NCBI RefSeq assembly: GCF_000191045.1
Contig: NC_015185.1
Coordinates: 812,501 to 876,500 of the forward strand
Origin: Desulfurobacterium thermolithotrophum DSM 11699
GTDB taxonomy: Bacteria; Aquificota; Aquificia; Desulfurobacteriales; Desulfurobacteriaceae
DNA length: 64,000 nt
Direction: 5' to 3'
Shown: positions 1 through 64,000 of the stretch, piece after piece
Layout of the letters: each line of letters opens with the position of its first letter
How positions within the stretch are numbered: position 1 is the stretch's first letter
Position numbers and translations under genes: made by a program
Notes under the pieces: generated by a model
Told to the model about the DNA's origin: nothing
Database searches by the model: none
Seen by the model: only the letters and a program-made list of their open reading frames with translations

Positions 1-864
1 CTTTGCTTCCATTGGGTGAAGTTTTCCTTCTCTAACTGCCTTTTCCATTTCTTCTATTTCTTCTTCTGAAACTCTTGTAACAAGTCTATAGTAGCGCCAC
101 ATTAGTTCATCTGAAATTCTCATAACTTTTCCAAATTGTTCTTCAGGAGGCTCCAAGATTCCTATGTAATTTCCAAGAGATTTGCTCATCTTCTGCACGC
201 CATCGAGTCCTTCTAAGATTGGCATCATTATGCAAGTTTGTTCTTCCTGCCCAAATTCTCTTTGAAGATGTCTTCCAATAAGTAAGTTGAACTTTTGATC
301 GGTTCCTCCCAACTCAACATCTGCTTTTAGTGCTACTGAATCGTAACCTTGTAAAAGAGGATATATAAATTCATGAATATGGATAGACCTTCCTTCCTTA
401 AATCTCTTAGAAAAATCGTCCCTTTCTAGCATTCTTGCTACAGTATATTTAGATGAGAGTTTTATAAGGTCTGTAGCTGTCATTTTATCAAGCCATTCAC
501 TGTTGAAAACAACTACTGTTTTTTCCGGATCAAGTATTTTAAAGACCTGTTGAGCATAGGTTTCAGCATTCTTTAAAACTTCTTCTTTTGTAAGAGGAGG
601 TCTTGTTTCAGACTTTCCTGTTGGATCTCCAATCATTGCAGTGAAGTCACCAATAAGAAAATAGACTTTGTGTCCAAGCTCCTGAAAATCCCTTAATTTC
701 CAAAGAAGAACTGTATGTCCAAGATGTAAGTCCGGCGCTGTTGGATCAAATCCAGCTTTTACGTAAAGAACTTTCTTCTCTTTAAGCTTTTTAAGAAGTT
801 CATTTTCACCAATTATTTCTGCAGTTCCTCTTTTTATAATCCTAAGCTGTTCCTCTGGTGTCAT
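1..864 (-). CDS. tyrS: Tyrosyl-tRNA synthetase, C-terminus outside window
   Basis: Charges tRNA-Tyr with tyrosine in the cytoplasm. I translated the minus strand from ATG at 864; the frame stays open to base 1, giving 288 residues of a protein of roughly 400. Class I signatures are visible: the HIGH-like motif HLGHT after [13 protein letters not shown], the tyrosine-pocket segment [13 protein letters not shown], and a perfect KMSKS motif. The missing part should carry the C-terminal S4 RNA-binding domain. The start overlaps the upstream stop as ATGA, so tyrS is translationally coupled to the acetyltransferase gene and ends a lysS-lol-argA-tyrS operon. Identification is secure; only the 3' end is unseen. 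Confidence 0.95.
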
Positions 865-1358
865 TGTTCCCTCTCTCCTTTGAGAATTTCTATTTCCATT
901 GCTGTTTCATCACAGTTTGGAAACTTAACACAGTTTATACAATCTCTCCAAATCTTATGGGGAAGGGAGTTTTTATCTATTACCTTAAATCCTAACTTCT
1001 CAAAAAACCTTACTTGATAAGTCAGTGTAAAAACTCTCCCTATTCCGAATTCTTTGGCTTCTTCCAAGGTTTTTTTTACAAGAGCTGTGCCTATACCTCT
1101 TTTTAAGTGCTTCGGATCAACTGCAAGAGAGCGAACTTCTGCAAGGTCATTCCAGAAAATAGTTAGAGCACATACTCCAAGAATTTTTCCACTTTCTTCA
1201 TAAACCCAAAAATCTCTGATGTGTTCGTAAATACTGTTAATAGAACGAGGAAGCATAAGCCCTTGCTTAGCATACTCGTTTATAAGAAACTGTATTCTTT
1301 CTGCATCTTTCATCCTTGCCTTTCTTAGAATACCTTTAACTTTCTTTTGTTTTTCCAA
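861..1358 (-). CDS. argA: Short-form amino-acid N-acetyltransferase (GNAT, ArgA-type)
   Basis: Likely transfers acetyl from acetyl-CoA to glutamate, the first step of arginine synthesis. The 165-residue protein is a single GNAT domain with no kinase-like regulatory domain. The acetyl-CoA loop lies around residues 80-92 ([15 protein letters not shown]). The C-terminus has the motif [20 protein letters not shown], with a Cys cluster typical of short stand-alone N-acetylglutamate synthases of thermophiles. It starts 2 nt after the Lol permease stop and overlaps tyrS by ATGA, so it sits inside an operon of otherwise housekeeping genes. Another GNAT substrate cannot be excluded, but the Cys-rich tail fits this family well. 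Confidence 0.8.
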
Positions 1359-1360
1359 TT

Positions 1361-2587
1361 TTAGTTTTCTCCCATTCTCAAGACTTTAACAGGTTCTGTT
1401 TTTGCAGCTTTTCTTGCAGGGTAGATAGTAGCAAGAACACTTATCAGTATAGCTGATACTGCAGCAACTATACAGTCTGAAATATGGAGTTTAAATGGAA
1501 GATGGTCAATGTAATAGACATCAGGAGGAAGAGGAATAAGCTTATACTTTTCTCCTAAAATAGATACTCCAATTCCTATTACCTCACCGACAATTGTTCC
1601 AATTACACCAATTATAAACCCTTGCAGAATAAAAACCTTTAAAATGAAACTATCAAGAGCTCCTACGGTTTTAAGTATGGCTATATCTCTTGCTCTTGCA
1701 TTTACGTTCATCATCAGTAAGCTTGATATATTAAAAGAAGCAACTATGACTATAAGTGTCAAAATTAAAAACATGGCAAGTTTTTCCAACTTTAAAGCTG
1801 AAAAAAGACTCTTATTAAGGCTTATCCAGTCCTGAGCTATAAATTCATTACCTAAGGTCTCTTCTATTTTTCTCTCGACTATCTTTGCATTTTCGGGATC
1901 ATCAAGCTTTACCATTATTCCTGTTACGATATTTCCAAGGCCAAACTTTTTTCTAACTTCGTCTATATGAGCTAAAATAAGTCCTGAATCAAATTGATAC
2001 ATCCCAACTTCAAATATTCCTACAACTTTAAAGGAAGCGGTTCTTGGAATAATTCCAAAGGGAGTTTTTCTTCCCATTGGAGAAAGGAGAGTTATCCTAT
2101 CTCCAATTGTAATTCCTAAGTTGTCTGCTAATATCCTACCAACTACTACTCCGTCTTTTGTATTTTCAAATAGTTGCCAATCTCCTAAAATTAGTTTGCG
2201 AGGTATATCTGTAACTGTAGGTTCTTTTTTGGGATCACAACCTCTTAAAGAAGCTCCTGAAGCGTAAGAAATGTCAGTTGATGATGCCATGACAGGAATA
2301 TGTATAAAAGGTTCTGTTCCTTTTACATGAGAAAGTTCTTTTATCTTTCTTTCGGCATAGTCGTACTCATAAAAAGCCCCGCTTTTTTTCATTACAATGA
2401 TATCTGCGTTACTTGAAAGGAGTTTTTCTTTTATAGCGTCCTGAAATCCCGTCATTACGGAGTTTACTATTATCAAAGCTGCTACACCAACAACAACACC
2501 TAATATAGCAATAAAGAGGGCAAAGGAAAGATAACCTTTCTTTAGTTTTAGTCCTCTAAGAGATAACCATCTAACAAGTTGGTTCAT
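1361..2587 (-). CDS. lolC: LolC/LolE-family lipoprotein-releasing ABC permease
   Basis: Inner-membrane permease of the Lol system, which extracts outer-membrane lipoproteins and passes them to LolA. At 408 residues it has the family layout: a first transmembrane helix (about residues 20-45), a large periplasmic MacB-like domain (about 45-265), then three helices (about 270-300, 315-350, 370-395). The C-terminal tail TIYPARKAAKTEPVKVLR is diagnostic. Only one LolC/E-type gene is present here and no LolD ATPase is adjacent, so it may act as a homodimer with a LolD encoded elsewhere (inference). It follows lysS after 47 nt that contain a hairpin and is followed 2 nt later by the acetyltransferase. 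It implies a Gram-negative envelope. Confidence 0.85.
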   Translation of the reverse strand: MNQLVRWLSLRGLKLKKGYLSFALFIAILGVVVGVAALIIVNSVMTGFQDAIKEKLLSSNADIIVMKKSGAFYEYDYAERKIKELSHVKGTEPFIHIPVMASSTDISYASGASLRGCDPKKEPTVTDIPRKLILGDWQLFENTKDGVVVGRILADNLGITIGDRITLLSPMGRKTPFGIIPRTASFKVVGIFEVGMYQFDSGLILAHIDEVRKKFGLGNIVTGIMVKLDDPENAKIVERKIEETLGNEFIAQDWISLNKSLFSALKLEKLAMFLILTLIVIVASFNISSLLMMNVNARARDIAILKTVGALDSFILKVFILQGFIIGVIGTIVGEVIGIGVSILGEKYKLIPLPPDVYYIDHLPFKLHISDCIVAAVSAILISVLATIYPARKAAKTEPVKVLRMGEN

Positions 2588-2612
2588 AACGTGTTTTTCT
2601 CCAAAAATTATA

Positions 2613-2627
2613 GGGGGAAAGTCCCCC
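2613..2627 (-). terminator. Hairpin between lysS and the Lol permease
   Basis: A GGGGGA/TCCCCC stem with a 3-nt loop, followed on the minus strand by TATAATTTTT. It sits 8 nt after the lysS stop. The stem is short, so it may only attenuate read-through into the permease gene. Confidence 0.5.
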
Positions 2628-2634
2628 TTAATAC

Positions 2635-4173
2635 TTAGTTTGAGTCTTTAGTTTCTTCTACGTGGTGCTTCTTTTCCGGTCTTAGCTGAGGGAAAAGCAA
2701 AACTTCTCTAATTGAATCTTTATCTGTAAAGAGCATTACGAGTCTATCAATTCCTATTCCTTCTCCAGCCGTTGGAGGCATTCCGTACTCAAGAGCTGTT
2801 ATAAAGTCTGCATCGTATTCCATTGCTTCGTCGTCACCTTTTGCCTTTTCTTCAAGCTGTTGTCTAAATCTTGCTTCCTGTTCCTCTGGGTTATTAAGCT
2901 CTGTGTAAGCGTTAGCAATTTCTCTACCAAAGATAAAAAGCTCAAATCTTTCAACAAGCTCAGGGTTTCCTCTTTTTTCTTTTGCAAGCGGAGATATTGC
3001 TTTAGGAAAATCTATAACAAAGGTCGGTTGAATAAGCTCTGGTTCTATTAAGGCTTCAAAGAGCTCTTGAACTCTTTTAAAGTGGGAAAGTTTTTCTGCA
3101 TTCTCAACTCCTACTTCCTTTGCTTTTTCAAGCACTTTTTCTTCATCGTGTAGGAGCTCGTCTTCTGTCAGACTTGTTTTCTTTGAGAGCTCTTCAAGAT
3201 AGGAAATTCTCCTAAACGGTCTTTTGAAAGAGAGTTTAGTTCCTTGATACTCTATTTCTCTTGCTCCTTTACCGAAAATTTCGTCAAGCAAGTACTCAAA
3301 GAGCTCTTCAGTTAGTTCCATCAAATCGTTGTAATCTGCATAGGCCATATAGAACTCTACCATTGTAAACTCTGGGTTGTGTCTTGTACTAATTCCTTCA
3401 TTTCTGAAGTTCTTTCCAAGCTCGTAAACTCTTTCAAAACCACCAACTAAAAGTCTTTTTAGATAAAGTTCAGGAGCAATCCTAAGATAAACATCTATGT
3501 CAAGAGCATTGTAATGAGTGATGAAAGGCTTTGCAGCTGCACCTGATGCTATCGGCTGCAAGATAGGAGTTTCAACCTCCATAAATCCTTTACTGTCTAA
3601 AAACTCTCTCAATTTCTTTATTATCTTTGTTCTTGTTCTAAAGATTTCTCTTACCTGAGGATTAACTATCAGATCAAGATATCTTTGTCTATATCTCTTT
3701 TCGACGTCTGTAAGACCGTGCCATTTTTCAGGCAAAGGTCTAAGAGATTTTGTTAAAAGTGTTATCTGGAAAGTTTCAAGAGTTAACTCTCCAGTTCGTG
3801 TTCTGAAAAGCTTTCCCTTAACTCCAACTATGTCACCTATATCAATTAATTTTTTGAAGATTTTGTTGTAAAACTCTTCTCCTACTAAATCTCTTCTAAC
3901 GTAACACTGAATTTTTTCAGTTCCGTCCTGAATGTGGAAAAAAGCAGCTTTACCCATGACTCTCATAGAGACTATTCTTCCGGCAAGAGAAAATTCTTCC
4001 TCCGGTAATTGTTCTTTTTCTTTGTCTTCTCCTTCTTTATGTCTTCCAAATTTATCAAGGAGCTCTTTTGCAGTAGTTGTTACCTCGTACTTGTAAGCGT
4101 AAGGTTCATAGCCAAGCTCTTTTAGTCTTTCAATTTTCTCTTTTCTCTGTTCAACTATTCTTTCTTCAGCCAT
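2635..4173 (-). CDS. lysS: Lysyl-tRNA synthetase, class II
   Basis: Charges tRNA-Lys. The 512-residue protein is of normal length for bacterial LysS. It has an N-terminal OB-fold anticodon-binding domain (about residues 60-165, AGRIVSMRVMGKAAFFHIQD) and a class II core. Motif 2 is seen as FRNEGISTRHNPEFTMVEFY and motif 3 as GEGIGIDRLVML. The N-terminus contains an unusual acidic insert (KEGEDKEKEQLPEEE, about residues 43-58) before the OB fold. ATG 4173 is preceded by a purine-rich ribosome-binding region. It is the first gene of the minus-strand operon and is divergent from mlaE. Confidence 0.96.
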   Translation of the reverse strand: MAEERIVEQRKEKIERLKELGYEPYAYKYEVTTTAKELLDKFGRHKEGEDKEKEQLPEEEFSLAGRIVSMRVMGKAAFFHIQDGTEKIQCYVRRDLVGEEFYNKIFKKLIDIGDIVGVKGKLFRTRTGELTLETFQITLLTKSLRPLPEKWHGLTDVEKRYRQRYLDLIVNPQVREIFRTRTKIIKKLREFLDSKGFMEVETPILQPIASGAAAKPFITHYNALDIDVYLRIAPELYLKRLLVGGFERVYELGKNFRNEGISTRHNPEFTMVEFYMAYADYNDLMELTEELFEYLLDEIFGKGAREIEYQGTKLSFKRPFRRISYLEELSKKTSLTEDELLHDEEKVLEKAKEVGVENAEKLSHFKRVQELFEALIEPELIQPTFVIDFPKAISPLAKEKRGNPELVERFELFIFGREIANAYTELNNPEEQEARFRQQLEEKAKGDDEAMEYDADFITALEYGMPPTAGEGIGIDRLVMLFTDKDSIREVLLFPQLRPEKKHHVEETKDSN

Positions 4174-4302
4174 TTCTCTCTCCTTAGAGAATTTATGATA
4201 AGTTTGTGAATCAAAGTTTACAATTTTAACAAGGAGAAGGAAGAGGATGCTGATATAATTTAGGTAAATTTGATTAATCTGATATTAACAATATAGCGGA
4301 GT

Positions 4303-5091
4303 TTGAAATTGTTTAAGCTTTTAGAAGCTATCGGCAGAGTAACCATAAATTTCCTTGAGTTTTGGGGTAGTTGGCTAATTATTTCAGTAAAGGCAATAGT
4401 TCTTGCATTTAGAAAACCAATAAGATTCAAACATTATTTATATCAACTTGCTTCCATTGGAACAGGCTCTCTTCCTGTAATAGCAATTACATCTCTTTTT
4501 ACTGGAGGTGTTATTGCTCTTGAAACGTACGAAGCTTTCCACAGGTTTAATGCTGAGTATATGATTGGAGGAGTTGTAGCAATATCTATGGCAAGAGAAC
4601 TTGGACCTGTTCTAACTGCTCTTCTTATCACAGCAAGATCTGGTTCTGCTATGGCTGCAGAAATAGGAACGATGAAAGTTACCGAGCAAATAGACGCACT
4701 TAGGATGATGGCAGTTAACCCAATAAAATACTTAATTACTCCAAGGGTTTATACATCGGTTATTGCTGTTACTCTTTTAACAATTATTTCTGACATTGTA
4801 GGTTATATTGGTGGTTATATCGTTAGTGTGGTTGTTTTCAACATCAATAAAACGCTTTATATCAGGTATACCCAAAATTTAGCAGAAATGAATGACGTCT
4901 ATCATGGACTTATTAAAGCTGCCATTTTTGGATTTCTCATTGCAACTATAAGCTGTTTATACGGATACTTTACAAAAGGTGGAGCAAAAGGAGTAGGAGA
5001 ATCCACAACTAAAGCAGTTGTAGTTTCTTCTATATCAATCCTCATATTTGACTATTTAATAACTTTTATTTTGAGGTTTTTTGACCTATGA
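4303..5091 (+). CDS. mlaE: MlaE-family ABC permease
   Basis: Inner-membrane permease of a phospholipid (Mla/MCE) transport complex that keeps outer-membrane lipid asymmetry. The 262-residue protein shows the MlaE core: GVIALETYEAF, the ARELGPVLTALLITARSGSAMAAEIGTMKVTEQIDAL block (about residues 95-135) and four to five hydrophobic helices. TTG at 4303 is the chosen start; AGCGGAG lies just upstream and no ATG is near the expected N-terminus. It overlaps mlaF by ATGA and heads a three-gene mla set. TATAAT at about 4253 is a possible -10 element. Confidence 0.92.
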   Translation: MKLFKLLEAIGRVTINFLEFWGSWLIISVKAIVLAFRKPIRFKHYLYQLASIGTGSLPVIAITSLFTGGVIALETYEAFHRFNAEYMIGGVVAISMARELGPVLTALLITARSGSAMAAEIGTMKVTEQIDALRMMAVNPIKYLITPRVYTSVIAVTLLTIISDIVGYIGGYIVSVVVFNINKTLYIRYTQNLAEMNDVYHGLIKAAIFGFLIATISCLYGYFTKGGAKGVGESTTKAVVVSSISILIFDYLITFILRFFDL

Positions 5092-5861
5092 AAGAAGTAA
5101 TTATCGTTGAAAACTTAAAGAAATCCTTTGGAGAAAACGTTGTCCATGACGGAATTACATTTAGCGTTTACGATGGAGAAATTTTTGTAATTATGGGACC
5201 ATCAGGAACAGGAAAAAGTGTTCTGCTAAAGCAAATTGCAGGTCTCATGAAACCAGATAGCGGAAAAGTTGTTGTATATGGAATGGACATTTTGAATCTT
5301 GATGAAGAGGAATTGGTTAGATTTCGTGAAACTTTGACTTATGTCTTTCAACATGGAGCTCTCTTTGATTCCCTTCCAGTATGGCATAACGTAGCTTTTT
5401 ACCTAATTGAAAAGAAAGGAATTAAGGAAAAAGAAGCAAGAGAAAAGGCAAGATACTATCTTTCCCTTTTAGGACTTTCTGGTACAGAAGATCATTATCC
5501 ATCTGAGCTTTCAGGAGGTATGAAAAAAAGAGTAGCCCTTGCAAGAGCTCTCTGTATGAACCCAAAGTGCATTCTTTTCGATGAACCGACTTCCGGACTT
5601 GATCCTGTTATGACTGTAATTTTTGATAGATTGATTCTTAGGTTGAAGAAGGAATTCAAAAAAACATGTATTGTAGTTACTCATGATGTTAACAGTGCTT
5701 TTAGAATTGCAGATAGAATCGCTATTCTCTGGAACGGAAAGATAGTTCAAATTGGAACTCCTGAAGAGATAAAACATTCCGAAAACCCTGTTGTCAAACA
5801 GTTCATCAATGGGGAACCGGAAGGACCTATAACCATAGCAATGGAGCAAGGAAATGGCTAA
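5088..5861 (+). CDS. mlaF: MlaF-family ABC transporter ATPase
   Basis: ATPase that powers the MlaE/MlaD phospholipid transporter on the cytoplasmic face. The 257-residue protein carries Walker A (GPSGTGKS, about residues 38-45), a Q-loop (VFQHGALFDSL), the signature LSGGMKKRVALARAL, Walker B (CILFDEPTSGLD) and the H-loop (THD). The phrase HGALFDSLPVWHNVAF is typical of MlaF rather than of other ABC ATPases. It overlaps mlaE by 4 nt and mlaD by 8 nt, so the three are made together. Confidence 0.94.
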   Translation: MKEVIIVENLKKSFGENVVHDGITFSVYDGEIFVIMGPSGTGKSVLLKQIAGLMKPDSGKVVVYGMDILNLDEEELVRFRETLTYVFQHGALFDSLPVWHNVAFYLIEKKGIKEKEAREKARYYLSLLGLSGTEDHYPSELSGGMKKRVALARALCMNPKCILFDEPTSGLDPVMTVIFDRLILRLKKEFKKTCIVVTHDVNSAFRIADRIAILWNGKIVQIGTPEEIKHSENPVVKQFINGEPEGPITIAMEQGNG

Positions 5862-7440
5862 GAAACTAAGTCTTGAAGCAAAAGTAGGAGCCTTTGTAGT
5901 TTTAAGTTTTCTTGGATTAGGAGTAATTGCTACAACTTTAGAACCTTTAAAGTTTAAAAGAGGTATTTCAGAAAAACACTACTACATAAAGTTTAAAAAC
6001 GTAGCAGGACTAGAGAAAGATGCTCCTGTAAGAGTCGCTGGAGTTACGGTTGGAAAAGTAATAGGCATAAAAGTAAAAGAAAACAGCGCCATTGTCGAGA
6101 TTATTTTTTTAAAGCCTGTTAAGCTTTACAAAGATGCATCTGCACGAATAGAAACAATGGGACTTATGGGAGAAAAGTATGTAGAGCTTAATCCCGGTTC
6201 ACCACTAAATCCAGAACTTCCTTCAGGAGCAGTAATTGAGAAGACACAGGATTCCCCATCAATAGATGAGCTTATAAGTGCTTTGTACGAGACTATTGAA
6301 AAGTTTAACAATGCCTTAATAACGCCTAATGGGGAAAACCGACTTGCCGTTATAATGGACAAGATTTCCCAGCTTACTTCTCACATTGATAAGGCTGTAA
6401 ACAACCTAAACGGTATGATGGAAGAAAACAGAAAGACAATCAAGGAAGTTTTAGAAAATGCTCTTGTCCTTTCTTCTACTTTAAAAGAAGAACTTCCGCA
6501 AATTATGGATAATGTAAACTCTCTTACTACTCAGCTTTCAGAAATAGCCGTTGAAAATAGACAGGATATTAGAGAAACTATTGTTAGCCTTAGAGAAGTT
6601 TCAGAGAGAGCTCCAAAAATCGCAGAGAAAATAGACAAGTTAACATCTCAAATTCAAAAACTTTTAAATGAGGAAAACCTTCAAAACATTCAAGAGATAA
6701 CGAAAAACCTAAAGAGCACATCGAAAGAGTTTAAAGAACTTCTTACAAAGGTTAATGAAGGAAAAGGAACAATTGGAAAACTCTTTAACGATGAAACTCT
6801 TTATAAAAATCTATCTAAAACTACTGAAACTCTTGGAAAGGTGGCAGATAAGTTTCAAACTACTAAAACTTTTATAGGATTTAGAGGAGATGTAAATACA
6901 AGAACTGGAGATACAAGAGGTATTTTATCTTTAAAAATACTTCCTGCAGAAGACCATTACTATCTATTAGAAGTTGTTGGAGATTCACAAGGAAAAGTAG
7001 ACAAAAAAGATTACTACATAACATACGATGGTACAACGGAAAGAAGAGAGGAAATAGTAAAGAACTATAAGACAGAATTTACTCTACAGTATGCAAAAGT
7101 CTTTAACGATAAATGGCTCCATCCTGGAAGCAAGTTTGTTTTAAGAGGAGGACTTAAAGAAAGTACAGGAGGTATCGGATTAGACTACATATATAACGAT
7201 AAGTATATGATTTTTTCTGACGTTTGGGATGCAGGAAGAAAAGAACTAGATGGAAAAACAATTCCTCCGCACCTTAGAATTGGCTTAAGGTACAATCTCA
7301 ATAAAAACTGGTATCTATACTTTGGTGGAGATGAACTTCTATACCATAAATATAGAGGATTTTTCGTTGGTACAGGTGTTCTCTTTGGAGATGATGACTT
7401 AAAGTATCTGCTTGGTTCTATTCCAGGAGGGATAAAGTGA
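5854..7440 (+). CDS. mlaD: MCE-domain (MlaD-like) protein with long C-terminal beta-rich region
   Basis: Substrate-binding MCE subunit of the Mla-type lipid transporter. A single N-terminal transmembrane anchor (about residues 12-30) is followed by the MCE domain (about 40-125: KNVAGLEKDAPVRVAGVTVGKV, then GLMGEKYVELNPGS). A long helical stretch (about 140-335) has heptad-like spacing. The last 190 residues are rich in alternating beta-strand patterns with many Tyr, Gly and aromatic positions (for example LRIGLRYNLNKNWYLYFGGDELL). At 528 residues it is about three times the length of E. coli MlaD. I infer a periplasm-spanning tube that ends in an outer-membrane-associated beta domain. It overlaps mlaF by 8 nt and hisH by GTGA. 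Confidence 0.88.
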   Translation: MAKKLSLEAKVGAFVVLSFLGLGVIATTLEPLKFKRGISEKHYYIKFKNVAGLEKDAPVRVAGVTVGKVIGIKVKENSAIVEIIFLKPVKLYKDASARIETMGLMGEKYVELNPGSPLNPELPSGAVIEKTQDSPSIDELISALYETIEKFNNALITPNGENRLAVIMDKISQLTSHIDKAVNNLNGMMEENRKTIKEVLENALVLSSTLKEELPQIMDNVNSLTTQLSEIAVENRQDIRETIVSLREVSERAPKIAEKIDKLTSQIQKLLNEENLQNIQEITKNLKSTSKEFKELLTKVNEGKGTIGKLFNDETLYKNLSKTTETLGKVADKFQTTKTFIGFRGDVNTRTGDTRGILSLKILPAEDHYYLLEVVGDSQGKVDKKDYYITYDGTTERREEIVKNYKTEFTLQYAKVFNDKWLHPGSKFVLRGGLKESTGGIGLDYIYNDKYMIFSDVWDAGRKELDGKTIPPHLRIGLRYNLNKNWYLYFGGDELLYHKYRGFFVGTGVLFGDDDLKYLLGSIPGGIK

Positions 7441-8054
7441 TAGCAGTAATAGATTACGGAATGGGAAACCTTAGAAGTGTAAGCAAAGCTTTAGAGCATA
7501 TTGGAGCAGACGTTGTTGTTACTGATGAACTACAAAAACTAAAAGACGCGAAAGGACTTGTTCTTCCGGGAGTTGGAGCTTTTAAGGACGCTGTGAGAAA
7601 CCTTAAAGATAAAGGTCTTTGGGAAACTATTATACGCGAAGTTGAAAAGGGAAAACCTCTTTTGGGAATATGTCTTGGACTTCAACTTCTTTTTGAAAAG
7701 AGTTACGAATTTGGAGAAACTCAAGGTTTTGGATTCATAAAAGGAGGAGTTGTTAGGTTCGAACTTTCAAAGGAGTATAAAATTCCTCATATGGGCTGGA
7801 ATCAAATTTATAAGAAGAAAGAATCTACTTTACTTGAAGGAATAAAGGAAGGAGAGTTTTTCTACTTTGTTCATTCTTTTTATGTAAAACCAAAAGATGA
7901 AAAGGTTAAGTTAACAGAAACAGATTATGGAATTTTCTTTACTTCTTCCATTGAAAAAGAAAATATTTTGGCCACTCAGTTTCATCCAGAAAAAAGTCAA
8001 AAAGCAGGTTTAAAGCTTCTTGAAAATTTTTATAGGTTTGTAAAAAAATATTAG
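7437..8054 (+). CDS. hisH: Imidazole glycerol phosphate synthase, glutaminase subunit
   Basis: Releases ammonia from glutamine for HisF in histidine synthesis. The 205-residue class I glutamine amidotransferase shows the nucleophile loop GICLGLQLLFE (Cys about 80), the oxyanion strand PGVGAF, and the His/Glu pair in QFHPEKSQ (about 183-185). GTG at 7437 is the start; it overlaps the mlaD stop as GTGA. No other his gene is nearby, so it stands alone in an operon of unrelated functions. Its HisF partner must be encoded elsewhere. Confidence 0.95.
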   Translation: MIAVIDYGMGNLRSVSKALEHIGADVVVTDELQKLKDAKGLVLPGVGAFKDAVRNLKDKGLWETIIREVEKGKPLLGICLGLQLLFEKSYEFGETQGFGFIKGGVVRFELSKEYKIPHMGWNQIYKKKESTLLEGIKEGEFFYFVHSFYVKPKDEKVKLTETDYGIFFTSSIEKENILATQFHPEKSQKAGLKLLENFYRFVKKY

Positions 8055-8065
8055 GAGGCTTTTAG

Positions 8066-8470
8066 ATGAGAAAAAGAAGGAAAGGATTTACTCTTATAGA
8101 ACTAATGGTTGTTATTGTTATTTTAGGACTTCTTGCAGCTCTTGTTGCACCAAAATTTTTAAAAAGAGGAGAAGAAGCAAAAGTTACAACAACTGAAGTT
8201 CAAATGAAAAATATCGAACAGGCTTTAAAACTTTATAAACTTCACAACTCTTTCTATCCAACCACGGATCAAGGATTAAAAGCACTTGTAGAAAAACCAC
8301 AGCAAGAACCTATTCCTAAAAACTGGAAAGGACCTTATTTAGAAAAAATCCCTAAGGATGCTTGGGGAAATAGTTTTATTTATGTTTCTGACGGCAAACA
8401 TTTTACTCTTATTTCTCCTGGTCCTGATGGTGAAGAAGGAACAAAAGATGATTTAAAGGTTGGTGGATAA
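8066..8470 (+). CDS. gspG: Type II secretion major pseudopilin GspG
   Basis: Main subunit of the type II secretion pseudopilus. The 134-residue protein begins with a short basic leader and the prepilin peptidase site G-FTLIELMVVIVILGLLAALVAPK, with the conserved Glu5 after cleavage. The C-terminal domain has the GspG hallmark calcium site (ISPGPDGEEGTKDD, about residues 117-130). A strong RBS (TAGGAGG) precedes ATG 8066. No other gsp gene is close, so the rest of the secretion system lies elsewhere. It overlaps rlmB by one base. Confidence 0.93.
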   Translation: MRKRRKGFTLIELMVVIVILGLLAALVAPKFLKRGEEAKVTTTEVQMKNIEQALKLYKLHNSFYPTTDQGLKALVEKPQQEPIPKNWKGPYLEKIPKDAWGNSFIYVSDGKHFTLISPGPDGEEGTKDDLKVGG

Positions 8471-9183
8471 TGGTTGTTTATGGAGTCAATCCTGTAGCTG
8501 AAGCTTTAAGGGCTGGATATCCAGTCTTAAAGATCTATGCTGAAAAAACTTTTAGAGATAGAGAAAAAATTCTTCCTTTTGCAAGAAAAAGGGGAATTAA
8601 GATAGTAAAGGTTGGAAAAAAGAAGCTTTTTGAACTTGCTAAAACTGAAAAACACCAAGGAATAGTTGCAGTTATTTCTCCTGTAGAACCAAAAGATTTT
8701 GAAGAACTCGTTCAAAGAGCTCTTGAAACTAATGGCTGTCTTCTTTTTCTTGATAGAATCGAAGACCCTCACAATCTTGGTGCAATTTTTAGATCAGCAG
8801 ATGCATTTGGAGTAGCTGGAATAGTTCTTCCAAAGGATAGAAGTGCTACAATAACAAATACTGTTGTTAAAGCTTCTACCGGAGCTGTTTTTTACATTCC
8901 TTTTTCGATTGTTTCAAGTTTTAGATTAGCTCTTAAGAAATTCAAGGAAGCAGGTGGTTGGCTCATTGGGCTTGAATCTGGAGGCAAAAGTATAAGCAAT
9001 TACTCCTTTCCATTTCCTTTAGGTCTTGTGGCTGGCTCTGAAGGGAAAGGACTATCTAAGACAACTCTCAAGCTACTTGACGATACTGTTACTATTCCAA
9101 TGAAGGGACATGTTAACTCTTTAAATGTTTCAAATGCTGTTGCAATAGGACTATATTTAGTATCCCAACAACAGAGCAAGTAG
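8470..9183 (+). CDS. rlmB: 23S rRNA 2'-O-methyltransferase, TrmH/RlmB family
   Basis: SPOUT-class methyltransferase that probably modifies G2251 of 23S rRNA using SAM. The 237-residue protein has an N-terminal L30e-like substrate-binding domain (about residues 1-75, VYGVNPVAEALRAG, KHQGIVA) and a SpoU core. The core motifs are LDRIEDPHNLGAIFRSADAFG (motif 1), VAGSEGKGLS (motif 2) and IPMKGHVNSLNVSNAVAI (motif 3). The motifs match RlmB better than TrmH. The gene follows gspG with a one-base overlap and is 9 nt before the next ORF. Confidence 0.92.
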   Translation: MVVYGVNPVAEALRAGYPVLKIYAEKTFRDREKILPFARKRGIKIVKVGKKKLFELAKTEKHQGIVAVISPVEPKDFEELVQRALETNGCLLFLDRIEDPHNLGAIFRSADAFGVAGIVLPKDRSATITNTVVKASTGAVFYIPFSIVSSFRLALKKFKEAGGWLIGLESGGKSISNYSFPFPLGLVAGSEGKGLSKTTLKLLDDTVTIPMKGHVNSLNVSNAVAIGLYLVSQQQSK

Positions 9184-9192
9184 GGAGGAAGA

Positions 9193-9585
9193 ATGGAGAA
9201 CCTTAAAGGAAAACTTGTTTTTATTCAAACAGCAGGAGGAGAAAGCATAATACCATCTTCAGGGATTATAGGAGTTCTTGAAGAAATAGGACAAGAGTAT
9301 CTAAAGATTAAAGATGCAGGAGTTTTTGCTCTTGTTCCGACAACAAAGGGAGCTCAGGCAACTATAATGCCTCTTGATCCAACTGCTAACGAACCTGTAG
9401 AAGCTTTCATAATGAAAGCTCAAGTAACAGCAGTCGTTCCTGTAGGGGATAAGTCAAGACTTAAGGAATTTCATCAGCAGTTTAAGGCTGCAGCTGCAGG
9501 AATAGAGCTCCCAAGCACCGGTCTTGATCTATCAAACATCAAAGAGTTTCCAAAAGGCGGTAAGGGAGGTTTATCTATAACGTGA
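9193..9585 (+). CDS. Uncharacterised 130-residue protein
   Basis: I do not recognise this family. It has no signal peptide and no cysteines. The first 85 residues look beta-rich (KGKLVFIQTAGGE, GIIGVLEEIGQEYLKI, EAFIMKAQVTAVVPV), loosely like an LSm-type barrel, but that is only a pattern impression. The tail is low-complexity (AAAAGIELPSTG, GGKGGLSIT). It has a good RBS (GGGAGGAAGA) and ends in GTGA overlap with the histidine kinase gene, so it may be co-expressed with the two-component pair. No function is claimed. Confidence 0.7.
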   Translation: MENLKGKLVFIQTAGGESIIPSSGIIGVLEEIGQEYLKIKDAGVFALVPTTKGAQATIMPLDPTANEPVEAFIMKAQVTAVVPVGDKSRLKEFHQQFKAAAAGIELPSTGLDLSNIKEFPKGGKGGLSIT

Positions 9586-10583
9586 AAGTAGAAGACCTTC
9601 TTTTTTCTTTTCCCTTCCCCATTGCAATTACTGATGGGGAAGGGAGAATAACTTATACAAATCAAAAGTTTGAGCTTCTCTTTAATAAATCTTTTAAATA
9701 TCTAAAAGGTAAAAAAATTGCAGAATTCTTTCAAAAAAGAAAAGAAGTAGAAGAAAAAATAAAAAAAGCTCATACAGACCTTCTGGAAATTTTTGGCTTT
9801 AGAGATGGAGAATATTATTTAACGTTTTCTCCTCTTTATGTATCGTCAAAAGTTGAAGGCGTTATGGTTATTATCCAAGCTGTAGAAGAAAATCCTTTTA
9901 ATCAGGATATACTATTTTTTCTAAAAGGTCTTTCTCACGAAATAAGAAATCCTTTAAGTGGCATTAAAGGAGCCGCTAAACTCTTTTCACAGATAAAAGA
10001 ATATGATGAAGAATTAATTACAGTTTTACTTGAAGAGACAGAAAGGATAGAAAGACTTCTTGACAATGTTATTAAAAGCTTTGACTTTTCCATACTGAAT
10101 TTTTGTAAAGTAAATATACATAGAATTATTCAAAATGTGGTTAAACTCTTTGAGCCTGTGCTATCAGAAAAAGAAATTTCTGTTGTCTACGATTTTGATC
10201 CTTCTCTTCCTGAAATTCTTTTAGATGGAGATAAAATCACTCAAGCTATTATGAACATTTTCAAAAACGCTATTGAAGCTGTTTCTGACTCAGAAAAGAA
10301 ACTAATTAAGATAGAAACAGGATATGCTATTCAACCTTCAGGATTTATATTTATCCGTATAAAAGATACGGGAATTGGAATGGATGAAAATGAGCTAAAA
10401 AGTTTTCTTCTACCTTTCTTTTCTACAAAAGAAAGCGGTACAGGATTAGGTGCGTTTATAACATCTGAAATTATAAAAAGACATGGTGGTGATTTAAAAG
10501 TAAAGAGCCAAAAAGGAATTGGCACAGAAATAACTATACTTCTTCCTATGAAGAGGAGTGATGGCGAAGATTCTCATTGCTGA
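9582..10583 (+). CDS. NtrB-like PAS sensor histidine kinase
   Basis: Cytosolic sensor kinase, 333 residues, without transmembrane segments. An N-terminal PAS-like domain (about residues 1-100) is followed by a HisKA H-box (SHEIRNPLSGIKGAAKLF, His about 124) and a HATPase domain with N-box (IMNIFKNAIEAV), G1 (DTGIGMDE) and G2 (GTGLGAFIT). This is the NtrB/GlnL layout. GTG 9582 overlaps the previous stop. The downstream regulator starts inside its 3' end, so the two form one translational unit. The sensed signal is unknown; nitrogen status would be the default inference for NtrB-like kinases. Confidence 0.9.
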   Translation: MKVEDLLFSFPFPIAITDGEGRITYTNQKFELLFNKSFKYLKGKKIAEFFQKRKEVEEKIKKAHTDLLEIFGFRDGEYYLTFSPLYVSSKVEGVMVIIQAVEENPFNQDILFFLKGLSHEIRNPLSGIKGAAKLFSQIKEYDEELITVLLEETERIERLLDNVIKSFDFSILNFCKVNIHRIIQNVVKLFEPVLSEKEISVVYDFDPSLPEILLDGDKITQAIMNIFKNAIEAVSDSEKKLIKIETGYAIQPSGFIFIRIKDTGIGMDENELKSFLLPFFSTKESGTGLGAFITSEIIKRHGGDLKVKSQKGIGTEITILLPMKRSDGEDSHC

Positions 10584-11934
10584 TGATGAAAAGAGTATAA
10601 GAGTGGTTTTAAAAAAATACCTTTCTTCTTTAGGTCATGAGGTTATTGAGGCCTCAGATGGAATTAAAGCTATAGAAGTTCTTAATAAAGAAAGTATAGA
10701 CATTGCGTTTGTTGACATAAGAATGCCAAAAAAAACAGGACTTGAGATACTTAAGGAAGTAAAGAATGTTCCAATCGTTATCTTAACTGCTTATGGCACT
10801 ATGGATTATGCTATAAAAGCAATGGAAAACGGAGCAATAGAATACATTACAAAACCGTTTTCTTTTGAAGAAATAAAGTCCATCCTAGATAAAGTGTTAA
10901 GTTTGCAGGAACGAGAAGAAGAAGAAGAAAGTTTTTGCGTAGAAGATGAGATTATTGGAACAAGCAGGAAAATGCAAGAAGTCTTTAAACTTATTGGTAG
11001 AGTTGCTAAAAGCAATGCAACGATACTCATAACGGGAGAAAGCGGAACAGGAAAAGAACTTATTGCAAAAGCCATTCACAAATATTCTTCAAGAAGAGAT
11101 AGACCTTTTTTAGCCGTAAATTGTGCAGCTCTTCCACCTAACCTTCTTGAGGCAGAGCTCTTTGGCTATGAAAAAGGTGCCTTTACAGGAGCAATATCAA
11201 GTAAGAAAGGTATTTTTGAACAAGCAAATGGAGGGACTATTTTTCTTGATGAAATAGGAGAACTTGAACTTTCTCTTCAGTCGAAACTCTTACGTGTTCT
11301 TCAGGAAAAAGAAATAAGAAGAATAGGAGGAACTAAAACTATCAAAGTTGACGTTAGAATTGTTACAGCAACAAATAGGAATCTCGAAGAAGAAGTAAAA
11401 AAGGGAAATTTTAGAGAAGACCTCTTTTTCCGTCTAAATGTTGTAAATATAAACTTGCCTCCTCTAAGAGAAAGAAGAGAAGACATAATTCCTCTTGCTG
11501 TTTACTTTATAAAGAAGTTTTCTAAGGAATTTAAGCTTCCTGTTAAAGAACTTTCTGAAAGTACCGTTGAGTGGCTTTTAAACTATGACTTTCCAGGAAA
11601 TGTTAGAGAACTTGAAAATATGATTTTGAGAGCTATGCTTCTTTCTCCTATTGATATCATCGATGTAAAAGATTTAAAGCCTACTGCTATTATCAGCAAA
11701 GAACCTGCATTTGAAGAAGCAATAAGGAATTTTGTGGTAGAAATTTTTACTGTTGAGCAAAAGGAAAAGAATAACCTTTATGACCTTGTTATAAAAAGTG
11801 CTGAAAGGATTTTAATATCAGAAGTTTTAAAATACTGTAACTACAATCAAGTTAAAGCAGCTAAAATTCTTGGAATTCACAGGAATACTCTCAGAAAGAA
11901 AATAAAAGAACTAAAAATAGAAATTTCTAATTAA
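10561..11934 (+). CDS. NtrC-family sigma-54-dependent response regulator
   Basis: Activates sigma-54 promoters after phosphorylation by the upstream kinase. The protein has a receiver domain (DDE at the N-terminus, phospho-acceptor Asp in FVDIRMPKKTG, Lys in YITKPF), a central AAA+ domain (GESGTGKE Walker A, GAFTGA sigma-54 contact loop, GTIFLDEIGEL Walker B) and a C-terminal Fis-type helix-turn-helix (NQVKAAKILGIHRNTLRKKI). ATG 10561 is preferred to GTG 10558 because both lie immediately after GAGGAG. It overlaps the kinase gene by 23 nt. I saw no clear -24/-12 promoter nearby, so its targets may lie elsewhere. Confidence 0.93.
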   Translation: MAKILIADDEKSIRVVLKKYLSSLGHEVIEASDGIKAIEVLNKESIDIAFVDIRMPKKTGLEILKEVKNVPIVILTAYGTMDYAIKAMENGAIEYITKPFSFEEIKSILDKVLSLQEREEEEESFCVEDEIIGTSRKMQEVFKLIGRVAKSNATILITGESGTGKELIAKAIHKYSSRRDRPFLAVNCAALPPNLLEAELFGYEKGAFTGAISSKKGIFEQANGGTIFLDEIGELELSLQSKLLRVLQEKEIRRIGGTKTIKVDVRIVTATNRNLEEEVKKGNFREDLFFRLNVVNINLPPLRERREDIIPLAVYFIKKFSKEFKLPVKELSESTVEWLLNYDFPGNVRELENMILRAMLLSPIDIIDVKDLKPTAIISKEPAFEEAIRNFVVEIFTVEQKEKNNLYDLVIKSAERILISEVLKYCNYNQVKAAKILGIHRNTLRKKIKELKIEISN

Positions 11935-11952
11935 TCAATTTGAGCTACATCA

Positions 11953-11982
11953 TTGTTGTTTATCTGATTATAGTTGTATAAT
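11953..11982 (+). promoter_or_regulatory. Candidate sigma-70 promoter for the ferredoxin genes
   Basis: TTGTTG, an 18-nt spacer and a perfect TATAAT lie about 35 nt before the first ferredoxin start. This suggests the ferredoxins are transcribed separately from the two-component genes. A second TATAAT-like element overlaps just downstream. Confidence 0.45.
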
Positions 11983-12016
11983 GTTTATAATGTGAAAATA
12001 GTCTTGGAGACAGTAT

Positions 12017-12298
12017 ATGAATCAGATTTGTAAGTTACATATAAAACAGGAAATTCTTGATAAAGTAAAAAGGCAAGTGATTCTATGTCAAGATGGTTCT
12101 CTTTTTATTCCCCAATATCCTGGAGGAATTGACTATTCAAAATGTACAGGTTGTGGTAAGTGTGTAGAAGTCTGTCCTCAAGGATGTATTAAATTAGAGG
12201 AAGTAGATGGAAAATTAGTAGCTATTTTTTCCAATTGGGAGCTCTGTATTGGTGATGGAATATGCAAAATCATTTGTCCTGAGAATGCTTTTTTGTGA
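12017..12298 (+). CDS. FdxB-like 2[4Fe-4S] ferredoxin, first ORF
   Basis: Small electron carrier of 93 residues. The first cluster motif is canonical (CTGCGKCVEVCP). The second is CIGDGICKIICP, in which Asp replaces the second Cys, as in the Pyrococcus furiosus ferredoxin where Asp ligates a labile Fe. The N-terminal portion (DGSLFIPQYPGGIDYSKC) resembles nif-associated ferredoxin III (FdxB). It ends at TGA 12296-12298. The next ORF continues in the same frame with no other stop, so this TGA may be a true stop or a recoded codon (see findings). The electron partner is unknown; Mo enzymes are a reasonable guess given the neighbours. Confidence 0.85.
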   Translation: MNQICKLHIKQEILDKVKRQVILCQDGSLFIPQYPGGIDYSKCTGCGKCVEVCPQGCIKLEEVDGKLVAIFSNWELCIGDGICKIICPENAFL

Positions 12299-12312
12299 AA
12301 GTCTGGATGTTC

Positions 12313-12325
12313 CTCCAGTTTGGAG
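12313..12325 (+). other. Hairpin downstream of the inter-ferredoxin TGA
   Basis: A CTCCA/TGGAG stem with a GTT loop; a bulged C and two more pairs extend it. It begins 14 nt after TGA 12298. A competing CTGGA/TCCAG hairpin overlaps it at 12303-12318. Its position would suit a bacterial SECIS, but the loop lacks the GGU(C) seen in the peroxiredoxin gene. Confidence 0.35.
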
Positions 12326-12646
12326 AATGTAGAAGTTAAAGAAGATGAACTTCTCTCAGACGAAAACGGTAATTATGCATATCTGACTCTCGGAGGATAC
12401 CTTTATACTCCAGCTTTCTTAGAAACTATAGACAAAGAAAAATGTCAAAATTGTGAACAGTGTCTCCAAATGTGTGAGACAAGAGATCTTGACGAGGAAG
12501 GAAATATTATTGCTGCTTATTCCGAGCTTTGCAGTGGATGCGGTCACTGTGTTAATCTTTGTCCTTCAAAAGGAATAAAAGCTACCCCTCTTCCTCTAGA
12601 AGAAATGATAAAAAGGATGAGAAGAAGAAAAGAAGAAAACAGATAA
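12320..12646 (+). CDS. FdxB-like 2[4Fe-4S] ferredoxin, second ORF
   Basis: A second ferredoxin of 108 residues, with CQNCEQCLQMC and CSGCGHCVNLCP cluster motifs and the same N-terminal pattern as the first (GGYLYTPAFLETIDKEKC). It looks like a tandem duplicate with full Cys ligation in both clusters. The only standard start in frame is TTG 12320, which has no recognisable Shine-Dalgarno sequence. It would place 42 residues before the first cluster, close to the 43 in the first ORF, which favours two separate proteins. Because both ORFs share a frame, read-through of TGA 12296 would instead give one 209-residue four-cluster protein. Confidence 0.75.
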   Translation: MENVEVKEDELLSDENGNYAYLTLGGYLYTPAFLETIDKEKCQNCEQCLQMCETRDLDEEGNIIAAYSELCSGCGHCVNLCPSKGIKATPLPLEEMIKRMRRRKEENR

Positions 12647-12655
12647 TCTATTAAT

Positions 12656-13849
12656 TTATTCCGTGTACTCTTTTGTTTTTTCTACTATTTCCTCTGCTAG
12701 TTCTCTCAATTTTTCAAAGTCACTATCCTTTGGAAATCCCTTAACCATTACAGGTTCAATCCATTCAACTTTTAGATTTTTTAGTGTTTCCTTAATGTGT
12801 TTAACAGTTACAAGCCCTCCCCAACCATAAGAACCTATGATAGTAGCAAGTTTTGTTTTAGGTTTAAGAGCGTTTACAAGATATGCAAATGAAATTACTG
12901 CCGGATGTGCTCCTGCAAGAACTGTTGGCGATGCAAAGACTATTCCTGCAGCATCAACTAAGTCCATCGCAATATTTCCAACATCAGCAGTTATGAGATT
13001 GTAAGGTCTTACAGTAACACCTCTTGCACATAGCTCAGAGGTTAAAAATTCGACCATACAGCGAGTACTTTCATGCATTGAAACAAAAGGAATAACAATG
13101 AGAGGATCAACCTTATCTGAAATCCATTTCTTGTAAGCATTCAATACAGACTCGGTATCTTTTATTACAACTCCATGGCTTGGAGCAAGAATATCAGGTT
13201 TTAATTCATCTATAAGTGCAAGATGCTTTTTTATGAAATTTCTAAAAGGCATCATTATTTCTGAATAGTAACGTTTGGTTTCTAAATAAATTTTAGCTCT
13301 ATTTCTATTAGAGGTATCAAAAAGCTCACTTGTTGCAATGTGAGAACCTAAGAAATCACAGGTAAAGAGAACTTTATCTTCAACAGCATAAGTAAACATT
13401 GTTTCAGGCCAATGAACCCAAGGAGCCATAAAAAACTGCAAAGTTTTGTTCCCAAGAGAAAGAACTTCCTTATCTTCAACTACTAAAAAGACATCTTCTG
13501 AAAGATTAAGAAAATCAATAAGCATGTCTTTACACTTTCTATTTGTTACAACCTTTGCTTCAGGATAAAGCTTAAGAATTTCGGGGATCATTCCAGAGTG
13601 ATCTTGTTCTGCATGGTTTGAAATAATGTAATCAATTTTTTCGACTTTGAGCTCTTTTAAGTTTCTTAAGAGCTCTTCACCTTTATAAGGCTCAACTGTA
13701 TCAATTAATGCTGTTTTCTCGCTTCCAAAGACTATATAAGAGTTGTAACTTGTTCCCTCAGGAAGAGTAACAAGTTCATCAAAGATAACCCTATCCCAGT
13801 CTATTGCTCCTACCCAATAGATTCCATCTTTAATTTTTTTCACAGCCAT
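12656..13849 (-). CDS. Flavodiiron protein (FprA / rubredoxin:oxygen oxidoreductase type)
   Basis: Reduces O2 to water, or NO to N2O, as a detoxifying enzyme of anaerobes. The 397-residue protein has an N-terminal metallo-beta-lactamase domain with the di-iron ligands in HAEQDHSG (about residues 79-86) and further His/Asp in CDFLGSH and PSHGVV. A C-terminal flavodoxin domain binds FMN (SMHESTRCMVEFL, about 257-270; GSYGWGG). A good GGAGG RBS precedes the ATG. It lies 23 nt downstream of the Moco genes in the same orientation. The electron donor, usually rubredoxin, is not encoded nearby. It fits with the selenoperoxiredoxin as part of an oxidative-stress defence. Confidence 0.92.
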   Translation of the reverse strand: MAVKKIKDGIYWVGAIDWDRVIFDELVTLPEGTSYNSYIVFGSEKTALIDTVEPYKGEELLRNLKELKVEKIDYIISNHAEQDHSGMIPEILKLYPEAKVVTNRKCKDMLIDFLNLSEDVFLVVEDKEVLSLGNKTLQFFMAPWVHWPETMFTYAVEDKVLFTCDFLGSHIATSELFDTSNRNRAKIYLETKRYYSEIMMPFRNFIKKHLALIDELKPDILAPSHGVVIKDTESVLNAYKKWISDKVDPLIVIPFVSMHESTRCMVEFLTSELCARGVTVRPYNLITADVGNIAMDLVDAAGIVFASPTVLAGAHPAVISFAYLVNALKPKTKLATIIGSYGWGGLVTVKHIKETLKNLKVEWIEPVMVKGFPKDSDFEKLRELAEEIVEKTKEYTE

Positions 13850-13872
13850 TTATCCCTCCTCAATTTTAAAAG

Positions 13873-14235
13873 CTAAGATTGAATTTCCTTTTCAACTACA
13901 ACTTCTTCTTTAATTTTTGATAAAAGTTCTTCAAAAACTGGTACAACATCTTTTCTAAACTTTCCTGCAACAATAACCACCATAATGTCATCGCCTATCT
14001 TTAATCTACCTTTATTAATCCAAACTTTAATTGCTTCAATTCCTTTTTTCTTTTCAAATTCAGATACTACCTTTTTTAGCTTTTCCTCATCAAAAGAGAG
14101 CTCCATCTCCTTTATTTTCTTTCCTGTTCTTGAAATTTCTCTTACTATCCCGTTGTGAACAAGGACCATTCCAAGATTTTCAGGATTTGAATTTTTTTTA
14201 ATTTCTTCTAAAAGTTTATCTACTGATGACCTCAT
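13873..14235 (-). CDS. MoaE-like molybdopterin synthase subunit, divergent
   Basis: A 120-residue protein related to MoaE, which makes molybdopterin from cPMP with thiocarboxylated MoaD. The match rests on LGMVLVHNGIVREISRTGK at the N-terminus and KGRLKIGDDIMVVIVAGKFRKDV in the middle. Two lysines near the end keep the spacing of E. coli Lys119 and Lys126 (KEEVVVEK), but the usual HR of the HRxG motif is NK here. It may be a functional divergent MoaE or a paralogue. It overlaps mobA by 20 nt at the end of the Moco gene run. No moaD gene is in the window. Confidence 0.65.
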   Translation of the reverse strand: MRSSVDKLLEEIKKNSNPENLGMVLVHNGIVREISRTGKKIKEMELSFDEEKLKKVVSEFEKKKGIEAIKVWINKGRLKIGDDIMVVIVAGKFRKDVVPVFEELLSKIKEEVVVEKEIQS

Positions 14236-14788
14236 AAAGCTCCTTCCTCGTATTTAAGTTTATAAGACTTTTCTTTTGATAATCTAAATGCAAAAACTTT
14301 CTAACGTCAACTCTTTTACTTTTCATTAAATAGTGAAGATCAAAAACTTTATGCTTTCTAGATTTTAAAAATTTTTCAACAATACAAATTTGAAACTTTG
14401 AAATCAGGAAAAACAAGGAGTGAAGGTTATCTCCTTCCGAAATGACAGCAGGTGGGAACTCCCTTGAAAAAGTTTTTAAAACTTCAGCCTTTAAAAAAGG
14501 AGTATCTCCCGGAAGGAAAAGAATTTTTTCGTTTTTTGCAGCTCTTAATCCCGTAATAATTCCATAAATTGGAGAAAAATCTGTAAAAGGTTCTAACACA
14601 AATTTAATACTCTTTATATGTCTAAACTTATCAGGGAATTTCCCAACAATTAGAATTTCAGAAAATCCTTTTGTAGCTTCAACAACGTGTTCAATTAAAA
14701 GTTTTCCATAAAGGTTTTGGGACAGCTTATCTTTTCCAAACCTACTACTTTTACCTCCTGCCAAAATACAGACTGTAACGTCTTTCAG
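14216..14788 (-). CDS. mobA: Molybdenum cofactor guanylyltransferase
   Basis: Adds GMP from GTP to Mo-molybdopterin to form the guanine dinucleotide cofactor used by formate dehydrogenases and related enzymes. The nucleotide-binding motif is LAGGKSSRFGKDK, with FLPGDTPFL as the second metal/nucleotide loop. A start at TTG 14764 would remove the first beta strand (VTVCI). I prefer CTG 14788, which overlaps the moaCB stop as CTGA, gives a normal N-terminus and follows GGGAGAAGGA. A CTG start is rare, so this is an inference. The protein is then 190 residues long. Confidence 0.85.
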   Translation of the reverse strand: MKDVTVCILAGGKSSRFGKDKLSQNLYGKLLIEHVVEATKGFSEILIVGKFPDKFRHIKSIKFVLEPFTDFSPIYGIITGLRAAKNEKILFLPGDTPFLKAEVLKTFSREFPPAVISEGDNLHSLFFLISKFQICIVEKFLKSRKHKVFDLHYLMKSKRVDVRKFLHLDYQKKSLINLNTRKELYEVISR

Positions 14789-15696
14789 TGTCCTTCTCCC
14801 TTTGCCATTTTAAGTGCATGTTTTACAAGTGGTAAAAGCATTTCAAGATTTTGCTTAACACCTTTTGTGCTTCCTGGTAAGTTCAAAACTATAGAGTTTT
14901 CGCTTAAAAATCCTGCTTTTGCTCTTGACATTAAAGCCTTTGGAGTAAATCTGACTCCAAGAATGTGCATAGCTTCTGAAAAACCTACCATTTCCCTTTC
15001 TATGACTTCAGAAGTAGCTTCCGGAGTTACATCTCTCTTACTAAAGCCAGTTCCACCAGTTGTAACTATAAGGTTTACTTCCATTTGTTTAAACTTTTTG
15101 ATAGCCTCTTTTATAGCTTCTTTTTCGTCTGGAACGATTGTATAACCAACAACTTCAGCTCTAAACTGCTCTAAGATCTCTTTTGCAAGAAGACCACTCC
15201 TATCCTCTCTTTTTCCAGCATAGGCTGAATCACTAACAGTGATAACAGCTGCTTTTAAACCACTTAAGTCTTCTCCCCAATCAGACTTTCCACCACTTTT
15301 GAAAATAATCTTTACTCCTTCTATAACCATGTTCTTATCGAAACCTTTACACATATCAAATATGTTTAAAAGTGCCATCATAACAGCGTTCATTGCTTCA
15401 ACTTCGTATCCAGTTCTCCAAATTCCTTTAACTTCTGCTTCAACTTCAATAAAGTCTTCACCAACTTTGGTTTTTAGCTCTATGTGATCAATGGGAATTG
15501 GATGACAAAAAGGAATGAGTTCTGCAGTCTTCTTTGCCCCCATAATTCCTGCAATTTGTGCAGTAGAAAGGACATCTCCTTTTGGAATTTCTTTGTTTAG
15601 AATTTTTTTCACTGTTTCAGGAGAGAGTTTTATTCTTCCAACAGCTTTTGCAGTTCTTAGTGTGTCAAACTTTGTAGTAATATCTATTGTTTTCAT
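14785..15696 (-). CDS. moaCB: MoaC-MoaB fusion, molybdopterin biosynthesis
   Basis: A bifunctional protein of 303 residues. Residues 1-150 are MoaC, cyclic pyranopterin monophosphate synthase, with AELIPFCHPIPIDH and the catalytic DMCKGFDKNM. Residues about 150-303 are MoaB/Mog, which adenylates molybdopterin before Mo insertion, with TTGGTGFSKRDVTPE and the Ser-rich LNLPGSTKG motif. Fusion links an early and a late step of one pathway in one chain; such MoaC/MoaB fusions are known. It sits between moaA (25 nt upstream) and mobA (4-nt overlap). Confidence 0.93.
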   Translation of the reverse strand: MKTIDITTKFDTLRTAKAVGRIKLSPETVKKILNKEIPKGDVLSTAQIAGIMGAKKTAELIPFCHPIPIDHIELKTKVGEDFIEVEAEVKGIWRTGYEVEAMNAVMMALLNIFDMCKGFDKNMVIEGVKIIFKSGGKSDWGEDLSGLKAAVITVSDSAYAGKREDRSGLLAKEILEQFRAEVVGYTIVPDEKEAIKEAIKKFKQMEVNLIVTTGGTGFSKRDVTPEATSEVIEREMVGFSEAMHILGVRFTPKALMSRAKAGFLSENSIVLNLPGSTKGVKQNLEMLLPLVKHALKMAKGEGH

Positions 15697-15721
15697 AAAT
15701 TTCCTCCAATAAAGTTACTAC

Positions 15722-16696
15722 CTATCCTCCAATTGTAAACATTTTTCTTAAACATCCACGATTTTCAAGAGCTCTAATTCCATCAATGTTAATTTTTCTC
15801 AAAAGTGCTTCAGTGATTACTTCCCTAAGGTGAGGTCTTCTATAACTAGGATTTCTAATAATTGACTTTAGATCTATATCTTTATCACTCATAAGGCATA
15901 ATCTCAACTTTCCATCCGAGGTTAACCGTACTCTATTACATGAATTACAAAAGTGTTCACTAATAGGTGAAACAAATCCTAATTTTGCATTTGTTCCTTC
16001 CACAATAAAAGATTTTGCAGGACCATTTCCTCGTGTCTTAACAGGAATAAGCTTTCCAAACTTTTTTTCAATTTGCTTTTTTATTAAAGTAGATGAAATA
16101 AAGTTCTTCCTAGAAAAAAACTTTCCTCCAACCGGCATTAGTTCTATGAATCTAACTTCTACTCCGTAATTTTCCGATAATTTAACAAATGACTCGATTT
16201 CTTTATCGTTAAAACCCTTTATTAGAACTGTATTCACTTTAACTGGATTTAGTCCTTCTTCTATTGCTTTTTCTAGTCCATGAAGAACCCTTGATAAGGT
16301 TCTGGTATCTCCAGTTCCCGTTATAAATCCAAACTTTTCCGGTTCCAAAGTATCGATGCTAATATTAACTCTATTTAATCCATGTTCTTTCAAAGACTTA
16401 ACCTTTTCTGAAAGAAAGAAGCCGTTTGTTGTTAAAGATATATCCCTTATTTCTTCTAGTTCCCTTATCTGGACTATTAGACTTTCAATTCCCTTTCTTA
16501 CAAGGGGTTCACCACCTGTAAGTCTAACTGAATCAATGCCAAATTCTGTAAAAACTCTAACAATTTCTGTTATTTCTTCATATCGAAGTATTTCTGAATG
16601 GGGAATAAATTTCTTCGTCCCTTCCGGCATGCAATATCTACATCTAAAATTGCATCTATCTGTAACAGAAATTCGCAGATAATTTATTCTACTCAA
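15722..16696 (-). CDS. moaA: GTP 3',8-cyclase, radical SAM
   Basis: Catalyses the first step of molybdopterin synthesis from GTP. At 324 residues it is of normal length. The N-terminal radical-SAM motif is CNFRCRYC (Cys about 13, 17, 20). The second, substrate-binding cluster is FCNSCNRVRLTSDGKLRLCL near residues 245-265. The C-terminal Gly-Gly needed for MoaA activity is present (TIGG). The gene lies 23 nt after moeA and 25 nt before moaCB in one minus-strand operon. Confidence 0.96.
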   Translation of the reverse strand: MSRINYLRISVTDRCNFRCRYCMPEGTKKFIPHSEILRYEEITEIVRVFTEFGIDSVRLTGGEPLVRKGIESLIVQIRELEEIRDISLTTNGFFLSEKVKSLKEHGLNRVNISIDTLEPEKFGFITGTGDTRTLSRVLHGLEKAIEEGLNPVKVNTVLIKGFNDKEIESFVKLSENYGVEVRFIELMPVGGKFFSRKNFISSTLIKKQIEKKFGKLIPVKTRGNGPAKSFIVEGTNAKLGFVSPISEHFCNSCNRVRLTSDGKLRLCLMSDKDIDLKSIIRNPSYRRPHLREVITEALLRKINIDGIRALENRGCLRKMFTIGG

Positions 16697-16719
16697 GCCT
16701 TTATCCTCTATTAAAAAAC

Positions 16720-17946
16720 CTATAGTTCCTTAATAAGAATCAGATCTACTAATTCTCCAGTAGGTATGTAATCAGTTCCTATTGGAACAACCATTAGCCC
16801 AACATTTCCAGTCATTGCTGAAAGAATTCCTGAACCCTGTTTTCTAAGAGGAAAGACCTTATATTCTCCAGACTCTACATCATAAACATACTTACATCTT
16901 GCAAATTCCATTCTGTTAGACTTTTTTCTTTTAAATTCTTCTGCAAGAACGCCCTTTACCTTTTTTCTAAAAATGCTTTGAGCTCCCAACATTCTTCTAA
17001 TAAACGGAAAAACAAAGTTATAAAAGTTTATTACTGTAGAAACAGGAAAACCTGGAAGTGAAAAAATAAACTTTTTTCCTCTTTTACCGAAGAAAACAGG
17101 TTTCCCTGGTTTTATCTTAAGCTTATAAAAGAGAGTTTCAACGCCAATTTCCGGAAGAATTGCCTTTATAAAATCGTAGTCTCCCATTGATATCCCACCA
17201 GAAGTGACAACCAAATCGCATATTTCAAATGCTTCAATAAGTGTCTTTTTAGTTTTTTCTTTATCATCATCAACAATTCCAAAATAAACTGGTTCTCCTC
17301 CAGCTTCTTTTACAAGTCCGTAGAGAGTGTATGCATTAGAGTTTCTAATCATTGATACCTCTTTAATTTCCTCTCCAGGCTCTATAATCTCATTTCCTGT
17401 TACTACTATTCCTACTCTTGGTTTTACAGAAACTTTTATGTGAGTTTTATTGACGGAAGCAAGTACACCCATTTCAATAGGAGTAATAAAAGTTCCTTTC
17501 TCTAAAACCGTAGAGTCCTTTTTATAGTCTTCTCCCTGTTTTCTTATGTTTGAACCTTTTGGAAAATTTTTCTCTATCGTAACAAAATCGTTTTCTTCCT
17601 TTGTGTATTCAACCGGTACAACAGTATCACAACCTTCAGGAATAATAGAACCTGTAAAAATTTTAACGGCTTCTCCTTTTTCTATTTTCCTCTTTGAGAG
17701 CTTTCCAGCTGGAATGTCATCAACGATTTTTAATCTTGCAGGAACGGCTTTTATGTCTTCAAACCTTACTCCGTAGCCATCCATTGCAGAAACAGAAGCA
17801 GGAGGATTATCTCTATCTGCCAGTATCTCTTCAGCCAAAACTCTATGAAGACTATCAAAGAGAGAAATTTTTTCTGTTGGAAGAGAAGGAACATTAGATA
17901 GAACAACTTCTAGAGCTTTTTCAAACTCTATATAAATGTTTTCCAT
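16720..17946 (-). CDS. moeA: Molybdopterin molybdenumtransferase
   Basis: Inserts molybdate into adenylated molybdopterin. The 408-residue protein shows SAMDGYGV (about residues 53-60), a GEAVKIFTGSIIPEGCDTVVP block, and the MPT-binding TSGGISMGDYDF with SLPGFPVST. The C-terminal domain IV (ILSAMTGNVGLMVVPIG) is complete. In a thermophile it could also serve tungsten. It starts 3 nt after fdhD stops and is clearly cotranscribed with it. Confidence 0.95.
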   Translation of the reverse strand: MENIYIEFEKALEVVLSNVPSLPTEKISLFDSLHRVLAEEILADRDNPPASVSAMDGYGVRFEDIKAVPARLKIVDDIPAGKLSKRKIEKGEAVKIFTGSIIPEGCDTVVPVEYTKEENDFVTIEKNFPKGSNIRKQGEDYKKDSTVLEKGTFITPIEMGVLASVNKTHIKVSVKPRVGIVVTGNEIIEPGEEIKEVSMIRNSNAYTLYGLVKEAGGEPVYFGIVDDDKEKTKKTLIEAFEICDLVVTSGGISMGDYDFIKAILPEIGVETLFYKLKIKPGKPVFFGKRGKKFIFSLPGFPVSTVINFYNFVFPFIRRMLGAQSIFRKKVKGVLAEEFKRKKSNRMEFARCKYVYDVESGEYKVFPLRKQGSGILSAMTGNVGLMVVPIGTDYIPTGELVDLILIKEL

Positions 17947-17949
17947 TAC

Positions 17950-18717
17950 TTAATCCTCCCATACTACTCTATCTGGCCTATTAAAGACATTTATCCTTCC
18001 TGGCCTTGCATAACAGATAAGCGTAACATCTGCTCTTCTTGCAATTTCAAGCCCCAAGGAAGAAGTTGCCGTTCTTGAAATAACAATCGGAATTCCAATT
18101 CTTGCACACTTTAAAACCATGTCGGATGTAAGTCTTCCTGTTGTGTAGATTGCTCCACGGGGCGAGAATTTTCGAAGGAGAATTGCTCCTACTACTTTAT
18201 CTACTGCATTGTGTCTTCCAACATCTGCGTAAAAAGCTTCAAATCCTTTTTCTGACCAAAAACCACAGGCATGAACGCAGTGAGTAAGATTTCCAATTTC
18301 ATTCCTTTTTAGAGTTTCTCTTATTAGATCGTCTATTTCTGAAAGTTTCATTTTGTATTCTTTGAGCTCTTCAAAAGGTCTTTCTAACATGTCTCTTGAA
18401 ATCTTTCCAGTTCCTCCACAACCAGAAGTAATAATTACATCTTTTTTTTCTATTTTTTTATCTTTCGTATAGACGAAAATTCCACCTTTATCACAGACTC
18501 TTACGCTTTCTATGTCTTCAGGCTTTTGGATATATCCTTGTGAAAAGAGAAAACCTACTCCAAATTCTTCTAGGTTACAAGGAAGAACCATAGAGCTCCC
18601 TATGTACTCATCATTCAAGAATACTTTATAAGAGACTTCTTCAACAACAAATTCTTCAAGCTCAAAGCTGCTATTAGGGATAACTTCTAATGTTTTATGC
18701 TTTGAATATAAACTCAT
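17950..18717 (-). CDS. fdhD: FdhD, formate dehydrogenase sulfurtransferase
   Basis: Transfers sulfur to the Mo/W-bis-MGD cofactor, which formate dehydrogenase needs for activity. The 255-residue protein carries TSGCGGTGKIS (cysteine loop, about residues 91-101), THCVHACGFW, and DVGRHNAVDKVVGAILL, the family hallmark. It is the first gene of the Moco operon and is divergent from mobB. Its presence predicts a formate dehydrogenase elsewhere in the genome. In many bacteria, including Aquifex, that enzyme contains selenocysteine, consistent with the UGA recoding seen in the peroxiredoxin gene. Confidence 0.95.
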   Translation of the reverse strand: MSLYSKHKTLEVIPNSSFELEEFVVEEVSYKVFLNDEYIGSSMVLPCNLEEFGVGFLFSQGYIQKPEDIESVRVCDKGGIFVYTKDKKIEKKDVIITSGCGGTGKISRDMLERPFEELKEYKMKLSEIDDLIRETLKRNEIGNLTHCVHACGFWSEKGFEAFYADVGRHNAVDKVVGAILLRKFSPRGAIYTTGRLTSDMVLKCARIGIPIVISRTATSSLGLEIARRADVTLICYARPGRINVFNRPDRVVWED

Positions 18718-18822
18718 CTTTCCTCTATAGTTTGAATTGTTTTTATTCTAACATCTAGAAAAACTTTCGTATAAAGGTTTTCAAAGAATATTTTCAATAT
18801 GTATCTGCTTTTTTAAAAAGCA

Positions 18823-18837
18823 TATAATGATATATCA
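18823..18837 (+). promoter_or_regulatory. Candidate -10 and palindrome before mobB
   Basis: TATAAT at 18823-18828 overlaps a perfect 10-nt palindrome TGATATATCA at 18828-18837. They lie 25 nt before mobB in the divergent fdhD/mobB intergenic region. No convincing -35 was found, so this is a weak call. Confidence 0.35.
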
Positions 18838-18861
18838 ACGTCTCAAACCTGGGAGAAAGTA

Positions 18862-19545
18862 ATGGTTCCGATTATTTCATTTATTGGATATCAAAACTCA
18901 GGAAAGACAACTATTGCTACAAAGGTTGTTGAGATACTCAGGAAAAAGGGATACAAGGTTGCAGTTTTAAAGTCAACAAAGCATAAAAATGTAATAAAGG
19001 ATACAGAAGGAAAAGACAGCTACAAATATAAAGAAGCTAGAGCTGATGCCGTTGCTATTGTTACTCCGGAAGAACTTATACTCTTTCAGAAAATTGGAGA
19101 GATTGATCTTAAATACCTTTCCTTCCTCCCCTTTGACGACTACGATATCGTTATATGCGAAGGCTTTAAGCATTCCGACGTTCCAAAGTTTGAGGTAACA
19201 AGGAAAGAGCTAAACCAGCCAATCCTTGTCGGACAAGTGAAAAACATTATCGGCGTTATTTCAGACTACGAGATTAAAGGAGTTAAGAACTTCTCCATAA
19301 ATAAACCTGAAGAGGTAGCCGAGTTCATAGAGGAAACATTTATAGCAAAAAAGGAAGATCAATTCTCTGATGAAGTTGAACTCTTTGTTAACGGAAAAAG
19401 AGTACCTATAAAACACTACGTTAGGGAAACACTGAGAGAAATTCTCTTTGGTTTTGTTAAGCTCCTAAAAGATATTGAGTATCCAATCAAGAAGATGGAT
19501 ATCAGAATTGTCGTTGATAGGGGAGAAAAGAAAAGAACTCCCTGA
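18862..19545 (+). CDS. mobB: MobB, molybdopterin-guanine dinucleotide GTPase
   Basis: P-loop protein that assists MobA in dinucleotide cofactor formation. The N-terminus has FIGYQNSGKTTIATKVVEIL, with Walker A GYQNSGKT, and the family pattern VAVLKSTKHK about residue 35. At 227 residues it is longer than E. coli MobB (about 175); the extra 60 C-terminal residues (SDEVELFVNGKRVPIKHYVRE onwards) are typical of thermophile MobB proteins. It faces the Moco operon and its last 44 nt overlap the 3' end of wtpC on the other strand. Confidence 0.9.
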   Translation: MVPIISFIGYQNSGKTTIATKVVEILRKKGYKVAVLKSTKHKNVIKDTEGKDSYKYKEARADAVAIVTPEELILFQKIGEIDLKYLSFLPFDDYDIVICEGFKHSDVPKFEVTRKELNQPILVGQVKNIIGVISDYEIKGVKNFSINKPEEVAEFIEETFIAKKEDQFSDEVELFVNGKRVPIKHYVRETLREILFGFVKLLKDIEYPIKKMDIRIVVDRGEKKRTP

Positions 19546-20227
19546 TTTTGCAGGGGAGCTCTCCTCTAGACTTTTCAATAAACTCTTTCCAGCTTCCAGA
19601 AAATAGAATTTTCCCGTTTTCTATGTGAAAAATCCGATCTGATAGTTTTTCCGCCTCTATCGGATCATGAGTTATATGGATAACTGTTTTTTCTCCTTTT
19701 ATCTTTTTCAGGAACTCTATCAATTCTGCTTTGTTAAAAAAATCTAGGGAGTTTAAAGGTTCATCAAGAATTACCACCTCTGGATTAGAAAGAATAGCCC
19801 TTGCAAGAGCCACTCTTTGAGCTTCTCCTCCGGAAATACTTAAAGGTTTTTTATCAAGAATTTTTTCTATGCCAAACCTACTGCTTATTTCCTCTATTTT
19901 TTCTTTATCAGGTCTTAGTTTTTTTACTTTAAAAGGAAATTCAAGATTTTCCAATACAGTCATGTGAGGAAATAAGGTATTACTCTGGGGAAGATACGAG
20001 ATACCTCTTTTTTCAGGAGATAAATTTGTTATATCTTTTCCTCTCATAAGAATTTTCCCGCTGTCTAATTTCTCTATACCAGCTATAATTTTCGCAGTCA
20101 TGCTCTTTCCAGCACCGCTTTTACCAAGAATTACAACATACTCATTCTCCTTTATTGAAAAATCAACGTTAATACTAAAGTAACTAAGCTTTTTGTTTAT
20201 CTTTACTTCAAGCACTTTTTCTTTCAC
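19502..20227 (-). CDS. wtpC: Molybdate/tungstate ABC transporter ATPase
   Basis: ATPase of the oxyanion importer encoded with wtpB and wtpA. The 241-residue protein has Walker A GKSGAGKS, the Q-loop LPQSNTLFPH, signature LSISGGEAQRVALARA, Walker B VVILDEPLNSLD and H-loop HITHD. It lacks the C-terminal TOBE domains of E. coli ModC, which fits the shorter WtpC/ModC forms. It overlaps wtpB by 20 nt and the opposing mobB by 44 nt. Confidence 0.92.
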   Translation of the reverse strand: MKEKVLEVKINKKLSYFSINVDFSIKENEYVVILGKSGAGKSMTAKIIAGIEKLDSGKILMRGKDITNLSPEKRGISYLPQSNTLFPHMTVLENLEFPFKVKKLRPDKEKIEEISSRFGIEKILDKKPLSISGGEAQRVALARAILSNPEVVILDEPLNSLDFFNKAELIEFLKKIKGEKTVIHITHDPIEAEKLSDRIFHIENGKILFSGSWKEFIEKSRGELPCKIREFFSFLPYQRQF

Positions 20228-20996
20228 TCCTATAAGAAATTGATAGGAGAATGATAAAAATAAGGAAACTTATTAGCATCATTAAAACTGCAATTGGAGT
20301 AGATGCTTTTAATCCATAATCCTCAAATCTTTCATACATAAGAATCGGAGCCGTAATTGGATAGTAGGCTATTATAAGTAGAGCTCCAACTTCACTGATT
20401 GAACGAGCAAAAGAAAGGATGGCTCCTCGGAGTATATAAGGGAAAGCAAGAGGAAGAACGACAAATCTTAATACCTGAAACGGTGAGGCCCCAAGGCTTC
20501 TTGCAGTCCAGATAAGTTCTTTATTAATTGAACGAAATCCTAAAAGAGAAGAAGTAATAGTGTAAGAAATACTTACAAAGCACATAGCAACTATAATCCC
20601 ATAAATTGTATCCACAAAGTGAATTCCAAAGTGAGAAAAGAATTTACCTAAGGTAGAATTTTGACTTAAGAGTTTTAAAAGAATTATTCCTACAGCAACA
20701 TGAGGAATAACTATAGGTAAATTTAGAAGACTTTCTAAAAAACTTTTCCCTCTAAAGTCAACCGTAGAAAGAAAGTAAGAAGTTGGCACTCCTATTATTA
20801 AACCCAAAATAGTTGAAAAAATTGCTCCTTTTAAAGTTGTGAAAATTGCATTCCAGACTTCACCGTCTTTTAAAGTAGATTCAAGGGATTCAGGATTTAC
20901 AGAAACAAAGATGTTCAGAATAGGAACAACTATAAAAGCAAAACAACCGAAGGTCAGAACACCAATAAGAAACAGAAGCCACTTCTGCTTTCTCAC
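20208..20996 (-). CDS. wtpB: Molybdate/tungstate ABC transporter permease
   Basis: Membrane subunit with about six transmembrane helices and the EAA-type cytoplasmic loop (WTARSLGASPFQVLRFVVLPLAFP, about residues 168-190). The frame is open from ATG 21044. That ATG touches its AAGGAG and lies inside a terminator-like hairpin, so I prefer GTG 20996, preceded by GGGAG, giving the usual short N-terminus MRKQKWLLF and 262 residues. The extra 16 residues of the longer reading are not typical for the family. It overlaps wtpC by 20 nt. Confidence 0.88.
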   Translation of the reverse strand: MRKQKWLLFLIGVLTFGCFAFIVVPILNIFVSVNPESLESTLKDGEVWNAIFTTLKGAIFSTILGLIIGVPTSYFLSTVDFRGKSFLESLLNLPIVIPHVAVGIILLKLLSQNSTLGKFFSHFGIHFVDTIYGIIVAMCFVSISYTITSSLLGFRSINKELIWTARSLGASPFQVLRFVVLPLAFPYILRGAILSFARSISEVGALLIIAYYPITAPILMYERFEDYGLKASTPIAVLMMLISFLIFIILLSISYRSERKSA

Positions 20997-21020
20997 CCGC
21001 CTCTTCTCCCGTTTCTGAAA

Positions 21021-21060
21021 TAAAAAGGGGAGACACCCCAGCATCTCCTTAGTTCCCCTT
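21021..21060 (-). terminator. Attenuator-like hairpin between wtpA and wtpB
   Basis: A 7-bp AAGGGGA/TCCCCTT stem followed on the minus strand by TTTTTATTT. It spans the wtpA stop and the nearby ATG 21044. Such a partial terminator after a binding-protein gene would give more WtpA than permease. Confidence 0.5.
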
Positions 21061-22014
21061 GGCTTCTATTACCTTAGGAGGATATATAGGATTCTGATAG
21101 CACTCTTTCAGAATTCCTACACCTCTCTTTGAGGTAACAAAATCTTCCCACAATTTTGCTTCTTTTGGATGAGGAGCATTCTTTACTGTTGTAATGCCGT
21201 AGGCTATTGGTTTTCCTTTAACTACTTTGCCGTTTCCAAGTTTTACTTCAACTTTTGAATAGTAGTTTTTATAAGCAAGATCTGAAAGGTTTATCTTCTT
21301 TGGAAGTTCTACATACTTTAATCCATGTTGAAGAGCAACACTTTTGTATTCAATTGCATAGTCAATAGCTCCACTTTCAAGAAGTCCTAATAGTGCTACA
21401 GCCTTCGGACGGACAAAAACTTTATTTCCCTTTGTTCTAAAAATTTTAGGAACTAAAACCTTATACTTTCCGTCTTCTTTAATAAGTTTCAAATTGGTAC
21501 CAGGAGCAAGAAGTTCTTTGTATAAAGGTTTTTTATAGTAATCAGAAGCAAGAACTATCATCATTACAGTTCTATAACCACAAGGATCAAGGTTTGGATT
21601 TGAAAACCCCCACTTCACATCCTTTTTCTTTAGAATTTCATACCAATTGCTACTGTTGATCTTATCTCCATACTTTGACTTAGAGGTATAACAGAGAACT
21701 AGCTCATTTGTTGCAAATACTTTAACGTGATCTGTATATTTTGGAAACATCATCTTCGGTATAAGTGAATAGTCTGCACTTGCAACAACATCACAGGGTT
21801 TATGAAGGTCAGTAACTTTTCTGATAGCCTTTACGCTTCCACTTGGTTCCCTTCTAACATCAATGTTAGGATGTTCTTTTTCAAATTCTTCTTCCATTTT
21901 CTTAAATGGAACAGAAAGGCTTCCGGCATGAAAAATAATAAGAGTCGTTTTTTCAGTTGCAAAAGCAGTGGAGGTTATTAACGTTGAACACAAAACAGCA
22001 AGTAACTTTCTCAT
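21049..22014 (-). CDS. wtpA: WtpA-type tungstate/molybdate-binding protein
   Basis: Periplasmic binding protein for molybdate or tungstate. ATG 22014 follows GGAGGG and begins a signal peptide (MRKLLAVLCSTLITSTAFA); the longer open frame to 22059 is not used. The mature part starts with LIIFHAGSLSVPFKKMEEEF and has EPSGSVKAIRKVTDL, DVVASADYSLIPKMM and SNPNLDPCGYRTVMM, the hallmarks of the WtpA branch rather than E. coli ModA. WtpA of P. furiosus prefers tungstate, so tungsten use is possible. The IS110-type element ends just 15 nt upstream, so the native promoter may have been displaced. Confidence 0.93.
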   Translation of the reverse strand: MRKLLAVLCSTLITSTAFATEKTTLIIFHAGSLSVPFKKMEEEFEKEHPNIDVRREPSGSVKAIRKVTDLHKPCDVVASADYSLIPKMMFPKYTDHVKVFATNELVLCYTSKSKYGDKINSSNWYEILKKKDVKWGFSNPNLDPCGYRTVMMIVLASDYYKKPLYKELLAPGTNLKLIKEDGKYKVLVPKIFRTKGNKVFVRPKAVALLGLLESGAIDYAIEYKSVALQHGLKYVELPKKINLSDLAYKNYYSKVEVKLGNGKVVKGKPIAYGITTVKNAPHPKEAKLWEDFVTSKRGVGILKECYQNPIYPPKVIEAKGN

Positions 22015-22034
22015 TTTCCCTCCTATGAAAGATG

Positions 22035-23135
22035 TCAACCCCCAACACAGAGGTTGCATTTATTTTCAACAAAATCCATAAATTGCCTTCTCTCTCTCAA
22101 AACTGCGAACATTACTTTAACCAATTTCCTCGCCGCAGCTATCAGCGCTTTCTTCTTCTCTAAACCTTTCTTAACTAACCCTTCGTAAAATCTTTTAACT
22201 GAATTGTCTAACTTGCTGTTCAATAACGCTCTCGTAGCCTGGATAATCTTGTTCCTCGTTCTGCTGTCCCCTTTCTTTGTTATCCTTCCATTTCTAACTT
22301 CGTCTCCACTGCTATTAACACGAGGAACAAGTCCAAAATAAGCCGCTACCTTGTCTCCGTTTTCAAACCTCTCTTCGTTACATACGGCAGATATAAAGGC
22401 TATAGCTACTATATCTCCTACTCCAGGTATGCTTTTTAGAAGTTCTACTTTTCCCTTAAGCTCCTCATCTTCTCCTATAAAACTCTTGATATCTTCTTCT
22501 GTCTCTCTTATCTTATCTGTTAAGTATTCTATTGTTTCTATTTGCCTCCATATCGTTTCTCGTAATGACGGAGGCACTTTCTTCTTCGTTTCTTCCTTTA
22601 TCCTTTCCATCCCTTTCTTCGTGGTGAGTTCTCTCTTGTTTGTCTTTATCCCATATTCAAGCAATAGGCTATGAAGTCTGTTAATTACCCCTTTTCTCAT
22701 ATCTACAAAGCTATCTCTCTCTTTCATCTTTATCCTTAGCTCTTTTTCTTTTCTCGTCGGGACGTAAACTGTCGGAAGTAAGCCCATTTCATAGTAAATG
22801 GCTATCGTTTCTGCATCTATCCTGTCGTTTTTAGCACTGTTAACACCTTTTAGAATGTTCTTAAATTTGTTAGTGTTAACGTAAGTTATTTCATCAACGC
22901 AGTTCCTTATCTCCTCCGTAAAAAATGTTACTCCTGTTAAGGTTTCTACCGCAACTTTTACTGAATATCCTTTTTTCCTAAAAGTTGTTAGGTGATTTTT
23001 AAATTTCTCTAACTCTTCTGCTTCGTACTTCTTGGTATTAAGTATCCCTGTCAGACAATCTAAATAAGCTGCTGTAAAGCTGTTTTTGTGGTAGTCCACT
23101 CCGACATACAGTGTTTTCTCTACCTTCTCCTTCAT
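22035..23135 (-). CDS. IS110-family DEDD transposase (bridge-RNA recombinase type)
   Basis: A 366-residue recombinase with an N-terminal RuvC-like DEDD domain (VGVDYHKNSF at the start; VNSAKNDRIDAETIA about residues 100-115) and a C-terminal Tnp20 domain with the helix-hairpin-helix LLKSIPGVGDIVAIAFISAV and the serine segment YFGLVPRVNSSGDEVRNGRITKKGDSRTR. The frame is open for 69 more codons upstream, to 23342. That extension is GC-rich, highly structured and unlike protein, and ATG 23135 gives the normal family start, so I treat the extension as non-coding RNA. The transposase appears intact. Confidence 0.92.
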   Translation of the reverse strand: MKEKVEKTLYVGVDYHKNSFTAAYLDCLTGILNTKKYEAEELEKFKNHLTTFRKKGYSVKVAVETLTGVTFFTEEIRNCVDEITYVNTNKFKNILKGVNSAKNDRIDAETIAIYYEMGLLPTVYVPTRKEKELRIKMKERDSFVDMRKGVINRLHSLLLEYGIKTNKRELTTKKGMERIKEETKKKVPPSLRETIWRQIETIEYLTDKIRETEEDIKSFIGEDEELKGKVELLKSIPGVGDIVAIAFISAVCNEERFENGDKVAAYFGLVPRVNSSGDEVRNGRITKKGDSRTRNKIIQATRALLNSKLDNSVKRFYEGLVKKGLEKKKALIAAARKLVKVMFAVLRERRQFMDFVENKCNLCVGG

Positions 23136-23149
23136 CTCTACCCCCTGAT

Positions 23150-23330
23150 ATGTTTTGTGTTTTGCAACCTCTGCTTCGGGACTATTCCCATACTCCAATA
23201 CGGCGCTTCCCGCCACTATAATTAGCCGGCAGGAGGCATCGGCTAATCTCCACGCACGGGGCTTATTCCCCAGGGAAAAATCCAGCCTCCTGCCTTTAAA
23301 GGTTGCCTCTTTACTATAGTCCCGAATTTC
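23150..23330 (-). ncRNA. Candidate bridge RNA in the IS110 left end
   Basis: This leader is far richer in G+C than its surroundings and packed with complementary segments. TTCGGGACTAT (23175-23185) pairs perfectly with ATAGTCCCGAA (23316-23326), enclosing the region. ATTAGCCG (23221-23228) pairs with CGGCTAAT (23240-23247). The loop between them contains GGCAGGAGGC (23228-23237), a perfect 10-nt complement of GCCTCCTGCC (23285-23294), allowing a pseudoknot or alternative fold. IS110 elements are known to encode a guide (bridge) RNA in this position. The boundaries are approximate. Confidence 0.6.
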
Positions 23331-23378
23331 AGGGGGTGACATCTTTTATATCATCTCCTTTAATAAACTATCCAAAAG

Positions 23379-23747
23379 CTAATGTCTATCCTCATTAGGT
23401 TCAAGGAGCTCTTCAAGTTCTCCCTTTTTAAACTTCTTAATCGCATCGTCTAAAAATTTAACTTGTGGTGGTATTAAATAAACCTTTATTCCAAGAATGT
23501 TTCGTATCTTATCAAAAGAACCTGGTCCCATCTCTTTCACAAGAACTGCTTTAACATTTTTTTCACTGAACATATCAGCAATGAGCATTCCCCTTCCCCT
23601 TTCTAGATGAAGTCCTGGATTTTTCACAACTTCAAGCTTTTCTGTAGCTATATCAACAATAGCAAAGTAATTTGACTTTCCAAAATGAGCATTAACTAGT
23701 TTTTTACCTTGAACTTCAGTATCAAGAATTGGAACTGCAACTTTCAT
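23379..23747 (-). CDS. NifX/NafY-like dinitrogenase iron-molybdenum cofactor family protein
   Basis: A 122-residue single-domain protein of the NifX/NifB-C-terminal fold. Diagnostic segments are MKVAVPILD, the short AHFGKSNYFAIVD (about residues 20-32) and GIKVYLIPP near the end. Members bind Fe-S or FeMo cofactor precursors, but many in non-diazotrophs have unknown roles. No nif structural gene is in the window. It would have been directly upstream of wtpA before the IS110 insertion, so a role in Mo or W handling is a reasonable inference. Confidence 0.82.
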   Translation of the reverse strand: MKVAVPILDTEVQGKKLVNAHFGKSNYFAIVDIATEKLEVVKNPGLHLERGRGMLIADMFSEKNVKAVLVKEMGPGSFDKIRNILGIKVYLIPPQVKFLDDAIKKFKKGELEELLEPNEDRH

Positions 23748-23815
23748 TTTTCTCCTCCACTTTTCAATTTAATTATAAAAATCCAATGAACTAACATCAA
23801 AATATTGTCCTCAGT

Positions 23816-23829
23816 TTGATTTAAGTCAA
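23816..23829. promoter_or_regulatory. FNR-type operator upstream of cooS
   Basis: TTGAT-TTAA-GTCAA matches 9 of the 10 conserved bases of the FNR consensus TTGAT-N4-ATCAA. It lies 66 nt before the cooS start. The Crp/Fnr-type regulator at 26218-26898 has the E-x-x-S-R recognition helix that reads TTGAT half-sites, so it is the obvious candidate to bind here. Confidence 0.6.
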
Positions 23830-23894
23830 GGTAACTTGCAGAAAAAAGTTTTACTATTGATTTAGAGGCTAAAAACATATTTAGGAGGAAAAGG

Positions 23895-25856
23895 ATGTTT
23901 GGATTCTTTGGAAGGAAAGGACAGGAAGAGAAGAAAAAAGAAGAAAATTTCTGCGTAGAGTCAGATCTTTCAAAAGGTATAGGACTTAAAGTGCCAAGTT
24001 TTCATGAAAGCGTTAATTACATGTACCAAAAAGTTAAAGAAGCTCAGCTTTCAAACGTTACCGATAGATTTGAAGCTATGGAAGCAGTTAGATGTAAGTT
24101 CTGTAAAGAAGGTGTTTCTTGCCAGCTTTGTTCAATGGGGCCTTGTAGAATTACTCCTAAGACTCCAAGAGGAGTATGTGGAATTGATGTTCATGGAATA
24201 GTAATGAGAAATCTTCTTATTAAAGCTAACATGGGACTTTCAGCCTATACCTATCACTGTAGAGAAGCTGCTTTAACGCTTCTTGAAACAGCAAAGGGAA
24301 ATACAATTTATGAGATTAAAGACCCTTCAAAAATCGACCTTCTTGCAGAAGTTCTTGATATAGATACATCTCTCCCACTTAATGAAAAGGCAAAGCTTGT
24401 TGCTGAAGGAGTTCTTAAAAGCCTTTCCCAGAATGATTATTCTGTTTTTGTAGAAAAACTTGCTCCAGAAAGTAGAAAAGAAGTTTTTAGAAAACTTGGG
24501 ATAATGCCTAAAGGTCCTATGAATGAGCTTGTTGATTCTGTAACAAGGTCTATGACAAATATTGATGGTGACTATATATCTTTAGCACTTGCAGCTTTAA
24601 GAAATGGTGTAGCTTCAGCATTTGGAACTCTTATACCACTTGAAATAATTCAGGATGCACTTTATGGAACACCAACTCCGCATGAGTGTGAAGTAGATTT
24701 TGGAGTCCTTGATCCAGATTATGTAAATATCCTTCCAAACGGTCACGAACCATTTGTTGGTATGGCTTTAGTAGAAGTTGCTAAAGACCCTGAAATTCAG
24801 AAGATGGCAAGAGAAGCCGGTGCAAAAGGAGTGAAGATTGTAGGTTCTATTGAAACCGGTCAAGAAATGATGGCAAGACTGCAGTGTGGAGATGTCTTTG
24901 CAGGCCTTACATCAAACTGGATTTCCATTGAATACTTCCTCTCTACGGGTGCAGTTGATGTTTTTGCAATGGACATGAACTGTTCACTCGCAAATCTTAA
25001 AGAATATGCCGATAAGTACAACTTCAAGCTTGTTGCTGTCTCTAACCTCATTGGAGTTCCAGGCTCTATAAGACTTGAGTATAAACCTGGAAAAGAGAAG
25101 GAAATAGCAAAAGAAATCATTAAGATAGCAATTGAAAACTTTAAAGAGAGAAAAAATAAACCTAACACAGACGTTTCAAGATTCAAACAAAAAGCTATTG
25201 TTGGATTTTCTGCAGAAGCTATAGTTAATGCTCTTGGAGGTAGCTTAAATCCTCTACTTGAAGTAATTAAGAATGGAGATATTAAAGGAGTTGTAGCCCT
25301 TGTTAACTGTACTTCTTTGGCTAACGGTCCACAAGACAGCATGACTGTTCAAATTGCAAAGGAACTCATAAAAAGAGATATCCTTGTAATAGGTGCAGGT
25401 TGTGGAAATGCAGGTCTTCAAAAGGCAGGATTAGAAACTATTGAAGCTGTTGATAAGTATGCAGGACCAAAACTTGCAGGTATATGTAAAGCTCTTGGAA
25501 TACCACCGGTGTTATCGTTTGGTACCTGTACGGATACAGGAAGAATTATTATGACGGTTATAGCTATTGCAAATGCTCTTGGTGTTGATCCATCTCAGCT
25601 TCCTGTAGCAGTTACAGCTCCTGAATATATGGAACAAAAGGCTGTAATTGACGGATTTTCTGCAGTTGCAATGGGACTTTACACTCACGTTTCACCTGTT
25701 CCTCCAGTTACAGGATCAGATAAAGTTGTTAAGCTTCTTACAGAAGAAGTAGAAGGACTTACAGGAGGTAAGATAGCTGTAGGTGATGATCCTATTGTAG
25801 CTGCAGATGGAATAGAAGAACATATCATGAAAAAAAGAGAAGCTCTTGGAATATAA
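23895..25856 (+). CDS. cooS: Anaerobic Ni-Fe carbon monoxide dehydrogenase, catalytic subunit
   Basis: Oxidises CO to CO2, or the reverse, at a Ni-Fe-S C-cluster. The 653-residue length is normal. The N-terminal cluster motif is CKFCKEGVSCQLCSMGPCRI (from about residue 67), with a CX2C rather than CX7C first pair, as in CODHs with a [2Fe-2S] D-cluster. C-cluster ligands are recognisable in NGHEPF (His), MDMNCSLAN, VNCTSLANGPQD, GAGCGNAGL and FGTCTDTGR. The catalytic Lys is in APEYMEQKAV. The CCTG motif, which supplies one C-cluster Cys (295 in CODH-II), reads IETG here. No cooF, cooC or acs gene is adjacent. It has a strong TTAGGAGG RBS. Confidence 0.93.
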   Translation: MFGFFGRKGQEEKKKEENFCVESDLSKGIGLKVPSFHESVNYMYQKVKEAQLSNVTDRFEAMEAVRCKFCKEGVSCQLCSMGPCRITPKTPRGVCGIDVHGIVMRNLLIKANMGLSAYTYHCREAALTLLETAKGNTIYEIKDPSKIDLLAEVLDIDTSLPLNEKAKLVAEGVLKSLSQNDYSVFVEKLAPESRKEVFRKLGIMPKGPMNELVDSVTRSMTNIDGDYISLALAALRNGVASAFGTLIPLEIIQDALYGTPTPHECEVDFGVLDPDYVNILPNGHEPFVGMALVEVAKDPEIQKMAREAGAKGVKIVGSIETGQEMMARLQCGDVFAGLTSNWISIEYFLSTGAVDVFAMDMNCSLANLKEYADKYNFKLVAVSNLIGVPGSIRLEYKPGKEKEIAKEIIKIAIENFKERKNKPNTDVSRFKQKAIVGFSAEAIVNALGGSLNPLLEVIKNGDIKGVVALVNCTSLANGPQDSMTVQIAKELIKRDILVIGAGCGNAGLQKAGLETIEAVDKYAGPKLAGICKALGIPPVLSFGTCTDTGRIIMTVIAIANALGVDPSQLPVAVTAPEYMEQKAVIDGFSAVAMGLYTHVSPVPPVTGSDKVVKLLTEEVEGLTGGKIAVGDDPIVAADGIEEHIMKKREALGI

Positions 25857-25862
25857 TTCTTT

Positions 25863-25884
25863 TTCCCTCCCTATGGGGAGGGAA
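25863..25884 (+). terminator. Hairpin after cooS
   Basis: A perfect 9-bp TTCCCTCCC/GGGAGGGAA stem with a TATG loop lies 6 nt after the cooS stop. Only a weak T-rich stretch follows, so read-through into the next gene is likely. Confidence 0.6.
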
Positions 25885-25905
25885 CTTTAACTATTGGAGA
25901 AAAGA

Positions 25906-26211
25906 ATGTCTCTTGAAAGAGAAAAAGAGACTTTACAGAAAATGTTTAAAATTTACTGTAAGGCAAAACATGGCTCTCAAAACGGAGAACTTTGTAGCGA
26001 ATGCAAAGAGCTTCTTGACTATGCTCTTAAAAGATTAGACCTTTGTCCTTTCAAAGAAGAAAAACCAAGTTGTAAAAAGTGTACTATTCATTGTTACCAA
26101 CCGGAAAAAAGAAAAAAAATTAAAGAAGTAATGAGATTTAGTGGACCAAGGCTCCTTCTTTACGATCCTTTTAATTGGCTTATCCATAAAGTAAAAGAAA
26201 GAACAAAATAA
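25906..26211 (+). CDS. YgbA-like nitrous oxide-stimulated promoter family protein
   Basis: A small cysteine-rich protein of 101 residues. The pattern MFKIYCKAKHG, LCSECKELLDYALKRLDLCPF, PSCKKCTIHCYQPEKR and RFSGPRLLL matches the YgbA/'nitrous oxide-stimulated promoter' family, which in enteric bacteria is linked to growth under nitrosative stress. Nine cysteines suggest metal or Fe-S binding (inference). ATG 25906 is chosen over TTG 25894 because GGAG lies 6 nt upstream. It follows cooS by 49 nt and is convergent with the Crp/Fnr gene. Confidence 0.8.
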   Translation: MSLEREKETLQKMFKIYCKAKHGSQNGELCSECKELLDYALKRLDLCPFKEEKPSCKKCTIHCYQPEKRKKIKEVMRFSGPRLLLYDPFNWLIHKVKERTK

Positions 26212-26217
26212 CTTATG

Positions 26218-26898
26218 CTATTCAGATAACTCAGATAAAGCTTTTTTGTTTAGAATTTTTACTTTATTTCCGTCTTTTTTAATAACTTCCATTAATTTAA
26301 GTTTTGAGAGAACTCTAGAAACTGTTTCTTTTGTTAAACCCAATTGCATTGCAACTATATTTGTTCTGAATTCAATTTCATTATTATTTGTTTCCTCAAC
26401 TTTTTTCAAAATGTAAAAGGACACCTTAGAAAGTGCGTCTTTAAGAGAAAGGCTTTCTATTAAATTCGTAAGATAAATTAGCCTTTTAGACATAATGGTA
26501 AGTAATTTGATAGCTATTTCTGGATCTTCTCTCATAAGCTCAAGAAACTGCTTTCTTGAAATGAAAAGTATTTTACTATCTTCTAAAGTTTCTGCCCATA
26601 CTGGAAAATTTTCTCCAGTAAAGCTTGCAGCTTCTCCAAAAAAGACTGGACTTGAAAAAATTCTAAGTATTTGTTCTTTTCCTTTTTTAGTTTTATAGAT
26701 CTTTATTTTTCCCTTTAGTAAGATGTAAAAACCTTCTGCCTTTTGTGATGGATTAAATATTATCTTTCCTTTAGTGTATTGTTTGAGGATAGAAATTTCT
26801 TCTAATTTTCTTAGTTGTTTTTCAGAAAGTCCAGAAAGAAGCTGTACTTTTTTTAAAACTTCAATCAAATTTTCCTCCAAAAAAACGTTTTTGTTCAA
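26218..26898 (-). CDS. Crp/Fnr-family transcriptional regulator without cysteines
   Basis: A 226-residue regulator with an N-terminal cyclic-nucleotide-binding-like sensor (about residues 15-135, GFYILLKGKIKIY, FFGEAASFTGENFPV), a long dimer helix and a C-terminal winged helix (NIVAMQLGLTKETVSRVLSKL). The recognition helix has E-T-V-S-R, the ExxSR motif of FNR. There is no cysteine at all, so it cannot hold the FNR [4Fe-4S] cluster. It also lacks the Arg and Ser residues that bind cAMP. It resembles DNR/NNR-type sensors, so heme or another small ligand is possible. Convergent with the cooS-ygbA pair and probably its regulator. Confidence 0.88.
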   Translation of the reverse strand: MNKNVFLEENLIEVLKKVQLLSGLSEKQLRKLEEISILKQYTKGKIIFNPSQKAEGFYILLKGKIKIYKTKKGKEQILRIFSSPVFFGEAASFTGENFPVWAETLEDSKILFISRKQFLELMREDPEIAIKLLTIMSKRLIYLTNLIESLSLKDALSKVSFYILKKVEETNNNEIEFRTNIVAMQLGLTKETVSRVLSKLKLMEVIKKDGNKVKILNKKALSELSE

Positions 26899-26911
26899 TT
26901 ATACAGAAAGG

Positions 26912-26939
26912 TTGACATCTAGATTTTCTGCTCTAAATT
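26912..26939 (+). promoter_or_regulatory. Promoter of groESL
   Basis: A perfect -35 TTGACA (26912-26917), a 16-nt spacer and TAAATT (26934-26939) lie just upstream of the CIRCE element, where an HrcA-blocked promoter should be. Confidence 0.7.
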
Positions 26940-26951
26940 TATAGTTAGCAA

Positions 26952-26978
26952 TTAGCACTCACTCAAGGTGAGTGCTAA
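26952..26978. promoter_or_regulatory. CIRCE element (HrcA operator)
   Basis: TTAGCACTC, nine spacer bases and GAGTGCTAA form a perfect inverted repeat that matches the CIRCE consensus exactly. It lies about 12 nt after the -10 and 26 nt before groES. HrcA should repress groESL here at normal temperature. Confidence 0.96.
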
Positions 26979-27003
26979 AAATCAGATAAAGGAGGGTGAC
27001 GGG

Positions 27004-27294
27004 ATGAAACTCAAGCCACTTTATGACAGAGTAGTAGTTAAGAAAGTAGAAGTAGAACAGAAAACAGCAGGGGGAATTATCTTACCTGATACAGCAAAGG
27101 AAGAGTCCCAAATTGGTGAAGTTATAGCTGTTGGAGAAGGAAAGGTTCTTGAAAACGGAGACGTAAGAGCTCTAAAAGTAAAAGTTGGAGATAAAGTTCT
27201 CTTCAGCAAGTACGCTGGAAACGAAGTTGAAATTGATGGTGAAAAGCTTCTTGTAATCAGAGAAGAAGATATCTTAGCTATCGTAGAAGAGTAA
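27004..27294 (+). CDS. groES: Co-chaperonin GroES
   Basis: Lid of the GroEL chaperonin, 96 residues. The N-terminal strand [16 protein letters not shown], the mobile-loop region [14 protein letters not shown] and the roof/core segment [10 protein letters not shown] are all present. The start is ATG 27004, after AAAGGAGGG; the open frame back to 26968 runs through the CIRCE repeat and is not coding. It is followed 27 nt later by groEL. Confidence 0.98.
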
Positions 27295-27321
27295 TTAAAA
27301 AACAATCGAGGGAGGTGAAAA

Positions 27322-28965
<1,644 letters not shown>

Positions 28966-28989
28966 TAGATAATCGAAGCTAAAAATGAA

Positions 28990-29014
28990 GGGGGCTTGAA
29001 AGCCCCCTTTTTTT
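28990..29014 (+). terminator. Terminator of groESL
   Basis: A perfect 7-bp GGGGGCT/AGCCCCC stem with a TGAA loop is followed by seven T residues. It lies 24 nt after the groEL stop and is a textbook intrinsic terminator. Confidence 0.95.
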
Positions 29015-29024
29015 ATTTCTTTTT

Positions 29025-30133
29025 TTAAACGCTTGGCTCTACTCTATTTCTACCTTTCTTTTTAGCAAGATAAAGTTTTTCATCGGCTTCTTTTATTAGG
29101 TTATCCAAACTTTCTACCCCCCCCCTAACTTTTGTTCAGCAACTCCTATACTGATTGTGATTTTTCCAGCAAAGGGAAAAATAGTATTTTCTACCTTTTT
29201 TCTAAGCTTTTCTGCAACATTTATTGCTCCTTTAATGTCTGTTCCAGGAAGTACAATTAAAAACTCTTCTCCCCCATATCTACCAACTATATCTATTTTT
29301 CTAATAGTTTCCTTTAGAATTTTCCCAAGTTTTTTAAGAACTAAATCTCCAATTTGATGTCCATAAGTATCATTTACGCGTTTGAAATGATCTATATCTA
29401 GCATCAAAATAGATAAAGGCTGATTAAATCTTTTACTCTTTTCATATTCTTCTTTCAATTTATCAAGTAGTTTTCTTCTGTTGTATATTTCTGTTAAAGG
29501 ATCTATTTCTATTAAGCTCTTTATACTTGATTGATAATTGTCTATAAATAACCTGTAAATAAAAACAATGATAGTAAAAGTGATGTATGAGAGAATAGCT
29601 TCTATATGAGTTAAAAGATGTTCTGTAGTTAAAGAATGTTTAATTAGTAAACTAGCGGTTATAGTTTTGCTATTATTTATTTGGTTTCCTGAGTTAATTA
29701 ACTCAAGAAGAAAAACAATACCATTTATGATTAGAGGAATTAATGAAATTAATAAAGTTATTTTGAAATTATAGAAAATTCCAGCCAGAAGAGGAATCAA
29801 AGAAAACCAAAAAAGAACATAAACATATCCTGAACTTAGATAATACGTAAAAGTAAAAATAACCGAAAAAATTAAAATAATAGGAACTAAACTTCCTTTT
29901 CCTTTTTTCAAAAAAATTATAGCTATAAAAAGAAATAAGAAAAATAAAAAATCTATAAATAAAAATTCATGTAATCCAAAAAGAAAATTTTTAATAATTG
30001 CTATTAATTTTATAACAAAAGCTATTAATAAACCAATTCCTAAAAGACAATTATAGCTTTTATTAAACTCTTCCCCCGTAACGTCGTTTAAAAAGAAACA
30101 CTCATTAATCCACTTCTTTATGTTTTTGTTCAT
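29025..30133 (-). pseudogene. Membrane diguanylate cyclase frameshifted at a G9 tract (possible phase-variable gene)
   Basis: The N-terminal 200 residues form several hydrophobic helices, followed by a GGDEF domain that makes cyclic di-GMP: LTEIYNRRKLLDKL, DIDHFKRVNDTYGH, the I-site RKID and the active site GRYGGEEFLIVLPG. The reading frame stops at TAG 29114, immediately after a run of nine G (29117-29125, minus strand), cutting the domain short at KLGGG. The missing end (NLIKEADEKLYLAKKKGRN) continues in another frame to a stop at 29025. Seven or ten G would restore an intact protein of about 370 residues. It is either a slip-switched gene, a decayed one, or an assembly error. Confidence 0.85.
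29117..29125 (-). repeat. Homopolymeric G9 tract in the diguanylate cyclase gene
   Basis: Nine consecutive G on the coding strand (C on the plus strand) lie exactly at the frameshift. Such tracts are typical slipped-strand contingency switches. Confidence 0.9.
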
Positions 30134-30179
30134 TATTCATCCAAAATTAGTTCTATTTTAAATTTTAACAAAAATGAAA

Positions 30180-30199
30180 GCAGGGCTTTAAAGCCCTGC
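30180..30199. terminator. Terminator after glyA
   Basis: A self-complementary hairpin GCAGGGCTTT/AAAGCCCTGC follows the glyA stop on the minus strand and is trailed by TTTCATTTTT. It sits between glyA and the start of the cyclase gene. Confidence 0.8.
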
Positions 30200-30208
30200 G
30201 CTAAAAGT

Positions 30209-31465
30209 TTAAGAATATACTTCTTTTAGGTCTTCATAAAGTGGATACTTACCACAGATTTCAAGAACTTCTTGTTTAACCTTTTCAATTACTGATTCGT
30301 CATTGATGTTGTTTAGAACCTCAGCTATAAGCTGAGCAATTCTTCTTGCTTCGTCTTCTTTAATTCCCCTTGTTGTTATTGCAGGAGTTCCGATTCTGAT
30401 ACCGCTTGTTACAAATGGGCTCCTTGTGTCAAATGGAATTGTGTTTTTGTTTACTGTAATGTTTGCCTTTCCAAGGGCAGCTTCAGCCTCTTTTCCAGTA
30501 ATTCCCTTATCTGTAAGGTCAACAAGCATAAGGTGAGTATCAGTTCCACCTGACACAAGTCTAAAACCTTGTCTTTGGAGTTCTTCGGCCATTGCTTTAG
30601 CATTCTTTACAACTTGCTCTTGATATTTTTTAAAGTCTTCAGTTTGAGCTTCCTTAAACGCAACAGCTTTTGCTGCAATTACGTGCATGAGAGGTCCACC
30701 TTGAAGTCCCGGGAATATAGCTTTATCAATTTCCTTTGCAAATTCAGCCTTACACATTGTTACACCACCACGAGGACCTCTCAAAGTCTTGTGAGTCGTT
30801 GTTGTAACAAAGTGACAAGCTTCTATTGGAGATGGATGAAGTCCAGTAACAACAAGTCCAGCAATGTGAGCAATATCAGCTAAAAGGAGAGCTCCAACTT
30901 CATCTGCAATTTCTCTGAACTTATTAAAATCAATTACTCTCGGATAAGCAGAAGCACCACAAATAATAAGCTTTGACTTGTGTTCCTTAGCTAAGCTGTA
31001 AACTTGATCAAAGTCTATAGTTTCAGTATCTTTTCTAACTCCATATTGAACAACATTAAAGTACTTTCCTGTCATGTTGACAGGAGAACCGTGGGAAAGG
31101 TGTCCACCATGGGAAAGATTCATTGAGAGGATTGTATCTCCAGGTTTTAGTACAGCAAGATAAACAGCTTGATTTGCCTGAGAACCTGAGTGTGGCTGAA
31201 CGTTCACGTGCTCAGCTCCAAAGAGCTCCTTACACCTTTCAATTGCAAGTTTTTCAACAATATCAACACACTCACATCCACCATAGTACCTTTTTCCAGG
31301 ATAACCTTCTGCATACTTGTTAGTAAGAACAGAACCTTGAGCTTCCATTACTGCTTCACTTGTAAAGTTTTCAGAAGCAATAAGCTCAAGGTGCTCATTC
31401 TGTCTTTTGTACTCACACTTTAGTGCCTCAAAAACTTCTGCGTCAACTTTCCTAAGATGCTTCAT
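30209..31465 (-). CDS. glyA: Serine hydroxymethyltransferase
   Basis: PLP enzyme that interconverts serine and glycine with tetrahydrofolate. The PLP-lysine motif is [11 protein letters not shown] (about residues 222-232); [14 protein letters not shown] and [11 protein letters not shown] are also diagnostic. The protein is 418 residues from ATG 31465, which follows GGAGGTAAT; the 11 extra codons to 31498 are not family-like. It is monocistronic, with a terminator after the stop. Confidence 0.98.
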
Positions 31466-31522
31466 TTTATTACCTCCATTAATTGATTTCAAACTCATTT
31501 CTTTGCAGCGAAATGATACATT

Positions 31523-32281
31523 TTAAGATGTAGGAGTGTCCAATCCAGTTACTTCTTTAAGCTTTTTAACTTCTTCTGGTGTTAGCTCTCTATACATTCC
31601 TTTTGGTAAATTGCCAAGTTTAAGAGGTCCAATAGCTATTCTCTTTAACTTTAAGACTCCATGATCAAATCTATCAAAAAATCTTCTAACAACTCTGTTT
31701 TTCCCAATATCAAAACTTATCTGAACGTAAGTATTTCTACCAGTTCTACTTGGCTTTAAAAGTTTAATGTCTATAGGTTTTGCAAAGAAAGGTTTCCCTT
31801 TATCATCTACCAGTTTTGCTCCTTTTTTCATTCTCTCAATTTCAGCTGGAGTTACTCTTCCCTTTACTTTTGCTATGTAAGTCTTGGGAATATGGTATCT
31901 TGGATGAGCAAGTCTTTCTGCGAGCTCTCCGTCGTTTGTCATGAGAAGAAGTCCTTCTGTGTTGTAGTCAAGTCTCCCAACTGGAAAGAGCCTTACAGGA
32001 TACTTTCTGAAATAATCTGCAACTATAGGTCTTTTATCTCCCGGTTCTCTTTCCATTGCTGTTAAAACACCTTGAGGTTTGTTAAAAGCAAGATAAATAA
32101 ATCTTTTGGGTAGTCTAACTCTTTCTCCATCAACTCTTACTTCATCTTTCTTAGGATCAACTTCAACTGCAGGATTTTCAACTACTTCACCATTTACTGT
32201 AACTCTTCCTTGTTTTATCAGCTCTTCAACTTTTCTCCTTGCTCCAAGCCCTGCATATGCAAGAAATTTATTTAAACGCAT
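31523..32281 (-). CDS. rluB: RluB/RsuA-family rRNA pseudouridine synthase
   Basis: Converts uridine to pseudouridine in rRNA, most likely in 23S. The 252-residue protein has an N-terminal S4 RNA-binding domain (MRLNKFLAYAGLGARRKVEELI) and the catalytic loop GRLDYNTEGLLLMTNDGEL (Asp in RLD). The segment KPQGVLTAMEREPGDKRPIV is RluB-like. It has a good ACCTCC-complement RBS (GGAGGTAAAG). A paralogue lies at 38027-38743. Confidence 0.9.
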   Translation of the reverse strand: MRLNKFLAYAGLGARRKVEELIKQGRVTVNGEVVENPAVEVDPKKDEVRVDGERVRLPKRFIYLAFNKPQGVLTAMEREPGDKRPIVADYFRKYPVRLFPVGRLDYNTEGLLLMTNDGELAERLAHPRYHIPKTYIAKVKGRVTPAEIERMKKGAKLVDDKGKPFFAKPIDIKLLKPSRTGRNTYVQISFDIGKNRVVRRFFDRFDHGVLKLKRIAIGPLKLGNLPKGMYRELTPEEVKKLKEVTGLDTPTS

Positions 32282-32408
32282 CTTTACCTCCTTGCAAACA
32301 GTTTTTGATTACATTACATTTCCTTATAAATCATTAGTCTTTATACCACTTGTCACTTCTATATCTCGAATATAAATTCATCCTAGAACATCAAAAAGGA
32401 GTCCTACC

Positions 32409-33694
32409 TTGCTCCTTACCCTATCTATCTCTACTACCAAAAAAAGCATCTACAATAAACTGAAAAGAGCTTCAAAAACCTTCCAGCAGTTTAAAAACCT
32501 CCTTTATCTGTGTGCATTAGAATATCACAAAAACACAAAAGACATAAAAACCTTCCTCTCCAAAACATTCCTTGAAAAGTTTGTAAAGGGTAGAGAAACC
32601 CTCCCTTTTGAGAATGAAAAAATTAAAGAATGGAAAAAGAATTGGTAATCCTGTGGACTGAAAGAATAGGTTCAGACACGGTAAAAGCTATCGTTGGAAT
32701 GGTAGTAAAAGAGTTTAAAAGCATCTTAGAGAAGTGGAAAATAGGAGAAAAAGCATCACTCCCAAAACCAAGAAAGCTAAATACTCTTTACTCCTTCACT
32801 CTTGAAACAAATCCTAATATGATAGTTGACAAGAGAAAACTTCAAGGAAAAAGAAAATCCAACCATATAGTGGTTAGAATAGGAAAAGATTATGGAGCAG
32901 TTAAGTTTAAAATTCCAGAAAATTTAAAAGTAGAACACGTCAAGATAAACTGGACAGCATTAAGAAAAGTAACTTACCTAATAAGCTATGAAGTTTCTGA
33001 AAGTGAAGTTAATCTAAACAAAGAGTTTTTCCTCTCAATTGACTTGGGAGTCAAGAATTTGATTTCTGCAGTTTCCAACAAAGAGGATTTACCGTCGTTT
33101 ATCATCAATGGCAATCCCTTAAAAGCATTCAACCAATGGGTAAACAAGCTATCAGCAAAACTCCAAAGTGAAGGAAAAGAATTAGAACACAAGAAGCTTT
33201 GGAATTACAGGAAAAAGAGAATTAATCAACTGTTTGGAACTGTATCCAATTTCATAGTTGCTTTATGTTTAAAAGAAGGAATAGGGAAAGTAGTCATTTC
33301 CGATAGCTTAACAGAGGAGTATCAAAAGGAGGGAACAAAAGGAAAAAGGTTTAACCAAACTTTCAGACACATACCACTTGGAAAACTCATTCAAAAACTT
33401 GAATACAAGTGCAGATTAGCAGGGATAGAGTTTCTCAAAGAACCCGAAACCTATACTTCCCAAATTTCAGCAGTAACAGGGAACATAGAGGAAATTTCTG
33501 GAAAGAGTAAGGAAGAACTTACGGAAGAAGATATCAATAAACTACAATTTACAGGAAAAAGAGTCAGAAGAGGTCTTTTCAAAGACCTGAAGATCAGCAA
33601 AGTTTTCAATGCAGACCTTAATGGAGCTTTAAACGTTGCGATTAAGAAGTTAGGAAAAAGTGTCAGAGAAAAATTTCTCAAACTTCCCAACTAG
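32409..33694 (+). pseudogene. TnpB-family nuclease gene, frameshifted (element A)
   Basis: Two overlapping frames make one TnpB-like protein. The first (32409-32648, TTG start after AAAGGAG) gives an N-terminus of 79 residues. The second (32630-33694) gives the rest, with RuvC motifs SIDLGVKNL and NADLNGALN. They join if the ribosome shifts -1 at TGG AAA AAG near 32632-32640. The usual Zn-ribbon cysteines are absent (TSQISAVTGN replaces TSQxCxxCG), and the motif II Glu is not where ISDra2 TnpB has it. It is either a decaying copy or a member of a Zn-less branch with frameshifting. No tnpA is nearby. Confidence 0.75.
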
Positions 33695-33744
33695 TTAGAC
33701 AAGTTGTGTAGAGCTGTTAAGTTAACTCTTCTTTCTCACTTAAA

Positions 33745-33790
33745 GTATTCTGCGAGTCCTCTCTTTCAGAGAATAGCAGATAGTAGTTCC
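33745..33790 (+). other. Putative right end / omega-RNA 3' end of element A
   Basis: A CTCTCTTTCAGAG hairpin is followed by GATAGTAGTTCC, which resembles the right ends of element B (GAGTAGTTGAC) and element C (GAGTAGTTCAC). If correct, the guide would begin with TACCTTGCAAG just after 33790. Confidence 0.4.
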
Positions 33791-33933
33791 TACCTTGCAA
33801 GAGGTAGCGAAGTATTAATGAAAGCTATCATTTTTCAGATGTCGGTTCCAATTTAAATTATAGTTTTAACTACAAATTGTTGAGGATAAATCGTCAACTA
33901 CTCCTCCCTGACAGAAGGAGCTTGTAGCTGATG

Positions 33934-35127
33934 CTAACAGGTAGCACCGCTACATTGGGACGGTTGGCAGCGCCCCACTGGGAGGGATATACCACTCCCA
34001 GTCCCGACTTCTCCTCTTTGGAGAGAAGCCAGATAGTTTTTAACTATGTTCCTGCTGGCGTTAAGGTCAGCGTTAAGGGAGTAACTACAATGTTTGCAGA
34101 CAAAGTGAGACTGGTCAATTCGGTTAGAACGAGAAATGTGTCCGCATCTGCTACACTTTTGAGAGGTGTAGCGTGCATCTACATAAACCACTCTTATTCC
34201 CTTAGCTTGAGCTTTATACTCTATAAACTGCTGGAGCTGTGCAAAGTTCCAGCTGTGTATCCAGCGTCTATTTTGCTTGTTAACCTTAATCCTTTTCCTG
34301 ATTCCTTTGAGCTTCTCAAGGACAATTACTCCACCAGCAGGAACAAGGCTAACTATCTCCTTTGCTATCCTATGGTTAATAGCAGTCCGAAACCGTTTCT
34401 CCTTCTGGGAAAGTGTCTTGAGGTGCCTCTTTGCAGAAGGAGTGCCTTTGGACTGCAATCTCTTGCGAAGTGCAAAATATCTTTCGGAAACTGCCCTTAT
34501 GTGTCCCCCATCAAAGAACTTGTTAATTTTTCCGTCAGGAGTAGAAACTACCGCAAGGTTACGGAGACCAAGGTCAACTCCGACAAAGTAGTTAACAGGT
34601 TCTACATCGGGGAATTCCTTTTCACAGGTAATGTTGAGAAAGAACTTTTTAAGTCTCTTGTCATACTTGAGATTCGCAGAAGTAACTCTCCAGTCAAGGT
34701 ATTGCTTGAAGTAATCAGGAACTTTTACCTTAAACTTCTGTCTTCCTTTAACGGTAGCGAGGGAGACTTCTTCTCTTTCCAGCCAAACAGTATAGGAACG
34801 CCTATCATAACGGATAGCAGGATTGTTGCTCTGAGGACATTTGCTTTTGAGTCCTTTCTTCTTTCTCTTGATTGCAGATTTGAGGCTTTCAGTAGCTACA
34901 ACCCTTGCAGAAATAACGAGTTGAGAAGGGAGAGAGGTTTTTTCTCTTACCGTGTAATAGGTAAGTTTGTGGAGCTCAATCCCGTTCCAAGTTTTTGCAC
35001 TCCAACCAACTTTACAAGTATAGTTGTAGGCAAACTTATACTGCTCAATGGTTTCAAGGAGTGTTTGTTTCTGTTCTTCAGTAGGTTTAAGAACAAGTTT
35101 AAGAGTGCGTTGCAGTTTCATATTCAT
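33934..35127 (-). CDS. tnpB: TnpB RNA-guided nuclease, apparently intact (element B)
   Basis: A 397-residue protein of the IS605 OrfB/TnpB family, ancestral to Cas12. RuvC motif I is FVGVDLGLRNLAVVS, motif II IVLEKLKGIRKR (catalytic Glu), and motif III SLNADLNASRN (catalytic Asp). The Zn ribbon is complete (CSRCG and CKHC). The N-terminus MKLQRTLKLVLKPTEEQKQTL is typical. The C-terminal 30 residues overlap the right-end RNA hairpin region, as expected when the omega RNA comes from the tnpB 3' end. All catalytic residues are present, so it could be active. Confidence 0.93.
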   Translation of the reverse strand: MNMKLQRTLKLVLKPTEEQKQTLLETIEQYKFAYNYTCKVGWSAKTWNGIELHKLTYYTVREKTSLPSQLVISARVVATESLKSAIKRKKKGLKSKCPQSNNPAIRYDRRSYTVWLEREEVSLATVKGRQKFKVKVPDYFKQYLDWRVTSANLKYDKRLKKFFLNITCEKEFPDVEPVNYFVGVDLGLRNLAVVSTPDGKINKFFDGGHIRAVSERYFALRKRLQSKGTPSAKRHLKTLSQKEKRFRTAINHRIAKEIVSLVPAGGVIVLEKLKGIRKRIKVNKQNRRWIHSWNFAQLQQFIEYKAQAKGIRVVYVDARYTSQKCSRCGHISRSNRIDQSHFVCKHCSYSLNADLNASRNIVKNYLASLQRGEVGTGSGISLPVGRCQPSQCSGATC

Positions 35128-35158
35128 ATATTACTTCAATACCTGCAAACTTTCAAGT

Positions 35159-35199
35159 GCGGTCTCTTCCTCTCCCTGACGGAAGGGGTCTCCAACCGC
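35159..35199. repeat. Left-end hairpin of element B
   Basis: Outer arms GCGGT/ACCGC enclose an inner imperfect palindrome around CTCCCTGACGGAAGGGG. The same sequence bounds element D at 62729-62769, and a related hairpin bounds element C at 47387-47431. Confidence 0.75.
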
Positions 35200-35213
35200 A
35201 AGGAGGAAAAAAG

Positions 35214-35876
35214 ATGAACATGAATAATTCTGTGTTACCAAAAATAGACTATTCTGTTTTAAAAGCTACAGCTACAGAAAGTGATATTATTGAAGCTGCT
35301 AAAGATACTGAAAAATTTAACTTTGCTACGCTCTGTGTATTTCCAAAACATATAGAAATAGCTAGGAAGATACTTCCAGAAAAGAAAGTCTCTACAGTTA
35401 TTGGTTTTCCTCTTTCTCCTATTCCATTAAGTTTAAAGCTTAAGGAAATTGAATTTTCTTTAGAAAAAGGAGCAGGAGAGTTTGACATAGTAGTTAACCT
35501 GAGTGCTATTAAGGAAAAAAACTGGACTGAAGTTGAAAAAGAGTTAAAAGAAATTCGTAAACTGACAGACAAAAAGGTAATTAAGCTTATATTTGAATGC
35601 TGCTATTTAACAGAAGAGGAAAAAAGAGTCCTTTGTAAATTAGCTATCGAAAACGGCTGGGATTACTTAAAAACATCTACAGGTTATGGAAAGTACGGTG
35701 CTAAAGGTGAGGATGTAAAACTTCTTGTTAGCTGTTCACAAGGTAGAGCAAAAGTAAAGGCTTCTGGAGGTATTCGAAATCTTGAATCTACACTTAAATT
35801 TATAGAACTTGGAGCAGACAGAATAGGTACTAGTGCTGGTAAAGAGATTGCTTATGAAGTGTTGCATTGTAGGTAA
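35214..35876 (+). CDS. deoC: Deoxyribose-phosphate aldolase
   Basis: Cleaves 2-deoxyribose-5-phosphate to acetaldehyde and glyceraldehyde-3-phosphate. The 220-residue TIM barrel has FATLCVFPKH, VIGFPLSP, EFDIVVNLSAIK (catalytic Asp), KLIFECCYL and the Schiff-base lysine in DYLKTSTGYG. ATG 35214 follows AAGGAGG. The frame extends to 35157, but those codons belong to the tnpB element end. The RBS and the first codons are identical to those of the TPR gene next to element D, suggesting the element end supplies the translation start. It overlaps ribF. Confidence 0.93.
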   Translation: MNMNNSVLPKIDYSVLKATATESDIIEAAKDTEKFNFATLCVFPKHIEIARKILPEKKVSTVIGFPLSPIPLSLKLKEIEFSLEKGAGEFDIVVNLSAIKEKNWTEVEKELKEIRKLTDKKVIKLIFECCYLTEEEKRVLCKLAIENGWDYLKTSTGYGKYGAKGEDVKLLVSCSQGRAKVKASGGIRNLESTLKFIELGADRIGTSAGKEIAYEVLHCR

Positions 35877-36684
35877 ATTTGAATCTTTCCACAAAGGACA
35901 TCAGTCTCTTATAAAAGAGGCAAAAGAAAAGTGTAACGAAGTCTTTATTATCTCAATAAAAAAGTGGAAAGATGGAATTTTTTCTGATAAAGAAAGAGAG
36001 CTCCTTGCTGAAAAATTCAAAGTAAAACTAATAACTTTCAACTTTGAAGAAATAAAAGATTTAACCCCAGAAGAGTTCTTTTTGAAATTAAAAGAAGCTG
36101 GATGCCAAAAGCTTTTTGCTGGAGAAGATTGGAAATTTGGTAAAGGAAGAGCTGGAAATATATTTACTGCACAAGAGCTTGGAAAAAAACTTGAAATAGA
36201 GGTAAAAGTCCTTCCAATCAAGAAGTTCAATGGAAAAAAAATAGGTACCAGCGAAATTCGGAAACTATTACAGGAAGGAAAGATATCTGAAGCTAACAAA
36301 CTTTTGGGATTTAACTATTTTTGCTTAGGAAAGGTTAAGGAAGGAAACAAACTTGGTAGAAAAATAGGATTTCCAACTTTAAATATAGAACCTGAAAAAG
36401 AGTTATTAATGCCAAATGGTGTTTATGAAGTTAGAGTCATTGTAGATAGCAAACACTTTAAAGGAATAGCAAATCTTGGGAAAAGGCCAACAGTTAGTTC
36501 TGCAGGAAAGAAAGTCTTAGAAGTTCATGTACCTGATATTTTACTTCCAGAGCTCTATGGAAAGGAGTTAAAGATTGAGTTCTTAAAGTTTTTAAGGTCT
36601 GAAAAAAAGTTTTCTTCTATTGAAGAACTAAAAACACAGATTAAATTAGATGTAGAAAACCTAAAACGTCTTTGGAGGAGTTAG
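35854..36684 (+). CDS. ribF: Bifunctional riboflavin kinase / FAD synthetase
   Basis: Makes FMN and then FAD. The N-terminal nucleotidyltransferase domain has GKFESFHKGHQSLI (the HxGH motif as HKGH), FAGEDWKFGKGRAGN and IGTSEIRKLLQEG. The C-terminal flavokinase domain has GRKIGFPTLNI and PNGVYEVRV. ATG 35854 gives 276 residues and a normal N-terminus; GTG 35833 would add seven. It overlaps deoC by 23 nt and ends 1 nt before era, so the three genes form an operon. Confidence 0.93.
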   Translation: MKCCIVGKFESFHKGHQSLIKEAKEKCNEVFIISIKKWKDGIFSDKERELLAEKFKVKLITFNFEEIKDLTPEEFFLKLKEAGCQKLFAGEDWKFGKGRAGNIFTAQELGKKLEIEVKVLPIKKFNGKKIGTSEIRKLLQEGKISEANKLLGFNYFCLGKVKEGNKLGRKIGFPTLNIEPEKELLMPNGVYEVRVIVDSKHFKGIANLGKRPTVSSAGKKVLEVHVPDILLPELYGKELKIEFLKFLRSEKKFSSIEELKTQIKLDVENLKRLWRS

Positions 36685-36685
36685 A

Positions 36686-37606
36686 TTGGAAGAACAAAAA
36701 GAAAAGTTTAAGTCAGGTTATGTTGCTATTTTAGGAAGGCCAAATGTAGGTAAATCAACTTTACTTAATAGTTTTCTTGGAACAAAAGTTGCTATTGTTA
36801 CAGATAAACCACAAACTACCAGACATAGAATTATTGGCGTTAAACATCTTAAAGATGCGCAAATTGTTTTTCTTGATACTCCTGGAATTCATAAGGAAAA
36901 GTTTGAGCTTAACCGTTATATGAACGAAATAGCTTTCGGTGTAATTCCGGATGCTGACATAATTTTATTCTTAATTGATGCAAGATCTGGTTTTACAGAA
37001 GTTGATAAAAAAATTCTTCAAAAGATAGGAGAAGAGAAAAGAAAAGATACAAAAGTAATTGTAGTTATTAACAAAATAGACGGAGTTCCAAAGGAAGAAC
37101 TCCTTCCTTTAATAGACGAAATTCATAAAGAATTTCCTTTTGTTAGTGATATAGTTCCCCTTTCTGCTACAAGAGGAACAAACCTTGATAGATTATTAGA
37201 TCTTTTGGTTAAGTATCTTCCGGAAGGTCCTAAGTACTATGAAGACCATATGTTGACTGATATGCCCTTAGAGCAGTATGTAGCAGAAATAATTAGAGAA
37301 AAAATAATGCTCCTTACAAGAGAAGAAGTTCCTCACGCAGTTACAGTTCAAGTTTTAAACATTCAACCGGGAGACAAAGATCCTAACATGTTGGTTATAG
37401 ATGCTGATATAGTTGTAGAAAAGGATTCTCAGAAAGCCATTGTAATTGGTAAAGGAGGACAGAGACTTAAACGAATTGGCAAGTTAGCAAGAGAAGAGCT
37501 TGAGCAACTTCTTGGAAAAAGAGTTTATCTTCGTCTCTGGGTAAAAGTTAAAGAAGGATGGAGAGATAGATTAGACCAACTTAGAGGTCTTGGTTATTCT
37601 TATTAA
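36686..37606 (+). CDS. era: GTPase Era
   Basis: Essential GTPase in 16S rRNA maturation and 30S assembly. The 306-residue protein has G1 GRPNVGKST, G2 QTTRHRIIG, G3 DTPGIH, G4 NKID and G5 SATRGTN. The C-terminal KH domain contains VIGKGGQRLKRIGKLAREELEQ. TTG 36686 is the start, with GGAGGAG 5 nt upstream. It is followed by a small membrane protein gene. Confidence 0.97.
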   Translation: MEEQKEKFKSGYVAILGRPNVGKSTLLNSFLGTKVAIVTDKPQTTRHRIIGVKHLKDAQIVFLDTPGIHKEKFELNRYMNEIAFGVIPDADIILFLIDARSGFTEVDKKILQKIGEEKRKDTKVIVVINKIDGVPKEELLPLIDEIHKEFPFVSDIVPLSATRGTNLDRLLDLLVKYLPEGPKYYEDHMLTDMPLEQYVAEIIREKIMLLTREEVPHAVTVQVLNIQPGDKDPNMLVIDADIVVEKDSQKAIVIGKGGQRLKRIGKLAREELEQLLGKRVYLRLWVKVKEGWRDRLDQLRGLGYSY

Positions 37607-37619
37607 AGGAGTAAAAGTT

Positions 37620-38030
37620 ATGAATTCCCTATTGAAAGCATTTTTTGTCTACGCTTACTCATTTGTAGCTATCTTTATGCTTAATAGTTTAATTATTGCT
37701 TTACTTTTAAAAGTAGGAGTTAGCCTTACTTTTGGAAGAGTATTTAGCTTTATTATAACTCCTCTTGTTCTTTTCTTTACTTATAAGATATCAGTAAAGA
37801 AGTTTATTGACTTTCCTATAGACGAAGAAAAAATTTCTAAAGCATGGCTTTTTCAGTTTATTCCGTTTTTCCTAGTTTCTTTAGTGCTTTTTAGGATTTT
37901 ATCGACTCTTATTCCTAAGCCGTCCTTGATGGTTTTTGTTTTTCTGAATTTAGAGCTCTTTGTTATCTACATTACTTTTAAATTCTCTGTAGAAAAAATC
38001 TTAAAAACTAAAGGTAAAGAGAGAAGATGA
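37620..38030 (+). CDS. Small integral membrane protein of unknown function
   Basis: A 136-residue protein with about four hydrophobic helices (about residues 5-28, 35-52, 72-93, 100-122) and a basic C-terminal tail ending KTKGKERR. I do not recognise the family and see no catalytic motif. ATG 37620 follows AAAGGAG; the open frame to 37590 lies in the era 3' end. It overlaps the next gene by ATGA, so it belongs to the era operon. Confidence 0.7.
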   Translation: MNSLLKAFFVYAYSFVAIFMLNSLIIALLLKVGVSLTFGRVFSFIITPLVLFFTYKISVKKFIDFPIDEEKISKAWLFQFIPFFLVSLVLFRILSTLIPKPSLMVFVFLNLELFVIYITFKFSVEKILKTKGKERR

Positions 38031-38743
38031 GACTGGATAAACTTCTTGCAGATTCAGGATTTGGAACCCGTTCTCAAGTTAAGAGATTGATAAAAAAGGG
38101 CTTTGTCACAGTAAATGGAGAAACTATAAAAGATCCTTCTTTCAATGTAGATCCTCAAAAAGATGAAGTTTTAGTTGATGGTGAACTTGTTGAATATGAA
38201 AAGGATTACTATCTAATACTTCATAAACCTCAAGGTTATATCACTTCTACAAAAGATAGACAGATGACTGTTATGGAGTTAATTGCAGATATTCCAAGGT
38301 TTGAAAGACTTTTTCCTGTTGGAAGGCTTGACAAAGATGCAGAAGGGTTACTCCTTATAACAAACGATGGAGAACTTGCACATCGTTTAACTCATCCAAA
38401 GTGGAAAGTTCCAAAAGTTTACTTTGTTGTAGTTGAAGGTAAACTGAATGAAGAAAATTTAGAGCCTTTAAAGAAAGGTATTGAGCTTAAAGATTTCAGA
38501 GCAAAACCTGCAAAGGTAAGAATATTAAAGGCAGAGGAAAGTGAATCAGAAGCAGAAATAGAAATTACTGAAGGCAAATACCATCAGGTAAAGAGAATGT
38601 TTGAAAAAATAGGTCATCCTGTAAAATACCTAAGAAGAATCCAGTTTGGAAACCTTAAATTAGGTAATCTTCCCGTTGGTGAGTATAGATTTTTAACTAA
38701 AGAAGAACTAAAGGAGTTAAAAAAATCAGTAGGACTTGAGTAA
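38027..38743 (+). CDS. RsuA/RluB-family rRNA pseudouridine synthase, second copy
   Basis: A 238-residue paralogue of the protein at 31523-32281. It has an S4 domain (MRLDKLLADSGFGTRSQVKRLI), the catalytic loop GRLDKDAEGLLLITNDGEL, and KPQGYITSTKDRQMTVMELI. The last segment, where RluB has a longer insert, is closer to RsuA, so 16S U516 is a possible target (inference). It overlaps the upstream membrane gene by 4 nt and the convergent PHP gene by 18 nt. Confidence 0.9.
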   Translation: MRLDKLLADSGFGTRSQVKRLIKKGFVTVNGETIKDPSFNVDPQKDEVLVDGELVEYEKDYYLILHKPQGYITSTKDRQMTVMELIADIPRFERLFPVGRLDKDAEGLLLITNDGELAHRLTHPKWKVPKVYFVVVEGKLNEENLEPLKKGIELKDFRAKPAKVRILKAEESESEAEIEITEGKYHQVKRMFEKIGHPVKYLRRIQFGNLKLGNLPVGEYRFLTKEELKELKKSVGLE

Positions 38744-39397
38744 TTGCTTTTTGCAGTTTTCAACAATTTTTTCACTGTTAATAAAGCACTCTTCAACTTC
38801 TTGAATTGTTAGTCCTGCTCCAATTCCAACCTTTATCGCAAAGCTTCTTGGTATTAAATCTCCTGGGGAATGAGTATCTGTATTGATAACAAGTTTTGCG
38901 CCAATTTCTTTAGCAAGTTTTGCCACATGGCCGTTTGTTATGTTATGTCCTTTTCTTGATGTTATTTCAAGATAAATACCATTTTCCACTGCAAGTTCAA
39001 CTTCCTCTTTTGTTATTAGTCCTGGATGAGCAAGAATATCTGCTTTCCCTTCAATTGCAGCTCTGTTTGTTCCAGAAGCAACAGGCTCAACAACAGTTTC
39101 TCCATGAACAACTACTAATTTGGCTCCTGTTTCTCTACACTTTTGAATCAATTCAGGAATCTTAACAGGAGGAACATGGGTAATTTCAACTCCAGGAATA
39201 ACTGTTAAAGATGTGTTTTCATTTAAAATATCCACTGTTTCATAAAGCCTTTCAAGAACAAACCTGTAGTTTGAATAATCAACGTGATCTGTTATTGCCA
39301 GAGCTCTATATCCTATACTTTCAGCTCTTCTTACAAGTTCACTTGGAATGAGTTCTCCATCGCTAAAGATTGTGTGGGTATGTAGATCTATCATCAA
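38726..39397 (-). CDS. PHP-domain metal-dependent hydrolase
   Basis: A 223-residue PHP-family phosphoesterase. Metal-binding motifs are visible: DLHTHTIFSDGEL at the N-terminus, ITDHVDYSN, the His in VVHGET, DILAHPGL and NTDTHSPGD. This length and layout fit the YcdX/histidinol-phosphatase-like group. The substrate is not evident. It is convergent with the pseudouridine synthase gene, overlapping its end by 18 nt. Confidence 0.85.
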   Translation of the reverse strand: MMIDLHTHTIFSDGELIPSELVRRAESIGYRALAITDHVDYSNYRFVLERLYETVDILNENTSLTVIPGVEITHVPPVKIPELIQKCRETGAKLVVVHGETVVEPVASGTNRAAIEGKADILAHPGLITKEEVELAVENGIYLEITSRKGHNITNGHVAKLAKEIGAKLVINTDTHSPGDLIPRSFAIKVGIGAGLTIQEVEECFINSEKIVENCKKQLLKSY

Positions 39398-39471
39398 AAT
39401 TCCTTTTAATCTTCAAATTTTTTGGAATTATAAGTCGAAAGCTTCCCAATATCAAATATATGATAACCATT

Positions 39472-39960
39472 TTATCTTGATTGGGCAAGAATTATCCATA
39501 CTGGTGATGGAAAATCATTATTAGGTGTAGCATTGGGACAATCTAAGTCTTGAAGTTCATATCCCTGAAAACTTTTTTTATAGTAAATTGTATCCGTTTC
39601 ACTCTGATAGGCATAGATTTTATCTCCCATTTTGTGTTTTGTGCAAAAGTTTGCATAATCTCTATATACCTTAGCTACTGCTTTAATATTCTTAGATAAG
39701 TATCTATGCTCAAACTCTCCAACTTTAACAACATTTTCTGAAGTAATATTAAAAGTAGAAAAAGCTATAAAGTTTTGATTAATAGAATAGTACGAAAGTT
39801 CATCATTAATTAAGTTTTTTAAATCATATAAAGCATTGTTATCGTAAGCATTTATTCTAAACAACCTATAACTTACAATAGATATAGAAAACAAAATAGA
39901 TATTACAGTAATTACAATTAAAAGCTCAATGAGTGTAAATCCCTCATTTTTTATTTTCAT
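39472..39960 (-). CDS. Type IV pilin-like prepilin
   Basis: A 162-residue prepilin with a short basic leader and the cleavage site EGFTLIELLIVITVISILFS, then a soluble domain with two cysteines near the C-terminus. It probably forms a minor subunit of a pilus. It lies 74 nt downstream of a second pilin, in the same orientation, with a hairpin between them. Upstream ATTAAAAATG has no strong RBS. No assembly genes are close. Confidence 0.82.
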   Translation of the reverse strand: MKIKNEGFTLIELLIVITVISILFSISIVSYRLFRINAYDNNALYDLKNLINDELSYYSINQNFIAFSTFNITSENVVKVGEFEHRYLSKNIKAVAKVYRDYANFCTKHKMGDKIYAYQSETDTIYYKKSFQGYELQDLDCPNATPNNDFPSPVWIILAQSR

Positions 39961-39990
39961 TTTTAATTCCCAAAACTATTAGAAAAGAAA

Positions 39991-40008
39991 GGAGGGAATT
40001 TCCCCTCC
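39991..40008 (-). terminator. Hairpin after the major pilin gene
   Basis: GGAGGG/CCCTCC stem followed on the minus strand by TTTCTTTTCT, 27 nt after the pilin stop. It should make the upstream pilin more abundant than the downstream one. Confidence 0.6.
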
Positions 40009-40034
40009 TCTTCTACAAATAGAAATATTCAATA

Positions 40035-40466
40035 TTAGTAGGAAATAGCACTGCTCTTGTGGTTACATATTGTTGAATTATTTTCATAAAAAGTTGGTTC
40101 TCCACCTTCTGTGGAATTATAGTAAACACAATCGTTATTTCCAAAATGCTCATTATAAACTTCTAAAGTAAATGAGTTATTATTTGGAACATTAATGTAA
40201 ATTTTGTTACCTTTAGAAGTTTTGATTCCCAGTTTTGTTCCGTTATCTGTGTAATTATCGTTCTCTGCAAAGTAAGCTTCTTCTGCAGCAATTACATTGT
40301 GAGCATCAGACTTCATAGCCGCAATATATGCCTTCTCCTTATACTTACTAAACTGAGGCACTGCAATTGCTGCTAAGATTGCTATAATAGCAATAACAAT
40401 GAGAAGCTCAACAAGTGTAAACCCTTTTCTTAACTCTTTACTTCTTAACGATTTCTTCACCAACAT
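40035..40466 (-). CDS. pilA: Type IV major pilin (PilA-like)
   Basis: A 143-residue prepilin. The leader MLVKKSLRSKELRKG is followed by FTLVELLIVIAIIAILAAIAVPQF, the classic N-methylated helix with Glu5. Residues 45-60 (AYIAAMKSDAHNVIAAEEAYF) continue the helix, and a Cys pair near the end (NDCVYYN, STICNHK) should form the D-loop disulfide. ATG 40466 has an AGGAGG RBS. It lies between the activator gene and a second pilin on the same strand. Confidence 0.9.
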   Translation of the reverse strand: MLVKKSLRSKELRKGFTLVELLIVIAIIAILAAIAVPQFSKYKEKAYIAAMKSDAHNVIAAEEAYFAENDNYTDNGTKLGIKTSKGNKIYINVPNNNSFTLEVYNEHFGNNDCVYYNSTEGGEPTFYENNSTICNHKSSAISY

Positions 40467-40521
40467 AAAACCTCCTCCTTTTAAAATTTTTTTGTACTTT
40501 TAAAAGTATATCAAAAGTATA

Positions 40522-43500
40522 TCACTTTTTCGTATATAACTTTTTTCTCATTCTATCTTTTAAAAAGTAATCTATCGTTTCTACTCTAATCTTTATAGAA
40601 CCGGCAGGACGGTTTTCATCTATCTCGTGAAACGTAAAGTAAGGAGTATTACTCTTCTCCATAATTTCTTCAATTAAAGAATAAATTGGAGCATCATGAC
40701 CACATCTAAAGTTTGACAAATCAAGAACTGCAAGATTAGGATGTCCTGCTGCATATAAAGCACCCCATACTTTTTTGTTTGTATTTTCACTGTATGCTTT
40801 TTTCCAAACATCTCTTATCTTGAATGGATCTCTTTCTTTGAATACTTTCTTTAAAAATTCTTCCTTGGTAGGTAAGGACTCTATCGTTAAAATTGGATAT
40901 CCTCTCTTTTGGAGCTCTTCCAATATTCCGTGATTGATACCTGGATCGTTATGATAAGGTCTTCCAAGAACAAGAATACCTATTCTGTTCTCACTTCCTA
41001 ACATTTTTAGAACTTTTTCTCCTAAACTCCTCATTTCATTCTGATACTGCTTTAAAGCTTTAAAACCTTCCTTGATTGCATTTTTATTCTCAGTCTTAGT
41101 AATTTTTAGTATATCCTTAAAAGCTTCGTACATTTCGTATTCAAGGAGCCCTTCATCATGAAAGTGAAGTATAGGGTCTACAAACTCTATTCCGTTTTCT
41201 TTAAAACTATCTTTTTCTTTCGTTAAGACTGCTTTTACTGAAATTGGAGTTCCCGTTACGGTTGGACAAGCATGGGAACCTTCAGAATCTTTGAAAGAAG
41301 GAATGAGAGTTGCTATTTTCGGGAAAAAAATGACGCTAGGTTTCTTCTTTATCAAATTTCTTACATGTGCAAGAGCAACTTTGCTTGGAAAACACGGATC
41401 AATTGCACCACCTTTTAGTTCTTCTAAAACGAGTTTTTCTGAGGTGTAGTCTGAAAAAACTAAGTTTTTAACTCCTATAGATTCAAAATAACCTCTAAAA
41501 AATGGAGTAAGTGAGTAAAAGTTTAGGACTCTTGGAATTCCTACTTTCAAAGATTTTCTTTTTTCTATTATGTTTTTTCTCGAAATAATTCCAAATCTTG
41601 TAGCTTCATAAACTTCTTTGACCGGATAGCTTTTAAAAACTTTCATTGCTGATATTTCTTGAAGATTAGGGTTTTTTTCTTTTATCTTGTTTAAGAGTTT
41701 CAAGACTCTTTTAACATCTTCAATTTCTGTAACCGTTCCTTTTTCACAAGGAGCAATTATATATCTTTTAGTTTTTTCAGGAAGATTAACGTAGATAAAG
41801 GTTCTTTGACATCTATTTGTACAGAAATTACATCGTGTAGTTTCATCACTTTTAACTTCAAAGTCTAAACTCTCGAGGGCATCAAGTCCTATAAAGTTTG
41901 TTGTTCCGTTATATTGCCTTATTGATTCAATAGCTGTACCAAAAGCTCCTGCTTCTCCCGTTATTGGATGAACAAAGATTTCAGCATCCGGTACTTTTTC
42001 TTTTATGAAATCGTATTGAGCTTTTACAGCTGCAAGATTCTTTTGAGTTCCTCCTTGAAGAAGGAATCGTCTTCCAAGTTTTCTTAAGTTCGGTTCCTTA
42101 ACGACATAAAGCCAAATGTTTTTAGGAAGAACCTTTGCAAGTCCTGCCATTATCTCGTGAGGTTGCCAACCAAGCCTTTGGAAGTTAACTATGTCTTGTT
42201 CTAAAAAGACAGCACAACCAAAATTAAAACGGGGAACATAGTTAGCTTTAAAAGCAACATCTGCAAACTCTTCAACTTTGTAGCCAAACTTTTCAGCGGT
42301 TGACTGGAGAAAATAACCGTTTCCTGCAGAACACTGGGTGTTGAGCTTAAAATCTTTAACTTCTCCATTTTTCATTATCATTACTTTAATATCTTGACCG
42401 CCAACATCAACAATTACGTCAACGTCTTTAAAAAAATGTTTTGCAGATATTGTATGAGCAACTGTTTCAACAACCGCAACATCTGCTCCTATTGTTTCCT
42501 TCAGCATTTCCTTTGCGTATCCAGTGACACCAACAGAAAGAATTTGGAGCTGTGCACCTTTTTTTTCTATCTGATTTCTTAACTGCCTAACTACTTTTTT
42601 TACGTCTTCAAGAGGATTTCCGGCAGAAAGAGTATATGCTGTTGCTAACAACTTTCCATTTTCATCAACAAGGACTGCTTTTGTAGAAGTAGATCCGCCG
42701 TCAATTCCAAGAAATGCCTTTACCTTTTCACCTTTTTTAAATTCCTTAGGTCTAAAAGGTTTTATACTGTATCTTTTTCTAAATTCTTCAAGGTTTTCAC
42801 CTTCTTTGAGTAATCCTCTTTCTCCCATTTTAGCTTTCAAAATTGCTACCGAACGCTTTGAAAATTCTAAGAGTCCATCTTTTCCTTTATAATAGCTTTC
42901 TTCATGTTCTCCAAATAAAGCTGAGCCAAGAGCTGCGTAGTATTGAGAATTTGTAGGAAGTAAAACACTTTTGTCATCAAATGAAAGTCCCTTTTCCTTC
43001 CAAAGTTTTTCAAGATGGTACTTCCAACCTTCCACCAGAGCCGGAAAAAAAGTGTTTGGTCCTCCAAGTAGTAAAACAACAGGACGGAGAGTATGACCTC
43101 GAGTAAGAACTGCAAAATTTTGAATGATTATTGCATTAAAAAGAGAAATAAGAAGTTCATCTGATGGAATTCCAGCTTTTTGAAGACTGTTTATGTCCGT
43201 TTCTGCAAAAACTCCACACTTTGCTGCAACAGGATGAATTTTACTAGGATCAAAGCAAATAGATGTTGCAACTTCAGAAGGAATTTTCAATTTTGATATA
43301 ATTCTATCTATAGTAGCGCCAGTTCCTCCTGCGCATTTATCATTCATAGTAGTAATTTTTCTTTTCACATTCCCTGCTTCTATCCAAAAAATCATCTTTG
43401 CATCTTGTCCTCCGAGCTCTACAACGGAATTTACTTCGGGATGAAACTTTTCTACAGCAAGACTTACAGCATTTACTTCTTGAATAAACTTTACACTTAA

Positions 43501-43710
43501 AGCATCTGCTATGTCCTTTCCTCCACTTCCAGTCATAAAAAGATGAAAATCCTTTCCAGCAATTTCTTCAAACTTTTCAAGAAGCTTTAAAACTTTTTCT
43601 GTTTGCTTAGCTTCATGACGTTCATAGTGTTTAAAGACAATGTTATTCTTTTCGTCTAATAAAACTCCTTTAACAGTCGTCGAACCAACATCGATACCTG
43701 CTTTAATCAT
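40522..43710 (-). CDS. Acyl-CoA dehydratase/reductase activator, two BcrA/D-type ATPase domains plus DUF2229
   Basis: A 1062-residue ATP-dependent Fe-S activase related to HgdC and BadF. Two ASKHA ATPase domains are seen. The first (about residues 1-270) has GIDVGSTTVKGVLLD, GGQDAKMIFW and CAGGTGATIDRI. The second (about 330-590) has GIDGGSTSTKAVLVD, GGQDIKVMIM and CSAGNGYFLQ. A cysteine motif CNFCTNRCQRTF follows near 640, then a DUF2229-like region. Such proteins use ATP to drive an electron to a low-potential enzyme. No dehydratase subunits are adjacent, so the partner is unknown. It is shorter than the 1400-residue members I know. Confidence 0.85.
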   Translation of the reverse strand: MIKAGIDVGSTTVKGVLLDEKNNIVFKHYERHEAKQTEKVLKLLEKFEEIAGKDFHLFMTGSGGKDIADALSVKFIQEVNAVSLAVEKFHPEVNSVVELGGQDAKMIFWIEAGNVKRKITTMNDKCAGGTGATIDRIISKLKIPSEVATSICFDPSKIHPVAAKCGVFAETDINSLQKAGIPSDELLISLFNAIIIQNFAVLTRGHTLRPVVLLLGGPNTFFPALVEGWKYHLEKLWKEKGLSFDDKSVLLPTNSQYYAALGSALFGEHEESYYKGKDGLLEFSKRSVAILKAKMGERGLLKEGENLEEFRKRYSIKPFRPKEFKKGEKVKAFLGIDGGSTSTKAVLVDENGKLLATAYTLSAGNPLEDVKKVVRQLRNQIEKKGAQLQILSVGVTGYAKEMLKETIGADVAVVETVAHTISAKHFFKDVDVIVDVGGQDIKVMIMKNGEVKDFKLNTQCSAGNGYFLQSTAEKFGYKVEEFADVAFKANYVPRFNFGCAVFLEQDIVNFQRLGWQPHEIMAGLAKVLPKNIWLYVVKEPNLRKLGRRFLLQGGTQKNLAAVKAQYDFIKEKVPDAEIFVHPITGEAGAFGTAIESIRQYNGTTNFIGLDALESLDFEVKSDETTRCNFCTNRCQRTFIYVNLPEKTKRYIIAPCEKGTVTEIEDVKRVLKLLNKIKEKNPNLQEISAMKVFKSYPVKEVYEATRFGIISRKNIIEKRKSLKVGIPRVLNFYSLTPFFRGYFESIGVKNLVFSDYTSEKLVLEELKGGAIDPCFPSKVALAHVRNLIKKKPSVIFFPKIATLIPSFKDSEGSHACPTVTGTPISVKAVLTKEKDSFKENGIEFVDPILHFHDEGLLEYEMYEAFKDILKITKTENKNAIKEGFKALKQYQNEMRSLGEKVLKMLGSENRIGILVLGRPYHNDPGINHGILEELQKRGYPILTIESLPTKEEFLKKVFKERDPFKIRDVWKKAYSENTNKKVWGALYAAGHPNLAVLDLSNFRCGHDAPIYSLIEEIMEKSNTPYFTFHEIDENRPAGSIKIRVETIDYFLKDRMRKKLYTKK

Positions 43711-44686
43711 ATTCCCCCCTTGAGAGTGTTTGAAAAATCATCCAGACAAAGAACAAAACTCCCATGTTAAAGAGGATAAACTTAGCTAAAACAAACAGTT
43801 GAGCTATATGAAAGCTCTTTGTTTTCTCGTAACTTCCAACATCCTGCTTAACTTCTCCAAAAATACTCTCTATCAGTCCTCTAAACCTGTAAATTTCATC
43901 AGATTCTAAAAGCTCTTTGCATTTAAGCCTAATCTCAGATTTAATTCCCTTCCTTAATGTTTCTCTCACCTTTATGTAAGGCTTTAAGCCTACTAACAGA
44001 ACAAGCTCAATAAACTTAATGCTGTCATAAGCTTTGTCTCCTAAAAATGGCTTTCCTTTCAAAGCTCTCCATATAAATCCCCTTTCGTTTAACCACCTAA
44101 CTATTTTCTCTCCAAGTTTCACTTCCGAAGCGTAACTCTCTCCAGGTAATGCAGTAAGAATGAACCTTTTTCCATCTTTTAGATGAACGCTTAATACAAC
44201 AACTTTAACGTGGCTTTTTACCTCCTTTATCTCTTTGCCTCTTAGAATTTTCAATGGATAAATCTCATTGTATTTGAAGCCAGTTCCATCTATTATCAGA
44301 AATCTTAGTTCTTTATGATACTTCCCTAAGAGTCTTCGAGAGACAAAGTTCAGAAAATCTACAAGGAGAATGGAAGGTAGTTGCTTGAGTCGGTAATAAT
44401 AGGTTGAAAAATCAGGAATATTCTCTCTTCCAAATATCTGAACTGCCAAATATTCAAGGTCTCTGAATGATAGGTTCCAGGCTACTTGGAGGAAAAGAAG
44501 GGTAAGAATTATCTCGTCAGGGTATTTCTTGGGTCTTCCTCTTTTGGTTTTAAAAGGATATAAATATACCAGTACAGCCTGTCCTCTCCGGTTCATGTAT
44601 GTTTTTGATAGGTTGAGTACTTTGTGGAAATTTAGTCTTTTCGCTTTCATACCGGAGAGGATAGGCTTTTTTCTTAATTTTGGCAA
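43703..44686 (-). CDS. DDE transposase, IS4/IS5-like
   Basis: A 327-residue transposase with the DDE triad in FLIIDGTGF, FLGDKAYDS and FRGLIESIFGEVKQ. TTG 44686 lies inside the right inverted repeat; no better start is near. The ORF runs through the left inverted repeat and uses a stop codon in the flanking DNA, 17 nt beyond the element. The last residues (SRGEYD) are therefore encoded partly by the target. It overlaps the start of the activator gene by 8 nt. Confidence 0.9.
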   Translation of the reverse strand: MPKLRKKPILSGMKAKRLNFHKVLNLSKTYMNRRGQAVLVYLYPFKTKRGRPKKYPDEIILTLLFLQVAWNLSFRDLEYLAVQIFGRENIPDFSTYYYRLKQLPSILLVDFLNFVSRRLLGKYHKELRFLIIDGTGFKYNEIYPLKILRGKEIKEVKSHVKVVVLSVHLKDGKRFILTALPGESYASEVKLGEKIVRWLNERGFIWRALKGKPFLGDKAYDSIKFIELVLLVGLKPYIKVRETLRKGIKSEIRLKCKELLESDEIYRFRGLIESIFGEVKQDVGSYEKTKSFHIAQLFVLAKFILFNMGVLFFVWMIFQTLSRGEYD

Positions 44687-44711
44687 TTTTCAAACACCCT
44701 CTTCCCCCCTT
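43712..44711 (-). mobile_element. 980-bp insertion sequence with 10-bp target duplication
   Basis: The element is 43722-44701. Its ends are 17-bp inverted repeats (GAGAGTGTTTGAAAAAT and GAGGGTGTTTGAAAATT, two mismatches). The direct repeat TTCCCCCCTT flanks it at 43712-43721 and 44702-44711, an intact target duplication, so the insertion is recent. It landed immediately upstream of the activator gene, in the same orientation. Confidence 0.9.
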
Positions 44712-44765
44712 TGGGATAATCTGTAAAAGCTGATAAAATCTTAAAAAAAAAATAAGAGGTAGGTT

Positions 44766-45305
44766 ATGAAAAGACTATCTATAATAGCTTTAGTAATGTT
44801 AACATCATGTGTCCCTAAGCAGCAAAGTGCAAACGTAAATGTAAATAGCCATCTTGAATCTAGGATAGAAGTTTTAGAACTTAAACAATCAGAAATCTTA
44901 AAAGAACTAAAAGGTATAGAAGAAAAGCTAAATAAACTCAAAGAGGAAATTCCGAAACTTCGAGTTTCTATTGACAACATAAGACAAGACCTTTCTAAGG
45001 TAGAGGAAAAATTTCCTTTGATAGAAAAATCCATAAAAGAAACTAAAAGTTACGCATTAAAACTAAATCAAAATAGTGAGCAGAATACAGAGAAAAAATT
45101 ACTAAAGCTTAAAGAAGAAATCAGTCTTCAATTTGATTCGGTAAGCAAGGAAATATCAACCATAAAAAAAGAAATAAACGCGAGTAAGGAAGATGAAAGA
45201 CAAAAACTTAAGGAGTTAGAAGAGAAAATCCGAGAAATTGAAGAGAGATTATCGAATTTACGAATTCCTTCAATTAAGATAGAAGAAGTTAAACCCGAAA
45301 AATAG
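44766..45305 (+). CDS. Coiled-coil lipoprotein of unknown function
   Basis: A 179-residue protein that begins with a lipoprotein signal (MKRLSIIALVMLTSC, lipobox LTSC). The rest is almost entirely heptad-rich coiled coil (LESRIEVLELKQSEILKEL, KELEEKIREIEERLSNL). It probably sits as a membrane-anchored rod in the periplasm. I cannot assign a family. It stands alone, divergent from the IS and convergent with gatB, and ends at a strong terminator. Confidence 0.78.
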   Translation: MKRLSIIALVMLTSCVPKQQSANVNVNSHLESRIEVLELKQSEILKELKGIEEKLNKLKEEIPKLRVSIDNIRQDLSKVEEKFPLIEKSIKETKSYALKLNQNSEQNTEKKLLKLKEEISLQFDSVSKEISTIKKEINASKEDERQKLKELEEKIREIEERLSNLRIPSIKIEEVKPEK

Positions 45306-45308
45306 AAA

Positions 45309-45334
45309 GGAGAGAGCTTGGGCTCTCTCCTTTT
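45309..45334. terminator. Terminator shared by the lipoprotein gene and gatB
   Basis: A perfect 9-bp GGAGAGAGC/GCTCTCTCC stem with TTGG loop is followed by TTTT on the plus strand and by TTTCTATTTT on the minus strand. It lies between two convergent genes and can act both ways. Confidence 0.88.
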
Positions 45335-45336
45335 CT

Positions 45337-46800
45337 TTAAAGTTCTTCAAGAACTTGTGGGATTAGCTGATTTAAAAGTTTTGGATTTGCCTTTCCTCTC
45401 GTTTCCTTCATTACCTGACCAATCAAGAATTTAACAGCTTTTTGTTTTTGTTTGTCGTTACCTTCTTTGTACTGTTTAACCGCTTTTTCGTTGTTTCCAA
45501 GGACTTTCTTGATAATTTCCTTGAGAGCTGATTCATCGGATATCTGAACAAGTCCTTTCTCTTCAACGATCGTTTTAGGTTCTTTTCCACTCTTAACCAT
45601 TTCAGGAATGATTTCTTCCTTTGCGACTCTTAGAGATATTACCTCTTTATCAACAAGCTCAAGGAGCTGAGCAACGTGGCGAGGTTCGACTGGAGACTCT
45701 GAGATTTCAAGCTTTTCTTCGTTTAAAGCTCCAAGAAGGTCTGAAATGATAATGTTTGCAACTTTCTTTGCTTCTCCAGAATAGTTTTTAGCTGCCTCTT
45801 CAAAGAACTGGGAAAGAGCCCTATCTCTAACAAGGATATCAGCGTCGTAAGATGTAATACCGTAATCTTTTATAAATCTTTCTTTTACCTGGTCTGGAAG
45901 TTCAGGTAAAGAAGCTTTTATAGATTCAAGCCATTCATCGTCTATTATGAGAGGTGGAAGATCAGGTTCAGGGAAATATCTGTAGTCCTCAGCTTCCTCT
46001 TTCGTTCTCATTGTCTTTGTAATTCCTTTCTGGGAATCAAAGAGCCTTGTTTCCTGAACGACTTCTCCACCGCTTTTAACAACCTTTATTTGTCTTTCTA
46101 TTTCATACTCAAGAGCTTTTTGAATGAATCTAAAAGAGTTAACGTTTTTAATCTCTGTTCTCGTTCCAAGTTTATCTGAACTCTTAGGTCTAATAGAAAC
46201 GTTGGCGTCACATCTTAATGAACCTTCCTCAAGGTTTCCATCGTTTACACCGATCCAGACGAGGATATCCCTCAGCTTTTGCATATAAAGCCTTGCTTCC
46301 TCTGGAGTTGAGATATCAGGCTCTGAAACGATTTCAATTAGTGGTGTCCCGGCTCTATTGAGGTCAACGTAAGAGCTCCTGTCAAGTCCTTCTCCGTGAA
46401 CTGTTTTTCCAGCGTCTTCTTCCATATGAATTCTTTTAATTCTTATCTTCTTTTTCGTTCCATCAGGTTTTTCAATTTCTATCCAGCCATTTTCTGCAAA
46501 CGGGAGCTCGTACTGTGTTATCTGATAAGCCTTTGGAAGGTCTGGATAAAAGTAGTGTTTTCTCGCAAAAACAGAATAAGTATTAATCTTACAGTTTAGA
46601 GCAAGTGCTGCCTTTACAGCATACTCAACAGCTTTCTTATTCAGAACTGGAAGAGATCCAGGTATTCCAAGACAGACAGGACAAACGTTAGTATTTGGTG
46701 GAGCTCCAAACTCATTCTTACAGCTACAGAAAATTTTTGTCTCTGTTAAAAGCTGAGCGTGAACCTCAAGCCCGATTACTGCTTCAAACTCCATCTCCAA
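45337..46800 (-). CDS. gatB: Asp-tRNA(Asn)/Glu-tRNA(Gln) amidotransferase subunit B
   Basis: tRNA-binding kinase subunit of GatCAB, which amidates misacylated Glu-tRNA-Gln or Asp-tRNA-Asn. The 487-residue protein has AVIGLEVHAQLLTETKIFC, the zinc cysteines CSCK and CPVC, the cradle motif GNLEEGSLRCDANVS, and a C-terminal YqeY/tail domain ending GKANPKLLNQLIPQVL. ATG 46800 follows GGAGTTGGAG. No gatA or gatC is adjacent. Confidence 0.97.
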   Translation of the reverse strand: MEMEFEAVIGLEVHAQLLTETKIFCSCKNEFGAPPNTNVCPVCLGIPGSLPVLNKKAVEYAVKAALALNCKINTYSVFARKHYFYPDLPKAYQITQYELPFAENGWIEIEKPDGTKKKIRIKRIHMEEDAGKTVHGEGLDRSSYVDLNRAGTPLIEIVSEPDISTPEEARLYMQKLRDILVWIGVNDGNLEEGSLRCDANVSIRPKSSDKLGTRTEIKNVNSFRFIQKALEYEIERQIKVVKSGGEVVQETRLFDSQKGITKTMRTKEEAEDYRYFPEPDLPPLIIDDEWLESIKASLPELPDQVKERFIKDYGITSYDADILVRDRALSQFFEEAAKNYSGEAKKVANIIISDLLGALNEEKLEISESPVEPRHVAQLLELVDKEVISLRVAKEEIIPEMVKSGKEPKTIVEEKGLVQISDESALKEIIKKVLGNNEKAVKQYKEGNDKQKQKAVKFLIGQVMKETRGKANPKLLNQLIPQVLEEL

Positions 46801-46858
46801 CTCCGTTAGCTTAGTTTAGTTTGGAGGAGATTTTATCATAGCTAGTTAAAGTCTATAC

Positions 46859-47248
46859 TTAATTAGAAAAAAACAAGCTTTGAGGTATTTTTTCTACAAA
46901 TTTTACACCTGTTTCTCTTAATCTTTCCCTAAAAGAAGTATCAATCCTTAAGCCATATCCAGCTAAAAGTTTTGAAAGTTTCTCAAATATAGTTTCCCCC
47001 TCTGGATCAAAATCCATAAGAAGAACCACTCCTTCATAGATAGCAGAAAGTTCTTCTGCAATGTCATGATAATTTTTTCCTTTTAATTCAACGACATTTT
47101 GAATACTAAACTTCTCAAGAGCAAACTTATCTCTTTTTCCTTCAACTAAAATTGCCCATTTCTCATTTTTTAAAGAAAACTCTTTTAAGTCAAGAAGTAA
47201 GTTTTTGAGCATTTTAATTTTTTCTATATTTATTTTTTTACTATTCAA
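46859..47248 (-). CDS. Small Toprim-domain protein
   Basis: A 129-residue protein consisting mostly of a Toprim fold: the Glu motif AILVEGKRDKFAL (about residues 34-46) and the DxD motif LLMDFDPEGETI (about 78-89). Similar stand-alone Toprim proteins occur in archaea and thermophiles, and resemble RNase M5 or primase fragments. Function unknown; cleavage or binding of a structured nucleic acid is only an inference. It lies between gatB and the left end of tnpB element C. The start at 47248 is the first ATG. Confidence 0.75.
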   Translation of the reverse strand: MNSKKINIEKIKMLKNLLLDLKEFSLKNEKWAILVEGKRDKFALEKFSIQNVVELKGKNYHDIAEELSAIYEGVVLLMDFDPEGETIFEKLSKLLAGYGLRIDTSFRERLRETGVKFVEKIPQSLFFSN

Positions 47249-47386
47249 TTTGAAATTCCTCCAATTCGTATATCTTTAGTGAATATCAAAAGATTTAAGA
47301 CATTACCGAGAAGATTTAAAAAAAAATTATTCTTTTTTTGGGAAATGGCAAAATAGAAAATTAGAAGTAAGTGAGATTTATCTTTT

Positions 47387-47447
47387 GCGGGCGGGAAGAC
47401 CCCTCCCATAAGGGAGGGGATGAAAGCCCGCAGGTGCGTTAGCACCT
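47387..47447. repeat. Left-end hairpins of element C
   Basis: Two strong stem-loops in an otherwise AT-rich gap. The first has the same outline as the left end of elements B and D (GC-rich outer arms, a CCCC-containing inner palindrome). They probably mark where a trans-acting TnpA would bind. Confidence 0.65.
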
Positions 47448-47465
47448 GTTGAAGTTCAGATAGAA

Positions 47466-48552
47466 GGTGGACACCCTACAATAACCTTTGAATACCACAA
47501 GGAGGTGTCCACCGATGAAACAATTGAAAAGATTCAAAGGAACATCCCTCCATATATCCAGCACAAATACGGCGTTCAAAGAAACCCTGAAAAAAGGAAG
47601 AAGAGTAAAAAAGAAGCTTGACCTAACAAAAGACAGAAATGTTAAAAGGAGACTCAAATGGATAGAGTATTACCACAAAACAGGCAACGCCAGAAAAACA
47701 TGCAGATACTTTGGCATCAGTCCAACAACCTTCTACAAGTGGAAAAAAGATACGACAAGTACGGGATAGAAGGACTCCAAGACAGAAGCAAAAGACCTCA
47801 TAAAGTAAGACAACCACAAATAGAACCTGAAATAGAACACATCATCGTCACAATAAGGGAAAAATTCCTAACCTGGAGCAAAGAAAAGATAGCAGCCTTC
47901 ATGGAAAGATACCTAAATGTAAAAATATCATCCTCTACAGTTTACAGGGTTCTCAAAAGACACGGACTAATAGAAAGAACCTGGAAACTAAAAAGTACCT
48001 ACAAGAGGAAGAAACAGAAAGGGAAAAAGAACCGCACCAGAAAAGGACTAAGAGCAGACAAACCAGGAACAATCCTCATGGACGTTAAATACCTCTACTG
48101 GTGCGGTAAAACCTTTTACCAGTTCACGGCAATAGACAAGTTCACCCGAATAGCATTTGCCAAGGTTTATTCTACAAAAAGCAGCAGGAGCGGAAGAAGG
48201 TTTTTTGAAGAACTTGAAAAATTTCTTCCCTTCAAGATAGAGAAAGTTCAAACGGATAACGGGAGCGAATTTTTAGGGGAGTTAGACGAATATCTTAAAA
48301 GAAAAGGAATAGAACACTACTTTAGTTATCCGAAATCTCCCAAGACTAATGCGCATGTAGAAAGGTTTATTCAAACGACAGAAAGTGAACTATGGATGAT
48401 AGAAGGAACAGAACCGACTGTTGATGAGATGAATAAAAAACTTTTTGAGTATTTAAAGATTTACAACTTTCTTAGACCCCATCACTCTTTAAATTACAAG
48501 ACTCCCGCTGAGAAGTTTGAGGACTATATTAGAAGTCATCAAGGTGTCCACC
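47466..48552 (+). mobile_element. IS481-like insertion sequence
   Basis: About 1.09 kb bounded by inverted copies of GGTGGACACC (47466-47475) and GGTGTCCACC (48543-48552). A second inverted copy lies at 47504-47513, just before the transposase start, making a hairpin over its RBS. No clear target duplication was found. It is inserted in the leader of tnpB element C. Confidence 0.65.
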
Positions 48553-48620
48553 ATGTATTGAACTCGAACAGCACCTTGAAACTAAACAACCGTAAATATA
48601 AATTACAACTGCAGAGATGA
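47515..48620 (+). CDS. IS481-like transposase in two frames (probable -1 frameshift)
   Basis: The N-terminal frame (ATG 47515 to TAG 47769) carries a helix-turn-helix (NARKTCRYFGISPTTFYKW). The second frame (to 48620) carries the integrase core with DDE residues in LMDVKYL, VQTDNGSEFLG and NAHVERFIQTTESEL. The frames join cleanly (KWKK then RYDKYGIEGL) if a -1 shift occurs at the A6G run in TGGAAAAAAGATAC near 47741-47753. This could be programmed slippage, as in IS3-type elements, or a mutation. The frame reads past the right inverted repeat and its stop overlaps the tnpB start as ATGA. Confidence 0.75.
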
Positions 48621-50035
48621 AAACAAAAAGAGCAATAGTCTTTGAACTAAACCACTTGAGCATAGAACAGGAGATAATACTTGGACACTTCACCTACCAC
48701 GCTGGAAGACTGTGGAATCAAGCCAACTACCTCGTAAAGAACAGGTTAGCAAAACCTGACTATAGAGACCTATACAACAAACTCAAAGACACATCCTTAC
48801 ACCTGTGTTCCCTACAGTCCCGATGTGCTCAAATAGTCCTTGACGAACTATCAAGAGGATGGAATAACTTTTTCAAGTTCTTGGAAAATCCCGAAAAGTT
48901 CAAGAAGAAAGGGATAGAAATTGTTAGACCACCGAGTTACGTAAATCCCGAAACACCCCACAGAGTAGTAACATGGGATAAGACAGGATTCAAGATAGAA
49001 GGAAGTAGGATAAGACTTTCACTATCCAAAAGCTTAAAAGAGCACTTACTCAAAAAGTTTGGATTTTCTCCTGATTACCTGTGGATAGAGACAGGGTATA
49101 AAGACTTAGAGAACCTTAAAGTTCTCAACGTTCAGGTAGTTCCGTATAAGTCCTATGGACAGGTAAGCTTTAAGCTGGTAGTGGTATATGAAAAAGAAAC
49201 TCCTGAAGTTGAACCTAAAGGGGACAAAGTATTAGCGATAGACTATGGAGTATCAAACTTTGCGACCTGTGTAGTAGAAGGAAATCCCATTTCCTACATC
49301 ATAGACGGAAGAGGATTAAAGACATTACTTAGGAAGAAACTCAAGAAGATAGTTAACCTCCAGAGTAAGCTTGACAACCTCAAAAACAAAGGACTTCCAA
49401 CGATTGCATTAGAGAAGAAACTTCACAGACTTTGGAAGAGCGTAAAGAACTTGCTAAGAGACTTTGCACACAAGGTAAGCAGTCTCATAAAGAGACTTGC
49501 AGTTTTAAGTAGAGTAAAGACGGTAGTAATAGGTAAGGTTCAAGAATCAAAGAACAAAGAGAACGACTTACCAGACCTTGTGAATCAGATGTTCAAACTA
49601 TTACCTCACGGGAAAGTAACGGAATACCTAACCTACAAACTCAAAGAAGTTGGGATAGAGGTCAGACTAATAGACGAAAGCTATACTTCCGTTGCCGACT
49701 CCTGCGATAGTGAAGCAGGAGTTACAAAAGGAAGCAAGGGTAACGGAAGGAGAGTGAAGAGAGGACTATTTTTGTCGTCGGTTAAAGGACTCATAAATGC
49801 AGACGTTAACGGAGCGAGGAACATACTGAGAAAGTTCAAGAAGAGGTGGTTTGACCTTGTGACGGGACTCAAAAAAGTAGTCAAGATAAGAATTTACGAA
49901 TTAAGCAAAGGTATCTCCGAGTCCCTGCTGTATGTAGGGATAGGAGTAGAGGGCAGTGTGAACCTGCCCGGAGGGATAAGGGTAGGAATAACTTACCAAA
50001 CTCCCTCAGAAGCTCCTTCGTATAGGGCGGAGTAG
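48617..50035 (+). CDS. tnpB: TnpB-family nuclease without Zn ribbon (element C)
   Basis: A 472-residue TnpB-like protein. RuvC motif I is AIDYGVSNFATC and motif III INADVNGARN. The segment that should hold the Zn-ribbon cysteines reads ESYTSVADSCDSEAGVTKG, with one Cys only. Motif II lacks the usual Glu (VVIGKVQES); the Glu in IDESYTS may replace it, as proposed for TnpB groups with a rearranged catalytic Glu (inference). The last 20 residues are encoded by the right-end hairpin region. The frame is intact despite the IS481 insertion upstream. Confidence 0.85.
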   Translation: MKTKRAIVFELNHLSIEQEIILGHFTYHAGRLWNQANYLVKNRLAKPDYRDLYNKLKDTSLHLCSLQSRCAQIVLDELSRGWNNFFKFLENPEKFKKKGIEIVRPPSYVNPETPHRVVTWDKTGFKIEGSRIRLSLSKSLKEHLLKKFGFSPDYLWIETGYKDLENLKVLNVQVVPYKSYGQVSFKLVVVYEKETPEVEPKGDKVLAIDYGVSNFATCVVEGNPISYIIDGRGLKTLLRKKLKKIVNLQSKLDNLKNKGLPTIALEKKLHRLWKSVKNLLRDFAHKVSSLIKRLAVLSRVKTVVIGKVQESKNKENDLPDLVNQMFKLLPHGKVTEYLTYKLKEVGIEVRLIDESYTSVADSCDSEAGVTKGSKGNGRRVKRGLFLSSVKGLINADVNGARNILRKFKKRWFDLVTGLKKVVKIRIYELSKGISESLLYVGIGVEGSVNLPGGIRVGITYQTPSEAPSYRAE

Positions 50036-50102
50036 TTCACTGGTTTTAAAAAAGATACTTAAGAATGCTAATAATGAATGAAGAAATTTTTTTTGTTAGG
50101 AG

Positions 50103-50126
50103 GAAGCTCCCTAAAAAGGGAGCTTC
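50103..50126. terminator. Terminator after the peroxiredoxin gene
   Basis: A perfect 9-bp GAAGCTCCC/GGGAGCTTC stem with a TAAAAA loop lies 14 nt after the peroxiredoxin stop on the minus strand, followed by T-rich sequence. It may also act on the plus strand. Confidence 0.75.
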
Positions 50127-50139
50127 TTATTTAAGAAAT

Positions 50140-50754
50140 TTAAGAAAGAATTTCATCAATAGTAATTACTTCTCCAACCTTTCCAGCAATGTCTGGACCA
50201 GGCTTTAGTGTTTTCTTACCAGGTCTCCAGTTAGCTGGGCAAGCTTCATCTGGATGTTCGTAAACATATTTCCACGCATCAAGCTGTCTTAAAAGTTCAT
50301 TTACGTTTCTACCAACTGGTGGATTGAGAACTTCTTCAGCTACGATGATTCCATCAGGATTAATAATAAATCTACCTCTTCTTGCAATACCAGCTTCTTC
50401 AATGTAAACACCATACTTTCTAGAAACTTCTCCATTTGGATCTGCACCAAGAAGGAACTTAACATCTTTCATAAGAGGTTCTACTTTGCAAAAGATCTGG
50501 TGGCTGAATACAGTATCTGTAGAGATAGCAAGAACTTCTGCTCCACGTTCTTTAATTTCTTCATACTTTGCTGCGACCGCAGCAAGTTCTGTTGGTCAGA
50601 CGAATGTAAAGTCAGCTGGGTAGAAACAAAGAACTAAAAACTTTCCTTCATTGTTTGGAACGTAATCAGAAAGTTTAACTTTGTCATACTTATCGTTTAC
50701 AGGATCGTAAACCTGTACTTCAAACTCTGGAGCCTTTTGCCCTACAAGAGCCAT
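50140..50754 (-). CDS. Selenocysteine-containing 2-Cys peroxiredoxin (PrxU/AhpC family)
   Basis: Reduces H2O2 and organic peroxides. From ATG 50754 (RBS AGGAGG) the frame runs 204 residues, with one in-frame TGA at 50598-50596, codon 53. That is the peroxidatic site: DFTFV-U-PTE, where the family has DFTFVCPTE. Downstream regions are intact: VLAISTDTVFSHQIF, the Arg in GIARRGRFIINPDG and the resolving Cys in DEACPANWRPG. A hairpin with a GGUC loop follows the TGA, as expected of a bacterial SECIS. A nonsense mutation exactly at the one residue where Sec makes sense is very unlikely. A simple ORF caller would report only 50140-50472 (110 residues). Confidence 0.95.
50568..50585 (-). promoter_or_regulatory. 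Bacterial SECIS hairpin in the peroxiredoxin mRNA
   Basis: A 7-bp stem TTGCTGC/GCAGCAA closes a GGTC tetraloop. GGUC is the same apical loop as in the E. coli fdhF SECIS recognised by SelB. The loop begins 17 nt after the TGA, within the usual spacing. The bulged U of the E. coli stem is absent. Confidence 0.85.
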
Positions 50755-50784
50755 CTTCTCCTCCTGAAAATTATTTTCAATTTT

Positions 50785-50812
50785 AAATTAAATTCATTTG
50801 TCGATAAGTCAA
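50785..50812 (-). promoter_or_regulatory. Candidate promoter of the peroxiredoxin gene
   Basis: TTGACT (50812-50807), a 16-nt spacer and TAATTT (50790-50785) lie about 30 nt before the ATG on the minus strand. Confidence 0.5.
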
Positions 50813-50884
50813 CTATTTTAACGATAGACTTCATCTATAATTTCTATGTCATAATTTTTGAAAGTAGATGTAGAAGAGGAAAAA

Positions 50885-51727
50885 ATGTTTAAGTTTTGTA
50901 GGTGTATAACAAAAAAAAGAGAAACATTGATAGATGTTGTTGCAAAAGCAACAGGAAGCAAGAAAAGGGCAAAAAAAGTTATAGATGAAGGATTGTGCGC
51001 TGTAAATGGAATTAAAGAAAGGTTTTATAGAAAAAACTTAAAGCCTAATACCATAGTAGAATTTTCAATTCCCAAACTATTATTTACGAAGACAAAAATA
51101 GAAATTCTTTATGAAGATGAGTATTTCTTAGTAGTCAACAAACCTCCCTTTATAAACAGCAACAAAAATTTTCCCGATGTAGAAAGTTTGCTTAGAAAAA
51201 GATTTAAATCTATCTATGTAGCTCATAGACTTGATAAACAAACAAGTGGAGCTCTAATCATTGCAAAATCAAAGGAAGTATTTGAACTTTTTAAATTGAA
51301 ATTCAAAAAAAAAGAGGTTAAAAAGAAATACCTTGCTTTAGTTGCAGGTAATCTTAAAAAGAACTCTGGAAAAATAAAATTTTCCATAGATGGAAAAGAA
51401 GCAATTTCAAGGTATCAAGTAGTTGAAAGAGTTGGAAAAACAGACTTTTTAGAAGTTGAAATTCTAACAGGTAGAAAACACCAAATTAGAAAACACTTTG
51501 TTAGTGTAAATCATCCTATAATTGGGGAATTTGTTTACTGGAAGAGAACCTTTCCTCAAAAAATTCACTTATTTTCACCAAGAATAATGCTTCATGCAAA
51601 ACTACTTAAATTCAAACATCCCATTAAAGAACACCACGTAGAAGTTAAAGCTCCACTATTTGAAGACTTTAAGGAATACTTTAAAATACTGAAGGGGGAA
51701 ATTCCCCTTCAAATACTAACGCTCTAA
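50885..51727 (+). CDS. RluA-family pseudouridine synthase
   Basis: RNA pseudouridine synthase of 280 residues with an N-terminal S4-like domain (about residues 15-60) and the RluA catalytic loop [17 protein letters not shown] (Asp about 111). The later motif [21 protein letters not shown] is diagnostic. ATG 50885 is chosen because AGAAGAGG lies 6 nt upstream; TTG 50858 would add nine residues with no RBS. The target uridine cannot be told. It is divergent from the peroxiredoxin gene and overlaps the rpoD end by 12 nt. Confidence 0.9.
51691..51710. terminator. Hairpin at the convergent ends of the pseudouridine synthase gene and rpoD
   Basis: GAAGGGG/CCCCTTC stem just beyond the rpoD stop on the minus strand, followed by AGTATTTT. 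It lies inside the last codons of the opposing gene, so it probably serves rpoD only. Confidence 0.5.
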
Positions 51728-53407
51728 AAATATGCTAAGGTCTATATCGAGACCACAATTTTTGAGCTTTCTAAGTGCCTTTGATTCTATTTGTCTTATT
51801 CTTTCTCTGGTAACTTTAAGTTCTCTGCCTACCTGTTCAAGGGTATGTTCTGGATAACCATCTAGTCCAAAACGGAGCTTTAAAACGAGTGCTTCTCTTT
51901 CACTTAAGGTTGAAAGAAGCTGAGAAACTTTCTCCTGTAGATCTTTTTTGATTACTTCATGCTCAGGAATTGGACTCTTAGAATCCTCAATAAAGTTTCC
52001 CAAAGTGCTATCTTCATCATCTCCTATAGGTGTTTCAAGAGATACGGGCTCTTGAGCAAGTTGTATTATTGAACGGACTTTAGAAGCAGGCATTCTAAGT
52101 CTTTCTGCAATTTCTTCTGGTCTTGGTTCTCTTCCTTTTTCAAGAAACATTTGTCTTGAAGCCTTAATTACCTTGTTAATAGTTTCTATCATATGTACTG
52201 GAATTCTAATAGTTCTTGCTTGATCTGCTATTGCTCTTGTAATAGCTTGTCTTATCCACCATGTAGCGTATGTGCTAAACTTATAACCTCTTCTATACTC
52301 AAATTTATCCACAGCTTTCATAAGACCTATGTTTCCTTCTTGAATTAAATCAAGGAAGTGAAGTCCTCTATTTATGTACTTCTTTGCAATGCTGACAACA
52401 AGCCTAAGGTTTGAACGAACCAAAATCTGTTTTGCTTCCTGAGAATCTTTCTTGTAAAAGTAAATTCTTTCGGCCAACTTATAGAAAGTATTCCTTGGCA
52501 TTTGGAGAGAATCTATAACTTGCCTGTAAGTTTCCTTGGTATCTAAGTATTTCTTTATCATTTTCTTTATTTCTCTAGTTGTATATTTCGACCTGTCTAT
52601 TTTTTCTCTTATATCATCGTCATCTAGTTTATGACAGATTTCCTCTATTGGAATACCCAGGAAAGATAGTTTTCCACTTAACTTTTGGAGGTTTTTCTCA
52701 CTCTTTTTCAAAATTTTATACTTTCGATATATGTCATCTGCCATTGTTTCATAAATTGAATATGAAAGAGGAAGTTGTCTCAAAAGAAAGTTAATTCTTG
52801 CCCAGGTTTTTAGATACTCTCTTTTTAGTTGAAGATTTTTCTTGTTTCTATTGTATTGCTTTTGAAGTTTTTCAAACTGAGGTAGGAGCTCTTTTATTCT
52901 TTCTACCATTGCAAAGAACTTCTTCTTTCTTTGAGCTTCTCCACCCTCAGCAAAGTCATCAGGAGAACGCATAATATCTCTTACTTTCAGTTCTCCATTC
53001 TTTATCTTTTCTTCTACATTAAGTATGTAATCTAAAACAGCATTTGTTTTAAGCAGATACCTTAAAAGAGCCTTTCTACCAAGTTCTACCCTTTTGGCAA
53101 GAGCTATTTCTTCGTGTCTTTTAAGAAGAGAAATACCACTCATTTCTCTTAAATAAAGTCTTATAGGATCATCTGAACGAGGCATAGTGTCAGGAGCAAT
53201 GGTAATTTGGAGCTTGGAAAGATCTACATGGTCTTCACCTTCTTTTGGTATAATGTGAATATCGAACTCGTCAAGTTGGGTTATAAGCTCCTCGATGAGC
53301 TCTGGTGTGAGTACCTCTTCATCGAGGTGCTCCATCAGCTCGTCAAAGGTTATGTAGCCTTTGTCTCTTCCTAAAGCAATTATCTCTTCAAAGTTTGGTC
53401 TTTCCAA
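51716..53407 (-). CDS. rpoD: Primary sigma factor RpoD (sigma-70)
   Basis: Housekeeping sigma factor. Region 1.1 is at the N-terminus ([19 protein letters not shown]), region 1.2/2.1 has [16 protein letters not shown], region 2 has [12 protein letters not shown] and [29 protein letters not shown], region 3 is present, and region 4.2 has [23 protein letters not shown]. The frame opens at TTG 53437 inside dnaG. I prefer TTG 53407, with a perfect AAAGGAGG 5 nt upstream and 11 nt after the dnaG stop, giving 563 residues. The dnaG-rpoD pairing is the conserved macromolecular-synthesis arrangement. Confidence 0.96.
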
Positions 53408-53418
53408 GGCTTCCTCCT

Positions 53419-55077
53419 TTAACTGGTTGTTGGGCAAGGCTTTAATTGTTCAAAGTTTCTCAGCACTTGAAAATCTTTTATATCCCTTTTTTCTAAAGAC
53501 TGAATTAACTTAGCAAGTTTAACTTTCTCTTCATACTTCATAAGTTTCATTCTTCTTTTTAGTTCTTTTTTCAAGATGCTTACAACAGCTTTTAAAAGCT
53601 CTTCTTCCGTTACTTCAAGAAACAATGTTTCAGCTATTAAACTAGCTAAGTCTGGATATCTTGCCTGTATTTCTTCTATACTTTCTCCATTTTGGATAAG
53701 AGTCACAATTTGCGATACCTTTTGAGAAGTAAAGTTAAGTGGAGAAATTTGTATTGGTGGACACTTTTTTTCTATGAGAGCTCTTACAAACCTTTTTTCT
53801 TTATCTGGAATAAATTCTTCCTCATTTTCAGAATTTAAAGCTTTTCTACTAGAAAAACGGAAATTTAATAATAACCATTTCTCATTTATTCCATACTTGC
53901 TGGAAAGCTTTGCAAAATAAAGCTTAAATCTTAGGGGGTCAATATCTCTTAATGGAAGAATTGCTCCAACTATTTCCTTTAAGTATCCAATTTGTTCCCT
54001 TTGTGGAAAAGAATCAACAAAGTTTAGTGCCCAATCAATAAAACTGATTGGGCTACCAAGTAACCCTTTTAACTTGTCTGGATTACTTATTGCCATAGAA
54101 TCAGGGTCTTCCCCTTCTGGTAAGTGAACAACAAAAGGTTCTATTCCTTTAGCAAAAAAAAGTCCAGCACTCCTAATAGTAGCTTTTCTACCTGCACTAT
54201 CACCATCAAACATAAGAATAGGGAAGCTTGCATATTGTTTTATAATCTTTACATGATTTTCCGTAAGAGAAGTTCCCATCGGTGCAACAACGTTTTTTAC
54301 TCCTATTTTGTGTAGTGAAATAACGTCAAAGTAACCTTCAACAATTACCACTTTTTTTTCTTTAAGTATCGTCTCTTTTGATTGGTAAAAGCCATAGAGG
54401 ATGGAGTTTTTCTTGAAAAGAGAGCTTTCGGGACTGTTTACATACTTAGGAAGGGACTTATCATTTTTTAGAGTTCGTCCTGCAAATGCAACAATTTTTC
54501 CAAAGTGGTTAAAAATTGGAACTATAAGGCGTTCAGCAAAAAATTCTCTTCCTTTGGCATTAAGAAGTCCTAGTTCCTTTGCAAGTTTAGGATTTAAATT
54601 AAGTTCTTTTGAATATCCTTGAGGAGCATAACCAATTAAAAATTTTTTTGCCTCTTTTTCAGAAATACCTCTTTCCTTTAAATAACTAAGTATAGAAGAA
54701 AGCTTAGAATGAAAATAAGAAGCAGCTCTGTAACCAGCTTCTTCTATCTGGAAAGATTCTTCGTTTTCCTTAAAGTGAGAGGGAAGTTCTATACCGGCTA
54801 TTTCTGCAACTCTTCTTACTGCTTCAGAAAAAGATAAATTTTCATACTTTTCAACAAAAGTTATTGCGTTTCCACCAATACCACATCCAAAGCATTTGAA
54901 TATTTGTTTTTCAGGACTTACAACAAAGGAGGGAGTTTTTTCAGGATGAAAGGGGCACAAAGCTGTATAGTTCCTACCTACTTGTTTTAACTGGATATAG
55001 TTTGATACTATATCAACGATATCAACTCTTGAAAGAATTTCCTGAATAAAAGAGTAGGGGATTTTCAAGTTCCCCAA
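53419..55077 (-). CDS. dnaG: DNA primase
   Basis: Makes RNA primers for replication. The 552-residue protein has an N-terminal zinc finger ([23 protein letters not shown]), the DnaG core with [16 protein letters not shown], and the Toprim catalytic motifs [13 protein letters not shown] and [14 protein letters not shown]. The C-terminal helicase-interacting part is shorter and divergent. TTG 55077 is the start, preceded by GAGGTGAT. It is followed by rpoD. Confidence 0.96.
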
Positions 55078-55161
55078 TTATATCACCTCTTGTCAATAGT
55101 CTAAATGCCTAACTAAAAATTATTCAGTAAAAGAATAAAGTCAACTTTGAAAAAATTACTA

Positions 55162-55623
55162 TTATTCTTCTTTGAAATGGTGGATTAGTAGTAAGAAACA
55201 TCCAACAAAGACTGAAACATCAGCAATATTAAACGTAGGCCAATGATAAGGTCCTATGTAGAAGTCTAAGAAGTCGATAACTTTTCCGTAAAGAACTCTA
55301 TCATAAAGATTACCTACTGCCCCCCCGAGTATAAGTCCTAATCCTATGGCAAATAGTCTACTTTTAATCGATTTAAAAAGTATGTAGTAAAGAATAAAAG
55401 CAATAATTACAGCTGGTATAAATAAGAGAAATATCTTTCGAACAATATCTCCACTACTGGAAAAGATGCTGAATGCAGCTCCTTTGTTTTCTGCATATCT
55501 AAGATTGAAAAAACCTGGAAGAATAGAAATAGATTTTCCGTATAAAAACTTTCCAGCTATAGATTTTGTAATCCTATCTAAGACAAACGATAGAAAAGCA
55601 ACTATCAAAGCCCAAAGTTTCAC
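55162..55623 (-). CDS. lspA: Lipoprotein signal peptidase
   Basis: Cleaves lipoprotein signal peptides in the inner membrane after lipidation. The 153-residue protein has four transmembrane helices. Conserved blocks are RYAENKGAAFSIF (with the Asn), LGGAVGNLYDRV (catalytic Asp) and FNIADVSVFVG (catalytic Asp). A run of seven G falls in the LGGAVGN codons, but the frame is intact. It provides the enzyme needed for lipoproteins such as the one at 44766. Confidence 0.95.
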   Translation of the reverse strand: MKLWALIVAFLSFVLDRITKSIAGKFLYGKSISILPGFFNLRYAENKGAAFSIFSSSGDIVRKIFLLFIPAVIIAFILYYILFKSIKSRLFAIGLGLILGGAVGNLYDRVLYGKVIDFLDFYIGPYHWPTFNIADVSVFVGCFLLLIHHFKEE

Positions 55624-55769
55624 AATTTCTCCTGAAAGCAGTTCGAAAAATTAGTATTTTTACTAGCAAATAGTAACTTAAAAATTTCTTTAACGAAAGA
55701 GAAAAAAGATTCCGTGTTATTCTATAAAATAAATACCGAAAAAGATTGGATTTAGCGTTGGAGGAAGCA

Positions 55770-57941
55770 ATGTATACTGCAAATGAAGAAAGAGAGCTCC
55801 AAAATTTAACTGATGAACTCCTAAAACTTCTTGAAAGAAAAAAGAAAGATTACTTAGGAAAACTTTCAACTGAAGAAGCAAAAGAATTAGCCGAAAAGCT
55901 AAGAAAAGTAATTAGATACCATGACTATAAATATTATGTGTTGGCAAGTCCAGTAATTTCAGATTACCAGTATGACAAACTCTTCCATGCTCTTGAGGAT
56001 TTAGAAAAAGTACACTCTGAGATAATTACGCCTGATTCTCCAACCCAAAGAATTGCTCCTGCATTCACAGGTGAATTTGAAAAGGTTAAACATCTTGCAG
56101 AAATGACGTCTTTAGAAAATACATACTCTCCAGAAGACCTAAAAGAATGGGATAGAAAAGTCAAACAGCTTCTTGGAAGAGAAGAAGTTGAATACATAGT
56201 TGAACCAAAGTTTGATGGAGCAAGTGTTGAGCTTGTTTACGAAGATGATTTACTAAAAAGGGCCGTAACGAGAGGAGATGGAGTTATTGGAGAAGATATA
56301 ACTATGAACGTAAGAACGATAAAATCTATTCCTCTTAAGGCTCCTTTTTCAAGGTATGGTATAAACCTTATTTCCATTCGTGGTGAAATAGTAATGCCTA
56401 AAAGTGTCTTTGAGAAACTTAATAAAGAAAGAGAAAAACAAGGACTTCCTCTTTTTGCAAATCCAAGAAACGCAGCTGCAGGAACGCTTAGACTAAAAAA
56501 TCCGTCTGAAGTTGCAAAAAGAGGACTTGATTGTTACGCCTATCAAATACTTTATTCTGAAGGGAAAAGGCTTTGTGATGATATAAAAACACAGTCTGAA
56601 GCTCTCAAGCTTTTAGCTCATTGTGGTTTTAAATCTCCTCGCATTCAAAAAGTTTGTAAAAACATTGACGAGGTCATAGAGACGGTTCTTCAAGCTCAAG
56701 AAGAAAGAGAAAGCTGGGACTTTGAAGCAGATGGAATGGTTGTAAAGGTTAACGATATCTGTGCCTGGAACGTTTTAGGTGAAACAATGCACCATCCAAA
56801 GTGGGCAGTTGCCTATAAATTTCCTGCAAAACAGGCAGTTACAAAACTTGTTGATGTTGTGTGGCAAGTTGGAAGAACGGGAGCTCTAACTCCTGTAGCA
56901 GTTCTTGAACCTGTAGAAGTTGGGGGAGTAGTTGTTTCAAGAGCTTCACTTTTTAATCCAGACTTCATTAAGCAAAAAGACATAAGGATTTTTGATTATG
57001 TAATCGTTGAAAGAGCTGGAGAAACAATTCCTTATATTGTTGCTCCTATAAAGGATAGAAGAAGTGGAAAAGAAAAATTAGTAGAAGTTCCTACTCATTG
57101 TCCAGTTTGTAAAGCTCCAATCGTTAAAGAATTGGACGAAGCAGTTCCAAGATGTCCAAATATTAACTGTCCAGCACAATTAAAAGAACACCTTGTCTAT
57201 TGGGGAAAAGTTTTAGACATAAAAGGTCTTGGAGAATCAACAGCAAATATTTTGCTAAAAAATGAACTTGTAAAGTCAATTGCTGACCTTTACTACCTTA
57301 ACAAGTTTGACCTAATAAAACTTCCAGGATGGGGTCTTAAAAAAGCAGAAAATCTACTTAAACAGATAGAAAAATCAAAAAGCGCTACGTTTTGGAAAAA
57401 GCTAACGGCTCTTGGTATAAGACATGTGGGAGAAAAGACTGCTCAATTCCTTGCTCAAAAGTTTAAAGATATAAATGAGCTCATGAATGCTTCTTTTTCT
57501 GAACTTGCTTCTATTCAAGGTATTGGAGCAATTACAGCTACCAGTATAAGAAATTTCTTCAAAGCTAAACAAAACATTGAAATGATTAAAAGGCTTGAAG
57601 AAACAGGCTTTTATTTCAGAAGAACGGAAGAAGAAGAAAAAGAGCAAAAACTTCCTAAACCACTTGAAGGTCAAAACATCGTATTTACTGGAGAGCTTGA
57701 GCACTTTACAAGAAAGGAAGCCCAATATCTTGTCAGTCTTTTAGGTGGAAATCCCACAAACTCTGTTACAAAAAAAACAAGCTTTGTAGTTGTAGGAGAA
57801 AATCCAGGGTCAAAATTTGCTAAAGCACAAAAACTTGGCATTAAGCTTTTAAATGAAGAGGAATTTTTAAAACTAATTAAAAAATTTTCAAAAGATAACC
57901 CGGAGGTTAAAAAAATTTTAGAGGAGAAAAAGCTCATTTAA
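55770..57941 (+). CDS. ligA: NAD-dependent DNA ligase
   Basis: Seals nicks using NAD. The 723-residue protein has domain Ia (YHDYKYYVLASPVISDYQYD), the adenylation motif VEPKFDGASVELVYEDD (active Lys in KFDG), an OB fold, a four-cysteine zinc finger (CPVC, CPNINC), helix-hairpin-helix repeats and a C-terminal BRCT domain (NIVFTGELEHFTRKEAQ). ATG 55770 follows GGAGG by 6 nt; TTG 55746 would add eight residues. It overlaps the convergent TolC gene by 4 nt. Confidence 0.97.
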   Translation: MYTANEERELQNLTDELLKLLERKKKDYLGKLSTEEAKELAEKLRKVIRYHDYKYYVLASPVISDYQYDKLFHALEDLEKVHSEIITPDSPTQRIAPAFTGEFEKVKHLAEMTSLENTYSPEDLKEWDRKVKQLLGREEVEYIVEPKFDGASVELVYEDDLLKRAVTRGDGVIGEDITMNVRTIKSIPLKAPFSRYGINLISIRGEIVMPKSVFEKLNKEREKQGLPLFANPRNAAAGTLRLKNPSEVAKRGLDCYAYQILYSEGKRLCDDIKTQSEALKLLAHCGFKSPRIQKVCKNIDEVIETVLQAQEERESWDFEADGMVVKVNDICAWNVLGETMHHPKWAVAYKFPAKQAVTKLVDVVWQVGRTGALTPVAVLEPVEVGGVVVSRASLFNPDFIKQKDIRIFDYVIVERAGETIPYIVAPIKDRRSGKEKLVEVPTHCPVCKAPIVKELDEAVPRCPNINCPAQLKEHLVYWGKVLDIKGLGESTANILLKNELVKSIADLYYLNKFDLIKLPGWGLKKAENLLKQIEKSKSATFWKKLTALGIRHVGEKTAQFLAQKFKDINELMNASFSELASIQGIGAITATSIRNFFKAKQNIEMIKRLEETGFYFRRTEEEEKEQKLPKPLEGQNIVFTGELEHFTRKEAQYLVSLLGGNPTNSVTKKTSFVVVGENPGSKFAKAQKLGIKLLNEEEFLKLIKKFSKDNPEVKKILEEKKLI

Positions 57942-59230
57942 GGCCTTCGGGTCATGCTTTTTCCAACAGCATATTCAAGATCTGCAAGAGCTCTATTATA
58001 GTCTGCAAGGGCTGAGTTTAAATAACCTTTAGCCTTTACGTAGTAAGCAATTGCATCTGTTACTTCTGTGGAAGTTCCAACGTGTTCTTTGTAGCGTTCT
58101 TCAGAATCTCTTAAGAGCTCCTTAGCCTCTTCGACCATGATTTTCGCAGTTTTAATCCTTGCTTCTGCTGCTTTTAAAGCTGTATAAGCAGAGATAACTT
58201 GAAGTTTTATTAGATCCTTAGCTTTCTTAATTGAAATTTCAGCTTTTGCTTTTTGCGTCTTTGCTTCTTTTACCTTCCAAAATCTTTGGGTTCCTTCAAA
58301 AATTGGAAGCTGGATCGTTATTCCAACAGCAGTATTATCAAAATTTCCATTCATTGGATATTGATTAGTTCTATCGTAAGAAAGATTCAAAATAATATTT
58401 GGAAGAAATTGGGAATACGAGAGTTTTACAGCGTAATCTGTACTTCTTTTCAAATTTTGAAGATACTTTAAAAGAGGTCTATTCTCAAAAGCTAAATTAA
58501 GGAGCTCCTTTTCAGTAAGGCTAACAGGTAAATACTCAAGTTTTTCTACTTTAACTTCTATATCACTTATTCCAACATCATTTTTAAGCTTTTCAAGAGC
58601 AACTTTGTAAGTTCTTCTTGCTTTTTCGAGTTGTTCTTCAGCATCTCTAACTCGAACTTTAGCTTCAAGAAGATCTCTCTTTGGAACAATCCCTTCATCA
58701 AAAAAAGCTTTAACATCCTTTAAATGTCTTCTTGCAGCTTGTAAGTAACTTTCGGCTATTTCAACAGCTGACTTTGCTTCAGAAAGATTGTAGTAATCCT
58801 TTTTTACGTTTGTTAGAACTTTTAAAACTGTTTCTTGAAACTGATAAAAAGAAGCAGTTTCTAATTTTTCTTTCATCTTCAAGTTGTAGGTGAGTTTTCC
58901 TCCGGTAAAAAGTGGCTGAGTAAGACTAAGGTTTAAAGTGTAAAAGTTTCTTTCCATAACTGAAAATTTTGTTGAAGGAAGTCCTGGAAGAGCCATTTTG
59001 TAAGTTGGAACATCCGAAAGAGAAGTTTTTGTATACTGAAGCTTTACAGTAGGGAGAAAATTTCCAATAGCTTCTTTAAACTGATAGTTTGAAATTTCCT
59101 TTTCCTTCCTCGAGAGTTTGATTTCAGGATTATTCTTAATTGCAATTTCTAAAAGAGATTTTAGATCGTTAACCGTTTTAGCCATCGAAAGAGATGGTAT
59201 TAGAGCTATCAGAAGAATTAGCCTTTTCAA
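57938..59230 (-). CDS. tolC: TolC-family outer-membrane efflux protein
   Basis: Outer-membrane channel of a tripartite exporter. The 430-residue protein starts with a signal peptide (MKRLILLIALIPSLSMA) and has two TolC repeats rich in long helices (EAKSAVEIAESYLQAARRHLKDV; VTDAIAYYVKAKGYLNSALADYNRALADLEYAVG). It is encoded last in the same operon as the DHA2 transporter and EmrA-like adaptor, overlapping the former by 53 nt, so the three form one pump. The ligA gene converges on it. Confidence 0.92.
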   Translation of the reverse strand: MKRLILLIALIPSLSMAKTVNDLKSLLEIAIKNNPEIKLSRKEKEISNYQFKEAIGNFLPTVKLQYTKTSLSDVPTYKMALPGLPSTKFSVMERNFYTLNLSLTQPLFTGGKLTYNLKMKEKLETASFYQFQETVLKVLTNVKKDYYNLSEAKSAVEIAESYLQAARRHLKDVKAFFDEGIVPKRDLLEAKVRVRDAEEQLEKARRTYKVALEKLKNDVGISDIEVKVEKLEYLPVSLTEKELLNLAFENRPLLKYLQNLKRSTDYAVKLSYSQFLPNIILNLSYDRTNQYPMNGNFDNTAVGITIQLPIFEGTQRFWKVKEAKTQKAKAEISIKKAKDLIKLQVISAYTALKAAEARIKTAKIMVEEAKELLRDSEERYKEHVGTSTEVTDAIAYYVKAKGYLNSALADYNRALADLEYAVGKSMTRRP

Positions 59231-60743
59231 TTTTCTCCTCCATTAAAAGAGCAGGAATTAAAGTTAAAATACCACAAACAGTTGCAAAGAAAAAAGCGTC
59301 TCCAAAGGAATGCCAGAACGCATGATTTTGGAAAAGCATGCCAATAAAAGCCTTAGCTTTTTTATTAAGAAGAACTTCAGGAGTTGACTGAACGTAATAG
59401 AAATAGCTTTTAAGCTTTGCAACAAACTCTGTAAACTGAGGTGAATACCAAGAGGATTTCTCAGCCATTTTAAGAAGATGACCGTCTTGAGAAGAAATAA
59501 GAATGTGTGTTGATAAAGCTGTACCGACGCTTCCACCAACGAGTCTTAATAAATTTTGAAGAGCAGAAGCCTGTCTTAAGATTTCTCCTTTAAAGTTTCC
59601 AAGAGAAACTTGAGAAAGAGCGGGAAAGAAAAATCCCATTCCTATTCCCCAAGGAAGGAGGAAAAGAATTATCTGAGTTTTTCCCATTTCAAGGTCAAGT
59701 TTGCTTTGAAGATGAGTTCCAAAGATGAAAATCAAAATACCTATAACGATAGAAGCTTTACGACTTAGGATTTTTCTATCCATGAGAATTCCAGAGATTA
59801 GACTGACAATTCCAGTTGCAGCGGCAGGACAGAAAAGAATTTCTCCGGCTTCTATGGTTGGAAATTTTCTTAATTTTTCAAGATAAAGAGGAAGAAGAAA
59901 ATAAGAAGCATAGACACCCATTCCAAAAAGAGTAAGTGAAAAGACAGGATATCGGAAAAATGTAAACTTAAAAAGACCTAAGTTTACAAGAGGATTTTCT
60001 ACTTTAAGTTCAACAAGGATAAAAAGAATTAGTGAAACAGAAAACGTGTAAAGAAGAAGTACTGTTTTTTCGTCGCTCCAGCCCCAATCATTCCCTTTGG
60101 AAAGAGCTGTAATGAGTGAAGAAAGAGAAATGGCTAAAAGAATAAAACCTAAAATGTCCAACTTTCCATCTGCTACGTGCTTTTTTCTATCATCTTTTAT
60201 TAAAAGCATAAGAAGATAAATAACGAGAATTCCTGGAAGGAGATTTACGTAGAAAACCCATCTCCAATCAAGATGTTCTGTTAAATACCCTCCAATTGTT
60301 GGGCCAAGAGAAGGACCGAAAGTAGCTCCTAGAGCGAACATTCCCATTGCTATTCCTCTTTTTTCAGGAGGAAAGAGCTCAAAGAGTAAAGTCATACTCA
60401 TTGGAACGGCTAAACCCTCGCCAATTCCTTGAAAAACTCTACCAAGAATCATTGTTTCAAGGTTTGGAGCAATTCCGCAGAGTGTACTCATAGTAGTAAA
60501 AAGTCCTATTCCTAAAAGATAAGTGTTCCTGTGTCCAATTTTTCCTCCAAGCCATCCAACAACTGGCATTGCAATTGCAGAAGCTATCATGTAAGAAGTT
60601 ATTACCCACTGGATATCGTCTGGCTTTGCCTCAAATGTGCTCATCATGTGAGGAAGAACAATATCAACAATTGTTGTGTCAAGGAGAGTCATGAACATTC
60701 CAGCGACGATAAGAATAGAGATGAAGATTGTTCTCCTATTCAC
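59178..60743 (-). CDS. emrB: DHA2-family MFS multidrug exporter (EmrB-like)
   Basis: A 14-helix drug/proton antiporter. Signature segments are LDTTIVDIVLPHM (motif D1), GGKIGHRNTYLLGIGLF (motif A), RVFQGIGEGLAVPMSMTLL and LGATFGPSLGPTIGGYL (motif C). GTG 60743 overlaps the emrA stop as GTGA and gives 521 residues with a normal N-terminus (MNRRTIFISILIV); the longer open frame to 60794 is ignored. With the EmrA-like and TolC-like proteins it should pump substrates across both membranes. Confidence 0.93.
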   Translation of the reverse strand: MNRRTIFISILIVAGMFMTLLDTTIVDIVLPHMMSTFEAKPDDIQWVITSYMIASAIAMPVVGWLGGKIGHRNTYLLGIGLFTTMSTLCGIAPNLETMILGRVFQGIGEGLAVPMSMTLLFELFPPEKRGIAMGMFALGATFGPSLGPTIGGYLTEHLDWRWVFYVNLLPGILVIYLLMLLIKDDRKKHVADGKLDILGFILLAISLSSLITALSKGNDWGWSDEKTVLLLYTFSVSLILFILVELKVENPLVNLGLFKFTFFRYPVFSLTLFGMGVYASYFLLPLYLEKLRKFPTIEAGEILFCPAAATGIVSLISGILMDRKILSRKASIVIGILIFIFGTHLQSKLDLEMGKTQIILFLLPWGIGMGFFFPALSQVSLGNFKGEILRQASALQNLLRLVGGSVGTALSTHILISSQDGHLLKMAEKSSWYSPQFTEFVAKLKSYFYYVQSTPEVLLNKKAKAFIGMLFQNHAFWHSFGDAFFFATVCGILTLIPALLMEEKIEKANSSDSSNTISFDG

Positions 60744-62008
60744 TGTTGCCTCTTTTTGATATAAACTGTGACGTTTGTTCCAGGCTTTATGCAAACTGGA
60801 GGAACTTTTTCAACTTTAATTTTTACAGGAATTCTTTGTGTTACTTTTGTATATTCACCCTGAGATGTGTCTCTTGGTATTAAAGAAAAGATAGAACCTG
60901 CTGATGTTCCAATGGAATAGACTTTACCTTTGAATGTTTTTTTACAAACTTCAAGTTCTACCTTTACTTTGTTTCCAACTTTTATATCCTTTATCTTGTC
61001 TTCTTCTATCCAGGCAAGGACAAAAAAGCTTTTGGAATTATAAATAGAGTAAACAGGAAGACCCGGGGAAATAAAATCTCCTTCTTCTTTCCACTTTTTT
61101 GCTATGAATCCTTCTACAGGTGATTTCACAAGAGTATGTGAGAGAAGAATTTTTGCTTTCTCAATTTGGCTTTCTATGGATTTTATATCTTCTTCAAGCT
61201 GCCTTATAGAGTGGCTTAATTCATTAATCTTCTTAAGATTTGCTTTCGAGATTTTTACCTGCTCTTTTAATGCTTCTATTTTGTTTTTAACTTCCTCTTG
61301 TTGCTTTCTAATAATGGCAATTCTGTTTTTTAAAGATTTTGCATTTTCTAAATCTCCTTTTGCAGCTTGAAGACGAGCTTTAGCTGATTCAAGCTTATAG
61401 AGAGCTTCTTTATAAGCCAGTTCTACTTCTTCTAACTGTTCTTTTGAAATTATTCTCTTTTTGTAAAGTCTTTTATATCTATTGTACTGGTTTTTCCAGT
61501 GATTGAATGAAACTTTAGCAGCTTCAAGTCCTTTTTCAGCAGCTTTTAAAGAGCTTTCTGCTTTTTGAGTAGAAGTTTCATAGTTAGTTTTTTCCATAAG
61601 CTCCTGATATTTTAGCTGATTGAGCTTTTTCTCCAAAGCTTTTAGATTTTCTTTACTAATTTTTACATCTGCAGGAAGCTGTTCTTTCAATCTACTGAGC
61701 TTTTCTGAAAGCTCTTTTTTCTTTTGTTTTAAACTCTCAAGCTTTGCCTTTAAAATCTCTACATCTTTTCTGTAAAGAGAATCATCAACTTTAAAAAGCG
61801 GTTCTTCCTTACTTACAGATTCATATTCTTTTTTAAAGAGTTTCACTATTTTTCCAGAAGCATCTTGAGTAGAAACGGAAACGACATCTGCCATTTGAAA
61901 AGCATCATCTGTTATGACATAGATATGGCGTTGATAAAAGTAGTAGAAGAGAGAAAAAGTTATGAAGGCTATAAGAAGAAATCCTACAATCGAAAAGAGC
62001 TTTTTCAT
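60740..62008 (-). CDS. emrA: EmrA/HlyD-family membrane fusion protein
   Basis: Periplasmic adaptor of the exporter. An N-terminal membrane anchor (about residues 5-25) is followed by a biotinyl-lipoyl half-motif (VVSVSTQDASGKIVKLF), a very long coiled-coil hairpin (about 70-290), the second lipoyl half (TLVKSPVEGFIAKKW) and a beta-barrel domain (FFVLAWIEEDKIKDIKVGNKV). The coiled coil is longer than in E. coli EmrA. It is the first gene of the emrA-emrB-tolC operon, with a 14-bp palindrome upstream. Confidence 0.92.
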   Translation of the reverse strand: MKKLFSIVGFLLIAFITFSLFYYFYQRHIYVITDDAFQMADVVSVSTQDASGKIVKLFKKEYESVSKEEPLFKVDDSLYRKDVEILKAKLESLKQKKKELSEKLSRLKEQLPADVKISKENLKALEKKLNQLKYQELMEKTNYETSTQKAESSLKAAEKGLEAAKVSFNHWKNQYNRYKRLYKKRIISKEQLEEVELAYKEALYKLESAKARLQAAKGDLENAKSLKNRIAIIRKQQEEVKNKIEALKEQVKISKANLKKINELSHSIRQLEEDIKSIESQIEKAKILLSHTLVKSPVEGFIAKKWKEEGDFISPGLPVYSIYNSKSFFVLAWIEEDKIKDIKVGNKVKVELEVCKKTFKGKVYSIGTSAGSIFSLIPRDTSQGEYTKVTQRIPVKIKVEKVPPVCIKPGTNVTVYIKKRQQ

Positions 62009-62036
62009 ACCTTACTCCCACATTTTGTGTGAATAC

Positions 62037-62050
62037 TGAATCATGATTCA
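62037..62050. promoter_or_regulatory. Palindrome upstream of the export operon
   Basis: TGAATCATGATTCA is a perfect 14-bp inverted repeat lying 28 nt before the emrA start. Its length and position suit an operator for a TetR- or MarR-type regulator, but no such gene is in the window. Confidence 0.5.
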
Positions 62051-62099
62051 ACATGTTTTAAATATAACCAAAGCTATGACTTCTGTCAACATTCTCTTC

Positions 62100-62714
62100 T
62101 TATTTTCTTAAATAAGTTTTAGCTACTACGTTTTCAGGATCTAAAATTAAAACGTCCTTAAATATAGAACGTGCGTAAGATTTCTTTCCTTGAGAATATA
62201 AGGATATGGCAAGTTCATTTAGAAAATTTACATCAGTAGGATAAATTGACAGCATTTTTCTTGCTACAGTCTCAGAAATAGAAAACTTCTTTTGCTTTCT
62301 AAGAGCAATACAAAGCCTTAAGTTTCCATAGTAGTTGTAGTAATCCACTTTCAGGACTTGATACATCAAGGATTCAACGTCATTCCATCTCTCCTGAGCC
62401 ATATAGGAAAGAGAAAGTCCAAGCATAGCTTCAACAGAGGTAGGAATAACTTTAAGAGCTTTTTTATAGTGATACTCTGAATTTGCGTACTTCTTAAGAA
62501 GATAATAAAGCCATCCAAGCCTAAGATTTACTGTATAGCCATTTGGATAGCTTTGATAAATAGGCATAAGAGCTTTTATTGCATCCGTGTAATCTCTTTG
62601 TCTTTCAAACATGTACGATTTTTCGTAGGAATTTTTTATCTCTTCGTAGGTCATAGAGTAAGCTAACGATGAAGATAAAATTAATGCAGTAACAATATTT
62701 AACATTAATTTCAT
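62100..62714 (-). CDS. Secreted TPR-repeat protein
   Basis: A 204-residue protein with a signal peptide (MKLMLNIVTALILSSSLAYS) and about four tetratricopeptide repeats (VNLRLGWLYYLLKKYANSEYHYKKAL; VEAMLGLSLSYMAQERWNDVESLMYQVL; INFLNEL-type VNFLNELAISLYSQGKKSYARSIF). It probably scaffolds protein contacts in the periplasm. The function is unknown. ATG 62714 is preceded by AAGGAGG that is shared exactly with deoC; the longer open frame runs into element D and is not coding. Confidence 0.78.
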   Translation of the reverse strand: MKLMLNIVTALILSSSLAYSMTYEEIKNSYEKSYMFERQRDYTDAIKALMPIYQSYPNGYTVNLRLGWLYYLLKKYANSEYHYKKALKVIPTSVEAMLGLSLSYMAQERWNDVESLMYQVLKVDYYNYYGNLRLCIALRKQKKFSISETVARKMLSIYPTDVNFLNELAISLYSQGKKSYARSIFKDVLILDPENVVAKTYLRK

Positions 62715-62782
62715 CTTTTTTCCTCCTTGCGGTTGGAGACCCCTTCCGTCAGGGAGAGGAAGAGACCGCACTTGAAAGTTTG

Positions 62783-62828
62783 CAGGTATTGAAGTAATAT
62801 ATGAACAGGTATTGAAGTAATATATGAA
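62783..62828. repeat. 23-bp tandem duplication in the leader of element D
   Basis: The unit CAGGTATTGAAGTAATATAT plus GAA occurs twice without a gap (62783-62805, 62806-62828). Element B has one copy. It duplicates the sequence just before the tnpB start, including its first codon. Confidence 0.9.
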
Positions 62829-64000
62829 TATGAAACTGCAACGCACTCTTAAACTTGTTCTTAAACCTACTGAAGAACAGAAACAAACACTCCTTGAAAC
62901 CATTGAGCAGTATAAGTTTGCCTACAACTATACTTGTAAAGTTGGTTGGAGTGCAAAAACTTGGAACGGGATTGAGCTCCACAAACTTACCTATTACACG
63001 GTAAGAGAAAAAACCTCTCTCCCTTCTCAACTCGTTATTTCTGCAAGGGTTGTAGCTACTGAAAGCCTCAAATCTGCAATCAAGAGAAAGAAGAAAGGAC
63101 TCAAAAGCAAATGTCCTCAGAGCAACAATCCTGCTATCCGTTATGATAGGCGTTCCTATACTGTTTGGCTGGAAAGAGAAGAAGTCTCCCTCGCTACCGT
63201 TAAAGGAAGACAGAAGTTTAAGGTAAAAGTTCCTGATTACTTCAAGCAATACCTTGACTGGAGAGTTACTTCTGCGAATCTCAAGTATGACAAGAGACTT
63301 AAAAAGTTCTTTCTCAACATTACCTGTGAAAAGGAATTCCCCGATGTAGAACCTGTTAACTACTTCGTCGGAGTTGACCTTGGTCTCCGTAACCTTGCGG
63401 TAGTTTCTACTCCTGACGGAAAAATTAACAAGTTCTTTGATGGGGGACACATAAGGGCAGTTTCCGAAAGATATTTTGCACTTCGCAAGAGATTGCAGTC
63501 CAAAGGCACTCCTTCTGCAAAGAGGCACCTCAAGACACTTTCCCAGAAGGAGAAACGGTTTCGGACTGCTATTAACCATAGGATAGCAAAGGAGATAGTT
63601 AGCCTTGTTCCTGCTGGTGGAGTAATTGTCCTTGAGAAGCTCAAAGGAATCAGGAAAAGGATTAAGGTTAACAAGCAAAATAGACGCTGGATACACAGCT
63701 GGAACTTTGCACAGCTCCAGCAGTTTATAGAGTATAAAGCTCAAGCTAAGGGAATAAGAGTGGTCTATGTAGATGCACGCTACACCTCTCAAAAGTGTAG
63801 CAGATGCGGACACGTTTCTCGTTCTAACCGAATTGACCAGTCTCACTTTGTCTGCAAACATTGTAGTTACTCCCTTAACGCCAGCAGGAACATAGTTAAA
63901 AACTATCTGGCTTCTCTCCAAAGAGGAGAAGTCGGGACTGGGAGTGGTATATCCCTCCCAGTGGGGCGCTGTCAACCGTCCCAATGTAGCGGTGCTACCT
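62824..64000 (+). CDS. tnpB: TnpB lacking the RuvC-III catalytic Asp (element D), 3' end outside window
   Basis: The same protein as element B, starting MNMKLQRTLKLVL. RuvC motif I (VDLGLRNLAV), motif II (IVLEKLKGIRKR) and the Zn ribbon are intact. Motif III reads SYSLNASRNIVK instead of SYSLNADLNASRN: four residues including the catalytic Asp are gone. The deletion is 12 bp, in frame, between two copies of CTTAACGC, as expected from slippage. The protein should still bind RNA and DNA but not cut. The window ends 5 nt before the expected stop at 64005. Confidence 0.92.
   Translation, partial: MNMKLQRTLKLVLKPTEEQKQTLLETIEQYKFAYNYTCKVGWSAKTWNGIELHKLTYYTVREKTSLPSQLVISARVVATESLKSAIKRKKKGLKSKCPQSNNPAIRYDRRSYTVWLEREEVSLATVKGRQKFKVKVPDYFKQYLDWRVTSANLKYDKRLKKFFLNITCEKEFPDVEPVNYFVGVDLGLRNLAVVSTPDGKINKFFDGGHIRAVSERYFALRKRLQSKGTPSAKRHLKTLSQKEKRFRTAINHRIAKEIVSLVPAGGVIVLEKLKGIRKRIKVNKQNRRWIHSWNFAQLQQFIEYKAQAKGIRVVYVDARYTSQKCSRCGHVSRSNRIDQSHFVCKHCSYSLNASRNIVKNYLASLQRGEVGTGSGISLPVGRCQPSQCSGAT

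Follow-up and report, generated by a model that had tools for sequence, protein, structure and literature searches.

A predicted selenocysteine-containing 2-Cys peroxiredoxin in Desulfurobacterium thermolithotrophum and its relatives

Known selenocysteine peroxiredoxins and the gene of D. thermolithotrophum

A selenocysteine (Sec) peroxiredoxin is known from Eubacterium acidaminophilum (Sohling 2001, as cited in PMC13188914), and by 2006 a dozen such proteins from several phyla had been listed, with peroxiredoxin already among the larger bacterial selenoprotein families (PMC1794560). An earlier note on the present DNA placed Sec peroxiredoxins in a few anaerobes, which understates this range. 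For the Aquificae, the 2006 count was two selenoproteins in two families, and most rare selenoproteins were argued to derive from Cys ancestors (PMC1794560). Our search, which covered part of the literature, found no paper on selenoproteins of either Desulfurobacterium or the Aquificota; within that scope, a Sec peroxiredoxin of Aquificota is apparently unreported, and the gene described here would add this family to their selenoproteins. The organism, D. thermolithotrophum, is a vent bacterium with a genome consisting of a single contig of 1,541,968 bp. Strain BSA-T is a strictly anaerobic sulfur reducer with an optimum of 70 °C (PMC3368423).

The gene, here called prx, occupies 50140..50754 on the minus strand of the window (the whole 64,000-nucleotide stretch that was analysed), with its ATG at 50754, its TAA at 50142-50140 and a Shine-Dalgarno sequence, AGGAGG, 5' of the ATG (50760..50765, minus strand). 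It specifies 204 amino acids of the typical 2-Cys AhpC/Prx1 type (Pfam AhpC-TSA, E = 5e-37, plus 1-cysPrx_C). As the earlier note had claimed, a single in-frame TGA (codon 53; 50596..50598, minus strand) falls exactly at the peroxidatic residue, within DFTFV-U-PTE, and the peroxiredoxin is otherwise intact, the resolving cysteine, Cys172 (50239..50241, minus strand), being present in the motif EACPANW. The product, therefore, has all the features of a typical 2-Cys peroxiredoxin: the AhpC-TSA domain, the PxxxTxxC/U motif, a C-terminal resolving Cys and the 1-cysPrx_C domain. In an alignment of 25 homologues, with Sec written as Cys, Pro46, Thr50, residue 53 and Arg126 are invariant. The in-frame UGA aligns to the conserved catalytic Cys of the homologues, with homology on both sides, which is the pattern expected of a bacterial selenoprotein. 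Solved structural relatives are 2-Cys peroxiredoxins and AhpC; an AlphaFold model superposes on AhpC/Prx1 structures with a TM score of about 0.82, its active-site loop having low local confidence at residues 50-52. The best NCBIfam match is NF040737 (PrxU), at 233 bits, below the curated equivalog cut-off of 270 bits; the AhpC equivalog TIGR03137 (cut-off 272 bits) is likewise not reached, at 187 bits. Standard table-11 ORF calling recovers merely a 110-residue C-terminal piece (50140..50472), the truncation that had been anticipated, and reading UGA as Sec corrects this annotation. On the sequence evidence, we are highly confident that prx would encode a typical 2-Cys (AhpC/Prx1-class) peroxiredoxin with Sec as the peroxidatic residue, inserted at the UGA via SelB and a GGUC hairpin.

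The predicted SECIS hairpin and the selenocysteine machinery

In Escherichia coli fdhF, the apical loop of the SECIS likewise reads GGUC and follows the UGA at a distance of slightly less than 20 nt. The prx hairpin is alike in loop and spacing, and probably differs in the sequence and shape of the stem. It lies at 50568..50585 (minus strand), from nucleotide +11 to +28 past the TGA, where the earlier note had placed a 7-bp GGUC-loop hairpin, and reads TTGCTGC-GGUC-GCAGCAA: a 5' stem (50585-50579), the four-nucleotide loop (50578-50575) and a 3' stem (50574-50568). The bSECIS model published in a 2026 review comprises an apical loop of 3-9 nt, a stem of 4-16 bp, a G within the first two loop positions and a UGA-to-loop spacing of 16-37 nt (PMC13188914); the prx element, with a loop of 4 nt, a stem of 7 bp, GG and a spacing of 17 nt, conforms to it throughout. 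A search of Rfam gave no usable SECIS match for this hairpin.

Random synonymous recodings of the prx region reach a stem of at least 7 bp in 18% of cases, so that the stem alone is weak evidence, and combine stem with GGTC loop in 0.025%. The minimum free energy is uninformative, 18% of synonymous recodings being equally stable, and the argument for a SECIS is, therefore, based on the loop, codon constraint and phylogeny. The arrangement is more than chance would give: of the 2120 TGA trinucleotides in the window, a single one combines GGTC at +18/19 with at least 5 bp of stem. Genome-wide, the pattern TGA-N16-S-GGTC-S occurs at five sites, two of which combine a stem with a long open frame, namely, prx (7 bp) and selD (8 bp); fdhA, with its GGTC one base further out, lies outside the pattern. 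Synonymous constraint, measured as codon conservation beyond expectation, is highest gene-wide in the seven-codon window that starts at codon 56 (56-62), and this corresponds to the hairpin. Codons 58-61 are GCT-GCG-GTC-GCA, each found in 18 of the 19 Sec sequences, and these include rare codons, since GCG and GTC account for 3% of the Ala and 9% of the Val codons in the window, respectively. Across 11 distinct SECIS sequences, 98.7% of stem cells are paired, with two-sided compensatory changes at two of the seven pairs, although the sample is small and related and this covariation is, therefore, supporting evidence only. Exceptions among the relatives are the loop AGUU in L041 and the loss of one base pair in L026. 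None of the Cys homologues compared carries a comparable GGTC hairpin.

The genes that the earlier note had proposed looking for, selA, selB, selC and selD, were all found: the genome encodes SelA (637 bits), SelB (443 bits, with its winged-helix domains), tRNA-Sec (80 bits; ARAGORN anticodon tca) and SelD (373 bits). Moreover, selD is itself interrupted by an in-frame TGA (L054:1501-2427; 8-bp stem, GGTC at +18 after the TGA), as is fdhA, once (L125:1501-3198; 5-bp stem, GGTC at +19). In prx, as in selD, the GGTC opens the apical loop at +18, such that the three genes share a distance of 18-19 nt past the TGA. Sampled by family and pattern searches, the selenoproteome, therefore, numbers at least three genes. 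Taken with the conserved TGA described below, the machinery, the fit to the bSECIS model and the loop and spacing common to selD and fdhA support the proposal that this thermophile decodes UGA as Sec; at the level of sequence, SelB-directed decoding of the prx UGA is possible and conserved. TGA is also an ordinary stop here, terminating 11 of the 39 long ORFs in the window, and a truncated prx product may, therefore, coexist. Window frames joined across the TGAs at 12296 and 30551 were rejected as further Sec genes: neither is among the GGTC pattern hits, and the former TGA additionally falls between two separate ferredoxin-like ORFs.

Conservation, alternative readings and a proposed mechanism

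Codon 53 is TGA in 18 of the 21 Desulfurobacteriaceae genomes sampled, and the remaining three have the Cys form only; together with one further bin, the 18 genomes provide 19 distinct Sec sequences, all with the TGA at this codon. SelA was found in 22 of 22 sampled genomes of the family, the Cys-only ones included, and there is, therefore, no visible loss of the Sec trait in the latter. L053 and similar one-stop matches from Aquificales were discarded as Sec genes, their active-site codon being Cys. The sequence downstream of the TGA is, by codon comparison, under strong purifying selection, with a dN/dS of about 0.06 before the TGA and a median of 0.04 after it, figures that are rough because synonymous sites are near saturation. 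Hence, the relatives keep the TGA with full downstream conservation, rather than showing the stop and decay that the earlier note had named as an outcome that would count against it.

Pseudogenes are usually recognised by just such a lone in-frame stop, and 34 of them are annotated in the genome paper of D. thermolithotrophum (PMC3368423), so the TGA might be thought a sequencing error or a broken TGT or TGC codon in a decaying, dead gene. However, the same TGA recurs across the 19 distinct Sec sequences, which derive from different genomes and assemblies; the Shine-Dalgarno sequence, start and resolving Cys are intact; and the synonymous constraint is explicable only by an RNA element. Conservation of the TGA together with the strong constraint beyond it refutes this reading, to which we attach a negligible probability. 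Alternatively, the hairpin might be conserved for another role, such as mRNA stability, attenuation or termination, with the short product being functional. A terminator-like call does overlap the hairpin, yet on the opposite strand. Within this family the Cys homologues lack the hairpin, and its position and loop relative to the UGA match those of selD and fdhA; a product of 52 residues would, moreover, miss most of the fold, which leaves this explanation scarcely credible.

It is also very unlikely that the UGA is read as Cys or some other residue, either by near-cognate suppression or, when selenium is scarce, through thiophosphate-dependent synthesis of Cys on tRNA-Sec, to yield mostly a Cys peroxiredoxin. 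The sulfur-rich habitat and the presence of Cys at the same locus in some relatives would suit such a reading, but the genome has a complete Sec pathway, the form of the SECIS is common to three genes, and a specific hairpin would be needless if any residue sufficed.

Under the preferred reading, that of a Sec peroxiredoxin, SelB carrying Sec-tRNA(Sec) would bind the GGUC-loop hairpin just past the UGA during translation of the prx mRNA, and Sec would be delivered at codon 53 in place of termination. The selenolate would then attack peroxide to give a selenenic acid, which would react with Cys172 of the other subunit to give a selenenylsulfide; a thioredoxin- or glutaredoxin-like protein would, in turn, reduce this bond. 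We infer this peroxide cycle, and hence peroxidase activity, from family membership; that the enzyme may be a fast selenoperoxidase, as the earlier note had suggested, is an expectation from chemistry. As for the reductant, a thioredoxin_3-type protein (G000:1488182-1488412) may be hazarded as the partner.

Origin of the Sec gene and variation at its locus

PrxU of E. acidaminophilum (NF040737) shares with the prx product the peroxiredoxin fold and the TxxU active site. Nevertheless, prx (233 bits; relatives, 223-233 bits) is no closer to this family than is its own Cys paralogue (236 bits), in contrast to L115 (324 bits), which lies above the PrxU cut-off. L115:3001-3570 and L116:3001-3579 are Sec peroxiredoxins from deltaproteobacterial-type bins with AGTT at +18 past the TGA; they have EATPAGW in place of the resolving Cys that the prx product keeps. 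The Sec peroxiredoxins of Campylobacterota (Sulfurovum and Sulfurospirillum bins; L098, L103, L107, L110-L112 and L114) have their TGA at the same residue as prx and, in those aligned, also keep the resolving Cys, but they form a clade of their own and are followed by a conserved but different RNA element, GCUGC-CGUGAAU-GCAGC.

In a tree of 78 sequences, the Sec genes require at least three changes. The AU test rejects placing all of them in one clade (p = 9e-5), and with it a single origin of the sampled Sec peroxiredoxins; a clade of Desulfurobacteriaceae and Campylobacterota Sec genes is also rejected (p = 9e-8). Because the sample was collected with the prx product as query and includes long branches, the tree does not settle the number and direction of the Sec/Cys changes. 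As tree and AU test separate the Desulfurobacteriaceae lineage from both classical PrxU and Campylobacterota, Sec probably arose separately in the peroxiredoxin of this family.

The locus is syntenic. On one side lie an rluA-type gene and rpoD; on the other, most of the relatives compared have a polysaccharide deacetylase gene. Among relatives, the place is taken by a Sec gene alone in, for instance, L059, by a Sec gene followed by a tandem Cys gene in L028, and by a Cys gene alone in L043 and L067; the genome studied has the Sec form only (one match). The Cys AhpC/Prx proteins of the family (e.g. L043, L067) are 80-85% identical to the Sec form, and in some genomes are found at this same place, between the rluA-type and deacetylase genes. 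Unlike prx, they have a Cys codon, no GGTC hairpin and no four-residue insertion preceding the active site, and differ over the hairpin (AVNA versus AVAA). Taking these observations jointly, we lean slightly towards a scenario in which a family-level Cys AhpC gave rise to the Sec peroxiredoxin independently within Desulfurobacteriaceae, the Sec gene carrying a SECIS of the GGUC-loop form seen in selD and fdhA; the one locus would then have come to hold the Sec, tandem or Cys forms, and the Sec enzyme, as the sole peroxiredoxin of its type in the genome studied, would provide a selenium-dependent peroxide defence for a strict anaerobe. This series at one locus, in genomes that all encode SelA, offers natural material on why lineages keep or drop Sec, and the predicted, probably thermostable selenoperoxidase has a Cys version that allows direct comparison.

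In the genome studied, a mobile element adjoins prx and occupies the place of the relatives' deacetylase gene (window 47488-50035, plus strand). It comprises an HTH ORF, an rve-type (DDE) transposase ORF and a TnpB (OrfB_IS605/Cas12f-like), the start of the last overlapping the end of the transposase by 4 nt, which is an unusual pairing. A second TnpB copy, 73% identical, lies at G000:656474-657766, with no such partner alongside. Elsewhere in the window, a pair of long ORFs, one on each strand, cover nearly the same stretch (33931-35217, plus; 33934-35127, minus): the former (428 aa), which has no Pfam match, is probably spurious, and the latter is a TnpB.
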